Assembly: GCF_027912535.1 (NCBI RefSeq) | Contig: NZ_CP115465.1 | Span: 1,654,001-1,718,000, forward strand | Length of the DNA: 64,000 bases | Direction of reading: 5' to 3' | Source: Brevundimonas sp. NIBR11 | GTDB lineage: Bacteria > Pseudomonadota > Alphaproteobacteria > Caulobacterales > Caulobacteraceae | Part shown: piece after piece, positions 1 to 64,000 of the stretch | Layout: each line of letters starts with the position of its first letter | Numbering within the stretch: position 1 is the stretch's first letter | Notes under the pieces: model-generated | What the model was told of the DNA's origin: nothing | Seen by the model: the letters and a program-made list of their open reading frames with translations, nothing else | The model's database searches: none | Translations under genes and position numbers: made by a program

Positions 1-1042
1 CCACCCCGATCGAGGCGCCGGCCATGAAGAAGACGCGCAAGATGGACGACGGGCTGGCCCCGATGGTGCGCAGGATGGCGATGTCGCGGGTCTTGTTCTT
101 CACCAGCATGACGATGCCGGAGATAATGTTCAGGGCCGCGATGGCCACGACCATGCCGAGGATGATCGACATGGCGACCCGTTCGACCTTCAGCGCGCCC
201 CAGAAGGCCGCCAGCTTGTCGCGCCAGTCGAGGACGAAGGCGCCTGGTCCCGCCGCTTCACGCACGGGGGCCAGATAGTCGCCGACACGGTCGGCTTCCT
301 TGACCTTGATCTCTATGACGTCCCAGACGCCTTCCTTGCCGAAGAAGAGCTGGGCCTGCTCCAGGGGCATGAAGATGAAGGCGCGGTCGTAGTCGGCCGT
401 GCCCGATGAATAGGTGCCGCCGACCCGGTAGGTCTTGTTCAGCCCGCCCAGGTTGCCGAACGCCGAATCCGCTCCGGTCGGGGAATAGATCTCGATCGGA
501 TCGCCGACCCGCAGGCCCAGGCTGTCGGCCAGGGCCTGGCCGATCAGGACGTTGTCGCCGCCGTAGGCGCCTTGACCGAAGCTGCGACGCGCCTGTTCCG
601 ACAGGCTGGCGTAGACGAAGTTCATCGTGTCGAGATCGTTCGGCGCGATGCCTCGCACGAAGGCCCCGGTCGTCTGTCCGCCCGCGCGAATGATGGCCTG
701 GCTCTCGGTCAGGGGGGTGACGCTGACCACGCCCTCGACGCCCCGGATCCGGTCCACGATGGCGTCACGGTTCGCGGCGCTCAGCACCTCGCCCTGCACA
801 TACATGTGGCCGTTGAAGCTCAGCATCCGGCCCAGCAATTCATTGCGGAACCCGGCCATGATGCTGAGCACCACGATCAGGGCCATGACCGCCAGTGCGA
901 TGCCGACGAAGGAGATGATGGCGATCAGGGCGACGCCGCCCTCCTTGCGCTTGGCGCGCAGGTACCGCATCGCCAGACCGATCTCCCAGGCGGAGAAGGG
1001 GCCGGCGGGTTTGGGCGGGGGTGTGACCGAGGTCGCCGTCAA
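1..1042 (-). CDS. lolC: LolC/LolE-family lipoprotein-releasing ABC transporter permease (3' end outside window)
   Basis: Inner-membrane permease of the LolCDE machine that releases outer-membrane lipoproteins to LolA. About 347 residues are present and the C-terminal membrane segments lie beyond position 1. The N-terminus has the family hallmark of a cytoplasmic stretch [11 protein letters not shown] followed by a first membrane helix and a large periplasmic domain. The next helix, around positions 80-170, ends in the conserved [16 protein letters not shown] chose a TTG start because it overlaps the proS stop codon and has GGAGG seven bases upstream; an internal ATG 25 codons in would cut conserved sequence. 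Translationally coupled to proS. LolC and LolE cannot be told apart from this part, so the symbol is provisional. Confidence 0.88.
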
Positions 1043-2352
1043 CCGATGGCCTCCAGAGCCGAATCGAGGGCCACGGTCGACTTCTCGCCGGTGGCGCGGC
1101 GCTTCAGCTCGACGACGCCCTCGGCCACGCCCTTCGGACCGATGGTCAGCTGCCACGGAATGCCGATCAGGTCGGCGGTGGCGAACTTGCCGCCCGGCCG
1201 GTCGTCGGTGTCGTCGTAGAGGACCGACTTGCCGGCCGCTTCCAGAGCCTCGACCGCCGCCTCGCAGGCTTCGCAGACTGCTTGGTCGCTGACGCGCAGG
1301 TTGATGACCACGACGTCGAACGGGGCGACCGACTCCGGCCAGATGATGCCGGCGTCGTCGTGGCTGGCCTCGATGATCGCGCCCAGCAGACGCGACACGC
1401 CGACGCCGTAGGAGCCCATGTGGACGTGGGTGTCGACGCCGTCGGGGCCCGCGACCCTGGCCTTCATCGGCTCGGAATATTTCGTGCCGAAATAGAAGAT
1501 GTGGCCGACCTCGATGCCGCGCGCCGACAGGCGGTCAGCCTCCGCCGTCTGGGCCTCGAACTGGGCCGCGTCGTGCATTTCCTCGGTGGCGGCGTAGAGG
1601 GCGGTGCGCTCGTCGAACACGGCCTGGACCGTCGCGGCGTCGAAGTCGTGACCGGGAGCGGCCATCTCGACCAGTTTCCTGTCGCAGAAGACCTCGCTCT
1701 CGCCGGTTTCGGCCAGGACGATGAACTCGTGGCTGAGGTCGCCCCCGATCGGGCCGGTGTCGGCGCGCATCGGCACGGCTTTCAGACCCAGGCGGGCGAA
1801 GGTGTTCAGATAGGCCACGAACATGCGGTTGTAGGCGGTGCGCGCCGAGGCCTCGTCCAGATCGAACGAATAGGCGTCCTTCATCAGGAACTCGCGGCCG
1901 CGCATCACGCCGAAGCGCGGACGGCGCTCATCGCGGAACTTCCACTGGATGTGGAAGAGGTTCAGCGGCAGGGATTTGTAGCTCTTCACGAAGCTGCGGA
2001 AGATGTCGGTGACCATCTCCTCGTTCGTGGGCCCGTACAGAAGCTCGCGCTCATGCCGGTCGGTGATTCGCAGCATTTCGGGACCGTAGGCGTCGTAACG
2101 GCCCGACTCGCGCCACAGATCGGCCAGCTGCAGCGTCGGCATCAGCAGTTCGACCGCCCCCGCCTTCTCCTGCTCCTCGCGCACGATCTGTTCGATGCGG
2201 TTCAGCACGCGCAGCCCCAGCGGCAGCCAGGCGTAGATGCCCGCGGCCTCCTGTTTGATCATCCCGGCGCGCAGCATCAGCTGGTGCGAGACGATCTGGG
2301 CGTCGGAAGGCGCCTCTTTCAGCGTGGGCAGGAAATAGCGCGACAGGCGCAT
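1039..2352 (-). CDS. proS: Prolyl-tRNA synthetase, short alphaproteobacterial form
   Basis: Charges tRNA-Pro with proline in the cytoplasm. Class II signatures are visible: TNEE at residues 109-112, motif 2 ([10 protein letters not shown]) at 139-148, and motif 3 near [12 protein letters not shown], then the anticodon-binding domain. At 437 residues it is about 130 shorter than the E. coli enzyme because the editing insertion between motifs 2 and 3 is missing, which is usual in alphaproteobacteria. Mis-made Ala-tRNA-Pro must then be cleared by a free-standing deacylase (known biology, not seen here). Its stop overlaps the start of the Lol permease gene. Confidence 0.96.
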
Positions 2353-2431
2353 GGGCGTCTCGAATGCGAAGGCGTCAGGGGTGGTCAGCTTTAGCCGGGA
2401 CTGAGGGGCAAAAGCTAGGCGGTGAGGCGGA

Positions 2432-2695
2432 TCACAGGGCGGGCGGCGCCAGGTCCGGCAGCGGCATCCAGCCGATGAAGACCAGGAACATCACCAGGGC
2501 CCAGACGATCAGGGAGACCCAGGTCGTGGTGATGAATTTCCGCTTCAGGTTCGGGGTCTTCGGGGCGCCCCACTGACTGCCGTCGGTCGGCGGCTCGTGC
2601 GTTTCGGCGGACGTGCCGAGCGGCAGGACGGCGAACAGCACCACCCACCAGACGACGATGTAGATGGCGAACATGGTGATCGGGCCGATCGGCAT
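2432..2695 (-). CDS. DUF1467 family small inner-membrane protein
   Basis: An 87-residue protein with two predicted membrane helices (about residues 5-25 and 58-80) and a hydrophilic loop between them. The arrangement matches DUF1467, a family typical of alphaproteobacteria that often sits next to proS and methylmalonyl-CoA epimerase. The start lies one base after the epimerase stop, so the two are co-transcribed. No function is known for the family. Confidence 0.8.
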
Positions 2696-2696
2696 G

Positions 2697-3134
2697 TCAG
2701 TGCGCCTCCTCGCCAGCAGAATGGGTCGGCGTTTCCATCAGCTCGATGAGGACACCGCCCATGTCCTTCGGGTGCAGGAACAGGATGGGCGTGCCGTGGG
2801 CGCCGATGCGGGGTTCGCCCGTGCCGAGCAGGGTCGCGCCCCTGGCCCGCATGGCGTCGCGGGCGATCAGGATGTCCTCGACCTCGAAACAGAGGTGGTG
2901 CTGACCGCCCTTGGGGTTCTTGGCGAGGAAGCCATGGATGGGGCTGTCGTCGCCCAGCGGCTCGATCAGCTCGATCTGCGAGTTCGGCAGGTCGATGAAA
3001 CAGACCCGCACGCCTTGCGCCGGCAGGTCGAACGGTTCGCCCGCCGAGGTCACACCGAGCAGGTCGCGGTACAGGGCCAGGCTGGCCTCGATGGAGGGCG
3101 TGGCGACGCCGATATGATTGAGTCTGCCGATCAT
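2697..3134 (-). CDS. mce: Methylmalonyl-CoA epimerase (VOC family)
   Basis: Interconverts (S)- and (R)-methylmalonyl-CoA, the middle step between propionyl-CoA carboxylase and methylmalonyl-CoA mutase. The 145 residues form two glyoxalase/VOC repeats. The metal ligands expected for the family are present: His7 in NHIGVA, His in the QHH pair at 78-80, and Glu131 in GVLIELME. Length and start (MIGRLNHIGVA) are typical. It lies in the train between a membrane-anchored unknown and DUF1467. No mutase is in the window. Confidence 0.93.
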   Translation of the reverse strand: MIGRLNHIGVATPSIEASLALYRDLLGVTSAGEPFDLPAQGVRVCFIDLPNSQIELIEPLGDDSPIHGFLAKNPKGGQHHLCFEVEDILIARDAMRARGATLLGTGEPRIGAHGTPILFLHPKDMGGVLIELMETPTHSAGEEAH

Positions 3135-3141
3135 GAGATCG

Positions 3142-4077
3142 CTATGGCCCCTCCCCCGGCGGCGGGCAAGCCGCGCCCATCCCGGGGGCGCGCAAGGCCA
3201 GCAGGATGGATCGTCGCACCTGGGCCGGCATCAAGCCCGCGCCCTCGAGGATGCAGCCGACCACGGTGTTGGAGTTGGGCGCTAGAAGGCCATAGGTCAG
3301 GTTCTCCGCCTCCAGCCGGCGCCGCGCCAGGTCGAGGGCGGCGGGAGCGGCCGCGACCACGGTCGGATCGCGACTGACGATGGTCATCTCGTGCAGCGCT
3401 TCGCCCGAGCTGGGGAAGTCGTAGGCGGCGTCACTGTAGAGGCTGAGCCGCGCCGACAGCCGTCCAGGATGGTCTGTAGGGCCGGGGAACTTGCCCTCCT
3501 CGCTGGCGGAGAAGGCGATCGCTTCCCCTTGCGCCGGGACCACGAGGATATAGGCGTGGCGCGGGAAAAACAGATACTGCGCCATCCATTTGGTGGCCCA
3601 GACCAGAGGCGCATCGTCCGGCCCCAGGGCGTGAGCGCCGACATAGACGCCGGGCGGCATCACGCGGCTGTCGATACGCCCGTTGATGGCCTGCATGCGG
3701 TCGACCATGACCTGATCCAGCAGGAAGGTGCCACCCTCCGAAGCCCCCTCGAAATGGGCGCGGATGTCGGCGGTCGTGGGGTTGTCGCCGACCTCGCCGC
3801 CGTGGATGACGCGGAAGGCCTGATCGGAGGTCGGCACGCCGTCGGGGGTGGAGTACCAGAGCACGGCCAGTTCGTGGGCTGTGCGCGAGGCCGGGTCCTC
3901 GCCCCGGAATGTCGAGAGGCTGAGCACCAGATTGCAGGCCAGGAACAGGCCGACAAACCCCGCCAGGCCCTGCCCCGTGATCACCGCCCATTTGCGCCAC
4001 CCCGCGAACGGATGGCGCGCGTTGCGGACGCGATGGCTGAACCGACGGCCCAGATCGCGCGTCCGCGCCCAGGTCAC
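3142..4077 (-). CDS. Membrane-anchored protein of unknown function
   Basis: A 311-residue protein with a basic cytoplasmic N-terminus, one strong membrane helix at about residues 30-54, and a long soluble C-terminal part. The C-terminal region contains APNSNTVVGCIL, which recalls the P-N-S-N motif and downstream cysteine of some DUF3750-type or NlpC-like alphaproteobacterial proteins; this is a weak resemblance. I place the start at a GTG that overlaps the upstream DUF3088 stop as GTGA; longer reading would only extend into DUF3088 in another frame. The stop lies 7 bases before mce, so it belongs to the same operon. Confidence 0.7.
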   Translation of the reverse strand: MTWARTRDLGRRFSHRVRNARHPFAGWRKWAVITGQGLAGFVGLFLACNLVLSLSTFRGEDPASRTAHELAVLWYSTPDGVPTSDQAFRVIHGGEVGDNPTTADIRAHFEGASEGGTFLLDQVMVDRMQAINGRIDSRVMPPGVYVGAHALGPDDAPLVWATKWMAQYLFFPRHAYILVVPAQGEAIAFSASEEGKFPGPTDHPGRLSARLSLYSDAAYDFPSSGEALHEMTIVSRDPTVVAAAPAALDLARRRLEAENLTYGLLAPNSNTVVGCILEGAGLMPAQVRRSILLALRAPGMGAACPPPGEGP

Positions 4078-4412
4078 GGGTGCGGACGTCCGATGCCGTA
4101 GCGATCCGCCAGATAGGGGATGATCGCCTCGTCCTGCAGGAACCGGCGCCCGGTGGTTTCGCTGACCTGGGCGTCCGGCCAGTCGACGCCGTCGGCGAGG
4201 ACCAGAAGCGGGCAGCTCTGGTTCTGCTCGCCGACCCATTCGACGACCCCGGCGCGCGGGCGCGGGTGATCGATGCGGGTGATCTCCAGCTGGTCCTTCA
4301 GCTTCGGATAGAAGCCCAGAATCCCTTCGAGGATCGCGCCGGCCGGGCAGTACCAGGGCCCGCCGGCGTCGTCGTGCCAGTCGGGGTTCAGCAGGAACAG
4401 CCGGTCGGTCAT
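4074..4412 (-). CDS. DUF3088 family protein
   Basis: A 112-residue soluble protein starting MTDRLFLLNPDW and containing conserved-looking WYCPAGAILEGIL and ILGFYP segments, with no signal or membrane helix. It resembles DUF3088, a proteobacterial family of unknown function with a thioredoxin-like flavour (the CPAG stretch near residue 22). It begins one base after the rnj stop and its own stop overlaps the next GTG, so translation is coupled on both sides. Confidence 0.72.
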   Translation of the reverse strand: MTDRLFLLNPDWHDDAGGPWYCPAGAILEGILGFYPKLKDQLEITRIDHPRPRAGVVEWVGEQNQSCPLLVLADGVDWPDAQVSETTGRRFLQDEAIIPYLADRYGIGRPHP

Positions 4413-4413
4413 G

Positions 4414-6102
4414 TCAGAGCCTCAGGATGACGGTCTCGACGATGGGTCGGCGGTCCCAGATCTGCTGCGAGGCCTTCTTCAGCACCCGCGCCACGGCCTG
4501 TTCGACCACCATGTCGTCGTCGCGGGCTTCGCCCTTCAGCGAGCCCACGGTCTGCTCGACCCGTTCGGCCAGATTGTCGAGGGCGTCGCCCAGCGGCGTG
4601 ACCTCGTCGCCCGGAAGGCCGATGGCGCGGACGTCGATGTCCGAGACGATCCGGCCGCGCTTGTCCATGGCGAAGCTGACGACCAGCACGCCGTTGGTCG
4701 AGGCGTGACGACGCTCGCGCAGGGCCTCGCCCTTCTCGGTGACGACCATGCCGCCGTCGACGTAGAGGCGACCGTTGGGCACCTCGTCGATAATGGCCGC
4801 CTTGCCAGGCGCCAGACGGACCATGTCTCCGTTGCGGGGCGTCACCGTCTCCGGCACGCCCAGATCGCGGGCGAAGGCGGCGTGTTCCATCAGATGGCGA
4901 CGCATGCCGTGGGTCGGGACCGAGATGCGCGGCCGGGCCCAGGCGTACATCTGCTTCAGCTCGTCCCGGCACGGGTGACCGGAGACGTGGATGCCGGGGT
5001 GGTCCTTCTCGGTGTAGAGGCGCACGCCCCGGTCTGCCAGCCGGTCCTGCAGGTTGGCGATGGCCAGTTCGTTGCCCGGAATGACCCGCGACGAGAAGAT
5101 GCAGTGGTCGCCCAGACCCAGCTTGATGAACGGATGCGAGCCGTCGGCGATGCGCGACAGCGCCGCGCGATCCTCGCCCTGGCTGCCGGTGCAGAGATAC
5201 AGGATCTGATCCGCCGGCCAGTGCCGGGCCTCGTCCTCGGTCAGGATGGCCTGCGAGCCGTCGAACAGACCCACGTGGCGAGCCGCCGAAGTGATGCGGT
5301 GCATGGAGCGGCCCGCGAGCGCGACGCGGCGCCCGGCCTTGTCCGCCGCCTTGATGACGCTGACCATGCGGGCGACGTTGGAGGCGAAACAGCCGACGGC
5401 GATCTTGCCGGTCTTCAGCGAGCCGATCAGTTCGATCAGACCGTCCTGCGCTTCCAGTTCCGACCCCGCCTCGCCATCCACGAAGACGTTGGTGGAATCG
5501 CACACCATGGCCAGCAGGCCGTCGTCGCCCATCTGCGTGATGGCCGGGACGTCGGTCGGCTTGCCGATGACGGGGTTGGGGTCGAGCTTCCAGTCGCCGG
5601 TGTGGAAGACCGTGCCCAGGGGCGTGGTGATCTTGATGCCGTTCGGCTCGGCGATCGAGTGGGTCATGGTCACGAAGTCGACCTGGAACGGGCCGAGGTC
5701 GACGTGTCCGCCCAGCGGCACCTCGATGATCTTCACGTCCTGCACGCCGTTGTCGCGCAGCTTCTCGCGGATCAGGAAGGCGGTGAAGGGCGTGGCGTAG
5801 AGCGGCGCCTTCAGGCGGCTCCACAGCCACGGCAGGGCGCCGATGTGGTCCTCGTGCGCGTGGGTCAGGACGATGCCGCGGATGGTCTCGCCCTCGAGGA
5901 AGGCGGGATCGGGCACGATGATGTCCACGCCCGGGGTCGACAGATCGCCGAAGGTCACGCCGACATCGACCAGCATCCACTGGCGGTCCTCTTCCGGCCC
6001 GTAGCCGTAGCAGTTCAGGTTCATACCGACCTCGCCCGAGCCGCCCAGCGGCAGGAAGACGAGTTCGTCGCCAGAGTTGGCGTTTGCGTTGTTCTTTTTC
6101 AT
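4414..6102 (-). CDS. rnj: Ribonuclease J
   Basis: Metallo-beta-lactamase/beta-CASP ribonuclease with endo- and 5'-3' exonuclease activity on mRNA and rRNA precursors. The zinc-binding H-x-H-x-D-H motif is at His81, His83, Asp85, His86; the beta-CASP domain and a C-terminal dimerisation domain follow, for a normal length of 562 residues. The start is the ATG that overlaps the coaX stop (ATGA), giving [14 protein letters not shown]; upstream sequence in this frame is a shadow of coaX. Placement downstream of coaX is common in Caulobacterales. Confidence 0.95.
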
Positions 6103-6878
6103 GTATCCGTCAGATGGGTATTGCGGCGCCAGATTTCGAGCAGGCCGCGGATGGTCAGGTCCGGATCGAACCGGTCGATGGCTGGGGTCGCCCCCTCGAA
6201 CAGGGAGGCGACGCCTCCGGTTCCGACGACGGTCATGGGTGCGCCCCACTCCGCCTTGATGCGCGAGACCATGCCCTCGATAAGGCCGACATAGCCCCAG
6301 AAGACGCCCGACTGCATGTTGGACACGGTGTCCTTGCCGATCACCTTGTCCGGCTTCTGGATAGCGATACGCGGCAGCATGGCCGCCGCCTCGTGCAGGG
6401 CCTGAAGGCTCAGGTTGATGCCCGGCGCGATGGCCCCGCCCTCGAAGGCGCCGTCGGCGGCCACGATGTCGAAGGTGGTCGCGGTGCCGCTGTCGATGAT
6501 GATCAGGTCGCCCGGATAGACCAGATGCGCCCCGATGGCGTTGACCAGCCGGTCGGCGCCGGCCTCCGAGGGCTTGGTGATGCGGACGGGGATGCCCAGC
6601 TCGACATTGTCGCCGATGACCAGGGGCTCCACAGCCAGATAGCGGCGCGACAGGTTGCGCAGGTTGAAGATCGATTGCGGGACGACGCTGGAGATGATGC
6701 AGCCGGTCAGGCTGGCCAGATCGATCTTTCGCATCGACAGAAGCTGGGTCAGCCAGACGGCGTATTCGTCGGCAGTGCGACTGGCCTCAGTGGCCGTGCG
6801 CCACTGGGCGATCCAGCTCTCGCCGTCATGGACGGCGAAGAGGGTGTTGGTGTTGCCCTGTTCGATGGCGAGAAGCAT
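6099..6878 (-). CDS. coaX: Type III pantothenate kinase
   Basis: Catalyses ATP-dependent phosphorylation of pantothenate, the first step of coenzyme A synthesis. ASKHA-fold motifs are present: the phosphate-1 loop EQGNTN at residues 6-11, [11 protein letters not shown], and SGTATTFD. The usual Asp of the first loop is Glu6 here; I recall the same Glu in related Caulobacterales proteins, so it is probably functional. The length of 259 residues is typical. It overlaps birA by one base upstream and rnj by four downstream. Confidence 0.94.
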
Positions 6879-7639
6879 CAGGCGGCCCTTCCGTGCGCGT
6901 CGGAACCGAAGAAGACGTCGCCCGCCGAGATGAGGCGCAGGGCGCCGTCGGCGGTGCGCAGACGAAGCGCCCCGTCCGGGGCCACGCCCTCGGCCGTTCC
7001 CTCGACCGTCTCATGTCCCAGCCGGGCGACGCAGGGGCCGTCGAGGCCATTGGTGCGGGCGGTCCAGGCGTCGAGAATGGGCTGGAAGCCCAGGCTCTCC
7101 CACCGGTCCATCCAGACGGCGAAGGCCTCGGCCAGCCCGGTCGCGGCGGCGTCGATGGAGGGCGGATAGGCGATGTCGGAGCGCAGATGGGCGGCGAGGC
7201 TGGTCGCCGGACGCTCGGTTCCCTCCGGTGCATGGGCGAGATTCACGCCGATGCCGACGGCCAGCCAGAGCGCCCCGTTCGAATGGACGCCGGACTCGAT
7301 CAGGATGCCCGAGGCCTTCTCGCCCGCCAGCATCACGTCGTTGGGCCATTTGATGCTGACCGCCCCCGGCGCGGCGAAGGCGGCCAGCAGGTCGGCGACG
7401 GCGAGCGCGGCGACGAAGGTCACCTGCGCCGCCTCGACCGGAGATTTTTGGGTCAGATGGAGCAGGGTGGAAAACAGATTTCCCCCTTCACTTTCCCAAT
7501 TTCGCCCGCGCCGACCGCGCCCTGCGGACTGGCGGCGCGCGACGATCCACTGGCTCGCGACATCGCCGCCCTCGGCCCGGCGACGGGCTTCGGCATTGGT
7601 GGAATCGGTCTCGTCGAGAAGGTGGATGGGCGGGACCAC
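6878..7639 (-). CDS. birA: Biotin--[acetyl-CoA-carboxylase] ligase
   Basis: Attaches biotin to acyl-CoA carboxylase carrier proteins. The catalytic loop GRGRRGRNW (residues about 39-47) and the KWPNDV motif are clear. The 253-residue protein has only the catalytic and small C-terminal domains and lacks the N-terminal DNA-binding domain of E. coli BirA, so it is the non-regulatory class I form. It follows nuoN by four bases and overlaps coaX by one base. Confidence 0.93.
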
Positions 7640-7643
7640 CGCC

Positions 7644-9089
7644 CTACCCCGCTCCGAAACCGGTCGCGGCGATACGGGTCAGGGGCTCCAGCCAGGTCAG
7701 GCCGACGATCACCAGCGGGAAGCTGAAGGCCGCGCAGGCCCAGCCGATCCACTGGGCTTCCACCGGCGCCTTGTCGGTCTTGGCCGTGCCTTCGGGCGCG
7801 GGATCGAACCACATCAGCTTGATGATGCGCAGGTAGTAGAAGGCGGCCACGACCGAGGCGACCAGACCGGCGGCGCCGACCACCCAGTAGCCCGACGAGG
7901 CGGCGGCGCCGAACACATAGTACTTGCCCCAGAAGCCCGAGAACGGCGGCATGCCCAGGACCGACAGAGACAGGATGGTGATCGCCACGGTCGTCAGCGG
8001 ACGGTCGGTCTTCAGGCCCGCCAGATCGGCGATCGTGCGGATCGGACGACCGTTCCGGCTCAGCGACAGCAGGATGGCGAAGAAGCCGAAGGTGTCGATC
8101 ATGTACAGGGTCATGAAGGTGATCATGGCCTGCAGGCCCTGCTCGGTGCCGGCGGCGATGCCCAGTAGCGCGTAGCCGATGTTGGCGATCGAGGAGTAGG
8201 CCAGCAGGCGCTGGATGTCCTTCTGGGCCAGACCGCCCCAGGCGCCGACCACGAAGCTGGCCAGACAGATCAGGATCAGGACCTGGGCCCACTGGTCGTG
8301 GGCGCCGAGGAAGCCTTCCGACAGGGCGCGGGCGAACAGGACCATTGCGGCCATCTTCGGCGCGGTCGCGAACAGGGCCACGACCGGCGTCGGCGCGCCC
8401 TCGTAGACGTCGGGCGTCCACATGTGGAACGGCGCGGCCGAGACCTTGAACGCCAGGCCGCAGATCAGGAAGACCAGACCGAAGATCAGGCCTGGACCCG
8501 GATTGGCGGTCGCATAGGCGGCGATGTCCTCGAACCGCATGGAGCCGGCGAAGCCGTAGATCAGGCTGGAGCCGTACAGCAGCAGGCCCGACGACAGGGC
8601 GCCGAGGACGAAATACTTCAGGCCCGCTTCCGACGCCTTCAGGTCGTCGCGGTGGTAGGCGGCCAGGACGTAGAGGGCCAGCGAGTGCAGCTCGACCCCG
8701 ACGTAGAGCGAGATCAGGTCGCCCGACGACACCATCATCCCCATGCCGACGGCGGCCAGGACGATCAGGATCGGGAACTCGAAGCGGGCGATATGGGTGC
8801 GCTGCATCCAGCCGCCGCCCAGCACCACGGCCACGGCCGAGGCGAGGTAGATGGCGACCTTGGCGTAGATGGCCAGGGGGTCGGCGACGTAGGCGCCGTT
8901 GAACGCCTGACCCAGGGGGCCGGTGGCGGCGACGGCGCTCGCGGCGACCAGCAAGGCCACCGACAGGATGGAGATCAGTCGTGCCGACTTCTCGCCGATG
9001 AAGGCGCCGAGCAGCAGCAGCACAAGGGCGCCGATCGCGAGCGTCAGCTCCGAGGCGGCGAGGTTCAGGGCGTAGGACAGGTCAGGCAT
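7644..9089 (-). CDS. nuoN: NADH-quinone oxidoreductase subunit N
   Basis: Antiporter-like membrane subunit of complex I that takes part in proton pumping. It has 481 residues with about 14 predicted membrane helices; the lysine-bearing helices near LIFGLVFLICGLAFKVSAAPFHMWTPD-type sequence match the Mrp/NuoN fold. It is the last nuo gene in the train and lies seven bases downstream of nuoM. Confidence 0.97.
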   Translation of the reverse strand: MPDLSYALNLAASELTLAIGALVLLLLGAFIGEKSARLISILSVALLVAASAVAATGPLGQAFNGAYVADPLAIYAKVAIYLASAVAVVLGGGWMQRTHIARFEFPILIVLAAVGMGMMVSSGDLISLYVGVELHSLALYVLAAYHRDDLKASEAGLKYFVLGALSSGLLLYGSSLIYGFAGSMRFEDIAAYATANPGPGLIFGLVFLICGLAFKVSAAPFHMWTPDVYEGAPTPVVALFATAPKMAAMVLFARALSEGFLGAHDQWAQVLILICLASFVVGAWGGLAQKDIQRLLAYSSIANIGYALLGIAAGTEQGLQAMITFMTLYMIDTFGFFAILLSLSRNGRPIRTIADLAGLKTDRPLTTVAITILSLSVLGMPPFSGFWGKYYVFGAAASSGYWVVGAAGLVASVVAAFYYLRIIKLMWFDPAPEGTAKTDKAPVEAQWIGWACAAFSFPLVIVGLTWLEPLTRIAATGFGAG

Positions 9090-9096
9090 ATCTCTC

Positions 9097-10584
9097 TCAC
9101 CCGCCGGTCGCGAGCTGCCAGCCGTTGACGACGGCGTCGACGGAGGCGGCGGTGTAGTTCAGGACCAGGTCCGGCTGCACGCCCAGCCAGAGGGTTCCGA
9201 CGATCAGGGGAACGAACAGGAGCAGCTCGCGCAGGTCGATGTCCTTGATCTTGGCCAGGGCCGGGTTGGTGATCTCGCCGAACATGACGTTGCGGTACAG
9301 GGTCAGGGCGTAGACGGCAGACAGGATGACGCCGGTCGCGGCCACGAAGGCGGCCCAGGTCGAGGCCTGGTAGACGCCGGTCATGGTCAGGATTTCGCCG
9401 ATGAAGCCCGAGGTCCCGGGCAGGCCGACGTTGGCCATGGTGAACATCAGGAAGATGGCGGCGTACCAGGGCATCCGGTTCGTCAGGCCGCCATAGAAGG
9501 CGATCTCACGCGTGTGCATCCGGTCGTAGACGACGCCGACGCAGAGGAAGAGCGCGCCCGAGATCAGGCCGTGGCTCAGCATCTGGAAGACGGCGCCCTG
9601 CAGGCCCTGGGCGTTGCCGGCGAAGATGCCCATGGTCACGAAGCCCATGTGGGCGACCGACGAATAGGCGATCAGCTTCTTGATGTCCGTCTGACGGAAG
9701 GCGACCAGCGAGGTGTAGGCGATGGCGATCACCGACAGGGTGAAGACCAGCGGCTGGTACTGGATCGACGCATCCGGGAACATCGGCACGTTGAACAGGA
9801 TGAAGCCGTATCCGCCGAGCTTCAGCAGGATGCCGGCCAGGATGACCGAACCCGCCGTGGGCGCCTGGACGTGGGCGTCGGGCAGCCAGGTGTGCACCGG
9901 CCACATCGGCATCTTGACCGCGAAGGAGGCGAAGAAGGCCAGCCACAGGATCGACTGGGCCCAAGGACTGAAGGCGTATTGCTTGAGTTCCGGGATCGAG
10001 GTCGTGCCCGCGGTGTTGGCCATCCACAGCATGGCCAGCAGCATCAGGACGGAACCGAGCAGGGTGTAGAGGAAGAATTTGTAGGCCGCGTAGATGCGGT
10101 TCTGACCGCCCCACACCCCGATGATGATGAACATCGGAACCAGGGTGCCCTCGAAGAAGATGTAGAAGAGGAACAGGTCCAGCGAGGTGAAGACGCCGAT
10201 GACCAGGGTCTCCAGCACCAGGAAGGCGATCATGTAGTCGCCGACGCGCTCCTCCACCGACTTCCAGCTCGACAGGATGCAGATCGGCATCAGGAAGGCA
10301 GTCAGGAGGACGAACAGGATCGAGATCCCGTCGACGCCCAGATGATAGCTCGCGCCCGCGAACCAGACGTAGTTCTCGACGAACTGATAGGCCGGGTTCG
10401 AGCTGTCGAACGACAGCACCAGCACCGCCGATACGGCCAGCACGATCAGGGTCGTGATCAGGGCCACCCAGCGGGCGATGCCGTCTTCGTTGGACTTGGC
10501 TGTCAGCTTGGCCAGCACGATCAGCAGGGCGCCGACCAGCGGGAGGAAGGTGACGACGCTCAGGATATTGGGGATCGCACCCAT
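9097..10584 (-). CDS. nuoM: NADH-quinone oxidoreductase subunit M
   Basis: Second antiporter-like proton-pumping subunit, 495 residues and about 14 membrane helices. Family segments include [21 protein letters not shown] and the [17 protein letters not shown] loop following a conserved lysine ([10 protein letters not shown]). The start is one base after the nuoL stop. Length and order (L-M-N) are standard. Confidence 0.97.
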
Positions 10585-10585
10585 C

Positions 10586-12676
10586 TTATGCGCCCCAGGC
10601 GTAGATGGCGAAGGCGAGCAGACCGGCCACGCCGAGCAGCATCACGAACGCATAGTGATAGACATAGCCGGACTGGATCTTGGCCAGTCGCGCGGCGGAT
10701 TTCAGCGACGCCCAGGCGGCGCCGTTCGGCCCCAGCCCGTCGATGATCTTCACGTCGCCGATCTTCCAGAACAGATCGCCAAGACCCTTGGCGCCACGCA
10801 CGAAGATGAAATCGTAGATCTCGTCGAAATACCACTTGTTGTAGAGGAAGCTCCACAGCGGCCCTTGCTTGGCCGCCATTCGCTTCGCCAGGCCCTCGCG
10901 CAGGACATAGTAGTAGAAGGCGATCGCCGCGCCAAGCAGGGTCACGACCAGCGGCGACCACTTCACCCAGTTGGGCACCTCGTGGCTGGCGTGCAGGACG
11001 TGGTTGTCCGCGCCCGAGAAGATGGCGCCGCGCCAGAACTCGGCCTCGTGGTGGCCGATGAAGCTCGGGGCGAAGACGAAACCGGCCGCGACGGCGCCGA
11101 CCGATAGAAGGATCAGCGGAACCAACATCACCAGCGGGCTCTCGTGCGGATGCAGCGGGCCATGGTGGTGATCGTCGTGGGCGTGGTCGTCGTGCGCGTC
11201 AGGCTCGGAGTGGGTCTCGATCTGGGCGTGCGAGGCGTGATCGTCGGCATGGTCGTGCGCGTGCGCGGCCATCGCCTCTTCCGTCCACTGCGGCTTGTTG
11301 TGGAAGGTCATGAAGATCAGACGCCACGAGTAGTAGCTGGTCAGGGCCGCCGCGAAGATGCCGACGACGAAGGCGAAATAGCCCGCCGCGGAGTGGCCGG
11401 TCGTGGCCGCCGCATAGGCGCTCTCGATGATCGAGTCCTTGGAGTAGAAGCCGGCGAAGCCCCCGATCTCGGGGATGCCCAGGCCGGTGATGGCGATCGT
11501 GCCGATCATCATCACGGCGTAGGTGACGGGCAGCAGCCTCCACAGACCGCCCATCTTCCGCATGTCCTGCTCGTGGTGCATGCCGTGGATCACGGAGCCC
11601 GCGCCGAGGAACAGCAGCGCCTTGAAGAAGGCGTGGGTGAACAGGTGGAACATGGCCGACTCGTACACACCGACGCCGGCGGCGAAGAACATGTAGCCGA
11701 GTTGCGAACAGGTCGAATAGGCGATGACCCGCTTGATGTCGTTCTGCATCAGACCGACCGTCGCGGCGAACAGGGCCGTGACCGCGCCGACAATGGCGAT
11801 GATCAACGACGCCGTCGGCGCGTACTCGTAGATCGGGCTGAGCAGGCAGACCATGTAGACGCCGGCGGTGACCATAGTCGCCGCGTGGATGAGGGCCGAG
11901 ACCGGGGTCGGTCCTTCCATCGCGTCCGGAAGCCAGGTGTGCAGGAAGAACTGCGCCGACTTGCCCATGGCGCCGATGAACAAAAGGAAGCCCGCCAGAT
12001 CCAGCGCCGACCAGGTATGGCCCAGGAACTCCCAGCCCGTGCCCGCCTTGGACGCGATCATCGGGAACAGTTCGGCGAACTGGATCGTGCCGAACATCCA
12101 GAAGACGGTGATAATGCCGAGGGCGAAGCCGAAGTCGCCGACGCGGTTGACCACGAAGGCCTTGATGGCGGCGGCCGAGGCGGTCGGCTTCTTGAACCAG
12201 AATCCGATCAACAGATAGGAGGCCAGACCCACCCCCTCCCAGCCGAAGAACAGCTGCATGAAGTCGGCGGCGGTCACCAGGGCCAGCATGGCGAAGGTGA
12301 AGAGCGACAGATAGGCGAAGAAGCGCGGCCTGGAGTCGTCCTCGGCCATGTAGCCCCAGGAATAGAGGTGCACGAGCGACGAGACGCTGGTGACCACGAC
12401 CAGCATGGTCGCCGACAGGGCGTCGATGCGGATCGACCAGTTCGACTGGAAATCACCGACGTTGATGAAAGGCGAGACCGTAACCGTGAAGGCCTCCAGG
12501 TGACCCCAGGTCCACTGGCTGAACACCGTCCAGGCGACGAAGCACGAGAAGAACAACAGGCCGGTCGTGACCGCCTGCGAAGGGATGTCGCCGATGCGGC
12601 TGCCGAAGAAGCCGGCGATCGCGGCGCCGAGGAGAGGGGCGAAGACGCCGAGTGTAACGAGCAGTTCGAGAGACAC
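10586..12676 (-). CDS. nuoL: NADH-quinone oxidoreductase subunit L with a His-rich loop
   Basis: Largest antiporter-like subunit of complex I, carrying the long lateral helix at its C-terminal end. It has 696 residues, longer than E. coli NuoL. The extra length is partly a histidine- and aspartate-rich loop around residues 465-515 with many HAHD/HDDH repeats, likely exposed and able to bind metal (inference). [24 protein letters not shown] is the hallmark region. The gene lies between nuoK and nuoM with spacers of one or two bases. Confidence 0.97.
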
Positions 12677-12678
12677 GA

Positions 12679-12987
12679 TCAGCCCTTCATCACGCTGGCG
12701 TCGTCAACCGCGATGTCGCCGCGGTTACGGAAGAAGGTCACCAGAATGGCCAGACCGACGGCGGCCTCGGCGGCGGCCACGGTCAGGACGAACATGGCCA
12801 TGATCTGCCCCTGAACGTCGTTGAGGTAGGCCGAGAAGGCGACGAAATTGATATTCACGGCCAAAAGGATCAGCTCGACCGACATCAGGATGATGATGAT
12901 GTTCTTGCGGTTCACGAAGATGCCGAAGACCCCGATGGTGAACAGCATGGCCGCCACCGCGAGATAGTGCTGCAGGGTGACTTCCAT
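12679..12987 (-). CDS. nuoK: NADH-quinone oxidoreductase subunit K
   Basis: Small membrane subunit of complex I, 102 residues with three helices. The conserved glutamate in the second helix ([19 protein letters not shown]) and the second one in helix 3 ([11 protein letters not shown]) are present; both sit in the proton path. The start overlaps the nuoJ stop by one base, and nuoL follows two bases later. Confidence 0.97.
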
Positions 12988-13613
12988 CAGCGCAGCTCCT
13001 CGCCGGTGACGCCGACGCCGGTGACGACGCCCTTGATCTCGACCGAGGTCTTGCGGTCGCGGTTGGTCTGGGCGCCCGGATCCTGACGACGGACGGAGGT
13101 CCGCTTGCGCAGGGTCAGCACGATGGCGCCGATCATGGCGATCAGCAGCACGATGCCGGCCGCCTGGAAGAAGTAGATGTAGTCCGTGTAGAGCACCCGG
13201 CCGATGACCTCGACGTTCGAGGCGTCGGCGGTCGCGACGACCGGAGCCACGGCGTCAGCCGCCGCACCGCCCTGGACCACCACGATCGAGATCATGATCA
13301 TCTCCGCCAGGAGGATGCCCGCCACGATCGCGGCCAGCGGCAGATAGGTCGCATACCCCTCTCGCAGCCGGATGAAGTCGACATCCAGCATCATCACGAC
13401 GAACAGGAACAGCACCGCGACGGCGCCGACGTAGACGACCACCAGCAGCATCGCCAGGAACTCCGCGCCCAGCAGGACGAACAGACCCGCCGACGAGAAG
13501 AAGGCCAGGATCAACCACAGAACCGAGTGCACGGGGTTGCGCGCCGTCACGACCAGAAGGCCGGACAGAACGGCGGTCGTCGCCAGCAGATAGAAGGCTA
13601 TGCCTTGCAGCAT
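12987..13613 (-). CDS. nuoJ: NADH-quinone oxidoreductase subunit J
   Basis: Five-helix membrane subunit of complex I. The conserved third helix ([21 protein letters not shown]) is clear. Its 208 residues include a hydrophilic C-terminal tail of about 40 residues after the last helix. It is separated from nuoI by 63 bases, the largest spacer inside the nuo cluster, with no convincing terminator there. Confidence 0.96.
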
Positions 13614-13676
13614 GGGAGGGACGATGCCCCTTTCAGACGGTTGGGCGGCGAACCCGTCGGGATTCGCGCGCTTCGT

Positions 13677-14168
13677 TTAGCGATAGGGGGCGTCGAGTTC
13701 CAGATTCTTCGCGATCTGCCGTTCCCAGCGGTCGCCGTTATCCAGAAGCCGTTGCTTGTCGTAGAGCAGTTCTTCGCGGGTCTCGGTCGTGAAGGTCGAG
13801 TTCGGACCCTCGACGATGGCGTCGACCGGGCAGGCCTCCTGGCACAGGCCGCAGTAGATGCATTTGACCATGTCGATGTCGTAACGGGTCGTGCGGCGGC
13901 TGCCGTCCGAGCGGGGCTCGGACTCGATCGTGATGGCCTGGGCCGGGCAGATGGCCTCGCAGAGCTTGCAGGCGATGCAGCGTTCCTCGCCGTTCGCATA
14001 GCGCCGCAGCGCGTGCTCGCCCCGAAAGCGCGGCGATTGCGGGTTACGCTCGAACGGGAAGTTCACGGTCATCTTGGGCTTGGCCATGTACTTCAACGAC
14101 AGGCCGATGGCGCCGAACAGGTCCAGCATCATCGCGCCCTTGGCGGCCTGAACGATACGGGTGATCAT
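13677..14168 (-). CDS. nuoI: NADH-quinone oxidoreductase subunit I
   Basis: Ferredoxin-like subunit with the two 4Fe-4S clusters N6a and N6b that pass electrons to NuoB. Both cysteine motifs are present: [12 protein letters not shown] and [12 protein letters not shown]. The protein has 163 residues. The start is the ATG that overlaps the stop of the small upstream lipoprotein gene (ATGA), giving [11 protein letters not shown]; earlier in-frame codons lie inside that gene. Confidence 0.97.
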
Positions 14169-14374
14169 CGGACGGGGTCTCCCGGACGCGTGCAGTCGCG
14201 GCGATAGCGCTCCGTGTCCTTGTTCATGATGGCGCACAGGCGGACACGCTCCGCTTCACGGCGCTCGATGCCGTCCTGGCGACGCTGCCACTGATAGACG
14301 GACGCCGGCTCGGCCTCGTAGGGCGGCGGCAGGCAACCGGTCAGGGTTATGGCGGTGATGGCGAGGGCGGTCAT
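14165..14374 (-). CDS. Small lipoprotein inside the nuo operon
   Basis: A 69-residue protein with a short hydrophobic leader and a lipobox LTGC at residues 11-14, then a charged region ([17 protein letters not shown]) and two further cysteines. It lies between nuoH and nuoI and its stop overlaps the nuoI start. An alternative GTG three codons upstream overlaps the nuoH stop as GTGA; the ATG has GGGAG about ten bases before it. Function unknown; the position suggests a link to complex I assembly or just co-expression. Confidence 0.7.
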
Positions 14375-14379
14375 GCGGA

Positions 14380-15450
14380 TCACGCTCCCACCGCGAAGAC
14401 GCGCCAAGCCGAAGTGACGACGACGGCCACAAGAGAGGTCGGCAGGAAGATCTTCCAACCCAGGCGCATCAGCTGGTCATAGCGGTAGCGGGGCACGAAG
14501 GCCTTCACGATCGAAATCATGAAGAACCAGAAGACGATCTTGGCGAAGAAGACAAAGAACAACAGCAGGTTGACGATCCACTGCGGCCAGTCGGCGGCGA
14601 AGTCGATCGGGAACCCGGGGTTCCAGCCGCCGAAGAACAGGATCGACATCATCGCGCACATGAAGATGATGTTGACGTACTCACCCATCATGAAGAGCAG
14701 GTAGGGCGTCGACGAATACTCGACCTGATAGCCGGCGACGAGTTCGGATTCGGCCTCAGGCAGGTCGAACGGCGGACGGTTGGTCTCGGCGAGGGCCGAA
14801 ACGAAGAACATGATCGACATCGGGACCATGACGACGAACAGCGGCCAGGTGTCGAGGCCGCCGCCGAAGACGTACCAGTTCCAGATCCAGCCTTCCTGGG
14901 ACGCCACGATGGACGACAGGTTCATCGTTCCCGCCAGCAGGATGACGTTGATGATGATGAGACCGATGGAGACCTCATACGACACCATCTGGGCCGCAGA
15001 CCGCAGAGAGCCGAGGAACGGGTACTTCGAGTTCGAAGCCCAGCCGCCCATGATGATGCCGTAGACGCCCATCGAGGAGATGGCGAAGACGTAGAGGATG
15101 CCGACGTTGAGGTCCGAGATGACCCAGCCCGGGGCAAAGGGAATGACGGCCCAGACGATGAAGGCCGTGATCACGGTGATCACCGGGGCCAGAAGGAAGA
15201 CGAACTTGTCCGCGCCGGCGGGGACGACGATCTCCTTCAGCACGAACTTGATCATGTCGGCGAAGGACTGAAGCAGGCCGAACGGACCGACGACGTTGGG
15301 GCCTTTGCGCATTTGCACGCCCGCCCAGATCTTGCGGTCGGCCAGCAGCAGGAAGGCGACGGCGATCAGGACGCCAACGGTGACCAAGAGCACGGCGCCC
15401 GTGGTGGCGAGGGTCCAGCCGAGCGGCGTGGTCCAGAAGTTGGTTTCCAT
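14380..15450 (-). CDS. nuoH: NADH-quinone oxidoreductase subunit H
   Basis: Membrane subunit that, with NuoB and NuoD, forms the quinone-binding chamber of complex I. It has 356 residues and eight to nine helices. Hallmarks are [20 protein letters not shown] near residue 40 and the loop [23 protein letters not shown]. The order and four-base spacing to nuoG are standard. Confidence 0.97.
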
Positions 15451-15454
15451 GCGT

Positions 15455-17500
15455 CTACTCCGCCGCCAGCAGGGCCGGAGCCATGCGCTGGGCGCTGAGC
15501 TCGACCATCGTCGCGCTGGCGCGCGCGATCGGGTTGTTCAGATAGGGGTCGACCACGGCCGAGGTGAAACCGGCGTCGACCGGTTCGCCCTTCTGGCCCA
15601 GGCTGGCGACATCGAACGAACCGGCCGGCGCCAAGTAGTCGATGCGGCCGAAGGTCGGATGGTCCGACATCAGCTTCGCGCGCAGCTGATCCAGGGTGTC
15701 GTACGGCAGTGTGTGGCCGACGCGTTCCGAGAGGGCGCGGATGATGGCCCAGTCTTCCTTGGCCTCGCCCTTGGGGAAGACGGCGCGTTCGCCCATCTGA
15801 ACTCGACCCTCGGTGTTGACGTAGAGGCCCGACTTCTCGGTCCAGGCGGCGCCCGGCAGGATGACGTCGGCGGTGTGGGCGCCGCGGTCGCCGTGGCTGC
15901 CCAGATAGACCTTGAAGGCCTGGGAGGGGCCGGTCTCGATCTCGTCGGCGCCGAGCAGGAACAGAACGTCGAGCGCGCCCGGCTGGACCATCTCGTGGGC
16001 CGTCAGGCCGCCCGAGGCCGGCACGAAGCCCATATCCAGACCGCCGACGCGGGCGGCGGCATGGTGCAGGACGTTGAAGCCGTTCCAGCCGTCCTTCACG
16101 ACCCCGACCTTGGCGGCCAGCTTGCCGAGCTGTTGCAGCACCCTGGCGCCGTCCGAGCCCGACAGGGCGCCGGCGCCGACCACGATAGCGGGACGTTCGG
16201 CCTGGGTCAGGGCGTCAACGGCGGCCTTCGGCATCTTGGCCAGGGTCTTCGTCCCGGCGCCGACCACGTCGACGTCATAGGTCAGGTCGGCGGCGTCGCC
16301 GATGACGCCCACGCGAGTATTGCCGGCCAGCCAGCTCTTTCTGATCCGCTGGTTCAGCAGCGGCGCCTCAGTGCGCGGGTTGACGCCCACCAGCAGGATG
16401 GAGTCCGCGTTTTCAAGGCCTTGCAGGCCGGTGTTGAACAACCAGCCCTCGCGCGGGCCATAGCCGAGGGCCGATCCGTCCTGGCGGCAGTCGGTGTTGG
16501 GCGAGCCCAGGGCACGGAACAGGTCCAGCGCCGCCTTCATCGATTCCGCGTCCTGCAGATCGCCGGCGATGACACCGATCTTGTCCGCCGAAGCGGCCTT
16601 CAGCTTTGCGGCGACGACGTTCAGCGCCTCTTCCCACGAGGCGGCGCGCAGCTTGCCGTTCTCACGGACGTAGGGACGGTCCAGGCGACGCGCCTGCAGG
16701 CCGTCGACGATGTAACGGCTCTTGTCCGACAGCCACTCCTCGTTGATGCCCTCGTGCACGCGCGGGAGGATGCGCATGACCTCGGCGCCCTTGGACTGGA
16801 CCGAGATGTTGGAGCCCAGGGCGTCCATGACGTCGATGGTCTCGGTCCGCTTCAGCTCCCATGGGCGATAGTGGAACTGCCAGGGCCGGTGGGTCAGGGC
16901 GCCCACCGGGCACAGGTCGTTGACATTGCCCGACAGCTCGGAGTTCACCGCCTGTTCGAGGTAGGTGGTGATCTCGGCGTCTTCGCCGCGCGAGATCATG
17001 CCGATGTCCGGCACGCCGGCGACCTCCGAGATGAACCTCACGCAACGGGTGCACTGGATGCACCGCGTCATGAAGGTCTTGATGGTGGGACCCATGTATT
17101 TTTCTTCGACCGCGCGCTTGTTCTCGGCGTAGCGAGAGCCGTCGCGGCCGTAGCCCATGGCCTGGTCCTGCAGGTCGCACTCGCCGCCCTGGTCGCAGAT
17201 CGGGCAGTCCAGCGGGTGGTTGATGAGCAGGAACTCCATCACCCCTTCGCGGGCCTTCTTCACCATCGGCGTGTCGGTGAAGATTTCCTGGTTCTCGGCG
17301 GCCGGCAGGGCGCACGAGGCCTGGGGCTTCGGCGGTCCAGGCTTCACCTCGACCAGGCACATGCGGCAGTTGCCGGCGATCGAAAGCCGCTCGTGGTAGC
17401 AGAAACGCGGGATCTCATGGCCGGCCTTCTCGGCGACCTGCAGCACGGTCATGCCGGGCTCGAACTCGGTTTCGACGCCGTTGACCTTGGCGACGGGCAT
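15455..17500 (-). CDS. nuoG: NADH-quinone oxidoreductase subunit G
   Basis: Peripheral-arm subunit of complex I carrying several iron-sulfur clusters. The N-terminal 2Fe-2S domain, the H-x3-CxxCxxGGxC motif ([18 protein letters not shown]) and the following CIQCTRC 4Fe-4S motif are visible; the rest is a molybdopterin-oxidoreductase-like domain that binds no cofactor in complex I. Length is 681 residues. The start overlaps the stop of the upstream lipoprotein gene by one base. Confidence 0.97.
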
Positions 17501-17997
17501 CAGCGGACCTCTTCTTCAGCGCGGACGACCTCTTTGGCCGTCTGCGTCGTGCCGTCAGGCAACGTCTGGGTGATCTCGATCTCGTCGCCACGGATGGCGT
17601 AGCGCACGACCGGATCGCCGGATTCATTCATCCACCGCACGGAGGCGGGGTCGGGCAGGTCGAGCGGCTTCCACGCCACCAGACCGTCGGCGGCACGGCA
17701 CTGGGCCTTCATCAGGCCGCCGTCGACCGGGGCGCGCCATTGGGCGTTCACGACCTGACCCTCGATCCCGGTCAGCTCGATCGCGCCGACCTCCTGGCCG
17801 TGGATGGCGGCGAGGCCGGCCTTGCACACGCGGCGCAGGTCGACGGCCGTTAGTACGGCCGGCGTCTGGGCCACGGCGTCGGACACCGGCGCATCGGCGG
17901 CGACGATCTCCGTCGGCGTCGGCTCGGCCTTCTCCGGCGCCTGGCTACAGGCTCCCAGAGCGACGACCGCGACAGTCAGGATGAGCGCAGTCCGCAT
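17500..17997 (-). CDS. Lipoprotein of unknown function inside the nuo operon
   Basis: A 165-residue secreted lipoprotein: hydrophobic leader and lipobox LGAC at residues 14-17, an acidic and proline-rich linker, then a compact domain with two cysteines (VCKAG, QCRAADG) that could pair. It starts three bases after the nuoF stop and overlaps nuoG by one base, so it is co-translated with complex I subunits. I do not recognise a family. Confidence 0.78.
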   Translation of the reverse strand: MRTALILTVAVVALGACSQAPEKAEPTPTEIVAADAPVSDAVAQTPAVLTAVDLRRVCKAGLAAIHGQEVGAIELTGIEGQVVNAQWRAPVDGGLMKAQCRAADGLVAWKPLDLPDPASVRWMNESGDPVVRYAIRGDEIEITQTLPDGTTQTAKEVVRAEEEVR

Positions 17998-18000
17998 CCC

Positions 18001-19314
18001 CTACTCCGCCGCGATGGCGTGGCCGGCGAAGTTCGCGCGGCGGGAACGGTACTGCGAGATGCGATCCTCGATCTCGTGGCGGAAGTGACGGATCAGACCC
18101 TGGACCGGCCAGGCGGCGGCGTCGCCTAGGGCGCAGATGGTGTGACCCTCGACCTGACCGGCGACGTCGAGCAGCAGGTCGATCTCGGACGGATCGGCCT
18201 CCCCCACGGCCATACGCTCCAGCACGCGCCACATCCAGCCGGTGCCTTCGCGGCACGGCGTGCACTGGCCGCAGCTCTCGTGCTTGTAGAAATAGCTGAT
18301 GCGGGCGATCGCCTTCACCAGATCGGTCGACTCGTCCATGACGATGACGGCCGCGGTGCCCAGGCCCGACTTCATGTCGCGCAAGGAATCGAAGTCCATC
18401 AGGGCGACTTCGGACATCTCGCGCGTGATCAGCGGCACGGACACGCCGCCCGGGATCACGGCCTTCAGGTTGCCCCAGCCGCCGCGCACGCCGCCGCAGT
18501 GCTCTTCCAGCAGCTGACGCAGCGGGATCGACATGGCTTCTTCGACATTGCACGGGCGGTTCACGTGGCCCGAGATCGACATCAGCTTGGTGCCGGTGTT
18601 GTTGGGACGGCCGAAGCCGGCGAACCATTCGGCCCCGCGACGCAGGATCGTGCCGACGACGGCGATCGACTCCACGTTGTTCACGGTCGTCGGGCAGCCA
18701 TAGAGGCCGGCGCCGGCCGGGAACGGCGGCTTCAGGCGCGGCTGGCCCTTCTTGCCTTCGAGGCTTTCCAGCAGGGCGGTCTCTTCGCCGCAGATGTAGG
18801 CGCCCGCGCCGTGGTGGATGTAGACGTCGAAGTCCCAGCCGTGGACGTTGTTCTTGCCGATCAACCGGGCCTCGTAGGCCTGCTTGACGGCGGCTTCCAT
18901 CCGCTCGCGCTCGAGCACGTATTCGCCGCGCAGATAGATGTAGCAGGCGTGGGCCTGCATCGCGAAGGAGGCGATCAGGCAGCCTTCGATCAACAGGTGG
19001 GGATCATGACGCATGATCTCCCGGTCCTTGCAGGTGCCGGGCTCGGATTCGTCGGCGTTGACGACGAGGTAGTGCGGACGATCCTTCAGTTCCTTCGGCA
19101 TGAAGGACCACTTCAGGCCCGTCGAGAAGCCGGCGCCGCCGCGCCCGCGCAGGCCGGAGTTCTTGACGTTGGTGATGAGCCAGTCGCGGCCCATGTCCAG
19201 CATGTCCTTGGTCGCGTTCCAGCAGCCGCGATTCTTCGCACCCTCCAGACCCCAGTCCTGGAGCCCGTAGAGGTTGGTGAAGATGCGATCCTTGTCTTGC
19301 AGCAGTCCGACCAT
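18001..19314 (-). CDS. nuoF: NADH-quinone oxidoreductase subunit F
   Basis: Binds NADH, FMN and the N3 4Fe-4S cluster and is the electron entry point of complex I. Glycine-rich NADH/FMN sequences ([16 protein letters not shown] and [16 protein letters not shown]) and the cluster motif [15 protein letters not shown] are present. The protein has 437 residues. It follows a small membrane-protein gene by three bases. Confidence 0.97.
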
Positions 19315-19317
19315 GGC

Positions 19318-19584
19318 TCAGTTCAACTCCCGCAGACGACGGCGGTGATAGCGGGTTCTCAGGAATATGGCGGCGATCATCAGCGCCCAGCCGCCGCCCA
19401 GAGCGACATAGCCGGCCAGTTGGACCGTGGGGCCGAAATCGCCCGCGCGACCGGCCGCCCACACGAGGATGGCGCCCAGCAGCACCAGTCCGAAGCCTGC
19501 AAGGCGGGGCGTGCGGCCCACGGCGCGCAGCTCGGCGCGATAGGCCTCGACCTGGGCCGAGGTTGGAGCGTCGGTCCGGGTCAT
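19318..19584 (-). CDS. Small two-helix membrane protein between nuoE and nuoF
   Basis: An 88-residue protein with an acidic N-terminal stretch, two predicted membrane helices (about residues 29-45 and 54-73) and a very basic C-terminus (RTRYHRRRLREL). Its start overlaps the nuoE stop by four bases. I do not recognise the family; it could be a complex I accessory factor or a passenger gene. Confidence 0.68.
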   Translation of the reverse strand: MTRTDAPTSAQVEAYRAELRAVGRTPRLAGFGLVLLGAILVWAAGRAGDFGPTVQLAGYVALGGGWALMIAAIFLRTRYHRRRLRELN

Positions 19585-20243
19585 GCCGTCACGGGCTCGG
19601 AGTTCGGCAACTTGTTGATCGGCTTGGCGGCCGAGCCGTCATAAAGCCTGGGGTCGGTCAGGGTCAGGGCCCCGCCCTCCGGCGCGGAGTTCACGCGATC
19701 GACGCGCGGGCCGCGCTCCGGCGTCTTTCCGGCGGCGAAGTCGTCGATGATCTGGTTCATGTCCGAGGCGGTCAGGTCCTCGAAATAGTAGTCGTTGATC
19801 ATGGCCATCGGCGCATTGACGCAGGCGCCCAGGCACTCGACCTCTTCCCAGTAGAATTTGCCGTCGGCCGATAGGGTCTGTTTCGGGCCGATCCGGTCCT
19901 TGCAGACCTTCATCAGGTCGCCGGCGCCGCGCAGCATGCAGGGCGTCGTGCCGCAGACCTGGATCAGGGCGGCCGAGCCGACCGGCTCCAGCATGAACAT
20001 GGTGTAGAAGGTCGCGACCTCCAGCACCCGGATGTAGGCCATGTCCAGCTTGTCGGCGATGGCGCGGATGGCGGGTTCGGAAACCCAGCCCTCCTGCTTC
20101 TGGACCAGCCACAGCATCGGGATCACCGCCGAGCGGGCGCGGTCCGCCGGGTATTTGGCGATCCACCAGTCGACCTTCTTCATCGTCTCCTTCGAGAAGG
20201 CGAACGACGCGGGTTGATCCTTGGCGAGACGACGAACGCTCAT
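19581..20243 (-). CDS. nuoE: NADH-quinone oxidoreductase subunit E
   Basis: 24-kDa-type subunit with the N1a 2Fe-2S cluster in a thioredoxin-like domain. Cluster ligands are in CGTTPCMLRGA and CLGACVNAP. The 220 residues include a C-terminal extension of about 50 residues after the domain, common in alphaproteobacteria. It overlaps both neighbours by four bases. Confidence 0.96.
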   Translation of the reverse strand: MSVRRLAKDQPASFAFSKETMKKVDWWIAKYPADRARSAVIPMLWLVQKQEGWVSEPAIRAIADKLDMAYIRVLEVATFYTMFMLEPVGSAALIQVCGTTPCMLRGAGDLMKVCKDRIGPKQTLSADGKFYWEEVECLGACVNAPMAMINDYYFEDLTASDMNQIIDDFAAGKTPERGPRVDRVNSAPEGGALTLTDPRLYDGSAAKPINKLPNSEPVTA

Positions 20244-20638
20244 GCTCTACCCATCCAACGGTTCAGGCGCGCGCCCCAGACCGCCTTGCCGGCGTTCGAA
20301 AGGTCGCGGGAAAGCCAGGACATCGGCGGCAGGAACCGCACAGCCAGCTGGCTGAGGAAGATGAAGCCGCTCATCCAGACAATCGAGCGCAGGTTGGCCT
20401 CGAGGAAGCCCCTGCCCTCGGCCAGATAGCCGGCGCGATACGCCCCGCGCACCAGGGTCACCCCGGCGAAGCCCGGGGTCGAAACGACCGCCGTGGCCAG
20501 GGCGAACTTCGCCACGCCCATCAGCTCGCGCCGACGCGGCGAGAAGGCGACCTGGGCGATGACGCCGAAGGCCATCAGGCTCGCGAAGGCGATGACCTGC
20601 AACTGGTTGAAGACGGGATCGACGATGAAGGCGCTCAT
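20240..20638 (-). CDS. Membrane protein of unknown function in the nuo operon
   Basis: A 132-residue protein with about three hydrophobic segments (residues 14-31, 43-60 and 86-103) and a basic C-terminus. The start ATG ([12 protein letters not shown]) overlaps the stop of the gene before it, and its own stop overlaps nuoE. No known motif. Tight coupling to nuo genes is the only clue to its role. Confidence 0.65.
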   Translation of the reverse strand: MSAFIVDPVFNQLQVIAFASLMAFGVIAQVAFSPRRRELMGVAKFALATAVVSTPGFAGVTLVRGAYRAGYLAEGRGFLEANLRSIVWMSGFIFLSQLAVRFLPPMSWLSRDLSNAGKAVWGARLNRWMGRA

Positions 20639-20979
20639 TGCGGCGGATACCGATGAGCGGTGGTCAGGCGTGCACGCGCCCGGCGTTGAGCCGGCGCGAA
20701 GGACCAGACCAGGATACCGACTAGGACGGCGCCCCACATCCAGAGCCATGCCGCGCCGTTGTCCAGCGTCGTCAGCTCGCCGAGAGCCAGCATGGTCAGC
20801 GGGGCGATCATCGGGGCGATCAGAAGTAGATTGTCCTTCACCAGACCCATGCGACCCTGAGGGTGGCGCACGGCCTTGGCATCCGTCGAGAAGCCGACGA
20901 CCAGCAGGGTCAGCAGCATCAAGCCGCCGCCCATGGCGCACAGCCCGACCAGGATGGCGGTGAAGATCTGGTCTGTCAC
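20635..20979 (-). CDS. Three-helix membrane protein of unknown function downstream of nuoD
   Basis: A 114-residue protein with hydrophobic stretches at about residues 7-29, 49-67 and 75-93 and a basic tail. The start is a GTG overlapping the nuoD stop as GTGA; no ATG lies early enough to keep the first helix. Its stop overlaps the next ATG. Function unknown. Confidence 0.65.
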
Positions 20980-22271
20980 CGGTCGACCTCGCCGAAGACG
21001 ATGTCGAGCGAGCCCAGGATGGCGGAAACGTCGGCCAGCATGTGGCCGCGGTTCATCCAGTCCATCGCCTGCAGGTGACGGAAACCGGGGGCCGAAATCT
21101 TCACGCGGTACGGCTTGTTGGTGCCGTCGGACACGAGATAGATGCCGAACTCGCCCTTGGGCGCCTCGACGGCGGCGTAGACCTCGCCGGCCGGGGTGTG
21201 GAAGCCTTCGGTGTAGAGCTTGAAGTGATGGATCAGGGCTTCCATCGACCGCTTCATCTCGCCGCGCTTGGGCGGGACGATCTTGTTGTCCTCGACCATG
21301 ACCGAGTCGCCGGGGCAGTTCCGGAGCTTGTGGATGCACTGCTCCATGATGTGCACCGACTGCTTCATCTCCTCGATGCGAACGAGGTAGCGGTCCCAGC
21401 AGTCGCCGTTCTTGCCGACGACGATATCGAACTCCAGCTCGGCGTAGCACTCGTAGGGCTGCGACTTGCGCAGGTCCCAGGCGATGTCGGAGCCGCGCAG
21501 CATGACGCCGGTGAAGCCCCACTGCAGGGCCTGTTCCTTGGACACGATGCCGATGTCGACGTTGCGCTGCTTGTAGATACGGTTCTCGGTGACGAGGCTT
21601 TCGATGTCCTTCAGCGCCGCCGGGAACTCGGCGCACCAGCGGCCAATGTCGTCGATCAGCGCCATCGGCAGGTCCTGATGGACGCCGCCGGGACGGAAGT
21701 AGTTGGCGTGCAGGCGCGCGCCGCAGGCCCGCTCATAGAAGACCATGAGCTTCTCGCGCTCCTCGAAGCCCCACAGCGGGGGCGTCAGGGCGCCGACGTC
21801 CAGAGCCTGGGTCGTCACGTTCAGCATGTGCGACAGGATGCGGCCGATTTCCGAGTACAGGACCCGGATCAGCTGCGCGCGATACGGCACCTCGATGCCC
21901 AGCAGGCGTTCGATGGCCAGGCAGAAGGCGTGCTCCTGGTTCATCGGGGCGACGTAGTCGAGCCGGTCCAGATAGGGCACGTTCTGGAGGTAGGTGCGGG
22001 CCTCCATCAGCTTTTCGGTGCCGCGGTGCAGCAAGCCGATGTGCGGATCGACGCGTTCGACCACCTCGCCGTCCAGTTCCAGCACCAGACGCAGCACGCC
22101 GTGCGCGGCCGGGTGTTGCGGGCCGAAGTTGATGGTGAACTTGCGGTCGTCCATCTCCTTCGCATGTTCGGTGCGATGGTCGTCGAAGGCGATGTGGCCC
22201 AGGTCGTCGGCGACGACGTCGAGGTCGGCGCGGTCCGGCGAAGCGTTCGCGATGGGGTGTCCGTCAGCCAT
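20976..22271 (-). CDS. nuoD: NADH-quinone oxidoreductase subunit D
   Basis: 49-kDa-type subunit of complex I that lines the quinone site with Nuo[20 protein letters not shown] near residue 48 carries the quinone-site histidines, and the C-terminal FGEVDR is typical. I start it at the ATG overlapping the nuoC stop, giving 431 residues with a roughly 45-residue N-terminal extension before the conserved domain; a later ATG ([11 protein letters not shown]) is an alternative start. Confidence 0.96.
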
Positions 22272-22939
22272 CAGGCCTTGCCTCCCGAAGGCGCGACGCC
22301 GGCGACAGCGGCGGCCTGAGCGGCCTTCTCGTCGCCCGGCAGGACGGGAGCCGGATATTCGGCGCCCTCCCACGGAGACAGGAAGTCGAAGTTGCGGAAT
22401 TCCTGGGTCAGCTTGACGGGCTCGTAGACCACCCGCTTCTGTTCCTCGTCGTAGCGGACTTCGACATAGCCCGTCATCGGGAAGTCCTTGCGCAGCGGAT
22501 GCCCCTGGAAGCCGTAGTCGGTCAGGAGGCGGCGCAGGTCCGGGTGGTTCGAGAACAGCATGCCGTACATGTCGAACGCCTCGCGCTCGAACCAGCCGGC
22601 CGAAGGATAGACCTCGATCACGCTGGGGACGGGCTGGACCTCGTCGGTCGTGACCTTGACCCGCAGGCGGGCGTTCCGCGTCAGGCTGAGCAGGTGATAG
22701 ACGACGTCGAACCGCTCGGCGCGGTCCGGATAATCCACGCCGCAGACGTCCAGCAGTTGCTGGAAGCCGAAGCGGTCGCGCAGGCTGGTCAGGACTGCGA
22801 CGATACGGTCGCGATGGCAGGCGATCGTCAGTTCGCCATAGGCCACGGCCGCATCGACCTGCAGCTCGGCGACCATTTCCTGACCCAGCGGGGTCAGGGT
22901 TTCGGTGTTGCGCGCGACTGTCGCGAGGTGACCGTTCAT
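22271..22939 (-). CDS. nuoC: NADH-quinone oxidoreductase subunit C
   Basis: 30-kDa-type subunit of the peripheral arm, separate from NuoD here and not fused as in E. coli. The signature [11 protein letters not shown] and [37 protein letters not shown] region is present. The start ATG ([11 protein letters not shown]) overlaps the nuoB stop by four bases. Length is 222 residues. Confidence 0.96.
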
Positions 22940-23535
22940 CGTTCGATCGTCCCGGTGCGACGGATCTTCTTTTGCAACTGCAGCAGGCCGTAGACCAGCG
23001 CCTCCGCCGTCGGCGGGCAGCCCGGAACGTAAGCATCGACAGGTACAACGCGGTCGCAACCGCGAACGACACTGTAGCTGTAGTGGTAATAGCCGCCGCC
23101 GTTGGCGCAGGAACCCATCGACAACACGTAACGCGGATCCGGCATCTGGTCGTAGACCTTGCGGAGCGCCGGAGCCATCTTGTTGGTCAGGGTGCCGGCG
23201 ACGATCATCAGGTCCGACTGACGCGGGCTGGCGCGCGGGGCCATGCCGAAGCGTTCGAGGTCATAGCGCGGCATCGAGGCCTGGATCATCTCCACGGCGC
23301 AGCAGGCCAGGCCGAAGGTCATCCACATAAGCGACCCCGTGCGGGCCCAGTTGATGACGTCGTCCAGCGAGGCTGTCAGAAAGCCCTGCTCGGTGACCTC
23401 GGCGTTGACCGCCTCGAAGAATTTGTCGTGCAGCTTGGGGTCGTAGCCTTCGACCGTCGAACGCGCGCCCTGGCCATACGCCGTGGGCAGGGTCGAGGTC
23501 GCGCCGATCAGGCCGCCAGCCGGGGGAGAGATCAC
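22936..23535 (-). CDS. nuoB: NADH-quinone oxidoreductase subunit B
   Basis: Carries the terminal 4Fe-4S cluster N2 that reduces quinone. Cluster cysteines are visible in [19 protein letters not shown] and GCPPTAEAL. The start is a GTG that overlaps the nuoA stop as GTGA, giving 199 residues; there is another GTG two codons earlier. Coupling to nuoA and nuoC is by four-base overlaps. Confidence 0.96.
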
Positions 23536-23909
23536 TGCCACTCGAGCGCGCCCTTCTTCCATTCGTAGATGAATCCGACCGTCAGAACGCCCAGGAAAGC
23601 CATCATCGACCAGAAGGCGAAGACCATGCCGCCCTTGGACAGGTCGAAGATCGACACGGCCCAGGGGAAGAGGAAGGCCACTTCCAGGTCGAAGATGATG
23701 AAGAGGATCGACACGAGGTAGAACCGCACGTCGAACTTCATCCGTGCATCGTCGAAGGCGTTGAAGCCGCACTCATAGGCGGACAGCTTTTCCGCGTCGG
23801 GGTTGCTCGGGGCCATGGCCCACGAGGCGACCATAAAGCCGACGCCGATCACGAGGGCGATGCCTACGAAGATCACCACCGGCAGATACTGAAGGAGAAA
23901 TGCGTTCAT
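23532..23909 (-). CDS. nuoA: NADH-quinone oxidoreductase subunit A
   Basis: Three-helix membrane subunit at the junction of the two arms. The conserved loop with YECGF and the [25 protein letters not shown] helix are present. Length is 125 residues. It is the first gene of the nuo operon; GAAGGAGAAATGCG-like sequence inside the gene is not used, and the start [12 protein letters not shown] is standard. Confidence 0.97.
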
Positions 23910-23952
23910 AGAATTGGGTCCAGGCCGCGTGGGAGGGCGGCGGATTCGGCGC

Positions 23953-23981
23953 TTTCTAGACCCAACCTCCGCCGGGTTCAA
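23953..23981 (-). promoter_or_regulatory. Candidate promoter of the nuo operon with a GANTC site near +1
   Basis: On the minus strand TTGAAC and TAGAAA are separated by 17 bases, a good sigma-70-type pair. The expected start of transcription is near 23946, about 37 bases before the nuoA ATG. A GATTC at 23943-23947, a target of CcrM methylation in this order, lies at the start site. Promoter use is inferred from spacing only. Confidence 0.5.
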
Positions 23982-24098
23982 ACCCAAGCGGTGAAAGGAT
24001 TTTTCTTGCGAACGGTTCGCAGGAATTGGCCGTTTTCGCGCGTTCACGGACGGGATTTGGGGCAACGCGAAAATCTGTCGAAATCGTCGGAATGGTCG

Positions 24099-24128
24099 TT
24101 GACACGGAACAGCCCCCCCGCCTAAACG
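24099..24128 (+). promoter_or_regulatory. Candidate promoter of tRNA-Asp
   Basis: TTGACA at 24099-24104 and TAAACG at 24123-24128, 18 bases apart, about 40 bases before the mature tRNA 5' end. The -35 hexamer is perfect; the -10 is weaker. Confidence 0.5.
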
Positions 24129-24168
24129 ACGCCCCTCGCCGCAGCGCACAGCGCTTCGGAGGGGAAAC

Positions 24169-24245
24169 GCGGGTGTAGCTCAGTTGGTTAGAGTGCCGGC
24201 CTGTCACGCCGGAGGTCGCGGGTTCGAGCCCCGTCACTCGCGCCA
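24169..24245 (+). tRNA. tRNA-Asp (anticodon GTC)
   Basis: Full cloverleaf: acceptor GCGGGTG pairs with CACTCGC, D-arm with TAGCTCAGTTGGTTAGA, anticodon stem CCGGC/GCCGG with loop CTGTCAC (anticodon GTC), T-arm with GGTTCGAGCC, discriminator G and encoded CCA at 24243-24245. It is divergent from nuoA. Confidence 0.97.
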
Positions 24246-24272
24246 CTTTCTGTGATTGCAGAAAGTGGCGCG
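24239..24272 (+). repeat. Perfect 14-bp inverted repeat overlapping the 3' end of tRNA-Asp
   Basis: Arms 24239-24252 and 24259-24272 are perfect complements around the loop TGATTG. The first seven bases are the last seven of the tRNA, including CCA. There is no T-run after it, so it is not a classic terminator. From here to 24420 I see no gene. Confidence 0.75.
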
Positions 24273-24420
24273 TCCGCCCTCTTAAACTTCAGATATTCGC
24301 AGCCAATGCGGTACGGCTCCGATGCGGACATCCGCTCGGCACGACTGCAATCTCATTCAGTCTTGAACTGCGAATGCGGCAAAGCAGTTCGCCTAAGTCC
24401 GCAGAGCCGGCCATCAGCCT

Positions 24421-25752
24421 TCAGTGAACCGCCAGCGCCTCACCGGGCGTCACGAATTCCGCCTTCCCGCTGACCTCGCCGTAGGTCATGCACAGGTCTT
24501 CGAAGACCCGGTTCCACGCGAAGGTTTCGACCGTGTGGACGCGGGCGGCCGCGCCGATGGCCTCGATGTCGCGTTCGAACAGGGCCTCGATGGCCGCAGC
24601 ATAGTCCGATGGGTCGGCGCTCTTCGAGAGCTGGCCCACGCTGTCGTTGACGGTCTCGGCCACCCCGCCGGCGTTGACGCCGACGACCGGGCGGCCACAG
24701 GCCATGGCCTCCAGCACGATCAGGCCGAACGGCTCCTTGTCGTTGGCGTGTACGAAGGCGTCGCAGCTGGCGATGATCCGGGCCACGGCCTTGGGATCGC
24801 GCTCGTACGGCAGGGCGATCACACGATCCTCGGCGGGCATCCCCTGCCCCGCCCCGACCAGAACCAGATGATAGGGGGCGCCCAGTTTCTGGACCGCCTC
24901 GATCAGGACGTCGATGTTCTTCTCGCGCGCCGGACGACCGGCGAAGCACAACAGACGCGCGCTGGCGGGCAGGCCCAGCTTCTTAAGAAGCCAGCTCCGG
25001 TCGCCCCGATCCGGGCGGAAGGTGTCGATCTCGACCCCCAGGGGGCGGATGACGATGTCCTTGATGCCGGCCTCTTCCAGGCGCCGCGCGATAAAGCGGC
25101 TGGGAGAGATGACGCGGTCGAACTGGCCGAAGAGCCGGGCCCAGCGCTTCTCGACCGGCTTCTTGGCCCATTCGCCGAAGTGGAGCGCGGCCAGACCCGC
25201 CGGATCGGAGTGGCAGAAGCCGACGACCGGGCAGCCGGCGCGCTGACCGGCCTCCAGGGCGCCCTGCCCCGGCGTATAGGGATCGCCCGCTTCGATCAGG
25301 TCGGGCTTCATCGACGCGACCCAGGCGGCCCAGCGGCGCACCGACGACGGCCACCGATAGCCGTCGCCGAACGGCAGCTTGGTGGCGTGGAGCTGGATGA
25401 TCCCGTCAGGTCCGGCCTGGTGCTTGGCGCCCGGCACGACGAGGGAGTGAGCCACGCCGGGACGGTTCTCTTCCAGCCAGGCCTTCTTGGACAGAAGGTA
25501 GCGCTTCACCCCGCCCGAGCGCGGCGCGTAGAGCATCGTGGTGTCGACCATACGCGGGCGCGGATCGTTGGCCGAAGCTTTCAGCACCCTCAGAGTCTCG
25601 GCGACCTCTTCGTCCCAGCCCGGAATGAGCCGCAGCTCACCTTCGTGAACGTCGAGATCGGACAGGCTCATGGGGTCTTGCTCCGCAGCGGTCTTCGCCC
25701 CAACGCGCTTCCGTTTCGATTGGATGCGTGCGGACGATTTGGACCGGACCAT
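24421..25752 (-). CDS. Glycosyltransferase family 4 protein
   Basis: GT-B fold glycosyltransferase that probably moves a sugar from a nucleotide donor onto a cell-surface glycan or lipid. The N-terminal domain has TMLYAPRSGGVKRYLLSKKAW; the C-terminal donor domain has CFAGRPAREKNIDVLIEA and the E-x7-E type motif in EPFGLIVLEAMACGRPVVG. The 443 residues include a basic N-terminal tail of about 65 residues before the usual family start, so a later start (MSLSDL or MVDTTM) is possible. It stands alone, convergent with tRNA-Asp. The acceptor is unknown. Confidence 0.85.
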   Translation of the reverse strand: MVRSKSSARIQSKRKRVGAKTAAEQDPMSLSDLDVHEGELRLIPGWDEEVAETLRVLKASANDPRPRMVDTTMLYAPRSGGVKRYLLSKKAWLEENRPGVAHSLVVPGAKHQAGPDGIIQLHATKLPFGDGYRWPSSVRRWAAWVASMKPDLIEAGDPYTPGQGALEAGQRAGCPVVGFCHSDPAGLAALHFGEWAKKPVEKRWARLFGQFDRVISPSRFIARRLEEAGIKDIVIRPLGVEIDTFRPDRGDRSWLLKKLGLPASARLLCFAGRPAREKNIDVLIEAVQKLGAPYHLVLVGAGQGMPAEDRVIALPYERDPKAVARIIASCDAFVHANDKEPFGLIVLEAMACGRPVVGVNAGGVAETVNDSVGQLSKSADPSDYAAAIEALFERDIEAIGAAARVHTVETFAWNRVFEDLCMTYGEVSGKAEFVTPGEALAVH

Positions 25753-25783
25753 GAAGCGCCCCTACGCCTGAGAAAGGCGAAGC

Positions 25784-25966
25784 TCAAGCGTCATCGTCAC
25801 TGTCGCCCGGCGGGGGGATGACGACCCCCCGCCGCGTCAGGGATTCCCGCAGAAGAATCTCCAGCTGGGCGTTGACGGAGCGCAACTCCGCCGCCGCCAG
25901 CCGCTCGACCGCCGTCATCACCCCGGCTGAGGCGCGCATAAGGAAGGGCTTGCGGACCTTGGCCAC
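25784..25966 (-). CDS. Arc/HicB-like ribbon-helix-helix protein
   Basis: A 60-residue protein: KPFLMRAS forms a likely beta strand, followed by two helices (MTAVERLAAAELRSVNAQLEILLRESL), the pattern of Arc-type DNA-binding proteins, and an acidic tail. The start is a GTG two bases after the SPFH gene stop. Paired SPFH and RHH genes occur in related bacteria; here it may regulate its own operon through the repeat upstream of the SPFH gene (inference). Confidence 0.7.
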   Translation of the reverse strand: MAKVRKPFLMRASAGVMTAVERLAAAELRSVNAQLEILLRESLTRRGVVIPPPGDSDDDA

Positions 25967-25968
25967 GC

Positions 25969-26865
25969 CTAGCCGTAGAGGGTGCCGGTGTTGACCACGG
26001 GCTGGGCCTCGCGGTCGGCGCACAGGACGACCAGCAGGTTGGAGACCATGGCGGCCTTGCGGTCCTCGTCCAGCTCGACGACCTCGCGCTCGCCCAGGTC
26101 CTTCAGCGCGCTTTCGACCATTCCCACGGCGCCGCGCACGATCAGGCGACGGGCCGAGAGGATGGCTTCGGCCTGCTGGCGACGCAGCATGGCTCCGGCG
26201 ATCTCGGGCGCATAGGCCAGGTGAGCCAGACGGGCCTCGTCGATGGCCACGCCCGCGACCTTGACCCGGTTGGCCAGTTCGTCACGCAGACGAGCGGCCA
26301 CGTCCTCGGCGTCGGCGCGCAGGGTCAGTTCCCGCTTCTCGTGATCCTCCTCCTCGCCGTGGTCGTAGGCGTAGTGCGAGGCGATATCGCGCAGGCCCGT
26401 GTCGATCTGGATGTTCACGAAGGCCAGATAATCGTCGACGTCGAACAGGGCCTGGGCCGAATCCTCGACGCGCCAGACGACATTGGCGGCGATCTCCACC
26501 GGACTGCCGCGCTTGTCGTTCACCTTCAACTTGTCGGACGTGACATTGCGGGCGCGCAGCGAAATCTTCTTGCGTGTGTACCAGGGCAGGATCCAGCGCA
26601 GGCCGGTCGTGCGGTCGGTGCCGCGATACGACCCGAACAGCAAAATCGCCGCGCCTTCGTTCGGTTGCAGCGCATACAGCCCGCACAGCAGAAACAGTCC
26701 GATCACGGCCAGGACGATGCCGCAGAGGACATAGAGCGCCGTCTCGGGCCCCTGGGTCACGATCACGGGGCCGAGGATGATGAGCGCCATTCCGACGAGC
26801 ATCATCAAAATGCCGTTGGCCGTCCGAGCGGGTCGCTCCTGAGAGATTGTCCTTTGGTCGTTCAT
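25969..26865 (-). CDS. SPFH/band-7 domain membrane protein
   Basis: A 298-residue protein with two adjacent N-terminal membrane helices (about residues 18-35 and 42-63), then an SPFH domain beginning at [18 protein letters not shown] and a helical region rich in Arg, Glu and Ala. Such proteins form ring assemblies on the membrane and often affect proteases or lipid domains. The start ATG (MNDQRTISQ) follows GGAGG by five bases; an in-frame ATG four codons earlier lacks that spacing. Co-transcribed with the RHH gene. Confidence 0.85.
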
Positions 26866-26880
26866 GTCGCCCTCCAAATC

Positions 26881-26898
26881 GATATGAAAATGATATCA
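26881..26898. promoter_or_regulatory. Candidate operator upstream of the SPFH-RHH operon
   Basis: GATAT occurs at 26881-26885 and 26892-26896, 11 bases apart, and TGATATCA at 26891-26898 is a perfect palindrome. It lies 16 bases before the SPFH ATG, where a ribbon-helix-helix repressor would be expected to bind. Function inferred from position. Confidence 0.45.
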
Positions 26899-26987
26899 CT
26901 TCCAAAGCCGTGCCGTAAAGCTTTCAGCGACCTGCGCTCGTCCGGATCGATGCTTTCGGCCTTGCATTCGCCTCAAATTCGCGAAAC

Positions 26988-27017
26988 TTGAGACAGGTCG
27001 CGAAGCCTTTGTTAGAA
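26988..27017 (+). promoter_or_regulatory. Candidate promoter of the autotransporter gene
   Basis: TTGAGA at 26988-26993 and TTAGAA at 27012-27017 with an 18-base spacer, about 45 bases before the ATG. CTCAA and TTGAG at 26972-26976 and 26988-26992 form a small inverted repeat over the -35. Moderate match only. Confidence 0.35.
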
Positions 27018-27062
27018 GGCGCGCGGCGCCCGTGCGCGTGTCCACTTGGGGTATTTTTCCGA

Positions 27063-30000
27063 ATGCGTAGACTGTTTGCGACCGCGGTGGCGCTTGCCCC
27101 TCTGATGGCGGCCGCAGGAGCGCATGCAGAGGTCGTGATTTCGACCGCCCGCACGACGCCCATCGTCACTTCGCTGGCGACCGGCACGGCCCGCGACGAC
27201 ATTCGTATCGGCACGGGCGGTTCGATCGCCGTGAACACCGGCGCAGCCATCACGGTCGATACGAACAACAACGTCACCGTCGACGCCGGCACCAACATCA
27301 CGATGTCCAACTCGGCCGACGGATCGACCGCGATCCTGGTCGCCGGGACCACGACGGCCGCCAACATCACCATCAACGGGACCATCACGGTCACCGACAA
27401 CATCGACACCTATACGGACACGGACAACGACGGCGACCTGGACGGTCCGATCGCGGCCGGCGCCAACCGCTATGGCGTGCGCCTCGTCGGCGGCACGCCC
27501 CTGACCGGCAATCTCTCGATCGGAGCGTCCGGCACCATCCTGGCCGAGGGCGCCAACTCGCGTGCGGTCTCGATCGAGCGCGGCCTGACCGGAAACTTCA
27601 CCTCCTTCGGTTCGATGCGGGCGGTCGGCGACAACGCCATCGCCTATTCCCAGACCGGCAACGTGTCCGGTTCGGTCCGCCTGGGCGGTCCCGTCACCGC
27701 TCAAGGCCAAGGCGCCAGTGCGGTCAACATTCAGGGCGACGTCGGGGGACGCGTGACGCTGCAGGGCGATATCGCCGCCACCGGCTACCGCTACACCCAG
27801 CGCCCAGGCGACACGGCCCTGGCCCTGCTGGACGCCGACGACCTGTTGCAGGGCGGCGCGGCCGTCGTGATCGGCGGCAACGTCGGCGGCGGGCTCGTGA
27901 TCGACACCCAGCCCAGCAACCTGATCCCGGATGTCGCCACCGACCCGACCACGACAGACGAGGACGGCGACGGCGTCCCCGACGCGACCGAGGGCAACGC
28001 GGTCATCAACAGCTTCGGCGCGGGCGCGGCCCTGACCGTCGGATCGGCGACGCGCGGCGTCACCCTGGGCGTCGCCGGAACCACGGCGACGACCAACTAC
28101 GGCCTGATCAACCGCGGCGAGATCGTCGGCGACGGCGTCTACGACAACGTCAACGGACTGGGTCTCCAGCTGGGCGTCGCGGGCGGCCAGACGGTGACCG
28201 TCGCCGGAGGCGTGCGCAATGAGGGCGCCATCAGCGCCATCGGACGCAACGGCGGCGCCACAGCGGTCCAGATCAACGCCGGGGTCACCACCCCGCGCTT
28301 CGACAACACCGGCGCAATCACCGCTGGCGTCTCCAGCGTCAACGCCAGCTCCAGCACGACGGGGATCGACATCGCGGCCGGCGCCAACCTCCCGGTCCTT
28401 TTCAACAACGGTGCGATCCTGGCCTCGGCCGGCGGCGGCGTGTCCACCGTCAACGCCATCCGCGACCTGTCGGGCACCCTGACGACGATCAACAACGCCG
28501 GCAGCATACGGGCCTCGCTGATCGCCAACGAGAAGAACGACCCCATCACGGGCACCGCCACGGCCATCGACGTCTCGGCCAACACCACCGGGGTTACCTA
28601 TCGACAGTACGGCGAGGCCAGCGCGCCCACGGCGACCGACCCGGATACCGACGGCGATGGCGTCACCGATTCCAACGAGCCCGCCCTGGTCGGTGCGATC
28701 CGCTTCGGCTCGGGCGCGGATTTGCTGAGCCTGGAGAACGGCACCCTTACCGGCGATGTGTCGTTCGGCGCCGGCGCGGACCGCCTGAACATCACGGGCG
28801 GCGCAGTCCTGACCGGCGCGATCACCGACAGCGACGGCCGTCTGGACATCAACGTCGCCAACGGCGTCTTGGACGCGCGCCAGTTGAACCGCACCTCGGT
28901 CACCAGCCTCAACGTCGGCGCGGCGGGCGACCTGATCGTCACCCTCGACCCGGCCAGCACCACGAACGCGGGCTTCCGGGTCAATGGCGCGGCGAACCTG
29001 GCGACCGGCGCAGGTCTGGGCGTGCGGTTCAACTCCCTTCTGCTCAGCCCTCAGCGCTTCACCATCATCGACGCCAACACGCTGACGATCGGGACGATCG
29101 ACCAGACGGCGCTGCAGACGAACTCACCGTATCTCTATGTCGTCACCGCCGGAGCGGATGTGGCGGCGGCCGACGTCTATATCGATGCGCGTCGACGCAC
29201 GGCGGCCGAAGCGAATCTGAACGCAGTCGAATCGCAGATGTTCGATTCGTTCTACGGTTCGCTGAGCTCCAGTTCGGTGCTGCGCGACGCCTTCCTGTCC
29301 CAGACCGGGCGCGACGGCTTCATCAACCTGTACGAACAACTGCTGCCGGACCACTCGGGCGGCCCATTGCTGTCGCTGGCTTCGGGCGTCGACGCGGTGA
29401 CCCGCGCCCTGACCGGCCGTAACGCCACGGTCGAGCCGGGCGACACCTCGGCCTGGCTGCAGGAAATCAACTTCTACGCCGACAAGGACAAGACCGACAC
29501 CTACGGCTTCCGCTCGGAAGGCTTCGGCGTCGCCGGCGGCATCGAGCGCGGCACGGGCCTCGGCGCCGTGGGCGTGTCGGTCGCCTTCACCTCGTCGGAC
29601 ATCGAGGATCCCGAGGCCGAGGCCGAGGAAATCCTGTCGGCCAACCTGGTCGAACTGGGCCTTTACTGGCGGGCCCAGGGCCAGGCCTGGAGCACCTGGG
29701 CGCGGGTCGCCGGCGGCTACGCCACCTTCGATTCGACCCGCCAGCTGGTGACCGAGAACATCAATCTCATCAATACCTCCAGCTGGAACGGCTACACCCT
29801 GTCGGCAGGCGGCGGCGCGTCCTACGAGAAGAATTTCGGCCGACTGAGCATCCGCCCGGAAGCCTATGCCGAGTACTTCTCGCTGAACGAGGACGGTCAC
29901 ACCGAGGAAGGTCTGGAGCCCGGCTTCAACCTCAACATCGAAGACCGCAACGGCCACATGTTCACGGGCACAGCCGCGGTGAACATCGGCTATGGCTTCG

Positions 30001-30266
30001 GTGAGAACGGCTGGATCCGCCCCGAGGTCCGCCTCGGCTGGCGTCAGAACTTCTCCGTGGATCCGGGCGAGACCATCGCCCGCTTCGCCTCGGGCGGTTC
30101 GGTCTTCACCCTCTCGCCCGACACGATCGAAGGCGGCGGTCCGATCGCCGGCTTCCACCTCAGCGTCGGCAACGATCTGGGCAAGATCTCCATCAGCGCC
30201 GATGCCGAGATGATCGAAGACTACGTCCGCTACTCCCTGCTGCTGCGGGCCAGCTTCCGGTTCTGA
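27063..30266 (+). CDS. Autotransporter outer-membrane beta-barrel protein
   Basis: Type V secretion protein of 1067 residues. It has a Sec signal peptide (MRRLFATAVALAPLMAAAGAHA), a Gly/Asn/Thr-rich beta-helical passenger to about residue 720, a linker, and a C-terminal barrel from about residue 790 that ends in Phe (LLLRASFRF), the usual barrel-insertion signal. The passenger has three aspartate-rich DxDxDG stretches of thrombospondin type 3 kind near residues 116, 296 and 526, probably calcium sites. I start at the signal-peptide ATG; 25 codons upstream are in frame but do not look like a leader. Base use matches the host. The surface role, adhesion or otherwise, is unknown. Confidence 0.9.
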   Translation: MRRLFATAVALAPLMAAAGAHAEVVISTARTTPIVTSLATGTARDDIRIGTGGSIAVNTGAAITVDTNNNVTVDAGTNITMSNSADGSTAILVAGTTTAANITINGTITVTDNIDTYTDTDNDGDLDGPIAAGANRYGVRLVGGTPLTGNLSIGASGTILAEGANSRAVSIERGLTGNFTSFGSMRAVGDNAIAYSQTGNVSGSVRLGGPVTAQGQGASAVNIQGDVGGRVTLQGDIAATGYRYTQRPGDTALALLDADDLLQGGAAVVIGGNVGGGLVIDTQPSNLIPDVATDPTTTDEDGDGVPDATEGNAVINSFGAGAALTVGSATRGVTLGVAGTTATTNYGLINRGEIVGDGVYDNVNGLGLQLGVAGGQTVTVAGGVRNEGAISAIGRNGGATAVQINAGVTTPRFDNTGAITAGVSSVNASSSTTGIDIAAGANLPVLFNNGAILASAGGGVSTVNAIRDLSGTLTTINNAGSIRASLIANEKNDPITGTATAIDVSANTTGVTYRQYGEASAPTATDPDTDGDGVTDSNEPALVGAIRFGSGADLLSLENGTLTGDVSFGAGADRLNITGGAVLTGAITDSDGRLDINVANGVLDARQLNRTSVTSLNVGAAGDLIVTLDPASTTNAGFRVNGAANLATGAGLGVRFNSLLLSPQRFTIIDANTLTIGTIDQTALQTNSPYLYVVTAGADVAAADVYIDARRRTAAEANLNAVESQMFDSFYGSLSSSSVLRDAFLSQTGRDGFINLYEQLLPDHSGGPLLSLASGVDAVTRALTGRNATVEPGDTSAWLQEINFYADKDKTDTYGFRSEGFGVAGGIERGTGLGAVGVSVAFTSSDIEDPEAEAEEILSANLVELGLYWRAQGQAWSTWARVAGGYATFDSTRQLVTENINLINTSSWNGYTLSAGGGASYEKNFGRLSIRPEAYAEYFSLNEDGHTEEGLEPGFNLNIEDRNGHMFTGTAAVNIGYGFGENGWIRPEVRLGWRQNFSVDPGETIARFASGGSVFTLSPDTIEGGGPIAGFHLSVGNDLGKISISADAEMIEDYVRYSLLLRASFRF

Positions 30267-30285
30267 TCGGACGGACAAGACAAGG

Positions 30286-30317
30286 AAAAGGCCGCCGGAG
30301 CGATCCGGCGGCCTTTT
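30286..30317 (+). terminator. Rho-independent-type terminator after the autotransporter gene
   Basis: A perfect 14-bp stem (30286-30299 with 30304-30317) with a GCGA tetraloop and TTTT in the descending arm, about 20 bases after the stop codon. Confidence 0.85.
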
Positions 30318-30326
30318 GCTTTGGGG

Positions 30327-30403
30327 TGGTAGGCGGCGACGGGTTCGAACCGCCGACCCTCTCGGTGTAAACGAGATGCTCTGACCAGCTGAGCTAGCCG
30401 CCC
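30327..30403 (-). tRNA. tRNA-Val (anticodon TAC)
   Basis: Minus-strand cloverleaf: acceptor GGGCGGC with GCCGCCT (first pair G-U), anticodon stem CTCGT with loop TTTACAC (anticodon TAC), T-arm GGTTCGAACC, discriminator A and encoded CCA. Confidence 0.96.
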
Positions 30404-30453
30404 TCACCACGGAGGCGTGGTTGTGCCCTCCTCCGCCTGCCGGTTCAACAAAG

Positions 30454-30483
30454 AAAAACCTCCCCGCCTGTGCGGCAGGGAGG
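30454..30483 (-). terminator. Terminator of lon
   Basis: On the minus strand CCTCCC-x-GCC pairs with GGC-x-GGGAGG (one internal mismatch), followed by TTTTT. It lies ten bases after the lon stop. Confidence 0.75.
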
Positions 30484-30492
30484 CTGTTCAGG

Positions 30493-32892
30493 TCAGTGGC
30501 TGACGACGGCGGCGCCGTCACCGGCCGCCGGCGGAGCGGCGGGCGTCAGCGGCTCTGCGACCTCGTCCCACTCCACCGGAGTGAGGGTGCCCACGAGGGC
30601 CCATTTCAGAGCCTCGTCGGCCGTCGAGATCGGGACAATCTCCAGCGCGCCCTTCACATTGTCGGGCACGTCGGCGAGGTCCTTCTCGTTCTCCTGCGGG
30701 ATAAGCACGGTCTTCACGCCGGAGCGCAGGGCCGCGAGCAGCTTCTCCTTCAGGCCGCCGATGGCCGTCACGCGACCGCGCAAGGTGATCTCGCCCGTCA
30801 TGGCGATGTCCTTGCGGATCGGGATGCCCGTCAGGACCGAGACCATGGCCACCGTCATGGCGACGCCGGCGGACGGACCGTCCTTGGGCGTGGCGCCGTC
30901 CGGCACGTGGACGTGGATGTCGGTCTTCTCGAACACAGGCGGCTTGACGCCGAAGGCAAGCGCCCGAGACCGCACGTAGGACGCGGCGGCCGAGATCGAC
31001 TCCTTCATCACGTCCTTCAGATTGCCGGTGATGGTCATGCGACCCCGGCCGGGCATCTTGATGGCCTCGATGGTCAGGATGTCGCCGCCGAACTCGGTCC
31101 AGGCCAGACCGGTAACGATGCCGACCTGGTCTTCCTCGTCCGTCTCGCCGTAGCGGAACTTCTTCACGCCCGCGTATTCGGCCAGTTTGGCGTCGTCGAT
31201 GGTGATCGACAGAAGGTTGTGTTTGGCCATCTCGCGCACCGCCTTGCGGGCCAGACCGCCCAGAGCCCGCTCCAACGACCGCACGCCGGCTTCGCGCGTG
31301 TAGTAGCGGATCAGATTGCGAATCTGATCGTCGGGCACGATGAACTCGGCCGGCGTCAGGCCATTGTCCTTGGTGACCTTGGGCAGGACGTGACGCTTGG
31401 CGATCTCGACCTTCTCATCCTCGGTGTAGCCGCTGACCCGGATGATCTCCATCCGGTCCATCAGGGGCTGGGGCATGTTCAGGCTGTTGGCCGTGGTGAC
31501 GAACATGATGTTCGACAGGTCGTAGTCGACCTCAAGATAGTGGTCGCCGAACGCGTTGTTCTGAGCGGGATCCAGCACCTCCAGCAGGGCCGAGGACGGG
31601 TCCCCGCGCCAGTCGGCGCCCAGCTTGTCGATCTCGTCCAGCAGGATGAAGGCGTTGGTGGTCTTCACCTTCTTCATCGACTGGATGATCTTGCCCGGCA
31701 TCGACCCGATGTAGGTGCGGCGGTGACCGCGGATCTCGGCCTCGTCGCGCATGCCGCCCAGCGACATGCGGACGTATTCACGACCGGTCGCCTTGGCGAT
31801 GGACTTGGCCAGGGAGGTCTTGCCGACGCCCGGAGGACCGACGAGGCACAGGATCGGGCCCTTGAGGCTGTTGGTGCGCGCCTGCACCGCCAGATACTCG
31901 ATGATCCGCTCCTTCACCTTCTCCAGGCCGTAGTGATCCTCCTCGAGGATGTCCTCAGCCTTGTTGAGATCGATCGGCTTCTGCTTGGTCTTGCCCCACG
32001 GGATCGACAGCAGCCAGTCGAGGTAGTTCCGGACGACGGTCGACTCGGCCGACATCGGGCTCATGTTGCGCAGCTTCTTGACCTCGGCCTCGGCCTTGGT
32101 GCGCGCTTCCTTGGACAGCTTGGTCTTCCGGATGCGTTTTTCGAGCTCCATGATCTCGTCGCGCGCGTCGTCGGTCTCGCCCAGCTCGCGCTGGATCGCC
32201 TTCATCTGCTCGTTCAGATAATATTCGCGCTGGGTCTTCTCCATCTGGCGCTTCACGCGCGAGCGGATCTTCTTCTCGACCTGCAGGACAGAGATCTCGC
32301 CCTCCATCAGGCCGTAGACCTTCTCCAGCCGCTGCGGCACGGCGATGGTTTCCAGCAGGGCCTGCTTGTCGGCGATCTTGACCGAAAGGTGCGCGGCGAC
32401 GCTGTCGGCCAGCTTCGACGCATCGGTGATCTGCGGGATGGAAGACAGGGCCTCGGGCGGGACCTTCTTGTTCAGCTTCACATAGGATTCGAACTGCTCG
32501 ATCACGGCGCGCAGCAGAGCCTCGGTCTGGGAGGGTTCGCCCAGATCATCCTCGATCTCTACGGCCTCGGCCTCGAAATACTCCTCGCGATCGGTAAAGC
32601 GGGTCAGGCGGGCGCGGCCTTTGCCCTCAACCAGAACCTTCACGGTCCCGTCGGGCAGTTTCAGCAGCTGCAGGACGGTGGCGAGCACGCCGACCGGATA
32701 GATGGCGTCCGGCGACGGATCGTCGTCGACGCTGTTCTTCTGGGTGGCCAGCAGGATCTGCTTTTCACCCTTCATAATCTCGTCGAGGGCCCGCACGGAT
32801 TTCTCGCGCCCTACGAAGAGCGGCACGACCATGTGGGGGAAGACGACGATGTCCCGCAGCGGCAGGACGGGGAGGATTTTACTCTCGGACAT
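30493..32892 (-). CDS. lon: ATP-dependent endopeptidase Lon
   Basis: Cytoplasmic AAA+ protease; in Caulobacter it degrades CcrM, SciP and DnaA (known biology). The 799 residues contain the N-terminal substrate-binding domain, Walker [14 protein letters not shown], the AAA module, and the Ser-Lys dyad domain with DGPSAGVAM and a following conserved Lys. The start ATG has AGGAG six bases upstream. The C-terminal tail is Pro/Ala-rich. The neighbours clpX, cicA, clpP and tig form the classical proteostasis cluster. Confidence 0.97.
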
Positions 32893-33253
32893 TATGCGCT
32901 CCTGGGCCTTTGATCATCTCCGGCCCGCCGGCCCCGACGCCCCGCGATATGCAGCGACACCCTGGACAGGCCCGTCGATTCCGACGGCGTTCGAGTGAGT
33001 ATGTGGCCCCTCCCCCGTCGTGTTCAAGCGGTGCGGGTAGACGATACACAGCGGCAGGGAAGTGCGGCCAAGCTGCACGGACCGTCCCCTGGGACCTGCT
33101 GGACCGGGACGAACCGTTCGCAGACGAACCTTGGCCTTGGATCAGGTGTGGATGACGACCTGTGGCCGCCGCGCCGCAAGACCACACGTATCCGGCAACC
33201 GAAACCAACCGTGGCCGTTGCGATCGCAAGATAACAACGATTGGGAGGCTATC
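32893..33253. other. Intergenic region between lon and a divergent lipoprotein gene
   Basis: About 360 bases without a convincing gene; the reading frames here have no start signals and odd composition. It should hold the lon promoter (leftward) and that of the small lipoprotein (rightward). The perfect hairpin CCGTCG-ATTC-CGACGG at 32972-32987 contains a GATTC methylation site. I see no clear heat-shock promoter. Confidence 0.5.
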
Positions 33254-33598
33254 TTGAACAGAATAATCACCCTGGCGGCGGCTGCGTCCGTCCTGGCGCT
33301 GACTGCCTGCAACCGCGACGCCGAGACCGCCCCGGCCATGGACGACGCGACGGCGGCGACCAGCGCGGAGGCGGCCTCGGCCGGTGACGCTGGTTTCGAC
33401 GCCTCGACCCGCGCCTCGACCTCCAACGGCGCCATGGCGGCGGGCGAGCCGGCCTCCGCCTCCGAAACGATGGATCCCGCCGGGTCGAGCAAGACGTCGC
33501 CTACGGGGGCGAGCGCCAGCGGGGTCAGCCAGTCCACGCGCGACAACGCCCAGGCCAATGCCGAGGCCACGAACCTGCACCCCAATCCGCCGCAGTAA
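33254..33598 (+). CDS. Small low-complexity lipoprotein
   Basis: A 114-residue protein with a signal peptide and lipobox LTAC at residues 16-19, followed by a Ser/Ala/Thr/Gly-rich, acidic, probably disordered chain (ASASETMDPAGSS and similar). The start is TTG, chosen because GGGAGG sits five bases upstream and the leader begins right there (MNRIITLAAAASVLALTAC). No domain is recognisable; it may be an envelope-exposed stress or spacer protein. Confidence 0.7.
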   Translation: MNRIITLAAAASVLALTACNRDAETAPAMDDATAATSAEAASAGDAGFDASTRASTSNGAMAAGEPASASETMDPAGSSKTSPTGASASGVSQSTRDNAQANAEATNLHPNPPQ

Positions 33599-33622
33599 GC
33601 CGGCAGACGGCGCGCAGAAGAA

Positions 33623-33651
33623 AGGGGCGGGACCGCGATGGTCCCGCCCCT
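33623..33651. terminator. Bidirectional terminator between the lipoprotein gene and clpX
   Basis: A perfect 12-bp stem (33623-33634 with 33640-33651) around GCGAT. On the minus strand it is followed by TTTCTTCTG, so it can serve clpX; it also lies 25 bases after the convergent lipoprotein stop. Confidence 0.75.
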
Positions 33652-33675
33652 GTCCGTTTCTGCTTTCAGGTCCGC

Positions 33676-34941
<1,266 letters not shown>

Positions 34942-35127
34942 AGACCCTTCTCACTCTCGCGCCGTTCTGGGAGACGGACGCGCTTTTCCCGCGTTGATTC
35001 CACCACTATGGACGCGAAGATATTCAAAAAATGACAATCAACCATCCGAACGCTCGCCACAACCCCGCCGAAAGCCGGCAACGCATGGCTGACGTGGACT
35101 GTTAAGGCTGGATGGAGATCATGACGA

Positions 35128-35775
35128 ATGACTGAGATGGGCGCCGGGCAGGTATTTCGCCAGCCCACCGATCCCTCGCGGCCGATCGTCGCGTTCGATT
35201 TCGACGGCACCCTGACGGTCCGCGACAGCTTCACCCAGTTCCTGCGCTGGCGGGCCGGCCCGGGCGGCTGGGCTCTGGGCCTGGTCAAGATGTCCAAGGC
35301 CATGGCGGCCTATGCGCGGGACCGCGATAGGGGGGCGATCAAGGCCGCCTCGGTGAAGGTGTTCCTCAAGGGGGTGAGACGCGCCGAACTGGACGCCGAC
35401 GCCGCCCGGTTCGCCGATCACGCCTGGGACAAATTCATGCGACCAGACGCGCTGAAGGTCTGGGAAGACTGGGGCCGCAAGGGCGCTCATCGCGTGATCG
35501 TGACCGCCTCGCCGGAGATCACGGTGGCCCCGTTCGCCCGAAGACTGGGCGCGGAGGGTCTTCTGGGCACTCATCTGACCTTCGACGCCGATGACAGGAT
35601 CACCGGTGCCTTTTCCAGCCCCAACTGTCGTGGCGAGGAGAAGGTGCGTCGTCTGTACGAGGCCTTCGGACCGGACCTGAAGGTGGCGGCGGCCTACGGC
35701 GACACCTCGGGCGACACCGAGATGCTGGCCATCGCCGAACAGCCGGGCTTCCGCGTCTTCCGAGAGCGGCCCTAG
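35128..35775 (+). CDS. cicA: HAD-superfamily IB phosphatase, CicA-like
   Basis: A 215-residue haloacid-dehalogenase-fold phosphatase. The nucleophile motif DFDGT has Asp24 and Asp26, motif II is VTASPE, and the C-terminal GDTSGDTEML carries the metal-binding aspartates. In Caulobacter crescentus a protein of this superfamily, CicA, is encoded between clpP and clpX and its dosage affects growth and morphology; location and family match. It reads opposite to clpX. The substrate is unknown. Confidence 0.82.
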   Translation: MTEMGAGQVFRQPTDPSRPIVAFDFDGTLTVRDSFTQFLRWRAGPGGWALGLVKMSKAMAAYARDRDRGAIKAASVKVFLKGVRRAELDADAARFADHAWDKFMRPDALKVWEDWGRKGAHRVIVTASPEITVAPFARRLGAEGLLGTHLTFDADDRITGAFSSPNCRGEEKVRRLYEAFGPDLKVAAAYGDTSGDTEMLAIAEQPGFRVFRERP

Positions 35776-35778
35776 GCC

Positions 35779-36552
35779 TCAGGGAATGCGCAGATAGGGC
35801 TGCTGGCCGGCGGGCAGGACGTCGAACATGACCACCCGGTCCGGTTGGATCACGCCGTCGATGAAATAATCCTGGCGCAGTTGGTCGGCTTCGAGCCGGA
35901 ACCGCCAGCACTGACTGTCGCCGACCGCCTCGCCGGCCAGATCTTCGCGCAGCTGGGTCCGGAAGGCGGTCAGGGCCGAGGACGACACCGGCACCAGAGG
36001 TTCGCCCTCGTAGATGCCGAACACCAGCGTCCGGGCCGCCCCACCCGCCCGCGCGTCGCGGTTGATGCAAAGTCCCTGTCGCGTCACCACGTAGTCGACG
36101 AGGTCGAACCGGGCCACGCCGTCCGGACGTTTGCGGTCATGCTCGGCGAAATCGTCGGCGACGATCAGGTCCAGCGGTTCATAGGCGGGATGAGGCAGGC
36201 GGGTGAAGAAAGTTTCCCGCAGGCGAACCGCGCGGGGTCCCCGCTGCTCCACCCCGGCGGTGACGATGCAGGAGCCGTCGGCGTCCTTCTGGTAGCAAAG
36301 CAGATGCGCCGACTGCCAGTCGACGTAGGCCGGGCCGCTCATGTAGCCGTCGATCTGGGCCGGGAGGTCGTCGAGGCTTTCCTCGGCCGCCGTGGACACC
36401 AAGGCCGCCGGTTCGGCGTTGGCCTTGTCCTCCGACCGCATCCCGCTCCAGACGGTCACACCCGTGCCGACGAGGCCGATGACGGCCGTCGCCAGACCAA
36501 TCACGCCCGCCACATTGGTCAGCCGCTTCGGGCTCGAATCCGGTTCCGTCAC
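35779..36552 (-). CDS. Membrane-anchored protein of unknown function
   Basis: A 257-residue protein with a short cytoplasmic N-terminus, one helix at about residues 14-33 (VAGVIGLATAVIGLVGTGVTV), and a long extracytoplasmic domain containing several cysteines (LLCYQKD, GSCIV, GLCIN, QCWRF) that could form disulfides. The start is a GTG with a GAGGGG-type ribosome site; upstream codons in frame are a shadow of the next gene. It converges with cicA, three bases apart. Not recognised. Confidence 0.65.
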   Translation of the reverse strand: MTEPDSSPKRLTNVAGVIGLATAVIGLVGTGVTVWSGMRSEDKANAEPAALVSTAAEESLDDLPAQIDGYMSGPAYVDWQSAHLLCYQKDADGSCIVTAGVEQRGPRAVRLRETFFTRLPHPAYEPLDLIVADDFAEHDRKRPDGVARFDLVDYVVTRQGLCINRDARAGGAARTLVFGIYEGEPLVPVSSSALTAFRTQLREDLAGEAVGDSQCWRFRLEADQLRQDYFIDGVIQPDRVVMFDVLPAGQQPYLRIP

Positions 36553-36644
36553 GCCCACCCCTCTTATTGGAGCGGAGGCTAACCCATAGGACGGGCAGCT
36601 CGCAAACCCCGGATAGGCCTCGGGCCTCGCGAAGCCTGACGATC

Positions 36645-36965
36645 TTAGTGACCGTCCGCGTCCACATCGAAGACGACCGCCTTGCCGCGTGAGGTCGGGT
36701 CCCATCCGGCGGCGATGGACGAGGCGACAGCGTTCTTCACCGCGTCGACACTGATCCGCTGACGCTCGAAGTTCGGCGTACCGTTGGCCCGCATGGCCAT
36801 CGGAAACAGGACGATGGCCTCGCGTTGACCCGTGACGAGCTTCAGGGCGATGCCGATGCCGTCCCAGTTGTTGCCGGTTGTCCGCTGCGGCTGGCGGCGG
36901 ACCTCCCATTCGTAGTCGTCGCCGTCGACCTGGACGACGCCCTTGAGATCACGCGTGTGTTGCAT
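36645..36965 (-). CDS. Conserved-looking small protein of unknown function
   Basis: A 106-residue soluble protein starting MQHTRDLKGVVQVDGDDYEWEV, with no signal or membrane helix. The WEVRRQPQ and GIGIALKLV stretches suggest a beta-rich fold. A TTG six codons upstream is an alternative but poorer start. It lies downstream of the clpP terminator, in the same direction. Not recognised. Confidence 0.6.
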   Translation of the reverse strand: MQHTRDLKGVVQVDGDDYEWEVRRQPQRTTGNNWDGIGIALKLVTGQREAIVLFPMAMRANGTPNFERQRISVDAVKNAVASSIAAGWDPTSRGKAVVFDVDADGH

Positions 36966-36989
36966 GGTCGGCTGATAGCACAAACGAAC

Positions 36990-37014
36990 GGGGCGCGCCG
37001 ACGTAGCGCGCCCC
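36990..37014 (-). terminator. Terminator of clpP
   Basis: A perfect 9-bp stem (36990-36998 with 37006-37014), followed on the minus strand by GTTCGTTTG, 25 bases after the clpP stop. Confidence 0.65.
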
Positions 37015-37039
37015 TTCCCTGTTCAGTTCGCCGAGTAGA

Positions 37040-37681
37040 TCAGACGGTCTTGATGCCGTCGGCTTCGGCTTCGGTGCGCTTGTCGTAGACGTGGTCCACG
37101 ATGCCCCAGGCCTTGGCCTCTTCGGCCGTCATGAAGTGGTCGCGGTCCAGGGTGCGCTCGACCTCTTCATAGGTCCGGCCCGTGTGGTGGACATAGATCT
37201 CGTTCAGGCGACGCTTGGTGGCGATGATGTCCTCGGCGTGCCGCTCGATGTCCGAGGCCGTGCCGCGGAAGCCGCCCGAGGGCTGGTGCACCATGACACG
37301 AGCGTTCGGCAGGGCGATGCGCTGGCCCGCCTCGCCGGCCGTGAGGATCAGGGAGCCGGCCGAGGCCGCCATGCCCATGACCACCGTCGAGACCGGCGAC
37401 TTGATGTATTGCATGGTGTCGTAGATCGCGAGCGCCGAGGTCACCTGACCGCCGGGGCTGTTGATGTACATGCTGATTTCCTTCTTCGGGTTCTCCGATT
37501 CCAGGAACAGCAGCTGGGCGCAGATCAGGCTGGCCATACCGTCCTCGAACGGTCCGGTCAGGAAGATGATGCGCTCGCGCAGCAGGCGCGAGAAGATGTC
37601 GAACGCCCGTTCGCCGCGGCTGGACTGCTCCACCACCATGGGAACGAGGTTGTTGGAGATGTAGTCGATGGGATCGCGCAT
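37040..37681 (-). CDS. clpP: ATP-dependent Clp protease proteolytic subunit
   Basis: Serine protease that forms the proteolytic barrel of ClpXP and ClpAP. The catalytic triad is visible: Ser107 in MAASAGS, His132 in MVHQPSGG, Asp181 in DRDHFM. Length is 213 residues. It is separated from tig by one gene and from clpX by three. Confidence 0.97.
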
Positions 37682-37786
37682 GGAGGCCTTCTCGTGGGAT
37701 GCAGAGAACGCGACTCGGTCGGCCGCGCTCAGGTCACAGATATCGCGTTCGACCGGCCCATGCGCAAGGCGCAGGGGCAGGTCCGT

Positions 37787-38716
37787 CTATTCGTCGCCGG
37801 CCTGGCGCCGACGCTCGGCGTTCGCCATGCCCCGCTCGACATCGCCCATGCGGGCGTTGCTGCTGACCGTATCGAGCCGAGCGTTATAGAGCGCGCCCAG
37901 ATAGGCCATGTCCCACGACGTCAGGCCCGAGACGCCCGCGGGGTCGTTGAACAGGTTCAGCACGGTGTCGGAGCCCGCCGGATTCGCCTGGTCGTCGATC
38001 TGGGCCAAGGAGACCAGGGCCACGTAGTCGGCGAGCTGGGCGAAGGTGACGTCTCCCAGCTGATCGACATCGACGATGATCATGATGCGGGTGAGGTTGT
38101 CGCGAAGCGCGCTGGCCAGACGCGAAGCCACGAACTTGTTGATCGCGATCGACGACGACGGATCGTCGCCCGGCAGACGCACGGCCCGCTGGCCCGTGTC
38201 GGCGTCGACCGGCAGGCTGACCTGCCACCAGCGCACGGCGCGGTCGCCGGTGCGGAACCGCATCAGGGCGGCCTCGCCCCGGTCCATCCCCTCGCCGCCA
38301 GCACGGAACCACCGCCCGTTGCGATCGACCATGGCGGCGGCGGTCGCGGCGCCATCGTTGGTGGCCACGATCATGACCTGGGCGGCGCATCCGGGCTCGC
38401 CGGGCTGCACGCCCAGGTCCAGGGCGACCTGAGACACCCGGTCGACGATCAGTTGGGCGGCGGCGGGCTGAAAATTGACCGACCCGATGCAGACCCGCCG
38501 ATGCCAGCGGGCCGGGCCGTAGTCGCCAATGGGCGCCGCCACGGCGTTGACGAAGGCGTCGACCCGCTCATTCAGCGTCGGGGCGGCGCGATCGCCGAGA
38601 ACCTCGATGTCGTCTACGGCGTCGCCATCCTGGGGCGCAGGCTGGGTCTGGGCGAAGGCCGGCAGCGCGATCGCCGCACCCAGCACGGCCGCCGCCGCGA
38701 AAACACCGAACCTCAT
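37787..38716 (-). CDS. Secreted protein of unknown function between tig and clpP
   Basis: A 309-residue protein with a Sec signal peptide (MRFGVFAAAAVLGAAIALPAFA) and a mature domain with two cysteines (RRVCIGSVNF and GCAAQVMIV) about 38 residues apart, likely a disulfide. I start at the ATG seven bases after GGGGAG; nine further in-frame codons upstream do not form a better leader. The ribosome site lies in the 3' arm of the tig-side hairpin. No family recognised; probably periplasmic. Confidence 0.7.
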   Translation of the reverse strand: MRFGVFAAAAVLGAAIALPAFAQTQPAPQDGDAVDDIEVLGDRAAPTLNERVDAFVNAVAAPIGDYGPARWHRRVCIGSVNFQPAAAQLIVDRVSQVALDLGVQPGEPGCAAQVMIVATNDGAATAAAMVDRNGRWFRAGGEGMDRGEAALMRFRTGDRAVRWWQVSLPVDADTGQRAVRLPGDDPSSSIAINKFVASRLASALRDNLTRIMIIVDVDQLGDVTFAQLADYVALVSLAQIDDQANPAGSDTVLNLFNDPAGVSGLTSWDMAYLGALYNARLDTVSSNARMGDVERGMANAERRRQAGDE

Positions 38717-38722
38717 ACGCAA

Positions 38723-38751
38723 ACTCCCCGCCGCACTGCGCAACGGGGAGT
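38723..38751 (-). terminator. Hairpin after tig that also covers the next gene's ribosome site
   Basis: On the minus strand ACTCCCCG (38751-38744) pairs with CGGGGAGT (38730-38723), followed by TTTGCGT and the ATG at 38716. The GGGGAG used as Shine-Dalgarno is in the 3' arm. It could act as terminator or attenuator for tig and as a translation gate. Confidence 0.55.
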
Positions 38752-38786
38752 CTGTAGCCTCAGAATTCAGGCGACTGCGAGGCGAA

Positions 38787-40130
38787 TCAGCCTTCGTCTT
38801 CGTCCTTGAGCAGCTCTTCCTTGCTGATCTTGCTGTCGGTCACCGTGGCCTGATCGAAGATCAGGTCGACGACCTTTTCTTCATAGATCGGAGCGCGCAT
38901 CTGGGCGGCGGCATTGGGGTTCTGGCGATAGAAGTCCAGCACCGCACGCTCCTGGCCCGGATAGTTGCGGGCTTCGGCCATGATGGCGTTGTTCAGTTCC
39001 TGATCGGTCACGCCGACGTTGTTGGCGCGGCCGATCTCGGCCAGCACCAGACCCAGGCGCACGCGGCGCTCGGCGATCTTCTTGTACTCGGCCTTCAGCT
39101 CGTCGTCCGACTTCTTGGCGTCGTCTTCGGGCAGGTTGCCGGCGGCCTTGTCTGCCTCGACCTGTTGCCAGATGCCGTTAAACTCGGCCTCGACCATCTT
39201 CGGCGGCAGGTCGAAGGAATGGGCGCTGTCCAGCTGGTCCAGCAGGGCGCGTTTCAGCTTGAAGCGAGCGGCGCCGGCGTATTGTTGGTTCAGGTTCTGG
39301 CGCAACAGGTCCTTCAGCTTGTCCAGCGACTCCAGGCCGATGCGTTTGGCGAACTCGTCGTCGACCTTGGCTTCGGCCTCGCCCTTGATGGCCTTCACCT
39401 TGATGTCGAAGGTGGCCAGCTTACCGGCCAGGTTGGCGGCCTGATACTGTTCGGGGAAGGTCACCTCGATGGTCTTCTCGTCGCCGACCTTGGCGCCCTT
39501 CAGCTGCTCTTCGAACCCGGGGATGAAGCGGCCCGAACCGATCACCAGGTCGGCGTCTTCGGCGGCTCCGCCCTCGAAGGGCTCGCCGTCCAGCTTGCCG
39601 AGGTAGTCGATGGTGACCTGGTCGCCGTCGGCGGCCTTCACGGTCTTGCCCTTCTTGTCCTCGTAGGACTTGGCCTGGCCGGCCAGTTCCTTCAGCGCCT
39701 CGTCCAGGTCCTCGTCGGAGGCTTCGTAGACCGGGCGGTCCAGCTTCAGGGTCTTGGGGTCGACCGGGGTGAAGTCGGGCATGACTTCCAGCGACATTTC
39801 GTAGGCCAGGTCGTCCGAGCCGGCCAGGACCTTTTCCATGTCCGAGGTCAGCTTCATGTCGGCCGGAGCGGCCGGGCGGACGTTGACCTGATCCAGGGCG
39901 GCCTGGCTGGTTTCGTTGATCGTGTCGTTGACGATCTCGCCCATCATGTCGCGGCCGAAGGTCTTCTTGACGTGAGAGACCGGCACCTTGCCGGGGCGGA
40001 AGCCCTTCAGCTTCATCTTCGGCGCCATCTCGGTCAGGCGGGCGTCCAGCTTGGCGTTCAGTTCGGCGACCGGGACGGTCACGGTGATGACGCGGCTCAG
40101 GCCTTCGGTGGTGTTTTGGACGACTTGCAT
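38787..40130 (-). CDS. tig: Trigger factor
   Basis: Ribosome-bound chaperone with peptidyl-prolyl isomerase activity. The N-terminal ribosome-binding signature GFRPGKVPVSHVKKTFG is at about residues 43-59, then the FKBP-type domain and the long helical C-terminal arms. The 447 residues start at MQVVQNTTEGLSRV; 15 in-frame codons upstream are not conserved-looking. It is the first gene of the tig/clp/lon cluster. Confidence 0.96.
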   Translation of the reverse strand: MQVVQNTTEGLSRVITVTVPVAELNAKLDARLTEMAPKMKLKGFRPGKVPVSHVKKTFGRDMMGEIVNDTINETSQAALDQVNVRPAAPADMKLTSDMEKVLAGSDDLAYEMSLEVMPDFTPVDPKTLKLDRPVYEASDEDLDEALKELAGQAKSYEDKKGKTVKAADGDQVTIDYLGKLDGEPFEGGAAEDADLVIGSGRFIPGFEEQLKGAKVGDEKTIEVTFPEQYQAANLAGKLATFDIKVKAIKGEAEAKVDDEFAKRIGLESLDKLKDLLRQNLNQQYAGAARFKLKRALLDQLDSAHSFDLPPKMVEAEFNGIWQQVEADKAAGNLPEDDAKKSDDELKAEYKKIAERRVRLGLVLAEIGRANNVGVTDQELNNAIMAEARNYPGQERAVLDFYRQNPNAAAQMRAPIYEEKVVDLIFDQATVTDSKISKEELLKDEDEG

Positions 40131-40308
40131 GGGACGGTTCTGACGCTCTGGGGCGGCGTCGGGGCCCCGACGCACGCGAAGATGGTGAAAGCAGAAAGGG
40201 CCGCCCCATCCGGAGCGGCGCCTCGAAGCCCGCCCTTATGATGAGATGGACCCAAAAGGTCAACGCGGAGCGGTTTCAACCGGGCCGCGGGCTCGCTATG
40301 TCGGAGCC

Positions 40309-41010
40309 ATGAGCCAGAACCCCTCCCCCGTCGGCGTCTTCGTGACCCCGGTCACGCCGCTGCAGCAGAACTGCACCACGGTCTGGTGCACGGCCACCAA
40401 CAAGGCGGCGGTGATCGATCCGGGGGGCTCGGTCGACCAGATCATCGCCGAGGTGAAGCGGCGCGGGCTGGAACTGGAGCAGATCTGGATCACCCACGGC
40501 CACCTCGACCACGCGGCGGGCGCGGCGGAGATGCAGGAGAAGTCGGGCGCGCCGATCATCGGGCCGCAACCGGAGGATCAGTTCTGGATCGCCGACCTGC
40601 CCGAGCACGGCCAGCGCTGGGGCATCCCTGACGCCCGGACCTTCGTCCCGACCCGGTGGCTGGAGGACGGGGACAGCGTCACCCTCGGCGAGACGACGTG
40701 GGAAGTGGCGCATTGCCCGGGGCATACGCCGGGGCATGTGATCTTCTTCAACCGCGCCGCCCGGTTCGCCCAGGTCGGGGACGTCCTGTTCAAGGGCTCG
40801 GTTGGGCGCACTGACTTCCCGAGGAGCGATCCCGAGGCCCTGATCCGGTCGGTGGTCACCAAGCTGTGGCCGCTGGGCGACGACGTCACCTTCGTACCGG
40901 GGCACGGCGGCATCTCGACGTTCGGGGAGGAGCGACGAACCAACCCGTTCGTCTCTGACGCGGCGGTGGCCCGCACACCGCTGGTGCGCGAGCCTACCGG
41001 GCCGGCTTAA
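40309..41010 (+). CDS. Metallo-beta-lactamase-fold hydrolase, glyoxalase II-like
   Basis: A 233-residue hydrolase with the zinc motif H-x-H-x-D-H (HGHLDHAAG), a later HCPGHTPGHV with a zinc histidine, GDVLFKGSVGRTDFP and PGHGG. It is closest to the GloB/YcbL group that cleaves thioesters such as S-lactoylglutathione. The start MSQNPSPVG is chosen by homology-like position; 21 in-frame codons upstream lie in the spacer. Its stop shares TTAA with the convergent gene. Confidence 0.88.
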   Translation: MSQNPSPVGVFVTPVTPLQQNCTTVWCTATNKAAVIDPGGSVDQIIAEVKRRGLELEQIWITHGHLDHAAGAAEMQEKSGAPIIGPQPEDQFWIADLPEHGQRWGIPDARTFVPTRWLEDGDSVTLGETTWEVAHCPGHTPGHVIFFNRAARFAQVGDVLFKGSVGRTDFPRSDPEALIRSVVTKLWPLGDDVTFVPGHGGISTFGEERRTNPFVSDAAVARTPLVREPTGPA

Positions 41011-41300
41011 CGGCGAAGAAGAAGGCCGATCAGAACGCCGACGCCCAGGGCGTAGACGGTGGCCTTCAGCGGCTTCTCTTCGATACGGGCACGGGCCAGC
41101 ACGGCGCGCTCGCGGGCCCAGTCGCGGCCGGTTTCGATATCCGAGCGGAGGGCCTGACGCAGACCCTGGTCGCGGGCGAAGCTGCGACCTTCGGCATCGG
41201 CCATCCAGAGATCGCCGGCGCGGTCCAGGCGTGCGCGACGCTCGTCAGCGTCGTCAAGGATGTCTTCGGCGCTCAGGTCGGTCGGGTTGATGTCGGTCAT
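41007..41300 (-). CDS. Small helical protein with a C-terminal membrane anchor (ElaB/DUF883-like)
   Basis: A 97-residue protein: acidic N-terminus, charged amphipathic helix rich in Arg, Ala and Glu, and one membrane helix at about residues 78-95 ending in LLRR. This shape is that of ElaB/YqjD/DUF883-type proteins, which tether ribosomes or respond to stress; the assignment is by shape only. It overlaps the hydrolase gene tail to tail by four bases. Confidence 0.6.
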   Translation of the reverse strand: MTDINPTDLSAEDILDDADERRARLDRAGDLWMADAEGRSFARDQGLRQALRSDIETGRDWARERAVLARARIEEKPLKATVYALGVGVLIGLLLRR

Positions 41301-41398
41301 GCGGGGCTCCTGCCGGGCTTGTGATCAGGTCGGTTGAACCCGAACCGCGCGCGACGGTTCCGGTCTGCGACACCCGTTCTCACCCAAAGGATCGTCCG

Positions 41399-41545
41399 AT
41401 GACCGACCCCGCACCACAGCCCGAAATCACCCCGCCGATGACGCCCTCGCCACAACCGGAAATCGATCCAGCCGGGACGCCCGACGAAGTGCCGCCGCAG
41501 CCCGGCGAAAACGACGGAGAGGTCGAAAGACCAGGCGCTGACTGA
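41399..41545 (+). CDS. Proline-rich acidic micro-protein
   Basis: A 48-residue chain, roughly one third proline, with repeats of the type PQPEI (two copies) and an acidic C-terminus. AAAGGA lies seven to eight bases before the ATG, which makes translation likely. It is probably disordered. It is followed about 100 bases later by the KGG stress protein gene and may belong to the same stress group (inference). Confidence 0.5.
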   Translation: MTDPAPQPEITPPMTPSPQPEIDPAGTPDEVPPQPGENDGEVERPGAD

Positions 41546-41641
41546 TTCGCAGCCCGTTGAAATCGCGGGCGTTCGGAACCGCCGCCCGCCTTCGGGGTTC
41601 TGTTCTGCAACCGCCGCCATATAATCGAAAGGGAGCCTCGC

Positions 41642-41878
41642 ATGGCCCAAGGTCAGCCCAACCGTCCCTCCGGAGTCTCCAAACGGGGCTTCGCTTCGAT
41701 GGACCCCGAACGACAGCGCGAGATCGCTCGCAAGGGCGGCGCCAGCGTGCCTTCCGAGAAGCGCAGCTTCTCCCAAGACCGCAGCCTGGCCGCCCAGGCC
41801 GGACGCAAGGGCGGTGAAGCCTCTCACGGCTCCCGCCGGCCCGGCGATCTGACCGATGTCGAGGGTCAGGCCGAATAG
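41642..41878 (+). CDS. KGG-repeat general stress protein
   Basis: A 78-residue hydrophilic protein with two copies of a KGG motif of the stress-induced repeat family: MDPERQREIARKGGAS and DRSLAAQAGRKGGEAS. Proteins of this kind are induced by general stress in many bacteria. AAGGGAG precedes the ATG. A strong terminator follows 22 bases downstream. Confidence 0.85.
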   Translation: MAQGQPNRPSGVSKRGFASMDPERQREIARKGGASVPSEKRSFSQDRSLAAQAGRKGGEASHGSRRPGDLTDVEGQAE

Positions 41879-41900
41879 GCTCGAAACTAATACGACAGAG

Positions 41901-41935
41901 AAAGGGCGATCGGTGCGAACCGGTCGCCCTTTTTC
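41901..41935 (+). terminator. Terminator of the KGG stress gene
   Basis: A 14-bp stem (41901-41914 with 41919-41932, one G-U pair) around GCGA, with a run of five T at 41931-41935. Confidence 0.85.
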
Positions 41936-42305
41936 GTGGCCGGCCGCTTGGCTCGTCCGTCTGGTCCGGACATATCCGCCACGACGAAACGGACGAAATC
42001 GCCGGGGCTCGCTCTCCGCAAATTGATCCAGAAGTCTAAAGCCGCATCCGATCAGCGCGCGATCAAACTGCGCGGGCGCGCCACCGCTGCCCCGATCGGC
42101 CTTTGAGTGTCGAACAGAAATATTTGTTCGACCCGGATCGCGTCTTTTCCCGACGTGCTTCTTTGGTCCGTCCGTGCGCCTGTCGACGGCTGGCGTCTAG
42201 ATCACGGCTCCCAACATCCGGGCTGTCGCACGGGTCCGCCCGACGTCGCTATCGCCCTTGCGGTCTGCATCCCAGCATTGGCTGGGGCGTACGGGTGGGG
42301 ATGCG
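41936..42305. other. Intergenic region with no gene seen
   Basis: About 370 bases between the stress-gene terminator and the 3' end of egtBD. Short reading frames here lack start signals. The only structure I see is the 24-bp palindromic element at 42109-42132. Confidence 0.5.
42109..42132. repeat. Orphan 24-bp palindromic site
   Basis: GTCGAACA and TGTTCGAC flank the AT-rich spacer GAAATATT. Perfect 8-bp arms with an AT-rich core look like a transcription-factor site, but no gene starts nearby. Confidence 0.45.
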
Positions 42306-44462
42306 TCAGGCCGCGAGCAGCACCAAGGCGACCGATGGATCCGGGCTTTGCTTGAATGAAACCACCCGCCACCCAGCTGCCTCGGCCATGGCCGTGACGG
42401 TCGCCTGGGTGAACTTCCGCGAGCTTTCGGTGTGGATCGTTTCTCCCCGGGCGAAGGCGATCGTTGCGCTGCCGATATGAACCTGCATGTCCCGCGTGGC
42501 GCGAAGGTGCATCTCCATCCGCGACTTCCCCGCGTTCCAGACGGCGACGTGTTCAAAGGCGTCGAGGTCGAAATCGGCGCCGAGTTCGCGATTGGCGCGT
42601 ACCAACAGGTTCTTGTTGAACGCCGCCGTCACGCCCTGAGCATCGTCATAGGCGGCGACCAGGACGGCCGGGTCCTTCACCAGATCGACGCCGAGGATGA
42701 ACAGGGACGAGGACCCCAGCCTGTCCCGCGCATTGGCCAGGAAGGCCACGGCCTGGTCCGGCTCGAGGTTGCCGATAGTGGAGCCTGGGAAGAAGCCGAC
42801 GCGACGACCGCGGCCCAGCTCCGGCAGAGGCGCAAGGTTGAGGAAGTCGCCGACCATCGGCGCGACCTCCAGGTGCGGATAGGCCTCGGCTATGCTGGCG
42901 GCGGCGGCGTTCAGGGCGTCGGGGCTGATGTCTATGGGGACATAGGCCCGAAGCGTCGGCGCCGAGTCCAGCAGGATGCGGGTCTTCTCACTGGCGCCGG
43001 AACCGAACTCGACCAGAACGGCGTTGTCGCCGAAATGCTCGGTCAGGCCGGGAGCCATGGTCCGCAGCAGACCGGCCTCCTGACGCGTCGGATAGTATTC
43101 CGGCAAGCGGGTGATGTCCTCGAAGAGGTCCGAGCCAGCGGCGTCGTAGAACCATTTGGGCGATACCGACTTTTCCGGCCGCGACAGGCCGGCGACCAGT
43201 TCGGCGCGGAAGCGGGCCGTCTCCAGATCCTCGATTCGGGCGCGTTCGCCGGCCGGGGCGTCTGACGCCAGTCGCAGTCCCATGAAGGCCCACCTTTGAT
43301 GCGGATAGAAGAAGTTGCGGTAGGTCGGGCGGGTGTGGCCAGCAGGCGTACCGTAGGAGCCGCCGCGCAGAGCTCGCTGATTGGCCATGAATTTGCCGTT
43401 GTACTCCGAGGCCGTGCCCTCGGTGGGCTGGAAGCCGGGATAGGGGGAATAGGCGCTCGACGTGTGCTGCCAGACCTCGTTGAACAGGTTGGTGAAGACG
43501 TCGGGAGCGGTGGCGACGGCGCTCTCCCACTCCGCCTCGGTCGGCAGGCGTTTGCCGGCCCAGTGGGCGTAGGCATCGGCCTCATAGGCGCTGATGTGGC
43601 GCACCGGAGCGTCCGGGTCGACCGGGGCCCGACCGGCGAGACCCAGAACGGTCCACTCATCCCCGTCCTGACGCCAGTAGAGAGGCGCCTCCCAACCTTC
43701 GGTCTTCACCACGGCCCAGCCGTCGGCCAGCCAGAGTTCGGGCTTGCGGTAGCCGTCGTCCTCCATGAAGGCCAGCCACTGGCCGTTGGTGACCAGGTCA
43801 TGATCCAGCAGGAAGGGCTCCAGCCACTCGCGATGACGCGGTCCTTCGTTGTCGAAGGCGAAGCCGTGACCATCGTGGCCGATATCGACGAGACCGCCCT
43901 CGAACCGGGTCTGACCGCCGCGCGCGGTCCGCAACGGCCCGCCCGGACGCGGCTCTGCGGCATAGGCGGCAGGATCGAGCGGCGACTTCGACATCAGGTG
44001 CAAGAGGTCCATCAGGAAGAGCTCCTGATGCTGCTGGTCGTGATTGAGGCCGAGGACGAACAGGTAATCGTCCAGCCCCTTGAACCCTTGTCCGATCCGC
44101 TCGGCCATCCGGCGGTCGATTTCGGTCCGATAAGCCAGGACCTCGTCCAGCGATGGCCGGGTCTGAAGGCCGCGCTCCGGACGTTCGACGCGGCGGCCGA
44201 GGCTCTCGTAGTAGGAGTTGAACAGCTGCTGGAAGCGCGGATCCACGGGTTCGTACCCCGGCTCGGTCGCCAGGATCATGGCCTCGAAGAACCAGCTGGT
44301 GTGAGCCAGATGCCATTTGCCGGGGCTGGCGTCGGGCATGGATTGGGCGCCCAGATCCTCGGCCGACAGCCCTGTCGCCAGGGCCGGCATGGCCGCGCGG
44401 ATCGTGCGGTAGCGGCCCAGGTCATCTGCCTCATGCGAAGCAGCGCGTGCAGGGGATGTCAT
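42306..44462 (-). CDS. EgtB-EgtD fusion: ergothioneine sulfoxide synthase plus histidine N-alpha-methyltransferase
   Basis: A single 718-residue protein. Residues 1 to about 405 are EgtB: DinB-like N-terminus with His51/His54 (WHLAHTSWFFE) and the iron motif H-x3-H-x-E at His141, His145, Glu147, then an FGE-sulfatase domain ending in FMGLRLASD. Residues from about 405 are EgtD: VSPKWFYDAAGSDLFEDIT, EYYPTRQE and the SAM-binding FGSGASEKT near 485. Together they trimethylate histidine to hercynine and join it to a sulfur donor with oxygen. The usual layout is two adjacent genes; fungal Egt1 is fused in the opposite order. The reading frame is open throughout. No EgtE or EgtA gene is near. Confidence 0.9.
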   Translation of the reverse strand: MTSPARAASHEADDLGRYRTIRAAMPALATGLSAEDLGAQSMPDASPGKWHLAHTSWFFEAMILATEPGYEPVDPRFQQLFNSYYESLGRRVERPERGLQTRPSLDEVLAYRTEIDRRMAERIGQGFKGLDDYLFVLGLNHDQQHQELFLMDLLHLMSKSPLDPAAYAAEPRPGGPLRTARGGQTRFEGGLVDIGHDGHGFAFDNEGPRHREWLEPFLLDHDLVTNGQWLAFMEDDGYRKPELWLADGWAVVKTEGWEAPLYWRQDGDEWTVLGLAGRAPVDPDAPVRHISAYEADAYAHWAGKRLPTEAEWESAVATAPDVFTNLFNEVWQHTSSAYSPYPGFQPTEGTASEYNGKFMANQRALRGGSYGTPAGHTRPTYRNFFYPHQRWAFMGLRLASDAPAGERARIEDLETARFRAELVAGLSRPEKSVSPKWFYDAAGSDLFEDITRLPEYYPTRQEAGLLRTMAPGLTEHFGDNAVLVEFGSGASEKTRILLDSAPTLRAYVPIDISPDALNAAAASIAEAYPHLEVAPMVGDFLNLAPLPELGRGRRVGFFPGSTIGNLEPDQAVAFLANARDRLGSSSLFILGVDLVKDPAVLVAAYDDAQGVTAAFNKNLLVRANRELGADFDLDAFEHVAVWNAGKSRMEMHLRATRDMQVHIGSATIAFARGETIHTESSRKFTQATVTAMAEAAGWRVVSFKQSPDPSVALVLLAA

Positions 44463-44563
44463 GGGGCAGGCTCCAGAAACGCGGTGCAGCCCCCTTTTGG
44501 TCGCCCGCGTCGGGCTAACACATCTGTTCCGCTTTCGTTGCCTTCAAGAGCGGTTCTGTCCAA

Positions 44564-44586
44564 CTGCTGACACCGGGCGTCAGCAG
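44564..44586 (-). terminator. Hairpin after the DUF3828-like lipoprotein gene
   Basis: A perfect 8-bp stem CTGCTGAC/GTCAGCAG with a 7-base loop, eight bases past the stop of the gene at 44594. It has only a weak T-tract (TTGGAC). Confidence 0.5.
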
Positions 44587-44593
44587 CGTGGCG

Positions 44594-45100
44594 TCAACCC
44601 GCGGTCTGGGCCTCGGCGGTCCACATGGCCAGTTCCGATCTGAAGTCGGGGTCGCCCTCGCGCGTGATGTTGTCGATCCGCCAGCCGGCCGCCTCGCGCA
44701 CGAGGTTAAGCACCATGGAGGTCTGAGCCTCCCCTTGGGTTATGGTGACGGCGGCGTCGGCGCTGGCGGCGCCGGTCGGGGTGACGGACAGATCGCTGAT
44801 CGCCAGACCCATCGGATCCTGGCAATTGCACAGGGGATCGGAGTTGTAGCCTTCGGGCGCGGCCGCCTCGTAGGTCTTCATCGCCTGCCAGGTCGCGGCG
44901 GACCACAGCGCCTGCTCGCCCAGCGGCGCGGGGCCGTCGGCGGCCATCGAGGCATAGACGCCACGTACGAAGGCTTCGGCGTCGGCGGCGGCGGCCGGGG
45001 CGGCGGCGGCGGGCGTCTCCGATGTTTCCGGAGACTTGGTCTCGGCCGGCTGGCAGGCGGTCAGGGTCGCAGCCATGGCGGCCAGAATGAATACGCGCAT
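44594..45100 (-). CDS. Lipoprotein, DUF3828-like
   Basis: A 168-residue lipoprotein with lipobox LTAC at residues 13-16, an Ala/Pro/Glu linker, and a domain starting AEAFVRGVYASMA that resembles DUF3828/NTF2-like envelope proteins. Two close cysteines (CNC) occur near residue 92. GGGGAG seven bases upstream supports the start. Function unknown. Confidence 0.7.
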   Translation of the reverse strand: MRVFILAAMAATLTACQPAETKSPETSETPAAAAPAAAADAEAFVRGVYASMAADGPAPLGEQALWSAATWQAMKTYEAAAPEGYNSDPLCNCQDPMGLAISDLSVTPTGAASADAAVTITQGEAQTSMVLNLVREAAGWRIDNITREGDPDFRSELAMWTAEAQTAG

Positions 45101-45186
45101 CGACGATCTCCCCAGCCACAAGCGGCGCAGAAAGACCGTCGTAAGTTTCGCCAGCCGAGTCAACGACTTCGACGCGGCGGGGGTCG

Positions 45187-46401
45187 TCAGTGCACCGGCT
45201 TGCCGCCGTGCTTGGCGTATTCCAGGCGGGCGATGGTGCGGTTGTGCACCTCGTCCGGGCCGTCGGCGAGACGCAGGGTCCTCACCGTGGCGTACATCTC
45301 GGCGAGCGGCGTATCGGCCGAGACGCCGGCGCCGCCGAAGGCCTGGATGGCGTCGTCGATGATCTGCAGCGCCATGCGGGGCGCCGCGACCTTGATCTGG
45401 GCGATTTCGGACTTGGCGTTCTTGGCCCCGGCCTGATCGATCATCCAGGCGGCCTTCAGCACCATCAGGCGGCACATCTCGATATTGGTGCGCGCCTCGC
45501 CGACGCGCTGTTCCCAGACCGAATGCTCGGCCAGTTGCTTGCGGAAGGCGGTGCGGTTCAGCAGACGCTCGCACATCAACTCCAGCGCCCGCTCCGCCGC
45601 GCCGATCACGCGCATGCAGTGGTGGATACGGCCCGGCCCGAGGCGGCCTTGCGCGATCTCGAAGCCCCGGCCCTCGCCCGCGATGAGATTCTCGACGGGG
45701 ACGCGGACATTGTCGAGGACGACCTCGGCGTGGCCGATCGGTCGCTCGTCATAGCCGAACACCGTCAGCATCCGCTCGATGCGGAAACCGGGGGTGTCCG
45801 TAGGGACTAGGATCTGGGACTGCTGCTGGTGGGTCGCGGCGCCCGTGTCGGTCTTGCCCATGACGATGGAGATGCCGACGTTCGGATGGCCCATGTTGGT
45901 CGACCACCATTTGCGGCCGTTGATGACGTAGTCGTCGCCCTCGCGCACGATCGAGGTCTGGATATTGGTCGCGTCCGACGAGGCCACGGCCGGCTCGGTC
46001 ATCAGGAAGGCCGAGCGCAGGGTCCCGGCCATCAGGGGCTTCAGCCAGCGCTCCTGTTGGTCCGCGTTCCCGTACATATGAAGCACTTCCATATTGCCGG
46101 TGTCAGGGGCGTTGCAGTTGAACACCTCCGGAGTCCACAGGCCGGCGCGGCCCATGGCCTCCGCGAGCGGCGCGTATTCGAGGTTGGTCAGGCCCGCGCC
46201 GTGGTCGCCCGGCAAAAACATGTTCCACAGGCCAGCGTCGCGCGCCTCGGCCTTCAGGGCTTCCATGGTCGGGGACTGGACCGTGTGGTCGCGATGGATG
46301 TCTGCCCAGTAGTCGGCGGCGCGCGGCGCGACCTTGTCGGCCAGGAAGCGATTGACCCGCTCCTGCCAATGCAGGGCCTTGTCCGAGTGCTTGAAGTCCA
46401 T
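45187..46401 (-). CDS. Acyl-CoA dehydrogenase, ACAD10/11-like
   Basis: FAD-dependent enzyme of 404 residues that oxidises an acyl-CoA to the enoyl-CoA. Conserved parts are FLMTEPAVASSDATNIQ (FAD contact), GRKWWSTNMGHP, and the C-terminal GGAGVSADTPLAEMYATVRTLRLADGPDEVH. The closest group by eye is ACAD10/11-type enzymes acting on long or 4-hydroxy acyl chains; substrate not provable here. The SCP2 protein encoded upstream on the same strand may bring lipid substrates. Confidence 0.9.
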   Translation of the reverse strand: MDFKHSDKALHWQERVNRFLADKVAPRAADYWADIHRDHTVQSPTMEALKAEARDAGLWNMFLPGDHGAGLTNLEYAPLAEAMGRAGLWTPEVFNCNAPDTGNMEVLHMYGNADQQERWLKPLMAGTLRSAFLMTEPAVASSDATNIQTSIVREGDDYVINGRKWWSTNMGHPNVGISIVMGKTDTGAATHQQQSQILVPTDTPGFRIERMLTVFGYDERPIGHAEVVLDNVRVPVENLIAGEGRGFEIAQGRLGPGRIHHCMRVIGAAERALELMCERLLNRTAFRKQLAEHSVWEQRVGEARTNIEMCRLMVLKAAWMIDQAGAKNAKSEIAQIKVAAPRMALQIIDDAIQAFGGAGVSADTPLAEMYATVRTLRLADGPDEVHNRTIARLEYAKHGGKPVH

Positions 46402-46484
46402 GGTCGTTTTCCTTCCCCGATAGACGGACGGCGCGATCCGCAGGGACCGCGCCGTCGTGACGTATAGCTTTTATAAGCGGACCA

Positions 46485-46790
46485 CTAGCGCTTCAGCAGC
46501 GGGGCCAGCTTCTGGGCGATCATCATGTCGCCGGCGATTTTCAGCTTGCCCTGCATGAAGGCCATCATCGGATCCAGGGCGCCCGACGACAGGGCCATGA
46601 AGTCGTCCCAGCCGATCGAGACGGTGGCGTCGGCGGGCTTGTCGTCGTTTGTGACGGTGTTCGGCACGGACGCGCCGTCGATGAAGATCTTGCCGACATC
46701 GCCCAGGTCGATCTTCACGGTCTTGCCCAGACCGGAGTTGTCGCCGACGGCGCCGCGGATGTGTTCGGTGACTTGAGCCAGATCGGCCAT
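46485..46790 (-). CDS. SCP2 sterol-binding-domain protein
   Basis: A 101-residue single-domain SCP2 protein. VSIGWDDFMALSSGALDPMMAFMQGKLKIAGDMMIAQKL is the hallmark half of the fold. Such proteins bind fatty acyl-CoA or other lipids in a hydrophobic pocket. It is in the same direction as the acyl-CoA dehydrogenase, 83 bases upstream, and may form an operon with it. Confidence 0.9.
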   Translation of the reverse strand: MADLAQVTEHIRGAVGDNSGLGKTVKIDLGDVGKIFIDGASVPNTVTNDDKPADATVSIGWDDFMALSSGALDPMMAFMQGKLKIAGDMMIAQKLAPLLKR

Positions 46791-46955
46791 GGAGCGTCTC
46801 CCTGAGAAGGTTGAAGCGAATGCCTATCCCTCCCCGCGCCGCCTCACAAGATCACGTCGGGGAAACCGGGCGCGGGGCCGCAGGACACGATCCGCAAACA
46901 TTGCATCGCGGCGCATTGCGCCGGGTCGCGGGCTCCGCTATCGAGCCTGCCTGCC

Positions 46956-47047
46956 GGAGACGTGGCCGAGTGGCTGAAGGCAACGGTTTGCTAAATCGTC
47001 ATACCCTGTAAGGGGTATCGAGGGTTCGAATCCCTCCGTCTCCGCCA
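46956..47047 (+). tRNA. tRNA-Ser (anticodon GCT)
   Basis: A 92-base class II tRNA: acceptor GGAGACG with CGTCTCC, D-arm GGCCGAGTGGCTGAAGGC, anticodon stem/loop CGGTTTGCTAAATCG (anticodon GCT), long variable arm ATACCCTGTAAGGGGTAT, T-arm GGGTTCGAATCCC and CCA. Prophage genes begin 60 bases after its end, so its 3' end is a likely attachment site. Confidence 0.97.
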
Positions 47048-47090
47048 GAACTTTCCACCACCACAGGGTTTGAGCGGCGAGATTTGGTCC

Positions 47091-47112
47091 CGCCCTAAGC
47101 TGCGCCCTAAGC
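47091..47112. repeat. Tandem 10-bp repeats next to the candidate att site
   Basis: CGCCCTAAGC occurs at 47091-47100 and 47103-47112, 12 bases apart, and once more in inverted orientation at 55946-55955. They lie within 65 bases of the tRNA-Ser end and could be arm-type integrase or excisionase sites (inference). The second copy overlaps the end of the excisionase-like gene. Confidence 0.45.
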
Positions 47113-47304
47113 CGCGTCTGGCTCTTGGGTCAGGATCGCCTCCAGAGATGATCTGGGGATAAGCGTCCGGCGCCCCACCTTGACCCTCCGCAGCCGGCCT
47201 TCAGCCATCATCGCATAGATGGTCGAGAGCCCCAGGCTCATCGCCTCGGCGGCCTCCTCTGGCGAGTAGGCGATCTTGAAGCCGTTGTCGTTAGCCGCGC
47301 TCAT
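47107..47304 (-). CDS. Excisionase-like helix-turn-helix protein
   Basis: A 65-residue MerR/AlpA-type winged helix-turn-helix: SPEEAAEAMSLGLSTIYAMMAEGRLRRVKVGRRTLIPRSSLEAIL, the pattern of the excisionase family (helix, turn, helix, then the beta wing with VGRRTLIP). It is the last gene of the leftward operon and next to the tRNA, where xis would be. The ATG overlaps the upstream stop. It may control excision or transcription; no integrase is adjacent. Confidence 0.8.
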   Translation of the reverse strand: MSAANDNGFKIAYSPEEAAEAMSLGLSTIYAMMAEGRLRRVKVGRRTLIPRSSLEAILTQEPDAA

Positions 47305-47702
47305 TGCCACACCCCCACACGATCGCGCTGGGCAATGTTCTCTTCCGCCCGATATCTGTCTCCGAATCCTCGCTCGCTGATCGCCAGGCCCTCGCGAACG
47401 AGGATGGCGCCCAGATCCCGGCCGTTTACGGTGCAGCGGACGACGAGGCGGTCATAGGACCGCTCCCCGGTGTCGATACACCGGGCGCCGTTGGCCACGA
47501 GTTGGCGAACGCGGGCCCGAGCGATCGGTCCGTAGCGACGAGCGACCGGTGAGCACGCCCAGACCTGAGGCCGGGTCCGGCAGCGGGTGTTGCTCGTCTC
47601 GCCGGCGTCGACGCCCTGGAGGCGGAAACGCTGGCCGCACGCCCGGCCACTGTCCCCATCATGGAAGGCCAGCGTGGCGCAAAGGACTGCGACCTGGATC
47701 AT
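47301..47702 (-). CDS. Thermonuclease (SNase-like) family protein
   Basis: A 133-residue staphylococcal-nuclease-fold protein. The active-site pattern is visible: metal-binding Asp in HDGDSG (residues 14-19), Arg27 and Glu35 in RFRLQGVDAGET, and Arg85 in YDRLVVRC. A short hydrophobic N-terminus (VAVLCATLAF) may be a remnant export signal. It probably degrades or nicks nucleic acid. It overlaps both neighbours by four bases. Confidence 0.85.
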   Translation of the reverse strand: MIQVAVLCATLAFHDGDSGRACGQRFRLQGVDAGETSNTRCRTRPQVWACSPVARRYGPIARARVRQLVANGARCIDTGERSYDRLVVRCTVNGRDLGAILVREGLAISERGFGDRYRAEENIAQRDRVGVWQ

Positions 47703-48085
47703 GCCCCCTCCCCCTCTGACAGCAGGGAACGGGCTTGGCGAAGGTGGGCGACCGTCAGCTTGGTCTTGTGTGAAGGGTTGTGCCGGATGGCTAGGCAGAT
47801 CGTGTCCGGTGCTGGATACTCGACCGCATCGCCGTCAAACGAGATTGCCCACGCTGCGAACGGCTTCAGCCCCGCCTCCAGCTCCGCAATCCTAGCGGCT
47901 TGGGACTGGATGAGACCGGCCGCCATGACGGCTAGGTTTTCGGCATGGATGCGGCGCTCGCCTACCGTGACGACAGTGTCGGATTCGATGGTAAGGAGCG
48001 CAACGGCTAGCAGATGCGCGGGGATGGGTGCGCGGCTCAATGCGCTTGTCGGCTCCACCAGCGCCACGGGGTCGGGGGCGGTCAT
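47699..48085 (-). CDS. Phage protein of unknown function
   Basis: A 128-residue protein with a helical segment AARIAELEAGLKPFAAWA of the kind common in accessory early phage proteins (Ea22-like). No catalytic motif. It overlaps both neighbouring genes by four bases. Confidence 0.65.
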   Translation of the reverse strand: MTAPDPVALVEPTSALSRAPIPAHLLAVALLTIESDTVVTVGERRIHAENLAVMAAGLIQSQAARIAELEAGLKPFAAWAISFDGDAVEYPAPDTICLAIRHNPSHKTKLTVAHLRQARSLLSEGEGA

Positions 48086-48324
48086 TGAGGCACCGACTGC
48101 GTTTCGCGGAAGAAGTCGAAGTCCTCCTGCATCTGTGCCGTAGCATCGGAGGCAATCGCCCGAATGATCTCCTCAGCCCCGCTCCGGGTTCCTGCGCAGA
48201 CGCTTGCTTGGCCAGCGATCAGGGTTGAAAGCGCAGCGAATCCGACATTGGCCTGCACACCGACCATCGCAAGAGCGAGCCGTTCAAACAGGGCCTCCAC
48301 GGCCTTTCCATCAACGTCAGCCAT
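48082..48324 (-). CDS. Small phage protein of unknown function
   Basis: An 80-residue, mostly helical, acidic protein without motif, starting MADVDGKAVEALFERL. Four-base overlap downstream and direct abutment upstream show it is in the operon. Confidence 0.6.
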   Translation of the reverse strand: MADVDGKAVEALFERLALAMVGVQANVGFAALSTLIAGQASVCAGTRSGAEEIIRAIASDATAQMQEDFDFFRETQSVPQ

Positions 48325-48903
48325 TCACCCCTCCTCCGATACGACAGGCGGGGAAGGGAGCGCGGCGAGGAGACGTTCCAGGGTCAGCGCGTCGGAATAA
48401 AGCGGGCGAGACCAGTGGCCGTGTCCGGCGTTCTGAACCTCGCAAGAGATGGCGCGAAGATCGTCCGCGACGGCCTCGAGGCTATCCCGCCACCCCTTTG
48501 TCTCTTGGGGTAGAGCGGCGAGGATGGCTCCCTCGGCCTCGATTGCCTCTCGGCAGCGCCCCGACCCGCCAGTGGCGAAGCCGTTGATCGCGTCCAGAAA
48601 CGCGCGAGGATACGGCGCACGGTTGAGCGGGACGATCACGGACGCCACCCCTCCCGGAGCGGCGGTCGCTGGCGGGGAGGCGGACAGACCAACGGACCGT
48701 GCGGCCGCAGGGCCTAGAAGCAGGGCGAAATGTTCTGCGCAGACGTAGGCGGTCAGGTTGTGGCGGATGGGTGCCGGATCATCCGGCATGATCTCCTCAC
48801 CGATCTTACGGATGGCGGGTCGCCCACAGATGCAGCGCTCGCCTTTGCAACAAGCGCTGACAAACACGTCATCGACAGGCACAGTCACCGTCTGGTGGGT
48901 CAT
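48325..48903 (-). CDS. Phage protein with an N-terminal cysteine cluster
   Basis: A 192-residue protein. Cysteines at 18, 19, 24 and 26 (ACCKGERCICGRP) with further C and H near residue 60 (VCAEHFALL) could bind zinc. The C-terminal half is helical and unrecognised. The start ATG overlaps the stop of the gene upstream, so I prefer it to an in-frame codon ten residues earlier. Confidence 0.62.
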   Translation of the reverse strand: MTHQTVTVPVDDVFVSACCKGERCICGRPAIRKIGEEIMPDDPAPIRHNLTAYVCAEHFALLLGPAAARSVGLSASPPATAAPGGVASVIVPLNRAPYPRAFLDAINGFATGGSGRCREAIEAEGAILAALPQETKGWRDSLEAVADDLRAISCEVQNAGHGHWSRPLYSDALTLERLLAALPSPPVVSEEG

Positions 48904-49127
48904 GGGCGGTCCTCTTGAGTATCGCGGACCCATTTGATTGCGGTCTCGCTCAGGTCATAGGCATCAGGTGCGCTGATCGTGACGCCAGGCTTGGCAGTCT
49001 CGCGAACCATTTGACCGATGGCGTCCTCTCGGCTTGTCGCGCGAGTGACGTAGGTTGTGATGTTGAGGTTTCGGCCCGACTGAGCGCCGCATGACGCGAG
49101 CCAGAGACCCAGGCGCTCACCGGCCAT
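48900..49127 (-). CDS. Small phage protein of unknown function
   Basis: A 75-residue protein, MAGERLGLWLASCGAQSG at the start; no motif. Its start overlaps the end of the preceding 56-residue membrane-protein gene by 11 bases. Confidence 0.6.
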   Translation of the reverse strand: MAGERLGLWLASCGAQSGRNLNITTYVTRATSREDAIGQMVRETAKPGVTISAPDAYDLSETAIKWVRDTQEDRP

Positions 49128-49287
49128 GGTCGCCCCCTTCTGTGGTGGGGGATGGGCGCGCGCTAATCTGACCGAACCAGAACGCGGTGCAGAGCGCCGT
49201 TCCGATCAGACCGCCCCAAGGGGTCTGGCAAGTGATGATCGGCCACACCGCGCAATGTATCAGGCCGCCGACGATGAACCACTTCAT
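49117..49287 (-). CDS. 56-residue phage membrane protein
   Basis: Sequence starts MKWFIVGGLIHCAVWPIITC and contains a second hydrophobic segment (GLIGTALCTAFWFGQI), then a short polar tail. Two helices with Cys and Trp suggest a small inner-membrane protein. The ATG overlaps the stop of the gene upstream (ATGA). Too short for usual gene callers; function unknown. Confidence 0.6.
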   Translation of the reverse strand: MKWFIVGGLIHCAVWPIITCQTPWGGLIGTALCTAFWFGQISARPSPTTEGGDHGR

Positions 49288-49922
49288 TCCCCTTCCCTCC
49301 CGCTACGCGTGGCCGGGTCGGTGGGGTGGAGGGCGATTACCTCGCGGATGTCGAACCATTCGGGTTTCAGACCGTCTTCCAGCACCGGCTTGTTCGGGGT
49401 GAAGCGCCAGTCTGAAGGCTGGTTGAGGCCGATGGGATGCGTCTCGTTGATCCGCTTGACCCAGCCGATGCGCTCTCCAGCGGAGCGGGTCGAGGATAGG
49501 GCGGCTTCTGGCGGGTGAAGTCGACCGGGATACGGTTGCTCGCCTTCGCAGTATGGACAGAGGTTGTTCGCGTCTGTGCTGCCATGTTCGCACAGCACGG
49601 GACGGCCATCGATAAACTCTCCGACCCTGTAAAATGCGGGGTTATGCCGAAGTCGTTCGTTGATCGACTTGATGTCCGCCCCCTCCTCCCCGGCTTCCGG
49701 GGCTGGAGACAGGGCGGCGCGGCGGTTCCAGGCGGCGACGGCGGTCTCGATGTCGTCGCCGATTGCGTGACCGGAGCCGCAGCCTGTTCGCGCGTTGCAG
49801 CCGACGTGAACGGGATAGACCCATTGTCCGCCGCTGCCCCGCTCATCGGGTTGCACATAAATGTCCTTCGATCCGCAGAAAGGACAAGGCTCCAGTGCGT
49901 CGTGCTCCAGATCAGCCGACAT
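49284..49922 (-). CDS. Lar-type restriction-alleviation zinc ribbon with C-terminal extension
   Basis: The first 75 or so residues match the Lar family: LEPCPFCGSKD, then a CNARTGCGSG pair and the ending ETAVAAWNRRA. Lar proteins of Rac-type prophages modulate host type I restriction. The rest, to residue 212, is an unrecognised extension with another CEHG ... LCPYCEGE cysteine cluster. The start ATG follows GGAGA by five bases. It is adjacent to a second, shorter copy. Confidence 0.72.
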   Translation of the reverse strand: MSADLEHDALEPCPFCGSKDIYVQPDERGSGGQWVYPVHVGCNARTGCGSGHAIGDDIETAVAAWNRRAALSPAPEAGEEGADIKSINERLRHNPAFYRVGEFIDGRPVLCEHGSTDANNLCPYCEGEQPYPGRLHPPEAALSSTRSAGERIGWVKRINETHPIGLNQPSDWRFTPNKPVLEDGLKPEWFDIREVIALHPTDPATRSGREGE

Positions 49923-50112
49923 GGCGCTCTCCAACGGTGCGGATAGGGGCGCGACGGTTCCAGGCTGCTGCCGCTTTCTCCGAGGCGTTAGGCTGAAAAC
50001 GGATCATCGAAGCGCCACACCGGCAGACGATCTTGCGGCCGTCTCGGGTGAAGATATCGGTCACGCTGTCGCGGTCACCACAGAACGGGCATGGCTCCAG
50101 ATCAATCGACAT
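49912..50112 (-). CDS. Lar-type restriction-alleviation zinc ribbon, short copy
   Basis: A 66-residue protein with LEPCPFCGDRDSV, a central CRCGAS and AAAAWNRRAP at the end, the complete Lar pattern. GGAGA precedes the ATG by five bases. It shares its N-terminal sequence style (MSxDLE...PCPFCG) with the larger neighbour, so the two are probably a tandem duplication. Confidence 0.75.
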   Translation of the reverse strand: MSIDLEPCPFCGDRDSVTDIFTRDGRKIVCRCGASMIRFQPNASEKAAAAWNRRAPIRTVGERHVG

Positions 50113-50446
50113 GGCGGTCTCCAAGGGTGCGGTACTGGGAAAGGGCGGTGCGGGCGGCGTGATAGAGGTGAGCCGGATAGTTGCAGTACTTGCTGCGCAT
50201 CACTGGCTTTCCGGCCTTGCCGACGTATGAGTTGCGGTAAATGTCCTCCAGCGCCTTAGCCATCCCCTCGGCCGCTTGGGATTGAGAGGATAGGGCGTCT
50301 AGGATCAGGCGGAGGTCGGCCTGGTCTCTCCCCGTGAGACAACCCATCGTGTCGAACTCGACGCGACGATCCCCGCGCGCCAGCCTTCCAATCCGCCCCA
50401 CAGCCGCATCCAGATCAGACGCGGGGGCTTTGGGTTCGGGGGTCAC
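50102..50446 (-). CDS. Phage protein of unknown function
   Basis: A 114-residue soluble helical protein; no motif recognised. Overlaps the downstream Lar-like gene by 11 bases and the upstream gene by four. Confidence 0.6.
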   Translation of the reverse strand: MTPEPKAPASDLDAAVGRIGRLARGDRRVEFDTMGCLTGRDQADLRLILDALSSQSQAAEGMAKALEDIYRNSYVGKAGKPVMRSKYCNYPAHLYHAARTALSQYRTLGDRHVD

Positions 50447-50799
50447 GAGGCTTGCTCCTTCGCGCGGAGGATGGCGGCGCAGAGGGCGAGCGGGAGCGTT
50501 TCAGCAAACTCCGCGTCGCAGCAGTTGTCCTCGTCGAATGGAACAGGGTAGGCCTGAACCCAAGGCGGGCCGTCAGTGCCGACGCCGGTCGCCATCGAGA
50601 AGTTCCACCCCGGCAGCACCCGCTCAGCCAGAGACAGGGCTGCGTCTAGGGAGGTGGTGATTTCCGGCAAATCAGCGCGCTTGAGGCCATCCAAGCGGTC
50701 GCGAGAAAGGTTCAACGCGACATGAACATCATGGTCCAGACCAAAATCTCCTCGCGGAGCCGACTCCAGCCTCTCGATCAGTTTCCCCACCTCACCCAT
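50443..50799 (-). CDS. Phage ABA-sandwich-like protein
   Basis: A 118-residue protein whose middle (LDAALSLAERVLPGWNFSMATG ... AYPVPFDEDNC ... ETLPLALCAAIL) resembles the short alpha-beta-alpha sandwich proteins common in phage early regions. The start ATG lies within the end of the preceding gene (8-base overlap). Role unknown. Confidence 0.6.
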   Translation of the reverse strand: MGEVGKLIERLESAPRGDFGLDHDVHVALNLSRDRLDGLKRADLPEITTSLDAALSLAERVLPGWNFSMATGVGTDGPPWVQAYPVPFDEDNCCDAEFAETLPLALCAAILRAKEQAS

Positions 50800-51067
50800 T
50801 GGAAGGGCCTTGGGCTTTGGCGAGGGCTTCGCCTGCATCCGTCAGGACCGCCACACCGCCCGTTCCAGCGGTAGGCCACCTCGCCAGACCCAGCGACATG
50901 AGCTTGCCGACGACCGTCGGAGAGGCCCCGAACGTGCGCCAAGCCGCCGTCCCGCAGTTGACCTGAGAGACCTTGCCGTCGCGGATCAGGCCCAGCGTTT
51001 CAGACTGGAGCGGCGTCAAAGGTTTAGCCGTATGCCCCGCCTTCACGCCTTCGGTTTGGGTGGTCAT
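50792..51067 (-). CDS. Winged-helix-like small phage protein
   Basis: A 91-residue protein. LTPLQSETLGLIRDGKV and the later VVGKLMSLGLARW ... VAVLTDAGEALA follow the helix-helix-wing pattern of winged-helix DNA-binding proteins. Likely a regulator or accessory protein; assignment by pattern only. Confidence 0.55.
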   Translation of the reverse strand: MTTQTEGVKAGHTAKPLTPLQSETLGLIRDGKVSQVNCGTAAWRTFGASPTVVGKLMSLGLARWPTAGTGGVAVLTDAGEALAKAQGPSNG

Positions 51068-51570
51068 GCGGCGAGCCTTTGCTGGTGGACCGCGACCGGA
51101 CTGGCGAGGATGCCTAGACCCGCTTCAGCGGCGTTGGTGAGAGCGCGAACGCCAAGTGCTCCTGAAGCCCAGAGCGCGGTCCCGTTGGCCGGCGACTTGC
51201 CCTCGGTGCCGTCCGGACGGAGGAAGCGGATCTTGGGCGTGAACATCACCGCGTCGGCGCGTTCCCAGGCCGAGCCGAACCAGGGCGCCGACGTGCGGTC
51301 AGGCGTCAGGGCGACGCCGTTGTCGTGGTCGAAGAACTTCGCCAGCCACGGCTCCAGCCCGTTCCGGCCGCCAAAAGGCGGGTTCATCCAGACGAAGCCG
51401 CTCCAGCCCTGAGCGAGACTGTCTGCCCACAGAACGCGAGCGGCAGGGACATGCGTCGTCAGGCCGTTCGGATGCGCCACGTCCAGATCGAACCGGACAC
51501 CCATCGCCGCGAACACATGCGGCGGCGTGAACCATTCGTCAGACGCGCCCGGTGTTTCCCACTGGCTCAC
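51064..51570 (-). CDS. Phage N6-adenine DNA methyltransferase
   Basis: A 168-residue enzyme of the phage Dam-type family (short, without a separate target domain). WFTPPHVFAAMGVRFDLDVA carries the SAM-binding part and WMNPPFGGRN at 61-70 the NPPF catalytic motif. It probably modifies phage DNA against restriction. It is directly downstream of the cytosine methyltransferase, with a four-base overlap. Confidence 0.85.
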   Translation of the reverse strand: MSQWETPGASDEWFTPPHVFAAMGVRFDLDVAHPNGLTTHVPAARVLWADSLAQGWSGFVWMNPPFGGRNGLEPWLAKFFDHDNGVALTPDRTSAPWFGSAWERADAVMFTPKIRFLRPDGTEGKSPANGTALWASGALGVRALTNAAEAGLGILASPVAVHQQRLAA

Positions 51571-52487
51571 GCTGCTGTCCTTTCAAGGGAGGGGGTGGAG
51601 GCGGACCTGGCGCTCAGGATGGCGCGGCCGAGGATTTCCGGGATCTGCGGGACGACCGCGTTGCCGAGGCCATGCAGGCGGTCCACTCGAGCGGGAACCC
51701 CATGAGCCACTCGACCCACGTCGGGTTCAGAGAGCCACCAACGGCCGTCTGAAGGTTCTCGCCACCCTGTAGGTTCGGTCCCCTTCCCGCTCCCGTCGCG
51801 CCGTTCGCCCTGGGTGTCGGCCACAGCGATCGATTGACGGCGCGGCCCAGCTCGTTCCCGCTCGGTCCGTTGCTCCGACCGTCCGCGCTGAAGCCATGGG
51901 GCGTTGGCCAAATCGGCCTCAAGAAGTCCCGCGGCGATCTCCCGCCGGAGCGCATCGCCGTAGCCTTGGTGTTCGACGCCTCCGGGGTAGGCAACAAGCC
52001 AGAGCCGGTCGCGCCGGTGAGGGGCGCCAACGGCGGCAGCTGGTATGCAGTCCCACCACGCATCGTACCCGAGCGCGGCCAGGTCTCCGAGAACGTCTCC
52101 AAGTCCTCGACCAAGGAGCGCTGCGACGTTTTCCACGATGACGTAGCGGGGTCGTAGCTCGCGAACCAGTCGTGCATAGTGCCTCCAGAGGCCCGATCGC
52201 TCGCCCTCGATGCCCGCGCCCTTCCCGGCGAAGCTGATGTCCTGGCAGGGGAAGCCGCCACAGATGACGTCCACGGGTCCGACTTGTTCGCCGGTCAGGG
52301 TGGTCACGTCGGGGAAGCACGGCACGTCAGGCCAGTGCGTCGCCAGCAGGTGTCGGGGAGCTTCCGCGATCTCACAGAAAGCCACGGTCTCGAACCCAGC
52401 CCGCTCCAGACCCAGCGCGAACCCGCCAATCCCGCTGAACAGGTCCAGCACCCGCATTTCCCTCTCTGGGTTGGGGGAGGAAATCAT
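51567..52487 (-). CDS. DNA (cytosine-5-)-methyltransferase
   Basis: A 306-residue C5-cytosine methyltransferase. Motif I LDLFSGIGGFALGL (residues 14-27), motif IV GGFPCQDIS with catalytic Cys81, motif VI ENV at 119-121, motif VIII-like HRRDRLW and motif X GLGNAVVPQ. The variable target region is short. The start overlaps the HNH gene stop (ATGA). A second long open frame inside this gene also looks like a protein (see 51614-52177). Confidence 0.92.
   Translation of the reverse strand: MISSPNPEREMRVLDLFSGIGGFALGLERAGFETVAFCEIAEAPRHLLATHWPDVPCFPDVTTLTGEQVGPVDVICGGFPCQDISFAGKGAGIEGERSGLWRHYARLVRELRPRYVIVENVAALLGRGLGDVLGDLAALGYDAWWDCIPAAAVGAPHRRDRLWLVAYPGGVEHQGYGDALRREIAAGLLEADLANAPWLQRGRSEQRTERERAGPRRQSIAVADTQGERRDGSGKGTEPTGWREPSDGRWWLSEPDVGRVAHGVPARVDRLHGLGNAVVPQIPEILGRAILSARSASTPSLERTAA
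51614..52177 (-). CDS. Overlapping out-of-frame protein within the cytosine methyltransferase gene
   Basis: In a different frame of the same strand, 187 residues are open from MHDWFASYDPATSSWKTSQ, past ETFSETWPRSGTMRGGTAYQLPPLAP and several WPTP/LPTP motifs, to LNPTWVEWLMGFPLEWT. This is the style of a known group of phage proteins related to cytosine methyltransferases (PTP-motif C-terminal regions), recalled and not searched. GGAGG sits four bases before the ATG. Either real dual coding or a conserved by-product of the main frame. Confidence 0.5.
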   Translation of the reverse strand: MHDWFASYDPATSSWKTSQRSLVEDLETFSETWPRSGTMRGGTAYQLPPLAPLTGATGSGLLPTPEASNTKATAMRSGGRSPRDFLRPIWPTPHGFSADGRSNGPSGNELGRAVNRSLWPTPRANGATGAGRGPNLQGGENLQTAVGGSLNPTWVEWLMGFPLEWTACMASATRSSRRSRKSSAAPS

Positions 52488-52942
52488 GTGTTCACTCCGC
52501 CTTCGGCTCCGTACCTGTCGTCGCGGTCATCCAGAGCGGTGACACCCTGGAGCCGCTTCTTGCTCGGCAGCTTCACCGATCCCTTTGGAGGCCAGCCGCC
52601 TCCGGGACGGCCCTTGATGCTGGAGCCGCCTCGCTTCTGCCGGCGGGCGTATTGACCCGTCTCGCCGCCTTGGGCCTTGGCCTTGGCGATCGTCGCGAGG
52701 TCCGCCTTTGTCTTCTCCAGGGCGCAGGGCCAGCGGTAGAAGGCGCGGTTATCGATGATGTCGCGCTCGCCCTCGCAACCTTGCTCGGTCAACTTTCGCG
52801 GCAGGACGTGTTCATCGACCACGCGCTCGTTCACTGGGTCCAAGGCGACACCGCAGCCGCATCCGCAGAGGATCGGGGCTTCGGTTTGGCGCTGGCACAG
52901 GGTGATGATCTGCGTGCGGGTGAGGGCTTTGCGGTCGGTCAT
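52484..52942 (-). CDS. HNH-endonuclease-like phage protein
   Basis: A 152-residue protein. CGCGCG near residue 27, VVDEHVLPRKL with the catalytic-type His, then DNRAFYRWPCALEKTKADLATIAKAKA follow the H-N-H layout seen in phage nicking enzymes. The C-terminal half is very basic and Gly-rich (RRQKRGGSSIKGRPGGGW), suited to DNA binding. Overlaps recT upstream by four bases. Confidence 0.75.
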   Translation of the reverse strand: MTDRKALTRTQIITLCQRQTEAPILCGCGCGVALDPVNERVVDEHVLPRKLTEQGCEGERDIIDNRAFYRWPCALEKTKADLATIAKAKAQGGETGQYARRQKRGGSSIKGRPGGGWPPKGSVKLPSKKRLQGVTALDDRDDRYGAEGGVNT

Positions 52943-53928
52943 CCGAACGCATCCAGTGCATCCTGCATGGCCCTCTCGACCTCGGCGGCCTTCTCCGGCT
53001 GGGTCACCTTCAGCATCGCGACGAAGCCGCGGTACTTCCCGCTCGCTTGGATGGTCAGCAGTTCGGCCTTGGACTCGAACGCCAGGTCGGCGATCAGCTT
53101 GTCCGCTATGGCGCGGTTGGGATCGGCGGCCGGGTCCGTGTCTTGGGCTTCTGCCTGTTCGGAGCCGGCCGCCTCCCCTTCGCCGACCGCATCCGAGAGA
53201 GGGAGATTATCATCGGACGCGGTCGGCTCATCCGACACCGGGGGAGCGGCGTCGAAAGCGGGAATGTCATCGTCGCCCAGCACTTCGGCATGGACGGTGT
53301 TGAAGCCTTCGGAGGGGCCGTCGACGGGGGCAGCGAGACGGGCCTTCAGGTTCGGCCCTTCGCGCGGGGTCACGTCGCGGACGGCCATCTGACGCTCGTA
53401 TTCGTCGGGGTCCACGATGCCGGAGAAACCGAAGGCGTACCGGGCGCACTGGATCATCGCCTTGTGGCGGAGCATCCGACGCGGCCAGGTCCGCCAGACC
53501 TCAGTCGCCTTCTTGCACTCCGACATGTACTCGGTCGCCTCGATGGAGCGGCCGCGGTCCTTGCGGTGCATCCGGCAGGTGATGGCGATTAGGTCGTCGC
53601 CATCGCGAACGTCCTCAAAGTCCATGCCGTCAAACATCGGATGGTCGTTGATGATGCGAGACCATCCGTCGATCGACACGATGGGCTGGATGCCACCACC
53701 CTTCGCTGGGAAGGCGTAGAGCTCCTTCGTCATCGGGTTCAAGCCATACTCCTTCGCGACCAGCAGGAAGGCGGCGAACTCCTCGCGGCTGACGTTGCCC
53801 TTGCAGACGGTGGCGCGGAGGGTGGCCTCGAAGGCTGCGGGCTCCATCCCGTAGCGGCCGGACATATCGACCAGGACCGAGCGCGGTTGGCGCTCGACAA
53901 CGGTCAGTTGGGTGGCGGCTTCGGTCAC
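52939..53928 (-). CDS. RecT/Bet-type single-strand annealing recombinase
   Basis: A 329-residue phage recombinase. Conserved parts include EEFAAFLLVAKEYGLNPMTKELYAFPAKGGGIQPIVSIDGWSRIIN and ATEVWRTWPRRMLRHKAMIQCARYAFG, then an acidic, variable C-terminal region. It anneals single-stranded DNA during phage recombination. The start is a GTG overlapping the exonuclease stop. The partner exonuclease is directly upstream. Confidence 0.9.
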   Translation of the reverse strand: MTEAATQLTVVERQPRSVLVDMSGRYGMEPAAFEATLRATVCKGNVSREEFAAFLLVAKEYGLNPMTKELYAFPAKGGGIQPIVSIDGWSRIINDHPMFDGMDFEDVRDGDDLIAITCRMHRKDRGRSIEATEYMSECKKATEVWRTWPRRMLRHKAMIQCARYAFGFSGIVDPDEYERQMAVRDVTPREGPNLKARLAAPVDGPSEGFNTVHAEVLGDDDIPAFDAAPPVSDEPTASDDNLPLSDAVGEGEAAGSEQAEAQDTDPAADPNRAIADKLIADLAFESKAELLTIQASGKYRGFVAMLKVTQPEKAAEVERAMQDALDAFG

Positions 53929-54884
53929 TACGCGGCCTCGTCGGTCAGGTGGTTGTCGTTATCCGGCGTCTCGGCCGCGATCAGCTCGAGCTCGGTGTCG
54001 ATCCGCTTGGCGGCCCAGGTCGGGAGGGCAAGGTATTCGGCGTCCTGACGGTCGCCGCCGGGGCCCGGCCAACGGCCAGACGACAGGCAGTCGGCGAAGG
54101 TGCGAAGCGCAGCGCGGACCTGATGCTGGCCCCGCTCGATATCGGCACCGGTCAAAGTCGTGATCCGGACGCACCAGGGCGCTTCCTTCTCGACCCAGAC
54201 GAGGGCGAACTCCTCCATCTCGATCCCGAGGGTGGCGCGGAGGCCCATGCCGACGAGCGCGGCCTGAACGTGGTAGCCGAACGCGCCAAGGGACTTCTCC
54301 AGCGCGTCGGTGCGGACGCTCGTCGTGGTCTTGAGGTCAGCGACCAGACCCGAGGCGTTCGGGATGACGTCGGGCCGGGCCTTGAGCCAGACGCCGGTCT
54401 CCTCATCCTTCCAGATCAGGGAGCGCTCGACCTTGCCGTCCAGAATGCCCGCCCTGACGAGGGGGTGACGTCCGAGGCTGTCCGCCATGCCGGTGACGTC
54501 GGCGAGGTCGTCCTCGGTGACGACCGTTTTGCCGGCCAGCAGCTGCTCGTCGCGCCACGCGCGTGCGGCCTTCGTCCGGTAGTCGTCCCATTCGTCGGGC
54601 CGGATGGAGAAGTCCTTCTCCAGCCCTTCCCTGCCCTCGATCAGCAGCTTGTGGGCCAGTCGACCGACGTTGAAGGCCTCGTTCTCCTTCGGCGGGACGC
54701 GGTTCGGGTTCAGGCTGGAGTGAGCCCAGAAGTGCGCCGGGCTCTCGGTCCAGATGGTGCGCAGGCCGGACGATGAGATCGACGGGCCCTCGCAGGGCTG
54801 GCCGTGGTAGGCCTCCATCGACATGCCGATGTAGGAGCCGGGAGCCTGGATGATCTTGCCGGTATAGGCGGTCTCAGCAGTCAT
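53928..54884 (-). CDS. PD-(D/E)XK exonuclease, RecE/DUF3799-like
   Basis: A 318-residue nuclease that provides ssDNA for RecT. GPSISSSGLRTIWTESPAHFWAH is the usual family start, AFNVGRLAHKLLIEG follows, and WLKARPDVIP ... GLVADLKTTTSV carries the D-x(n)-D-x-K catalytic core. I prefer the second ATG (MTAETAYTGK), six bases after GGAAG, to one six codons upstream. It pairs with RecT as in Rac-type recombination modules. Confidence 0.87.
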   Translation of the reverse strand: MTAETAYTGKIIQAPGSYIGMSMEAYHGQPCEGPSISSSGLRTIWTESPAHFWAHSSLNPNRVPPKENEAFNVGRLAHKLLIEGREGLEKDFSIRPDEWDDYRTKAARAWRDEQLLAGKTVVTEDDLADVTGMADSLGRHPLVRAGILDGKVERSLIWKDEETGVWLKARPDVIPNASGLVADLKTTTSVRTDALEKSLGAFGYHVQAALVGMGLRATLGIEMEEFALVWVEKEAPWCVRITTLTGADIERGQHQVRAALRTFADCLSSGRWPGPGGDRQDAEYLALPTWAAKRIDTELELIAAETPDNDNHLTDEAA

Positions 54885-54981
54885 AGTAGTCTTCCGGGTC
54901 ATGGGGTGCGGTGAAGACGCGGTGAACCTTGGCGGCCACCAGGGCGACGAAGGCAGCGGCGGCGATCCAGAGGGCGATCAT
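54874..54981 (-). CDS. 35-residue phage membrane peptide
   Basis: MIALWIAAAAFVALVAAKVH forms one membrane helix, followed by a short tail ending EDYYDC. Start and stop overlap the flanking genes by a few bases, the same coupling as in the rest of the operon, which argues that it is translated. Function unknown. Confidence 0.5.
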   Translation of the reverse strand: MIALWIAAAAFVALVAAKVHRVFTAPHDPEDYYDC

Positions 54982-55142
54982 CCGAAGCACTCCCCGATCC
55001 AGATGCGGATGCGGTCGATCAGGGGCGGCTTCTGGCGGACGATCCGGCGCTTGCGATCGGCGACGCGGAGGGCGGCTTGGCGACGCTCGACGCCCTCCCA
55101 CTCGGAGTGCCAGACCACGCCCAGCGGATGCTCGCGGGCCAT
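54978..55142 (-). CDS. 54-residue basic phage protein
   Basis: A small Arg-rich protein (MAREHPLGVVWHSEWEGVERR ... RKRRIVRQKPP ... WIGECFG). The ATG overlaps the previous stop by one base and the stop overlaps the next ATG by four. No family recognised. Confidence 0.55.
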   Translation of the reverse strand: MAREHPLGVVWHSEWEGVERRQAALRVADRKRRIVRQKPPLIDRIRIWIGECFG

Positions 55143-55522
55143 CACGCCGCCACCGCCATGGGCTCGGTCGGCGGGGTCTTGTCGGTGCCCTCGGCCGCCC
55201 GGATGGCGCGAACCAAATGCGCGACGTGGATCAGGTCGATGTCGACGAGGTCCGACTGCGGCACGGTCAGCGCGTCTTGGAGGTAATGGCCGAGCGCGCG
55301 GCGGGCCTGTTCCGTCGTCTGGCGCCGTCCCGAGGACAGCGTGATGATCATCCCGTCCTGCACGCCATAGCGAGGCTCGAACGAAGTCAGGGTCGCGAAC
55401 ACGTCACCGACGACGGTCGGCAGGATCGACGATAGAGGGCGGAAGCCCGCGTCTTCGTTTGCCGGGCGGAGGATCGGTTCAGCGGGGCGTCCAGCCGGCG
55501 ACGGGAAGGTGAAGGCGTTCAT
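55142..55522 (-). CDS. Phage protein of unknown function
   Basis: A 126-residue protein starting MNAFTFPSPAGRPAEPIL; RQTTEQARRALGHYLQDALTVPQSDLVDIDLIHVAHLVRAI is helical. No motif recognised. The start overlaps the stop of the first gene of the operon. Confidence 0.62.
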   Translation of the reverse strand: MNAFTFPSPAGRPAEPILRPANEDAGFRPLSSILPTVVGDVFATLTSFEPRYGVQDGMIITLSSGRRQTTEQARRALGHYLQDALTVPQSDLVDIDLIHVAHLVRAIRAAEGTDKTPPTEPMAVAA

Positions 55523-55839
55523 GCCGCCACCCGCAGGTCTTGAGCAGCCGCCGGGCGGATGCTCTCGGCCTTCAGGTCGATGCTCGCCCCGGCCAGACCG
55601 TTGACGATGGAAACCTCCCACTTCCCGCCGACGTAGGCCGGGCGAAGGATCGTCCCTCGAAGGAAGCCCTGGGCCCCCTCCCCGTCAGCGCAGTCGACGT
55701 CGATGCGCGACCAGCTGTCCTCAATGCGAGCCGAGCCCCAGCCGTGGCCGTGGTCGAAGTAGCGGACCGGGATTTCCACCGCGTCGCCGACGGCAAAAGC
55801 CGGGGGCACGGTCGGGGTCTGGAGGTGGTGAAGCGACAT
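55519..55839 (-). CDS. First gene of the leftward phage operon, unknown function
   Basis: A 106-residue, probably beta-rich protein (VGDAVEIPVRYFDHGHGWGSARI ... GTILRPAYVGGKWEVSIVNG), which resembles small SH3-like barrels. GGAGACC lies eight bases before the ATG. It is directly behind PL and would be the earliest leftward product; an antiterminator or regulator role is possible but unproven. Confidence 0.62.
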   Translation of the reverse strand: MSLHHLQTPTVPPAFAVGDAVEIPVRYFDHGHGWGSARIEDSWSRIDVDCADGEGAQGFLRGTILRPAYVGGKWEVSIVNGLAGASIDLKAESIRPAAAQDLRVAA

Positions 55840-55863
55840 GCGTTGGTCTCCGTGTGTGAGGAG

Positions 55864-55892
55864 ACTAAATACGATGTTTCGTATCCGCGCAA
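55864..55892 (-). promoter_or_regulatory. Candidate early leftward promoter PL
   Basis: On the minus strand TTGCGC (55892-55887) and TTTAGT (55869-55864) are 17 bases apart. Operator OL1 fills the spacer. The start of transcription would be near 55857, 18 bases before the first gene. Confidence 0.6.
55869..55884. promoter_or_regulatory. Operator OL1
   Basis: ATACGA-TGTT-TCGTAT, a perfect 6-bp palindrome around 4 bases and identical in its arms to the other phage operators. It sits between the -10 and -35 of PL. Confidence 0.75.
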
Positions 55893-55898
55893 CCGTAA

Positions 55899-55916
55899 AA
55901 TACGATTGTTCGTATT
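55899..55916. promoter_or_regulatory. Operator OL2
   Basis: AATACGA-TTGT-TCGTATT, a perfect 7-bp palindrome, centred 31 bp from OL1, the same distance as between two of the sites at PR. Confidence 0.75.
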
Positions 55917-55945
55917 GGCGTGGTGCGTCAGAAACGGACGCCGCC

Positions 55946-55986
55946 GCTTAGGGCGGGACTCGACTCCTTTCGCAGACTGGAGATTC
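55946..55986 (+). promoter_or_regulatory. GANTC cluster upstream of the 88-residue phage gene
   Basis: GACTC at 55957-55961 and 55962-55966 and GATTC at 55982-55986, three CcrM-type methylation sites within 30 bases, 26-55 bases before the ATG. GCTTAGGGCGGGAC at 55946-55959 repeats, inverted, a stretch at 47087-47100. A GcrA-type methylation-dependent promoter is possible (inference). Confidence 0.45.
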
Positions 55987-56011
55987 GTTAACAGCGAAGG
56001 GAGAGACGTAG

Positions 56012-56278
56012 ATGGCCAGAAAGACGATCTACTGCGCCCAGCCGTTTTGGTGCCGACAAGGGCTGCTGCAGGCCGGGCTCGTGCACGAGTTTCATACGGA
56101 GGATCGCGCGCGGACCGGCGGCGAGATACTCGCGGGCGCGGCGGACGGCGTTGCGGTGTTCAGTCTGACAGGCGAGCCCGACATCGACCTATGGGGCGAG
56201 CCGGTTATGATCTCGACCATTGGCCAGGTGCCGGGTGCGGAGCCCTGCTCCGATCCTTGGGATTGCGAAGCCGCCTAG
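56012..56278 (+). CDS. Small alphaproteobacterial protein of unknown function
   Basis: An 88-residue protein (MARKTIYCAQPFWCRQGLL ... AGEILAGAADGVAVFSLTG-type middle ... DIDLWGEPVMISTIGQVPG). I recall similar short proteins in many alphaproteobacteria and their phages, without known function. GAAGGGAGAG precedes the ATG. It reads rightward, against the early leftward operon, and has GANTC sites upstream. Confidence 0.7.
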   Translation: MARKTIYCAQPFWCRQGLLQAGLVHEFHTEDRARTGGEILAGAADGVAVFSLTGEPDIDLWGEPVMISTIGQVPGAEPCSDPWDCEAA

Positions 56279-56356
56279 ACTCGCTTCCCGATTGTCGGCT
56301 AGCGTCACGGTTCCTCGCAGAGTCGCGAGAGTGTTCAAAGCCGAGGGGGCTTCTCA

Positions 56357-56767
56357 ATGACTATCCGCAACACCGTGGCGCTCTGCGCCGCGTCCGCAAT
56401 GCTGTTTGCAACGACTGCTTGCACCACGACCGAGAAGGTCAACGTGATGCAGCCAGGCGATCAGGCCATGACCTGCACTCAACTCCGCGCCGAATTCGCC
56501 AAGCTGGACGAGATCAAGGCCGATGGTCAGAGCGACCAGGGCGTCAACGGCGCTAACGTCGCGGCCGTTCTGTTCTTCTGGCCCGCCGCAGTCGGCAACT
56601 ACATGTCGGCTCGCGATGCCCTGGCTGTCGCCGAGCGCCGCCATACGCACCTCATGTCGATCTACAACAGCAAGAGCTGCGACAACCCGGCCAATGCCAA
56701 CCTGACGGTGATGGTCCCGTCGAGCCTGCTGGGTCCGATCGAGCGCAGCGCCGCCGGCATGCACTAA
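56357..56767 (+). CDS. Phage-borne lipoprotein
   Basis: A 136-residue protein with signal peptide and lipobox TTAC at residues 19-22, then CTQLRAEFAKLDEI, a hydrophobic AAVLFFWPAAVGNYM segment and a helical tail; two more cysteines may pair. It stands alone with its own terminator, so it is likely expressed from the prophage (lysogenic conversion). Two GANTC sites (56278-56282 and 56320-56324) lie upstream. Confidence 0.72.
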   Translation: MTIRNTVALCAASAMLFATTACTTTEKVNVMQPGDQAMTCTQLRAEFAKLDEIKADGQSDQGVNGANVAAVLFFWPAAVGNYMSARDALAVAERRHTHLMSIYNSKSCDNPANANLTVMVPSSLLGPIERSAAGMH

Positions 56768-56792
56768 TCTTCGACACACCGCTGAAACGACA

Positions 56793-56820
56793 AACGCCGG
56801 CTCCTCACGGGGCCGGCGTT
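56793..56820 (+). terminator. Terminator after the phage lipoprotein gene
   Basis: A 12-bp stem (56793-56804 with 56809-56820, one G-U pair) with loop TCAC, 26 bases after the stop. Followed by only a short T-tract. Confidence 0.6.
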
Positions 56821-56852
56821 CTGATGTCTGATCCTTGGGAGGTAGATGCGGC

Positions 56853-57221
56853 TTAGCGAGGTGGCGCGGACTGGACGACTGGATCGTTCGCCCAAGGCTC
56901 AGAGGAGTTGGCGGGCCGATCCAGCCATGCAAGACCGCCGATGATGCCGCCGATAGTGATGGCCACTACCGCAAGACCAATCGTCACGATCGCAACGAGA
57001 TTGTTCGTGAGGTCCCGCTTAGTAGGCAGATCGTCGAGCTTTTTGAGGGACGTCTTGATGTCATCAAGATCCCTCCGGAAATACTCGAAATGCGTCTCTA
57101 GGCGGGTGACGCGCTCTTCCATGCCATCAGAGGTGCCACTGCCACCTCCCGTTTTCAAGGGGCGGCGGGCGGTGTCGAACCAGTGAGGGGCCTTTCGGCG
57201 AATGTCGTCCTCTTCGATCAT
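56853..57221 (-). CDS. Coiled-coil protein with C-terminal membrane helix (XhlA-like)
   Basis: A 122-residue protein: MEERVTRLETHFEYFRRDLDDIKTSLKKLDDL forms a coiled coil, followed by NNLVAIVTIGLAVVAITIGGIIGGLAWL, one membrane helix. This architecture is that of XhlA-type lysis-associated or exclusion proteins. It is at the end of the repressor operon, not in a lysis cassette, which favours a prophage-expressed exclusion role (inference). Confidence 0.6.
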   Translation of the reverse strand: MIEEDDIRRKAPHWFDTARRPLKTGGGSGTSDGMEERVTRLETHFEYFRRDLDDIKTSLKKLDDLPTKRDLTNNLVAIVTIGLAVVAITIGGIIGGLAWLDRPANSSEPWANDPVVQSAPPR

Positions 57222-57439
57222 TGGCCAGCCTCATCAAGTTCGTATTTGTCCTCCAACGCCTGCGCTAATTTCAGAAGGTGATCGGGCACTTGGTCCGGAT
57301 CAACTTCCTCTCCCTTGGATATCTTGTTGGCGATGATTGTCAGCTCAGACGCAGCAACCATCGCGAACTCGGCCAGATCGCGCACCGCCGAGCGTAGATC
57401 GCCCCATGTCACCGGGCTGTCGTCTAAACGATCGCTCAA
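57218..57439 (-). CDS. Small acidic protein in the repressor operon
   Basis: A 73-residue helical, acidic protein (MSDRLDDSPVTWGDLRSAVRDLAEFAM ...). It overlaps the coiled-coil gene by four bases. No family recognised. Confidence 0.58.
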   Translation of the reverse strand: MSDRLDDSPVTWGDLRSAVRDLAEFAMVAASELTIIANKISKGEEVDPDQVPDHLLKLAQALEDKYELDEAGQ

Positions 57440-57470
57440 GATGCTTCCCCCTGCCCCAGCATGAGAGGGG

Positions 57471-57959
57471 TCAATGCCGTTGAAGCGCCGCTATGCGCTG
57501 TTGGTATTCGTCCTGCAGCCTGTTGATCTCGTCGCCCTTGGCATTTGCTGCCTGCGTTGGTCCCGGCGCCCAACCGGCAGCCTCGGCGGCAGCCAGAAGG
57601 CTCTCGCGTTCCGCTGACAAGGGGGCGCGCTTCGCTTCCATCTCCAACTGAAGCCTGTTGACCTCGGCAATGTTTGCGTCGGCGCGATTAATGAGTTCGA
57701 TCGCCTCGGCGACCGTTGATGGATCCTTGCCCGCCTCGTTTACGAGGGGCGGAATGCCCATAGCGTTACCCATTGCGCGGCCGGCCACATATCGAGTGAA
57801 GGCTGCCCGGTCGGTAGGCTCCAAACGGTTGGCGATCCGCTGAACTTGGGCGCCATCCTCAAGCAGCTCAGGCGTGATGGGCGTCGCTTTCGGGTCGCCT
57901 GCGCCAGATCCACAAGCCGCAAGCATCACCGTGAGCGCGATCGGTGCCAAGTATCTCAT
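57471..57959 (-). CDS. Lipoprotein encoded behind the phage repressor
   Basis: A 162-residue lipoprotein with lipobox LAAC at 13-16 and a long helical mature part with a heptad-like region (INRADANIAEVNRLQLEMEAKRAPLSAERESLL). Its ATG overlaps the repressor stop (ATGA), so it is made in the lysogen. Envelope lipoproteins in this position often block superinfection; here that is inference. Confidence 0.7.
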   Translation of the reverse strand: MRYLAPIALTVMLAACGSGAGDPKATPITPELLEDGAQVQRIANRLEPTDRAAFTRYVAGRAMGNAMGIPPLVNEAGKDPSTVAEAIELINRADANIAEVNRLQLEMEAKRAPLSAERESLLAAAEAAGWAPGPTQAANAKGDEINRLQDEYQQRIAALQRH

Positions 57960-58477
57960 CCGTCGGTCCCCGTCCGTTTGAATACTCGAAGCATCTCTAG
58001 CGCCCTGGGCCTATCCTCTGGAGCAATGTCAGAGAAGAGTTCTGCCGCCTCAACGTTGACGTCGTCTGGGTCGGTCCTGAGCCGTCCCTGTCCCACCCCA
58101 AACGCATCGGCAAAACGGGCCAAGACCTTCGGTGAAAGCGGAATCTCGCCGGCCTCCACACCGCGGACGTAAGCCTCGTCCGATCCGATCTTCTCCGCGA
58201 GCTCTGCCTCGGTCCAGAAGCGCGACAGCCGCCAGGGGCGGATGAAGTTCGTGGGCGACGGGCTGCCAAATAGATCCTCGATCCGCAGTCCGACTGCGCT
58301 GGCTAGCTGGGCCTCGGTATCACCCCGGAGGCTACGCGTCGGCGAGCCGGACGACTTCGTGTAGCTATGCAGCGTCGTGTACGGGATGCCCGCGTGCTCA
58401 GCGAGCGACTTGGCGTTCCAGTCGGACGTGTCCAGCCAGTCAAGGAAATGCGCGCGCCGGCGCTCCGCGAGTTGCAT
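57956..58477 (-). CDS. Phage repressor with two helix-turn-helix domains (CI-like)
   Basis: A 173-residue protein. HTH 1 is at about residues 22-60 (AKSLAEHAGIPYTTLHSYTK), HTH 2 at about 90-130 (TEAELAEKIGSDEAYVRGVEAGEIPLSPKVLARFADAFGV), a canonical Xre unit. There is no LexA/S24 self-cleavage domain and no catalytic Ser-Lys pair. It is divergent from the Cro-like gene across three operators. The ATG has no clear Shine-Dalgarno and sits at the predicted transcription start. Confidence 0.82.
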   Translation of the reverse strand: MQLAERRRAHFLDWLDTSDWNAKSLAEHAGIPYTTLHSYTKSSGSPTRSLRGDTEAQLASAVGLRIEDLFGSPSPTNFIRPWRLSRFWTEAELAEKIGSDEAYVRGVEAGEIPLSPKVLARFADAFGVGQGRLRTDPDDVNVEAAELFSDIAPEDRPRALEMLRVFKRTGTDG

Positions 58478-58482
58478 GGACC

Positions 58483-58513
58483 ATTCTATGGCATGCGCTA
58501 CGACAAATCGTAA
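58483..58513 (-). promoter_or_regulatory. Candidate repressor promoter PRM
   Basis: On the minus strand TAGAAT (58488-58483) lies six bases before the repressor ATG; TTACGA (58513-58508) is 19 bases upstream as a weak -35. Transcription would start at or next to the ATG, giving a leaderless message as for lambda cI from PRM. Confidence 0.45.
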
Positions 58514-58514
58514 C
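58497..58514. promoter_or_regulatory. Operator OR3
   Basis: TACGA-CAAA-TCGTA, a perfect 5-bp core palindrome with the same half-sites as OL and the other OR sites. It overlaps the -35/spacer of the repressor promoter, so binding would limit repressor synthesis. Confidence 0.65.
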
Positions 58515-58530
58515 TTCGATGTTTCGTATT
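58513..58530. promoter_or_regulatory. Operator OR2
   Basis: ACTTCGA-TGTT-TCGTATT: one perfect half-site and one with two changes. Centred 16 bp from OR3 and 31 bp from OR1. Confidence 0.65.
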
Positions 58531-58534
58531 TCGC

Positions 58535-58563
58535 TTGCTTCAAAATACGAGCTTTCGTATTAC
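58535..58563 (+). promoter_or_regulatory. Candidate early rightward promoter PR
   Basis: TTGCTT at 58535-58540 and TATTAC at 58558-58563 with 17 bases between; OR1 fills the spacer and overlaps the -10. The start point falls at about 58570, so the Cro-like message is leaderless or nearly so. Confidence 0.6.
58544..58561. promoter_or_regulatory. Operator OR1
   Basis: AATACGA-GCTT-TCGTATT, a perfect 7-bp palindrome identical in both arms to OL2. Confidence 0.75.
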
Positions 58564-58570
58564 TTGGCTT

Positions 58571-58789
58571 ATGGACGACCTCAGCCGCCTTATCCGAACT
58601 ATCGAAACCGTCGCGAATGAGGAGGGCCTGCCCGCTCTCTCTAAGCGAAGCGGCGTTCCGTACACGACATTGATCGACTGGCAGCGCGCTGGTTGGCGGC
58701 CGAAGGCGGTCCAGACGCTCGAACGTATCGTTGCTGCGGCCAAGGCTGACCCCGCCAACGACACCCTCCCCCAATCAGAGGCGGCGTGA
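58571..58789 (+). CDS. Cro-like repressor
   Basis: A 72-residue HTH protein (LPALSKRSGVPYTTLIDWQRAGWRPKAVQTLERIVAAA). The recognition helix GVPYTTL is almost the same as GIPYTTL in the first HTH of the divergent repressor, which fits both proteins reading the same operators. The ATG lies ten bases after OR1 with no Shine-Dalgarno. Stop is followed by a hairpin. Confidence 0.82.
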   Translation: MDDLSRLIRTIETVANEEGLPALSKRSGVPYTTLIDWQRAGWRPKAVQTLERIVAAAKADPANDTLPQSEAA

Positions 58790-58843
58790 GCCATGCCCCT
58801 CGCTGAGACGCGACACTCTTCCCGCCCCCTCCAGGGTGTCGCC

Positions 58844-58880
58844 AGCCCCGGCCGTCGACTAGCTCCCCACGGTCGGGGCT
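58844..58880 (+). terminator. Candidate early terminator behind the Cro-like gene
   Basis: AGCCCCGGCCGT (58844-58855) pairs with ACGGTCGGGGCT (58869-58880), one G-U pair, 13-base loop, no T-run. The position is that of lambda tR1. Weak evidence without a T-tract. Confidence 0.35.
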
Positions 58881-58901
58881 GCCTTCTCATGGGAGGCACC
58901 G

Positions 58902-59213
58902 GTGCGACGGTCTGAGGCCGCCGCCATCTTCAACGCGCGGGCCGCCTTTCACTGCCTTGTCCTGATCCAGGAGGCGTTTGTTGACGGCAACGAGGTGGGG
59001 GCGCGGGAAGCGCTCGCGCATCTCGCAAAAATTGTCGCTCCGTCGATACCGCTCCTGGACGAACTCCTCGCCCAGGATCAGGCCGCACAGGCTCTGCACC
59101 TCCAGAAGCGGCCCATGCGCGTCATCTGCGCCATCGGCATGCCCCAGCCACATCCTGACGCCGCGAACCCGCACGTCTCGCCTCCTGAACAACCCAATCC
59201 GTCTGTCGCCTGA
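58902..59213 (+). CDS. Phage protein of unknown function
   Basis: A 103-residue protein with a helical N-terminal part (AAAIFNARAAFHCLVLIQEAFVDGNEVGAREALAHLAKI) and a Pro-rich tail. The start is GTG with GGGAGG five bases upstream. No family recognised. Confidence 0.62.
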   Translation: MRRSEAAAIFNARAAFHCLVLIQEAFVDGNEVGAREALAHLAKIVAPSIPLLDELLAQDQAAQALHLQKRPMRVICAIGMPQPHPDAANPHVSPPEQPNPSVA

Positions 59214-59255
59214 GGGCGGCCCCGCCGTCACGCCAATAGAGCCTGAGAACAAAGC

Positions 59256-59717
59256 ATGGCCGAACGTCTGACCTTCCTGGAGCACGCCGCGCTCGCCCGC
59301 CGGCTGATCGACAACCTGGGCGGACCTAAGAAGGCGGCGAAGCACTGCCGCGTCGGGGAGAGCGACCTGTCGCTGTATCAAAACCCCAATCGGCCCGACC
59401 GCATCATGCCGGCGGACGTCATCAGCGCACTGCAGATCGTCGGGGGCACGACCGAATACAGCGATGCGCTCACGGCGGAAGTCGATCAACCCGACCTGGT
59501 CGTCGCCGATCCGCTGCACCATGCCTGCGGCCTGATCCGTGAAGCCTCGGACGCCCTGAGCGCCATCGAGAAATCGGTCGCCGACGGCATCGTCTCTCCC
59601 GCCGAGTTCACCGTCTGCGAGACGGAGCTCGCCGAGCTAGAGGCCCGCCTCCCCATCATCCGCGCCGGCCTCCGCAGCAAGATGCTCGCTGCCCACGACG
59701 TTCGCCGCGCCGCCTGA
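59256..59717 (+). CDS. CII-like phage regulator
   Basis: A 153-residue protein. LIDNLGGPKKAAKHCRVGESDLSLYQNPNRPDRIMPADVISALQIVGG follows the helix-turn-helix style of the phage CII/regulatory family found in proteobacterial phages. The position after the Cro-like gene is that of cII in lambda. It may activate repressor or integrase synthesis; assignment is moderate. Confidence 0.62.
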   Translation: MAERLTFLEHAALARRLIDNLGGPKKAAKHCRVGESDLSLYQNPNRPDRIMPADVISALQIVGGTTEYSDALTAEVDQPDLVVADPLHHACGLIREASDALSAIEKSVADGIVSPAEFTVCETELAELEARLPIIRAGLRSKMLAAHDVRRAA

Positions 59718-59767
59718 ACCACCAACGGGACCGACCGGCCCGCTGACCGGTCGAACAGGAGGGCCAG

Positions 59768-60325
59768 ATGGCCAGGAAACTGAAAGAGACCCCGCCCGAC
59801 GCCGGTTCGTCCCCGTCGATCCCCAATGCGAACGAGGAAGCGAACTTCCTGTCGCACCTCAACAAGCTGAGGGGCCAGGAGAACAAGGTCGCCATCGCCA
59901 AGGCCGCCTACGACGCCGAGAAGTCGACGATGACGGACATGTTCCGCGACGCGAAGGCCGATGGCTTCAAGCGCAAGGAACTGCAGTCCATCCTCGACGA
60001 CGGCAAGGCCAGCCGACGCGACCTGGTGGCCGAGGAGGAGCGCCGGGCCCAACTCCGCATCTGGGCCGGTCTGCCGGCTGGAACGCAGCCCGATCTGTTC
60101 GGCCTGGGCGACACCGCCCGCGATGCCGTCGACGCCGACGCGCACGGCTATGCCATGGGCCGCCGGGGTGAGGACGAGATCCCGCCGGACTGGATCGCCC
60201 CGCCGCATCACCCCGACTTCTCGCAGGGCTGGAAGAGGGCGCAGGCCGAGCTTGCCGCCAACTTCACCAAAACGCCTGACACCGCCAACGACGACAGCGC
60301 CGCCCCGGAAGCCGAGGCCGCCTGA
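59768..60325 (+). CDS. Phage protein with GapR-like and RMF-like parts
   Basis: A 185-residue protein. Residues about 28-85 (IAKAAYDAEKSTMTDMFRDAKADGFKRKELQSIL) resemble the DUF2312/GapR coiled-coil DNA-binding family. The region near 118-158 (AHGYAMGRRGEDEIPP ... FSQGWKRAQAEL) has the GY-G-G-P-GW-AQ spacing of ribosome modulation factor. Both are pattern resemblances. GGAGGGCCAG precedes the ATG. Confidence 0.6.
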   Translation: MARKLKETPPDAGSSPSIPNANEEANFLSHLNKLRGQENKVAIAKAAYDAEKSTMTDMFRDAKADGFKRKELQSILDDGKASRRDLVAEEERRAQLRIWAGLPAGTQPDLFGLGDTARDAVDADAHGYAMGRRGEDEIPPDWIAPPHHPDFSQGWKRAQAELAANFTKTPDTANDDSAAPEAEAA

Positions 60326-60834
60326 TGTACCTCGCGCTCGACCTGGCCACCTGCACCGGCTTCTGCTTCGGAGAGCCCGACACCGGCGAACTGCCGACGA
60401 TCGGTCATATCCGCCTGCCGAAGACCGGCGAGGACGTCGGCTCCTTCCTCATCGCCTTTGAGGTCTGGCTGACGGAGAAGGTGCGCCAGGTCGAGCCGAG
60501 CCTTCTGCTCTTCGAGGCACCCATCCTCGCCTCCAGCGTGACGACGCACGTCACACGCAAGCTCCACGCCCTCGCCGGCATCACCGAAATGGTCGCGAAC
60601 CGCGCCAAAGTCGAATGCGCCGAGGTTTTCCCGGTCACGGTCAAAAAGGCCCTCACCGGCTCCGGTCGGGCGGACAAGGACGAAATGGTCCGCGCCGCCC
60701 GCGCCTACGGTTTCAACCCAGCCGTCCCCGACGAAGCGGACGCCTTCGGTCTGTGGCTCCACGCCGTCAGGACCCGGTTCCCCAAGGATGCCGGACGCTG
60801 GGATCCCCTGAACTTCACCCCGAGGGCAGCATGA
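60325..60834 (+). CDS. RuvC-like Holliday junction resolvase
   Basis: A 169-residue RNase H-fold nuclease. Catalytic acidic residues fit the RuvC pattern: Asp6 in ALDLAT, Glu64 in LLFEAP, and Asp136/Asp139 in PDEADAFGLW. Phage copies resolve branched replication or recombination intermediates. The ATG overlaps the previous stop and its own stop overlaps the GcrA-like gene. Confidence 0.85.
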   Translation: MYLALDLATCTGFCFGEPDTGELPTIGHIRLPKTGEDVGSFLIAFEVWLTEKVRQVEPSLLLFEAPILASSVTTHVTRKLHALAGITEMVANRAKVECAEVFPVTVKKALTGSGRADKDEMVRAARAYGFNPAVPDEADAFGLWLHAVRTRFPKDAGRWDPLNFTPRAA

Positions 60835-61601
60835 CGATCGTACACTGGACCAAAGACATGGACGACGTGCTCGATGAGCAGTGGGCGCTCCTGACACCAA
60901 GCGAAGCAATCGCCGCAATGATCGGCGTAAGTCCGGATCAACTCCGCTATCGCGCGCGCCGCCGCGAGCTGGCGAAACGCCCAGCCGGCAAGCCGAAGGT
61001 CGATCCCGAGAGCACCTGGGGCGACCCTGCTAAAGTGGCGGAGCTTTCCAAGATGTGGATTGCTGGTCTGTCCGCTTCGACTATCGGCGCAAAGCTGAAG
61101 GTCGGCCGGGCTGCTGTTATCGGCAAGGTTCACCGGCTCGGGCTGTCTCGCGTGGGCCGGGAGCCAGCTTCAGCCCCGTCACGCCTCCCGAAGGCTCCGA
61201 TCGTTGCGCGTGACCGTCACGTCGGCAGGACTGGCGACCGATTCAAGCCCAAGGCCCCAAAGCCCGCCGATCAGTCGCCTTTCGCTGGCCGGGCTACATC
61301 ACCCTCTGAGGCAGCAAAGAAACGAGCCGATGCCCAAATGGCCGGTCTCCAGTCCATCCTCCAGGCAGCCGAACCAGCGAACGACGACGCAATCCCCCTG
61401 ATCAACCGCCGAGCCTTCCAATGCTCCTGGCCAGTCGGCGAGCCGGACCGCCGGGCTGAACAACTCTGCTGCGGCCAGCCTGTGATCGGCGAGCGCACCA
61501 AGTCCACCCAGACCTACTGCGACAGACACCGCCAGCGGGCTGCACCGAACGGCATCCCTATCGCACGCGACCTGATCCGCTCAGTTCGGAGGGCGGCATG
61601 A
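60831..61601 (+). CDS. GcrA-family cell-cycle regulator homologue
   Basis: A 256-residue protein. Residues 63-108 carry the GcrA core: W at 63, KVAELSKMWIAGLSASTIGAKL and AVIGKVHRLGLS. The C-terminal part (CSWPVGEP ... LCCGQPVIGE ... YCDRH, about 197-240) matches the RNA-polymerase-binding end of GcrA. An extra N-terminal 60 residues (LTPSEAIAAMIGVSPDQLRYRARRREL) look like another HTH. Host GcrA reads GANTC-methylated promoters with sigma-70; the phage copy could redirect that. The ATG overlaps the resolvase stop, with GAGGG upstream. Confidence 0.85.
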   Translation: MTIVHWTKDMDDVLDEQWALLTPSEAIAAMIGVSPDQLRYRARRRELAKRPAGKPKVDPESTWGDPAKVAELSKMWIAGLSASTIGAKLKVGRAAVIGKVHRLGLSRVGREPASAPSRLPKAPIVARDRHVGRTGDRFKPKAPKPADQSPFAGRATSPSEAAKKRADAQMAGLQSILQAAEPANDDAIPLINRRAFQCSWPVGEPDRRAEQLCCGQPVIGERTKSTQTYCDRHRQRAAPNGIPIARDLIRSVRRAA

Positions 61602-61792
61602 CCGAGCCCGCTGCCCGCGCCAAGAACATCGCCGCGACCATTGTGATCGAGACCAGCCGCATCGAGGGAAGCCTCCGGGTCATCCGTGACGTCGGTGGCA
61701 TCAGCGCCGCCCAGACGGCGGCGACCGTCGCTCTGCGTCGCATCACCCGCAAGGCCATGAACGACAACGAAGCCGAGGGGTGGATCGCATGA
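61598..61792 (+). CDS. Small phage protein of unknown function
   Basis: A 64-residue helical protein (MTEPAARAKNIAATIVIETSRIEG ...). ATGA overlaps at both ends. Not recognised. Confidence 0.58.
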   Translation: MTEPAARAKNIAATIVIETSRIEGSLRVIRDVGGISAAQTAATVALRRITRKAMNDNEAEGWIA

Positions 61793-62136
61793 GCCGCGCC
61801 GAGAACCGCATCATCGACCGGATTGACCGCCGCCGGGAGCGAAAGGCCGAGACCCAAGTCCGCGAACTCCGCAGGCTCCAGATCGGAGAGGACGCCCGCG
61901 CCCGCGTGAACTGCGCCGCGCTGAACTTCGACGACCCGGCTGAACGGCTGGAGTGGCTCAAGGCAGCTGCCTGGAAAATCCGCGCGCTGTTCGTCTCCGT
62001 ACAGGACGATGCCGGCGCCGTGGCGTTCTTCGGCTCTCTGGCCGCAGCGCACGATAGCGTCCTGCCTCGGGCGATCAGCAAAGCCAATGCAGAGCGGCTG
62101 TTCACCAAAGCGGCCAACGACGGAGGGCCGGAGTGA
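61789..62136 (+). CDS. Phage protein of unknown function
   Basis: A 115-residue charged, helical protein starting MSRAENRIIDRIDRRRERKAETQVRELRRL; the start ATG overlaps the previous stop. No family recognised. Confidence 0.6.
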   Translation: MSRAENRIIDRIDRRRERKAETQVRELRRLQIGEDARARVNCAALNFDDPAERLEWLKAAAWKIRALFVSVQDDAGAVAFFGSLAAAHDSVLPRAISKANAERLFTKAANDGGPE

Positions 62137-62315
62137 ACCGGAAAGACCTCGTAGCCTTCGAACAGCACTACGCCTCGATGCTTCGCCGGGAGGCGAAGGC
62201 TCGGGCGAAGCGATACCCGGCGATCGCTGACCAGCTGACGCGCTGGGCGGACGCTGCTGTTGCCCGTGCTGAGACCGTCCGGTGTGGCCCCCTGTTCTCG
62301 GGAGCACCCGAGTAA
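62133..62315 (+). CDS. Small basic phage protein
   Basis: A 60-residue helical protein (MNRKDLVAFEQHYASMLRREAKARAKRYPAIADQL ...). The GTG start overlaps the stop before it (GTGA) and the stop overlaps the dnaB ATG by one base. Confidence 0.58.
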   Translation: MNRKDLVAFEQHYASMLRREAKARAKRYPAIADQLTRWADAAVARAETVRCGPLFSGAPE

Positions 62316-63739
62316 TGGATCCACGCGACCAGAACCCTGGCCTCTCTCTCCCGGCCAACCTTGAAGCGGAGCAGGCGCTGCTGGGCATCCTGCTCTATGA
62401 GCCGACCGCGCTCCGCGAGGTTCAGGACCGGGTGTCGGCGGCTGACTTCTCCGAACCGTTTTATCAACGCCTCTTCGCCGCGGCCTGCGAAGGCATCCAG
62501 CAGCAGGGCCAAGCCGATAGCGCTCTTCTGTCCGGCAAACTGGCCAACGATCCCGCCTGGGGTGACTTCGGCGGCGCGGCGGGTCTTGGTGACCTGATCG
62601 AAAAGGCCGGATCGCCGAAACTCGCCGCAGACTATGCTCTCCAGATCGCCGACGCGGCCATCCGACGGCGCTTGATAACCATGGGCCATGAGGCCGTGAC
62701 GCGCGCCTATGCCGACTATCTGTCTGGGTTCGAGGCGATCGCCGCCACCCGTGCCGCGCTGGAAGACGCCGAGCGCGGCTCTGCCCCCGAGGACGCACTG
62801 TTCGTCAACGCCAACGATGCCGCCCTAGCTCGCATGGACCGGCTCGAGATCGAGGTCGCCACCGGGAAACCCAAGGGCATCCAGACCGGCCTCTCCAGCT
62901 TCGACAAGCGCCTCGGTGGCCTGATGCCGGGTTCGGTCATCGTCCTCGCCGGGCGGCCAGGCATGGGCAAGACTGCCTTGCTGGGCAACGTCCTCTACGG
63001 CGCCGCCATCATGAACTCGAACAAGCTGTTCGCGGGCTTCTCCCTGGAGATGGACACCGACCAGCTCAACGACCGTGCCCTGTCCCGCCTGACGGTCGAC
63101 GAGGATCAGCCAGTGTCGTTTTCGGACATCGCCAAGGTGCGGCCGCTCACATCGTTCGACCTTGCCGCACTTCATCGCGCCAAGAACCGCATTCCTCGAA
63201 ACCTCTGGCTCCGCGATCGGGCCGGGGTGTCCGTCGAGGACGTAGCTCGCGCCGTCTGGGCGATGAAGCGCCGCGGCGACCTTGGCGCCATCGGGATCGA
63301 CTACCTGCAGCTGATGAAGCGCCCCGCCCTCGCCGGCCGGAACGAGGCTAGCGCCATCGCCGAGATGACCGGGGCCCTGAAGAACCTAGCACGCGAGGCC
63401 AAGATCTCGATCCTCCTGCTGTCCCAGCTCAACCGATCGGTCGAGAGCCGCGACGACAAGCGTCCGATGCTGTCGGACCTGCGAGAGTCGGGCTCCATCG
63501 AGCAGGACGCTGACGCCGTCCTCTTCCCCTATCGCGAGGTCTACTACCTTCAGAAGGCAGAGCCGAAGCCTGACCCGACCGGGATGAACGGCGCGCACTT
63601 CGAGTGGGAGATGCAGGTCGAGAGCTTGCGGACCCACATGGACGTCATCGTCGCCAAGAACCGCCACGGCTCGGAGGGCGCGGAGCCGCAGTCCTACCGC
63701 GCCGAGATCGACCTCATTGAAGACCGGAGGGCCGCATGA
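62315..63739 (+). CDS. dnaB: Replicative DnaB-like helicase
   Basis: A 474-residue hexameric helicase. N-terminal DnaB domain (ANLEAEQALLGILLYEPTALREV), Walker A GRPGMGKT at 213-220, Walker B IGIDYLQLM near 320, and the LSQLNRSVESRDDKRPMLSDLRESGSIEQDADAVLF region. It unwinds phage DNA. The start ATG overlaps the previous stop (TAATG). The next gene overlaps by four bases. Confidence 0.93.
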   Translation: MDPRDQNPGLSLPANLEAEQALLGILLYEPTALREVQDRVSAADFSEPFYQRLFAAACEGIQQQGQADSALLSGKLANDPAWGDFGGAAGLGDLIEKAGSPKLAADYALQIADAAIRRRLITMGHEAVTRAYADYLSGFEAIAATRAALEDAERGSAPEDALFVNANDAALARMDRLEIEVATGKPKGIQTGLSSFDKRLGGLMPGSVIVLAGRPGMGKTALLGNVLYGAAIMNSNKLFAGFSLEMDTDQLNDRALSRLTVDEDQPVSFSDIAKVRPLTSFDLAALHRAKNRIPRNLWLRDRAGVSVEDVARAVWAMKRRGDLGAIGIDYLQLMKRPALAGRNEASAIAEMTGALKNLAREAKISILLLSQLNRSVESRDDKRPMLSDLRESGSIEQDADAVLFPYREVYYLQKAEPKPDPTGMNGAHFEWEMQVESLRTHMDVIVAKNRHGSEGAEPQSYRAEIDLIEDRRAA

Positions 63740-64000
63740 GCCTGAGCCTTGCAGCCCTCCGCGAGCTTGTGGACCTCGGCCTGACGGCCGAGCAGATCCT
63801 CCGCGTGGCCGAAGCCCAAGGCGAGCCAGCCGCTGCTGTCGCCCAGGTTCGCCAACGGTCGAAGGGTGCCGAGAGGCAGGCCCGTTACGAGGAGCGTCAG
63901 CGTCAGAAAGCGTCAGCGAGCGTCAGTTCTGACGTCAGTTCTGACGCGTCAGGCGAACCGGCCTCCCCCTCCCTCTCCCCTTCCCCCCAGACCCCCCAAC
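63736..64000 (+). CDS. Probable phage replication initiator, N-terminal part (cut by window end)
   Basis: About 88 residues: ALRELVDLGLTAEQILRVAEAQGEP, then KGAERQARYEERQRQK, a serine-rich linker and a Pro/Ser tail. The layout (short helical start, basic stretch, low-complexity linker) is that of replisome organizers with the domain further on, as expected next to dnaB. The linker is encoded by iteron-like DNA. The family cannot be proven from this part. Confidence 0.6.
   Translation, partial: MSLSLAALRELVDLGLTAEQILRVAEAQGEPAAAVAQVRQRSKGAERQARYEERQRQKASASVSSDVSSDASGEPASPSLSPSPQTPQ
63894..63952. repeat. Iteron-like CGTCAG repeats, candidate replication origin
   Basis: CGTCAG on the plus strand at 63895, 63901, 63911, 63921, 63933 and 63947, and its complement CTGACG at 63929 and 63941. 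Three copies are exactly 10 bp apart. CTGACGTCAG (63929-63938) and CTGACGCGTCAG (63941-63952) are perfect palindromes. A pyrimidine-rich strand follows. Lambda carries its origin in the same place, within gene O. Confidence 0.5.

Follow-up and report, generated by a model that had tools for sequence, protein, structure and literature searches.

A GcrA-family protein with an added N-terminal helix-turn-helix in the replication operon of a Brevundimonas prophage

What might a prophage gain from a GcrA protein of its own? The question is raised by an ORF on the + strand at 60831–61601 of the window, by which we mean the whole stretch of 64,000 nucleotides analyzed here from Brevundimonas sp. NIBR11 (NZ_CP115465.1, positions 1,654,001 to 1,718,000). 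The initial annotation read the ORF as a prophage-borne GcrA homologue with an extra N-terminal helix-turn-helix (HTH)-like segment that may retune host cell-cycle transcription or switch phage promoters by methylation state.

The ORF runs from an ATG at 60831 to a stop codon at 61599–61601 and encodes 256 amino acids. A Pfam profile search matched GcrA (PF07750) to residues 62–237 with an E-value of 1.1e-20 and 75 bits against a curated cut-off of 26.9, in agreement with the family first assigned, and both segments quoted for that assignment (AVIGKVHRLGLS and CSWP...CG...YCDRH) are present in the translation. Only Caulobacter GcrA was matched among solved chains at E ≤0.1, with E-values of 3.4e-10 for the full-length protein (7ye1) and 9.9e-7 for the DNA-binding domain (5yiu). 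The core GcrA-type DNA-binding domain, placed by alignment and by the 5yiu match at residues 63–106 (61017–61148, + strand), retains the GcrA recognition segment AVIGKVHRLGLS, although the residues immediately ahead of it are GRA in the prophage protein and TRN in the host. In the C-terminal Cys/WP/His tail (61398–61598, + strand), the predicted equivalent of the sigma-interacting domain, residues C198, W200, P201, G203, C214, Y229, C230 and H233 are invariant in alignment A1 of 53 relatives. For GcrA, DNA binding has been reported for residues 1–45 and sigma interaction for residues 108–173 (PMC7403470). Against the NCBIfam GcrA equivalog model NF050816 the window protein reached 59.7 bits, far under the cut-off of 280. 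Judged by its sequence, the ORF at 60831–61601 is a true GcrA-family protein.

The host chromosome (3.17 Mb, one contig) carries a separate gcrA with an ORF of 177 amino acids. The prophage protein is 79 residues longer, as against the "about 80" of the initial annotation; about 60 of the surplus residues form the N-terminal extension, and the rest are mainly a longer linker. It shares the core DNA-binding domain and the Cys/WP/His sigma tail with host GcrA of Caulobacter and Brevundimonas (PF07750; PDB 7ye1, 5yiu, 5yix) but differs in its added HTH, its longer linker, its low equivalog score and its separate tree branch. The host genome also encodes an adenine/cytosine-N4 methyltransferase of the CcrM fold (PF01555, 241 bits), which is a candidate CcrM.

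The extra HTH lies in the N-terminal extension (residues 1–62; 60831–61016, + strand). There is no obvious sign that a misplaced start codon produced this extension, because the in-frame starts after the ATG at 60831 all fall within the extension or the core domain and none falls just ahead of the core. We aligned ten extensions, selected by eye among the 12 rows (out of 53 in alignment A1) that have more than 25 residues ahead of the core, and compared them by hhalign with a profile of the GcrA DNA-binding domain. The two profiles, both of which contain the window protein's own domains, matched over 43 columns with a probability of 97.9% (98.5% on repeat), whereas the best of 200 column-shuffled controls reached 11.3%. 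These scores describe the alignment of ten, in which the window extension alone scored lowest (8.5 bits, E-value of 0.0011 in a search space of 10). The recognition helix of the added HTH shows no resemblance to that of GcrA. The HTH-like segment proposed at the outset is, on these profile comparisons, a diverged GcrA-type HTH.

The extension is of the same HTH type as the D5-like phage regulators of PHROG 323, which matched the window protein over the added HTH only (residues 5–59, E-value of 2.4e-5); the protein gave no PHROG 323 match over a tandem HTH array, and the GcrA tail lies outside PHROG 323. HTH pairs were matched in the GcrA proteins P0030 (1.8e-13), P0031 (5.2e-16) and P0035 (8.9e-12) and in that of Bajun (5.2e-10), other extended GcrAs were matched weakly (P0007, 0.083; P0014, 0.013; P0018, 0.033; L042, 1.6e-4), and P0006 and P0008 gave no match at 0.1. 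The GcrA of Brevundimonas phage vB_BgoS-Bajun has two tandem GcrA-type HTHs (hmm E-values of 8.7e-17 and 1.4e-7) followed by a sigma-type tail; unlike the window prophage, Bajun is a large phage of the Dolichocephalovirinae, and its GcrA sits on a distant branch.

The prophage origin of the gene was borne out by its surroundings: gcrA lies in the replication operon of a tRNA-Ser prophage of roughly 54 kb. The tRNA-Ser end is at 47047, within a candidate left attachment site (47034–47049) that has a 16-bp copy 54 kb downstream (G000:C1 1755492), and a 410-amino acid ORF beside this copy reads like a tyrosine integrase. We place terminase, portal and capsid genes farther along the element, and its exact right-hand part, by our reading of the ORF list. 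Between the tRNA-Ser and the 16-bp copy are Dam-type and Dcm-type methyltransferases, RecT, an HTH repressor and a rightward operon in the order CII-like, 185-amino acid ORF, RuvC-like, GcrA, small ORFs and DnaB. The CII-like activator gene (59256–59717, + strand; PHROG 101, E-value of 3.5e-9), the RuvC-like gene (60325–60834, + strand; PHROG 159, E-value of 2.8e-23), whose stop codon overlaps the gcrA start in a shared ATGA, and the DnaB-like replicative helicase gene (62306–63739, + strand; PF03796, E-value of 9.9e-65; start chosen at 62306 in a longest ORF from 62282) are the early replication genes among which gcrA had been said to lie.

The Dam-type N6-adenine methyltransferase gene (51064–51570, − strand; PF05869, E-value of 8.3e-9) has an NPPF motif, and GANTC-specific phage methyltransferases bearing NPPW/F/Y motifs have been reported from Sinorhizobium and Paracoccus (PMC5537653); the prophage might thus hold writer and reader together. 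At the right end of the element, four GANTC sites fall within 56 bp (joined coordinates 96840–96895; G000:C1 about 1750840–1750895) just upstream of a 325-amino acid ORF that we read as a putative DNA ligase.

Phage GcrA has itself been published already. Gill et al. (2012) described homologues encoded by five out of six phiCbK-like phages, for which they proposed up-regulation of host replication (PMC3556154), and GcrA has been noted in Agrobacterium phage Atu_ph08 (PMC6630229), in Sinorhizobium prophages (PMC12429752) and in a coral-associated phage (PMC11309003). Like the window gene, those for phiCbK gp222 and other phage GcrA homologues are phage-borne and have a replication neighbourhood (PMC3556154); unlike the window protein, the GcrAs of the phiCbK-like kind contain a single HTH and cluster with the host sequences in our tree. 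At an E-value of 0.001 we obtained 321 matching proteins (the best 120 of the 321 are listed). By tblastn at 0.01 the window protein matched none of 50,697 annotated phage records, in which host GcrA as the query gave 33 matches, 26 of them in Caulobacter phages.

The slot behind ruvC was almost always occupied. A viral search seeded with ruvC gave 68 loci; in the 38 closest (to 34% identity), many of them on contigs already found via gcrA, a GcrA-profile match lay directly downstream in 37, including a weak one (L202, E-value of 0.0007) and one to the tail only (L198). In IMG/VR, a dnaB match lay downstream in 39 of 46 gcrA loci. Altered tails or an HTH only were seen in the slot relatives L173, L177, L194, L195, L199, L201 and L202. 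Within this phage group nearly every such slot holds a gcrA, a core gene of these temperate phages in which the second HTH appears again and again. The gene also adjoins replication genes in phiCbK, MD18 and Ssp-JY42. The copy in Phaeobacter phage MD18 (L125, 995–1369) encodes the DNA-binding domain of GcrA but no sigma tail and adjoins a DNA polymerase III epsilon gene; in Synechococcus phage Ssp-JY42 (L121, PP438432) gcrA is followed by a DnaB-like gene, and although the recorded host is cyanobacterial our guess is that the true host is an alphaproteobacterium. In a control search, the Pfam GcrA model also scored above its cut-off in the archaeon Sulfolobus acidocaldarius.

In a tree of 128 rows, built quickly without bootstraps and with several long branches, the 26 host proteins lie on one side of a branch with an SH-aLRT value of 82, and the temperate-phage proteins stand apart from them except for L120, which falls among host and lytic-phage rows. 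The extra HTH occurs in 21 of the 128 rows, and the other 107, the 26 host rows included, are short; the labels of viral rows as extended or short follow start codons chosen with a preceding ribosome site, and the group was named post hoc. At least 11 changes are required across the tree, and a single origin of the N-terminal HTH was ruled out, one clade being rejected with an AU p value of 1.7e-73. Our literature searches returned no account that we recognized of a two-HTH phage GcrA or of the promoter described below, which does not imply absence from print; the two-domain form and a phage promoter with conserved methylation sites look new.

Dereplication of 47 loci left 37, this prophage among them, in which we counted GANTC alongside seven other palindromes of equal composition. 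GANTC was the rarest of the eight in coding DNA (0.85 per kb versus 1.94–3.82) and had the highest intergenic-to-coding ratio (1.71 versus 1.04–1.41); GANTC enrichment in intergenic DNA has been reported for the Alphaproteobacteria (PMC7987155). Clusters of three GANTC per 100 bp were rejected as a signal: they occurred in 10 of 37 loci, below every control palindrome (15–33 of 37), because GANTC is rare and the counts are uncorrected for density. We then took the 130 bp ahead of the genes in 15 groups, both early and late, leaving this prophage uncounted and omitting groups with fewer than four distinct upstream regions, a distance that misses promoters lying farther out. Seven groups had no GANTC and none was enriched relative to seven control palindromes, with counts of 0/9 for recE-like, 0/8 for repressor, 0/12 for cII-like, 0/13 for ruvC and 1/5 for terS. 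The late terS promoter was rejected as a general GcrA target; it has a GANTC 52 bp ahead of the gene here, and the 220 bp before terS hold none in 10 of the 12 other loci that gave a terS match, a set that contains near-copies such as L034 and L056. A survey of phage genomes reported predicted GcrA sites without positional asymmetry (PMC9437464), a result at odds with broad control of phage genes by GcrA.

One element stood out, by conserved position only and not by GANTC clustering. Ahead of an 88-amino acid gene at 56012–56278 (+ strand) lies a promoter-like element (55957–55992, + strand) with GANTC at 55957, 55962 and 55982 followed by GTTAAC, the upstream sequence being GACTCGACTC, 15 bp and GATTCGTTAAC. 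The 88-amino acid protein matched nothing in Pfam or NCBIfam. With alignment A2, whose ten proteins had themselves been found behind the DNA element, we retrieved 21 viral loci and 19 genomic copies (40 in all, with 30 distinct upstream regions). Within 130 bp upstream, 28 of the 30 had at least one GANTC, 22 at least two and 10 had three, against 5–10, 0–2 and 0 for the seven controls; the element loci are related to each other and the counts are not independent. All ten copies with three sites are loci first found via the DNA element; in the 20 loci not found that way the corresponding numbers were 18, 12 and 0 (controls 2–8, 0–2 and 0). The distance to the proximal GANTC was 25 bp in 15 pairs, 20 in 13, 5 in two and 26 and 21 in one each, and in the 20 loci not found via the element 25 (six), 20 (four) and 5 (two).

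The proximal site fits YGAKTCK, the extended motif described for activation by GcrA in C. crescentus (PMC7987155), in 16 of 28 cases and in 7 of 18 outside the element-found set, compared with 15 of 139 sites in 124 kb of this genome; the proximal site of the window itself, AGATTCG, does not fit. For B. subvibrioides, the same report describes no preference for the extended motif (PMC7987155). Two operator-like palindromes, ATACGA-N3/4-TCGTAT, were noted by eye at 55869–55915, and a conserved imperfect palindrome close to GCGYCA-N5/6-GGWCGC (about 55922–55942, some 15–35 bp upstream of the GANTC element) is possibly a site for another regulator.

The cassette of element and gene (MARKTIYCAQ...; 55957–56278; relatives L127–L166) is shared by prophages that differ elsewhere, some with gcrA and some lacking it. 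A GcrA match was present in 17 of the 21 viral records that contain the small gene (G131 is partial, with an internal stop), whereas gcrA lay within 10 kb of only 8 of the 19 genomic copies, which come from 17 of 131 genomes of the genus and where further ones may be concealed by contig ends. On this last count the element is not specifically tied to phage gcrA. Prophages G133 and G135/G051 have the cassette and no GcrA match, and the gcrA-bearing record G144 has no GANTC at the small-gene promoter. The presence of the cassette in prophages without gcrA implies that host GcrA may serve the 56012 promoter, which could be run by host GcrA and CcrM; a 26-gene prophage operon of B. subvibrioides whose expression is reported to depend on host GcrA (PMC7987155) is a precedent for host GcrA driving a prophage promoter. 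The proposal that phage promoters are switched by methylation finds support only in the conserved GANTC at the 56012 promoter, and none in the 15 unenriched gene groups. We regard the GANTC promoter at 55957–55992 as the most useful new lead.

We infer that the prophage GcrA would bind sigma-70 and methylated GANTC, and the best explanation of the locus as a whole is that the phage owns a sigma-70 cofactor of the GcrA family, to which we give about even odds (a probability near 0.5). Expressed together with the replication operon (CII-like, RuvC-like, GcrA, DnaB), the protein would join RNA polymerase through a tail equivalent to the part of the host protein that binds sigma-70 domain 2. There it would drive promoters with methylated GANTC, chiefly those of the host S phase plus a single conserved promoter of the phage, that of the 56012 gene, and would keep the cell permissive for replication regardless of the host GcrA level. 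The added HTH would make a further contact to DNA with a specificity unlike that of the core, in the manner of D5-like phage regulators with tandem HTHs. That it retunes host cell-cycle transcription, as the initial annotation suggested, is plausible, and the same reading has been published for phiCbK gp222 (PMC3556154). The cofactor reading is favoured by the PF07750 and solved-GcrA matches with tail residues invariant across 53 aligned relatives, by the conserved slot (after ruvC in 37 of 38 loci examined, before dnaB in 39 of 46 IMG/VR loci) and the replication neighbourhoods of phiCbK, MD18 and Ssp-JY42, by one phage promoter with conserved GANTC and by a host that owns both gcrA and a CcrM-fold adenine methyltransferase. 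Against it stand GRA for TRN ahead of the recognition segment, an equivalog score of 59.7 of 280 bits, the lack of GANTC enrichment outside a cassette that gcrA-less prophages also carry, and a proximal site in the window outside YGAKTCK.

The lack of enrichment at early and late phage genes would suit a protein whose added HTH guides the tail that binds sigma to a site other than GANTC and specific to the phage, for example a late or replication promoter, so that it acts like a phage late activator and methylation has little weight. The different recognition helix of an HTH with a history of at least 11 gains or losses and the D5-like matches of the HTH pairs in P0030, P0031, P0035 and Bajun point the same way, but we consider this rather doubtful: most relatives in the same slot lack the added HTH (107 of 128 rows are short, 26 of them host), the core domain still carries the recognition segment of GcrA, and the D5-like match is weak in P0007, P0014, P0018 and L042 and absent at 0.1 in P0006 and P0008. 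The conserved GANTC with its fixed 20/25-bp spacing, the GcrA match in 17 of 21 viral small-gene records and the 26-gene B. subvibrioides operon that needs host GcrA (PMC7987155) are instead what one might see if phage GcrA acted on phage promoters, above all that at 56012, with methylated DNA as the on state and fast replication as the off state. Such a switch seems unlikely, with gcrA within 10 kb of only 8 of 19 small-gene copies in 17 genomes, the element kept in prophages without gcrA, G144 carrying gcrA and no GANTC there, and the terS-upstream GANTC unconserved (absent in 10 of 12 loci). Improbable to a like degree is an epigenetic read-out module of temperate Brevundimonas phages, in which a chimeric GcrA (D5-type second HTH plus sigma-70-binding tail) and a cognate promoter of two to three GANTC with 20/25-bp spacing before the small gene would fire on fully methylated DNA, resident or freshly entered, and fall silent once replication outruns methylation; we marked it down slightly because all triple-GANTC copies were found via the element itself. 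Finally, the phage protein might block host GcrA at sigma-70 or GANTC sites and so stall the cell cycle. The tailless DNA-binding domain of MD18 and the slot relatives with altered tails or an HTH only speak for this reading, but it is quite unlikely for the window copy, where the tail signature is intact.

If the sigma-cofactor reading is true, the replication module of an entire group of temperate phages of Alphaproteobacteria is organized around their own copy of the methylation-reading sigma cofactor of the host. The second HTH, acquired and lost time and again, would then amount to a natural experiment on how an activator bound to sigma can be redirected. Independently of the protein, the GANTC promoter with its fixed spacing is a compact candidate for a methylation-responsive phage promoter, and a lead on the reported dependence of the B. 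subvibrioides prophage operon on host GcrA (PMC7987155).
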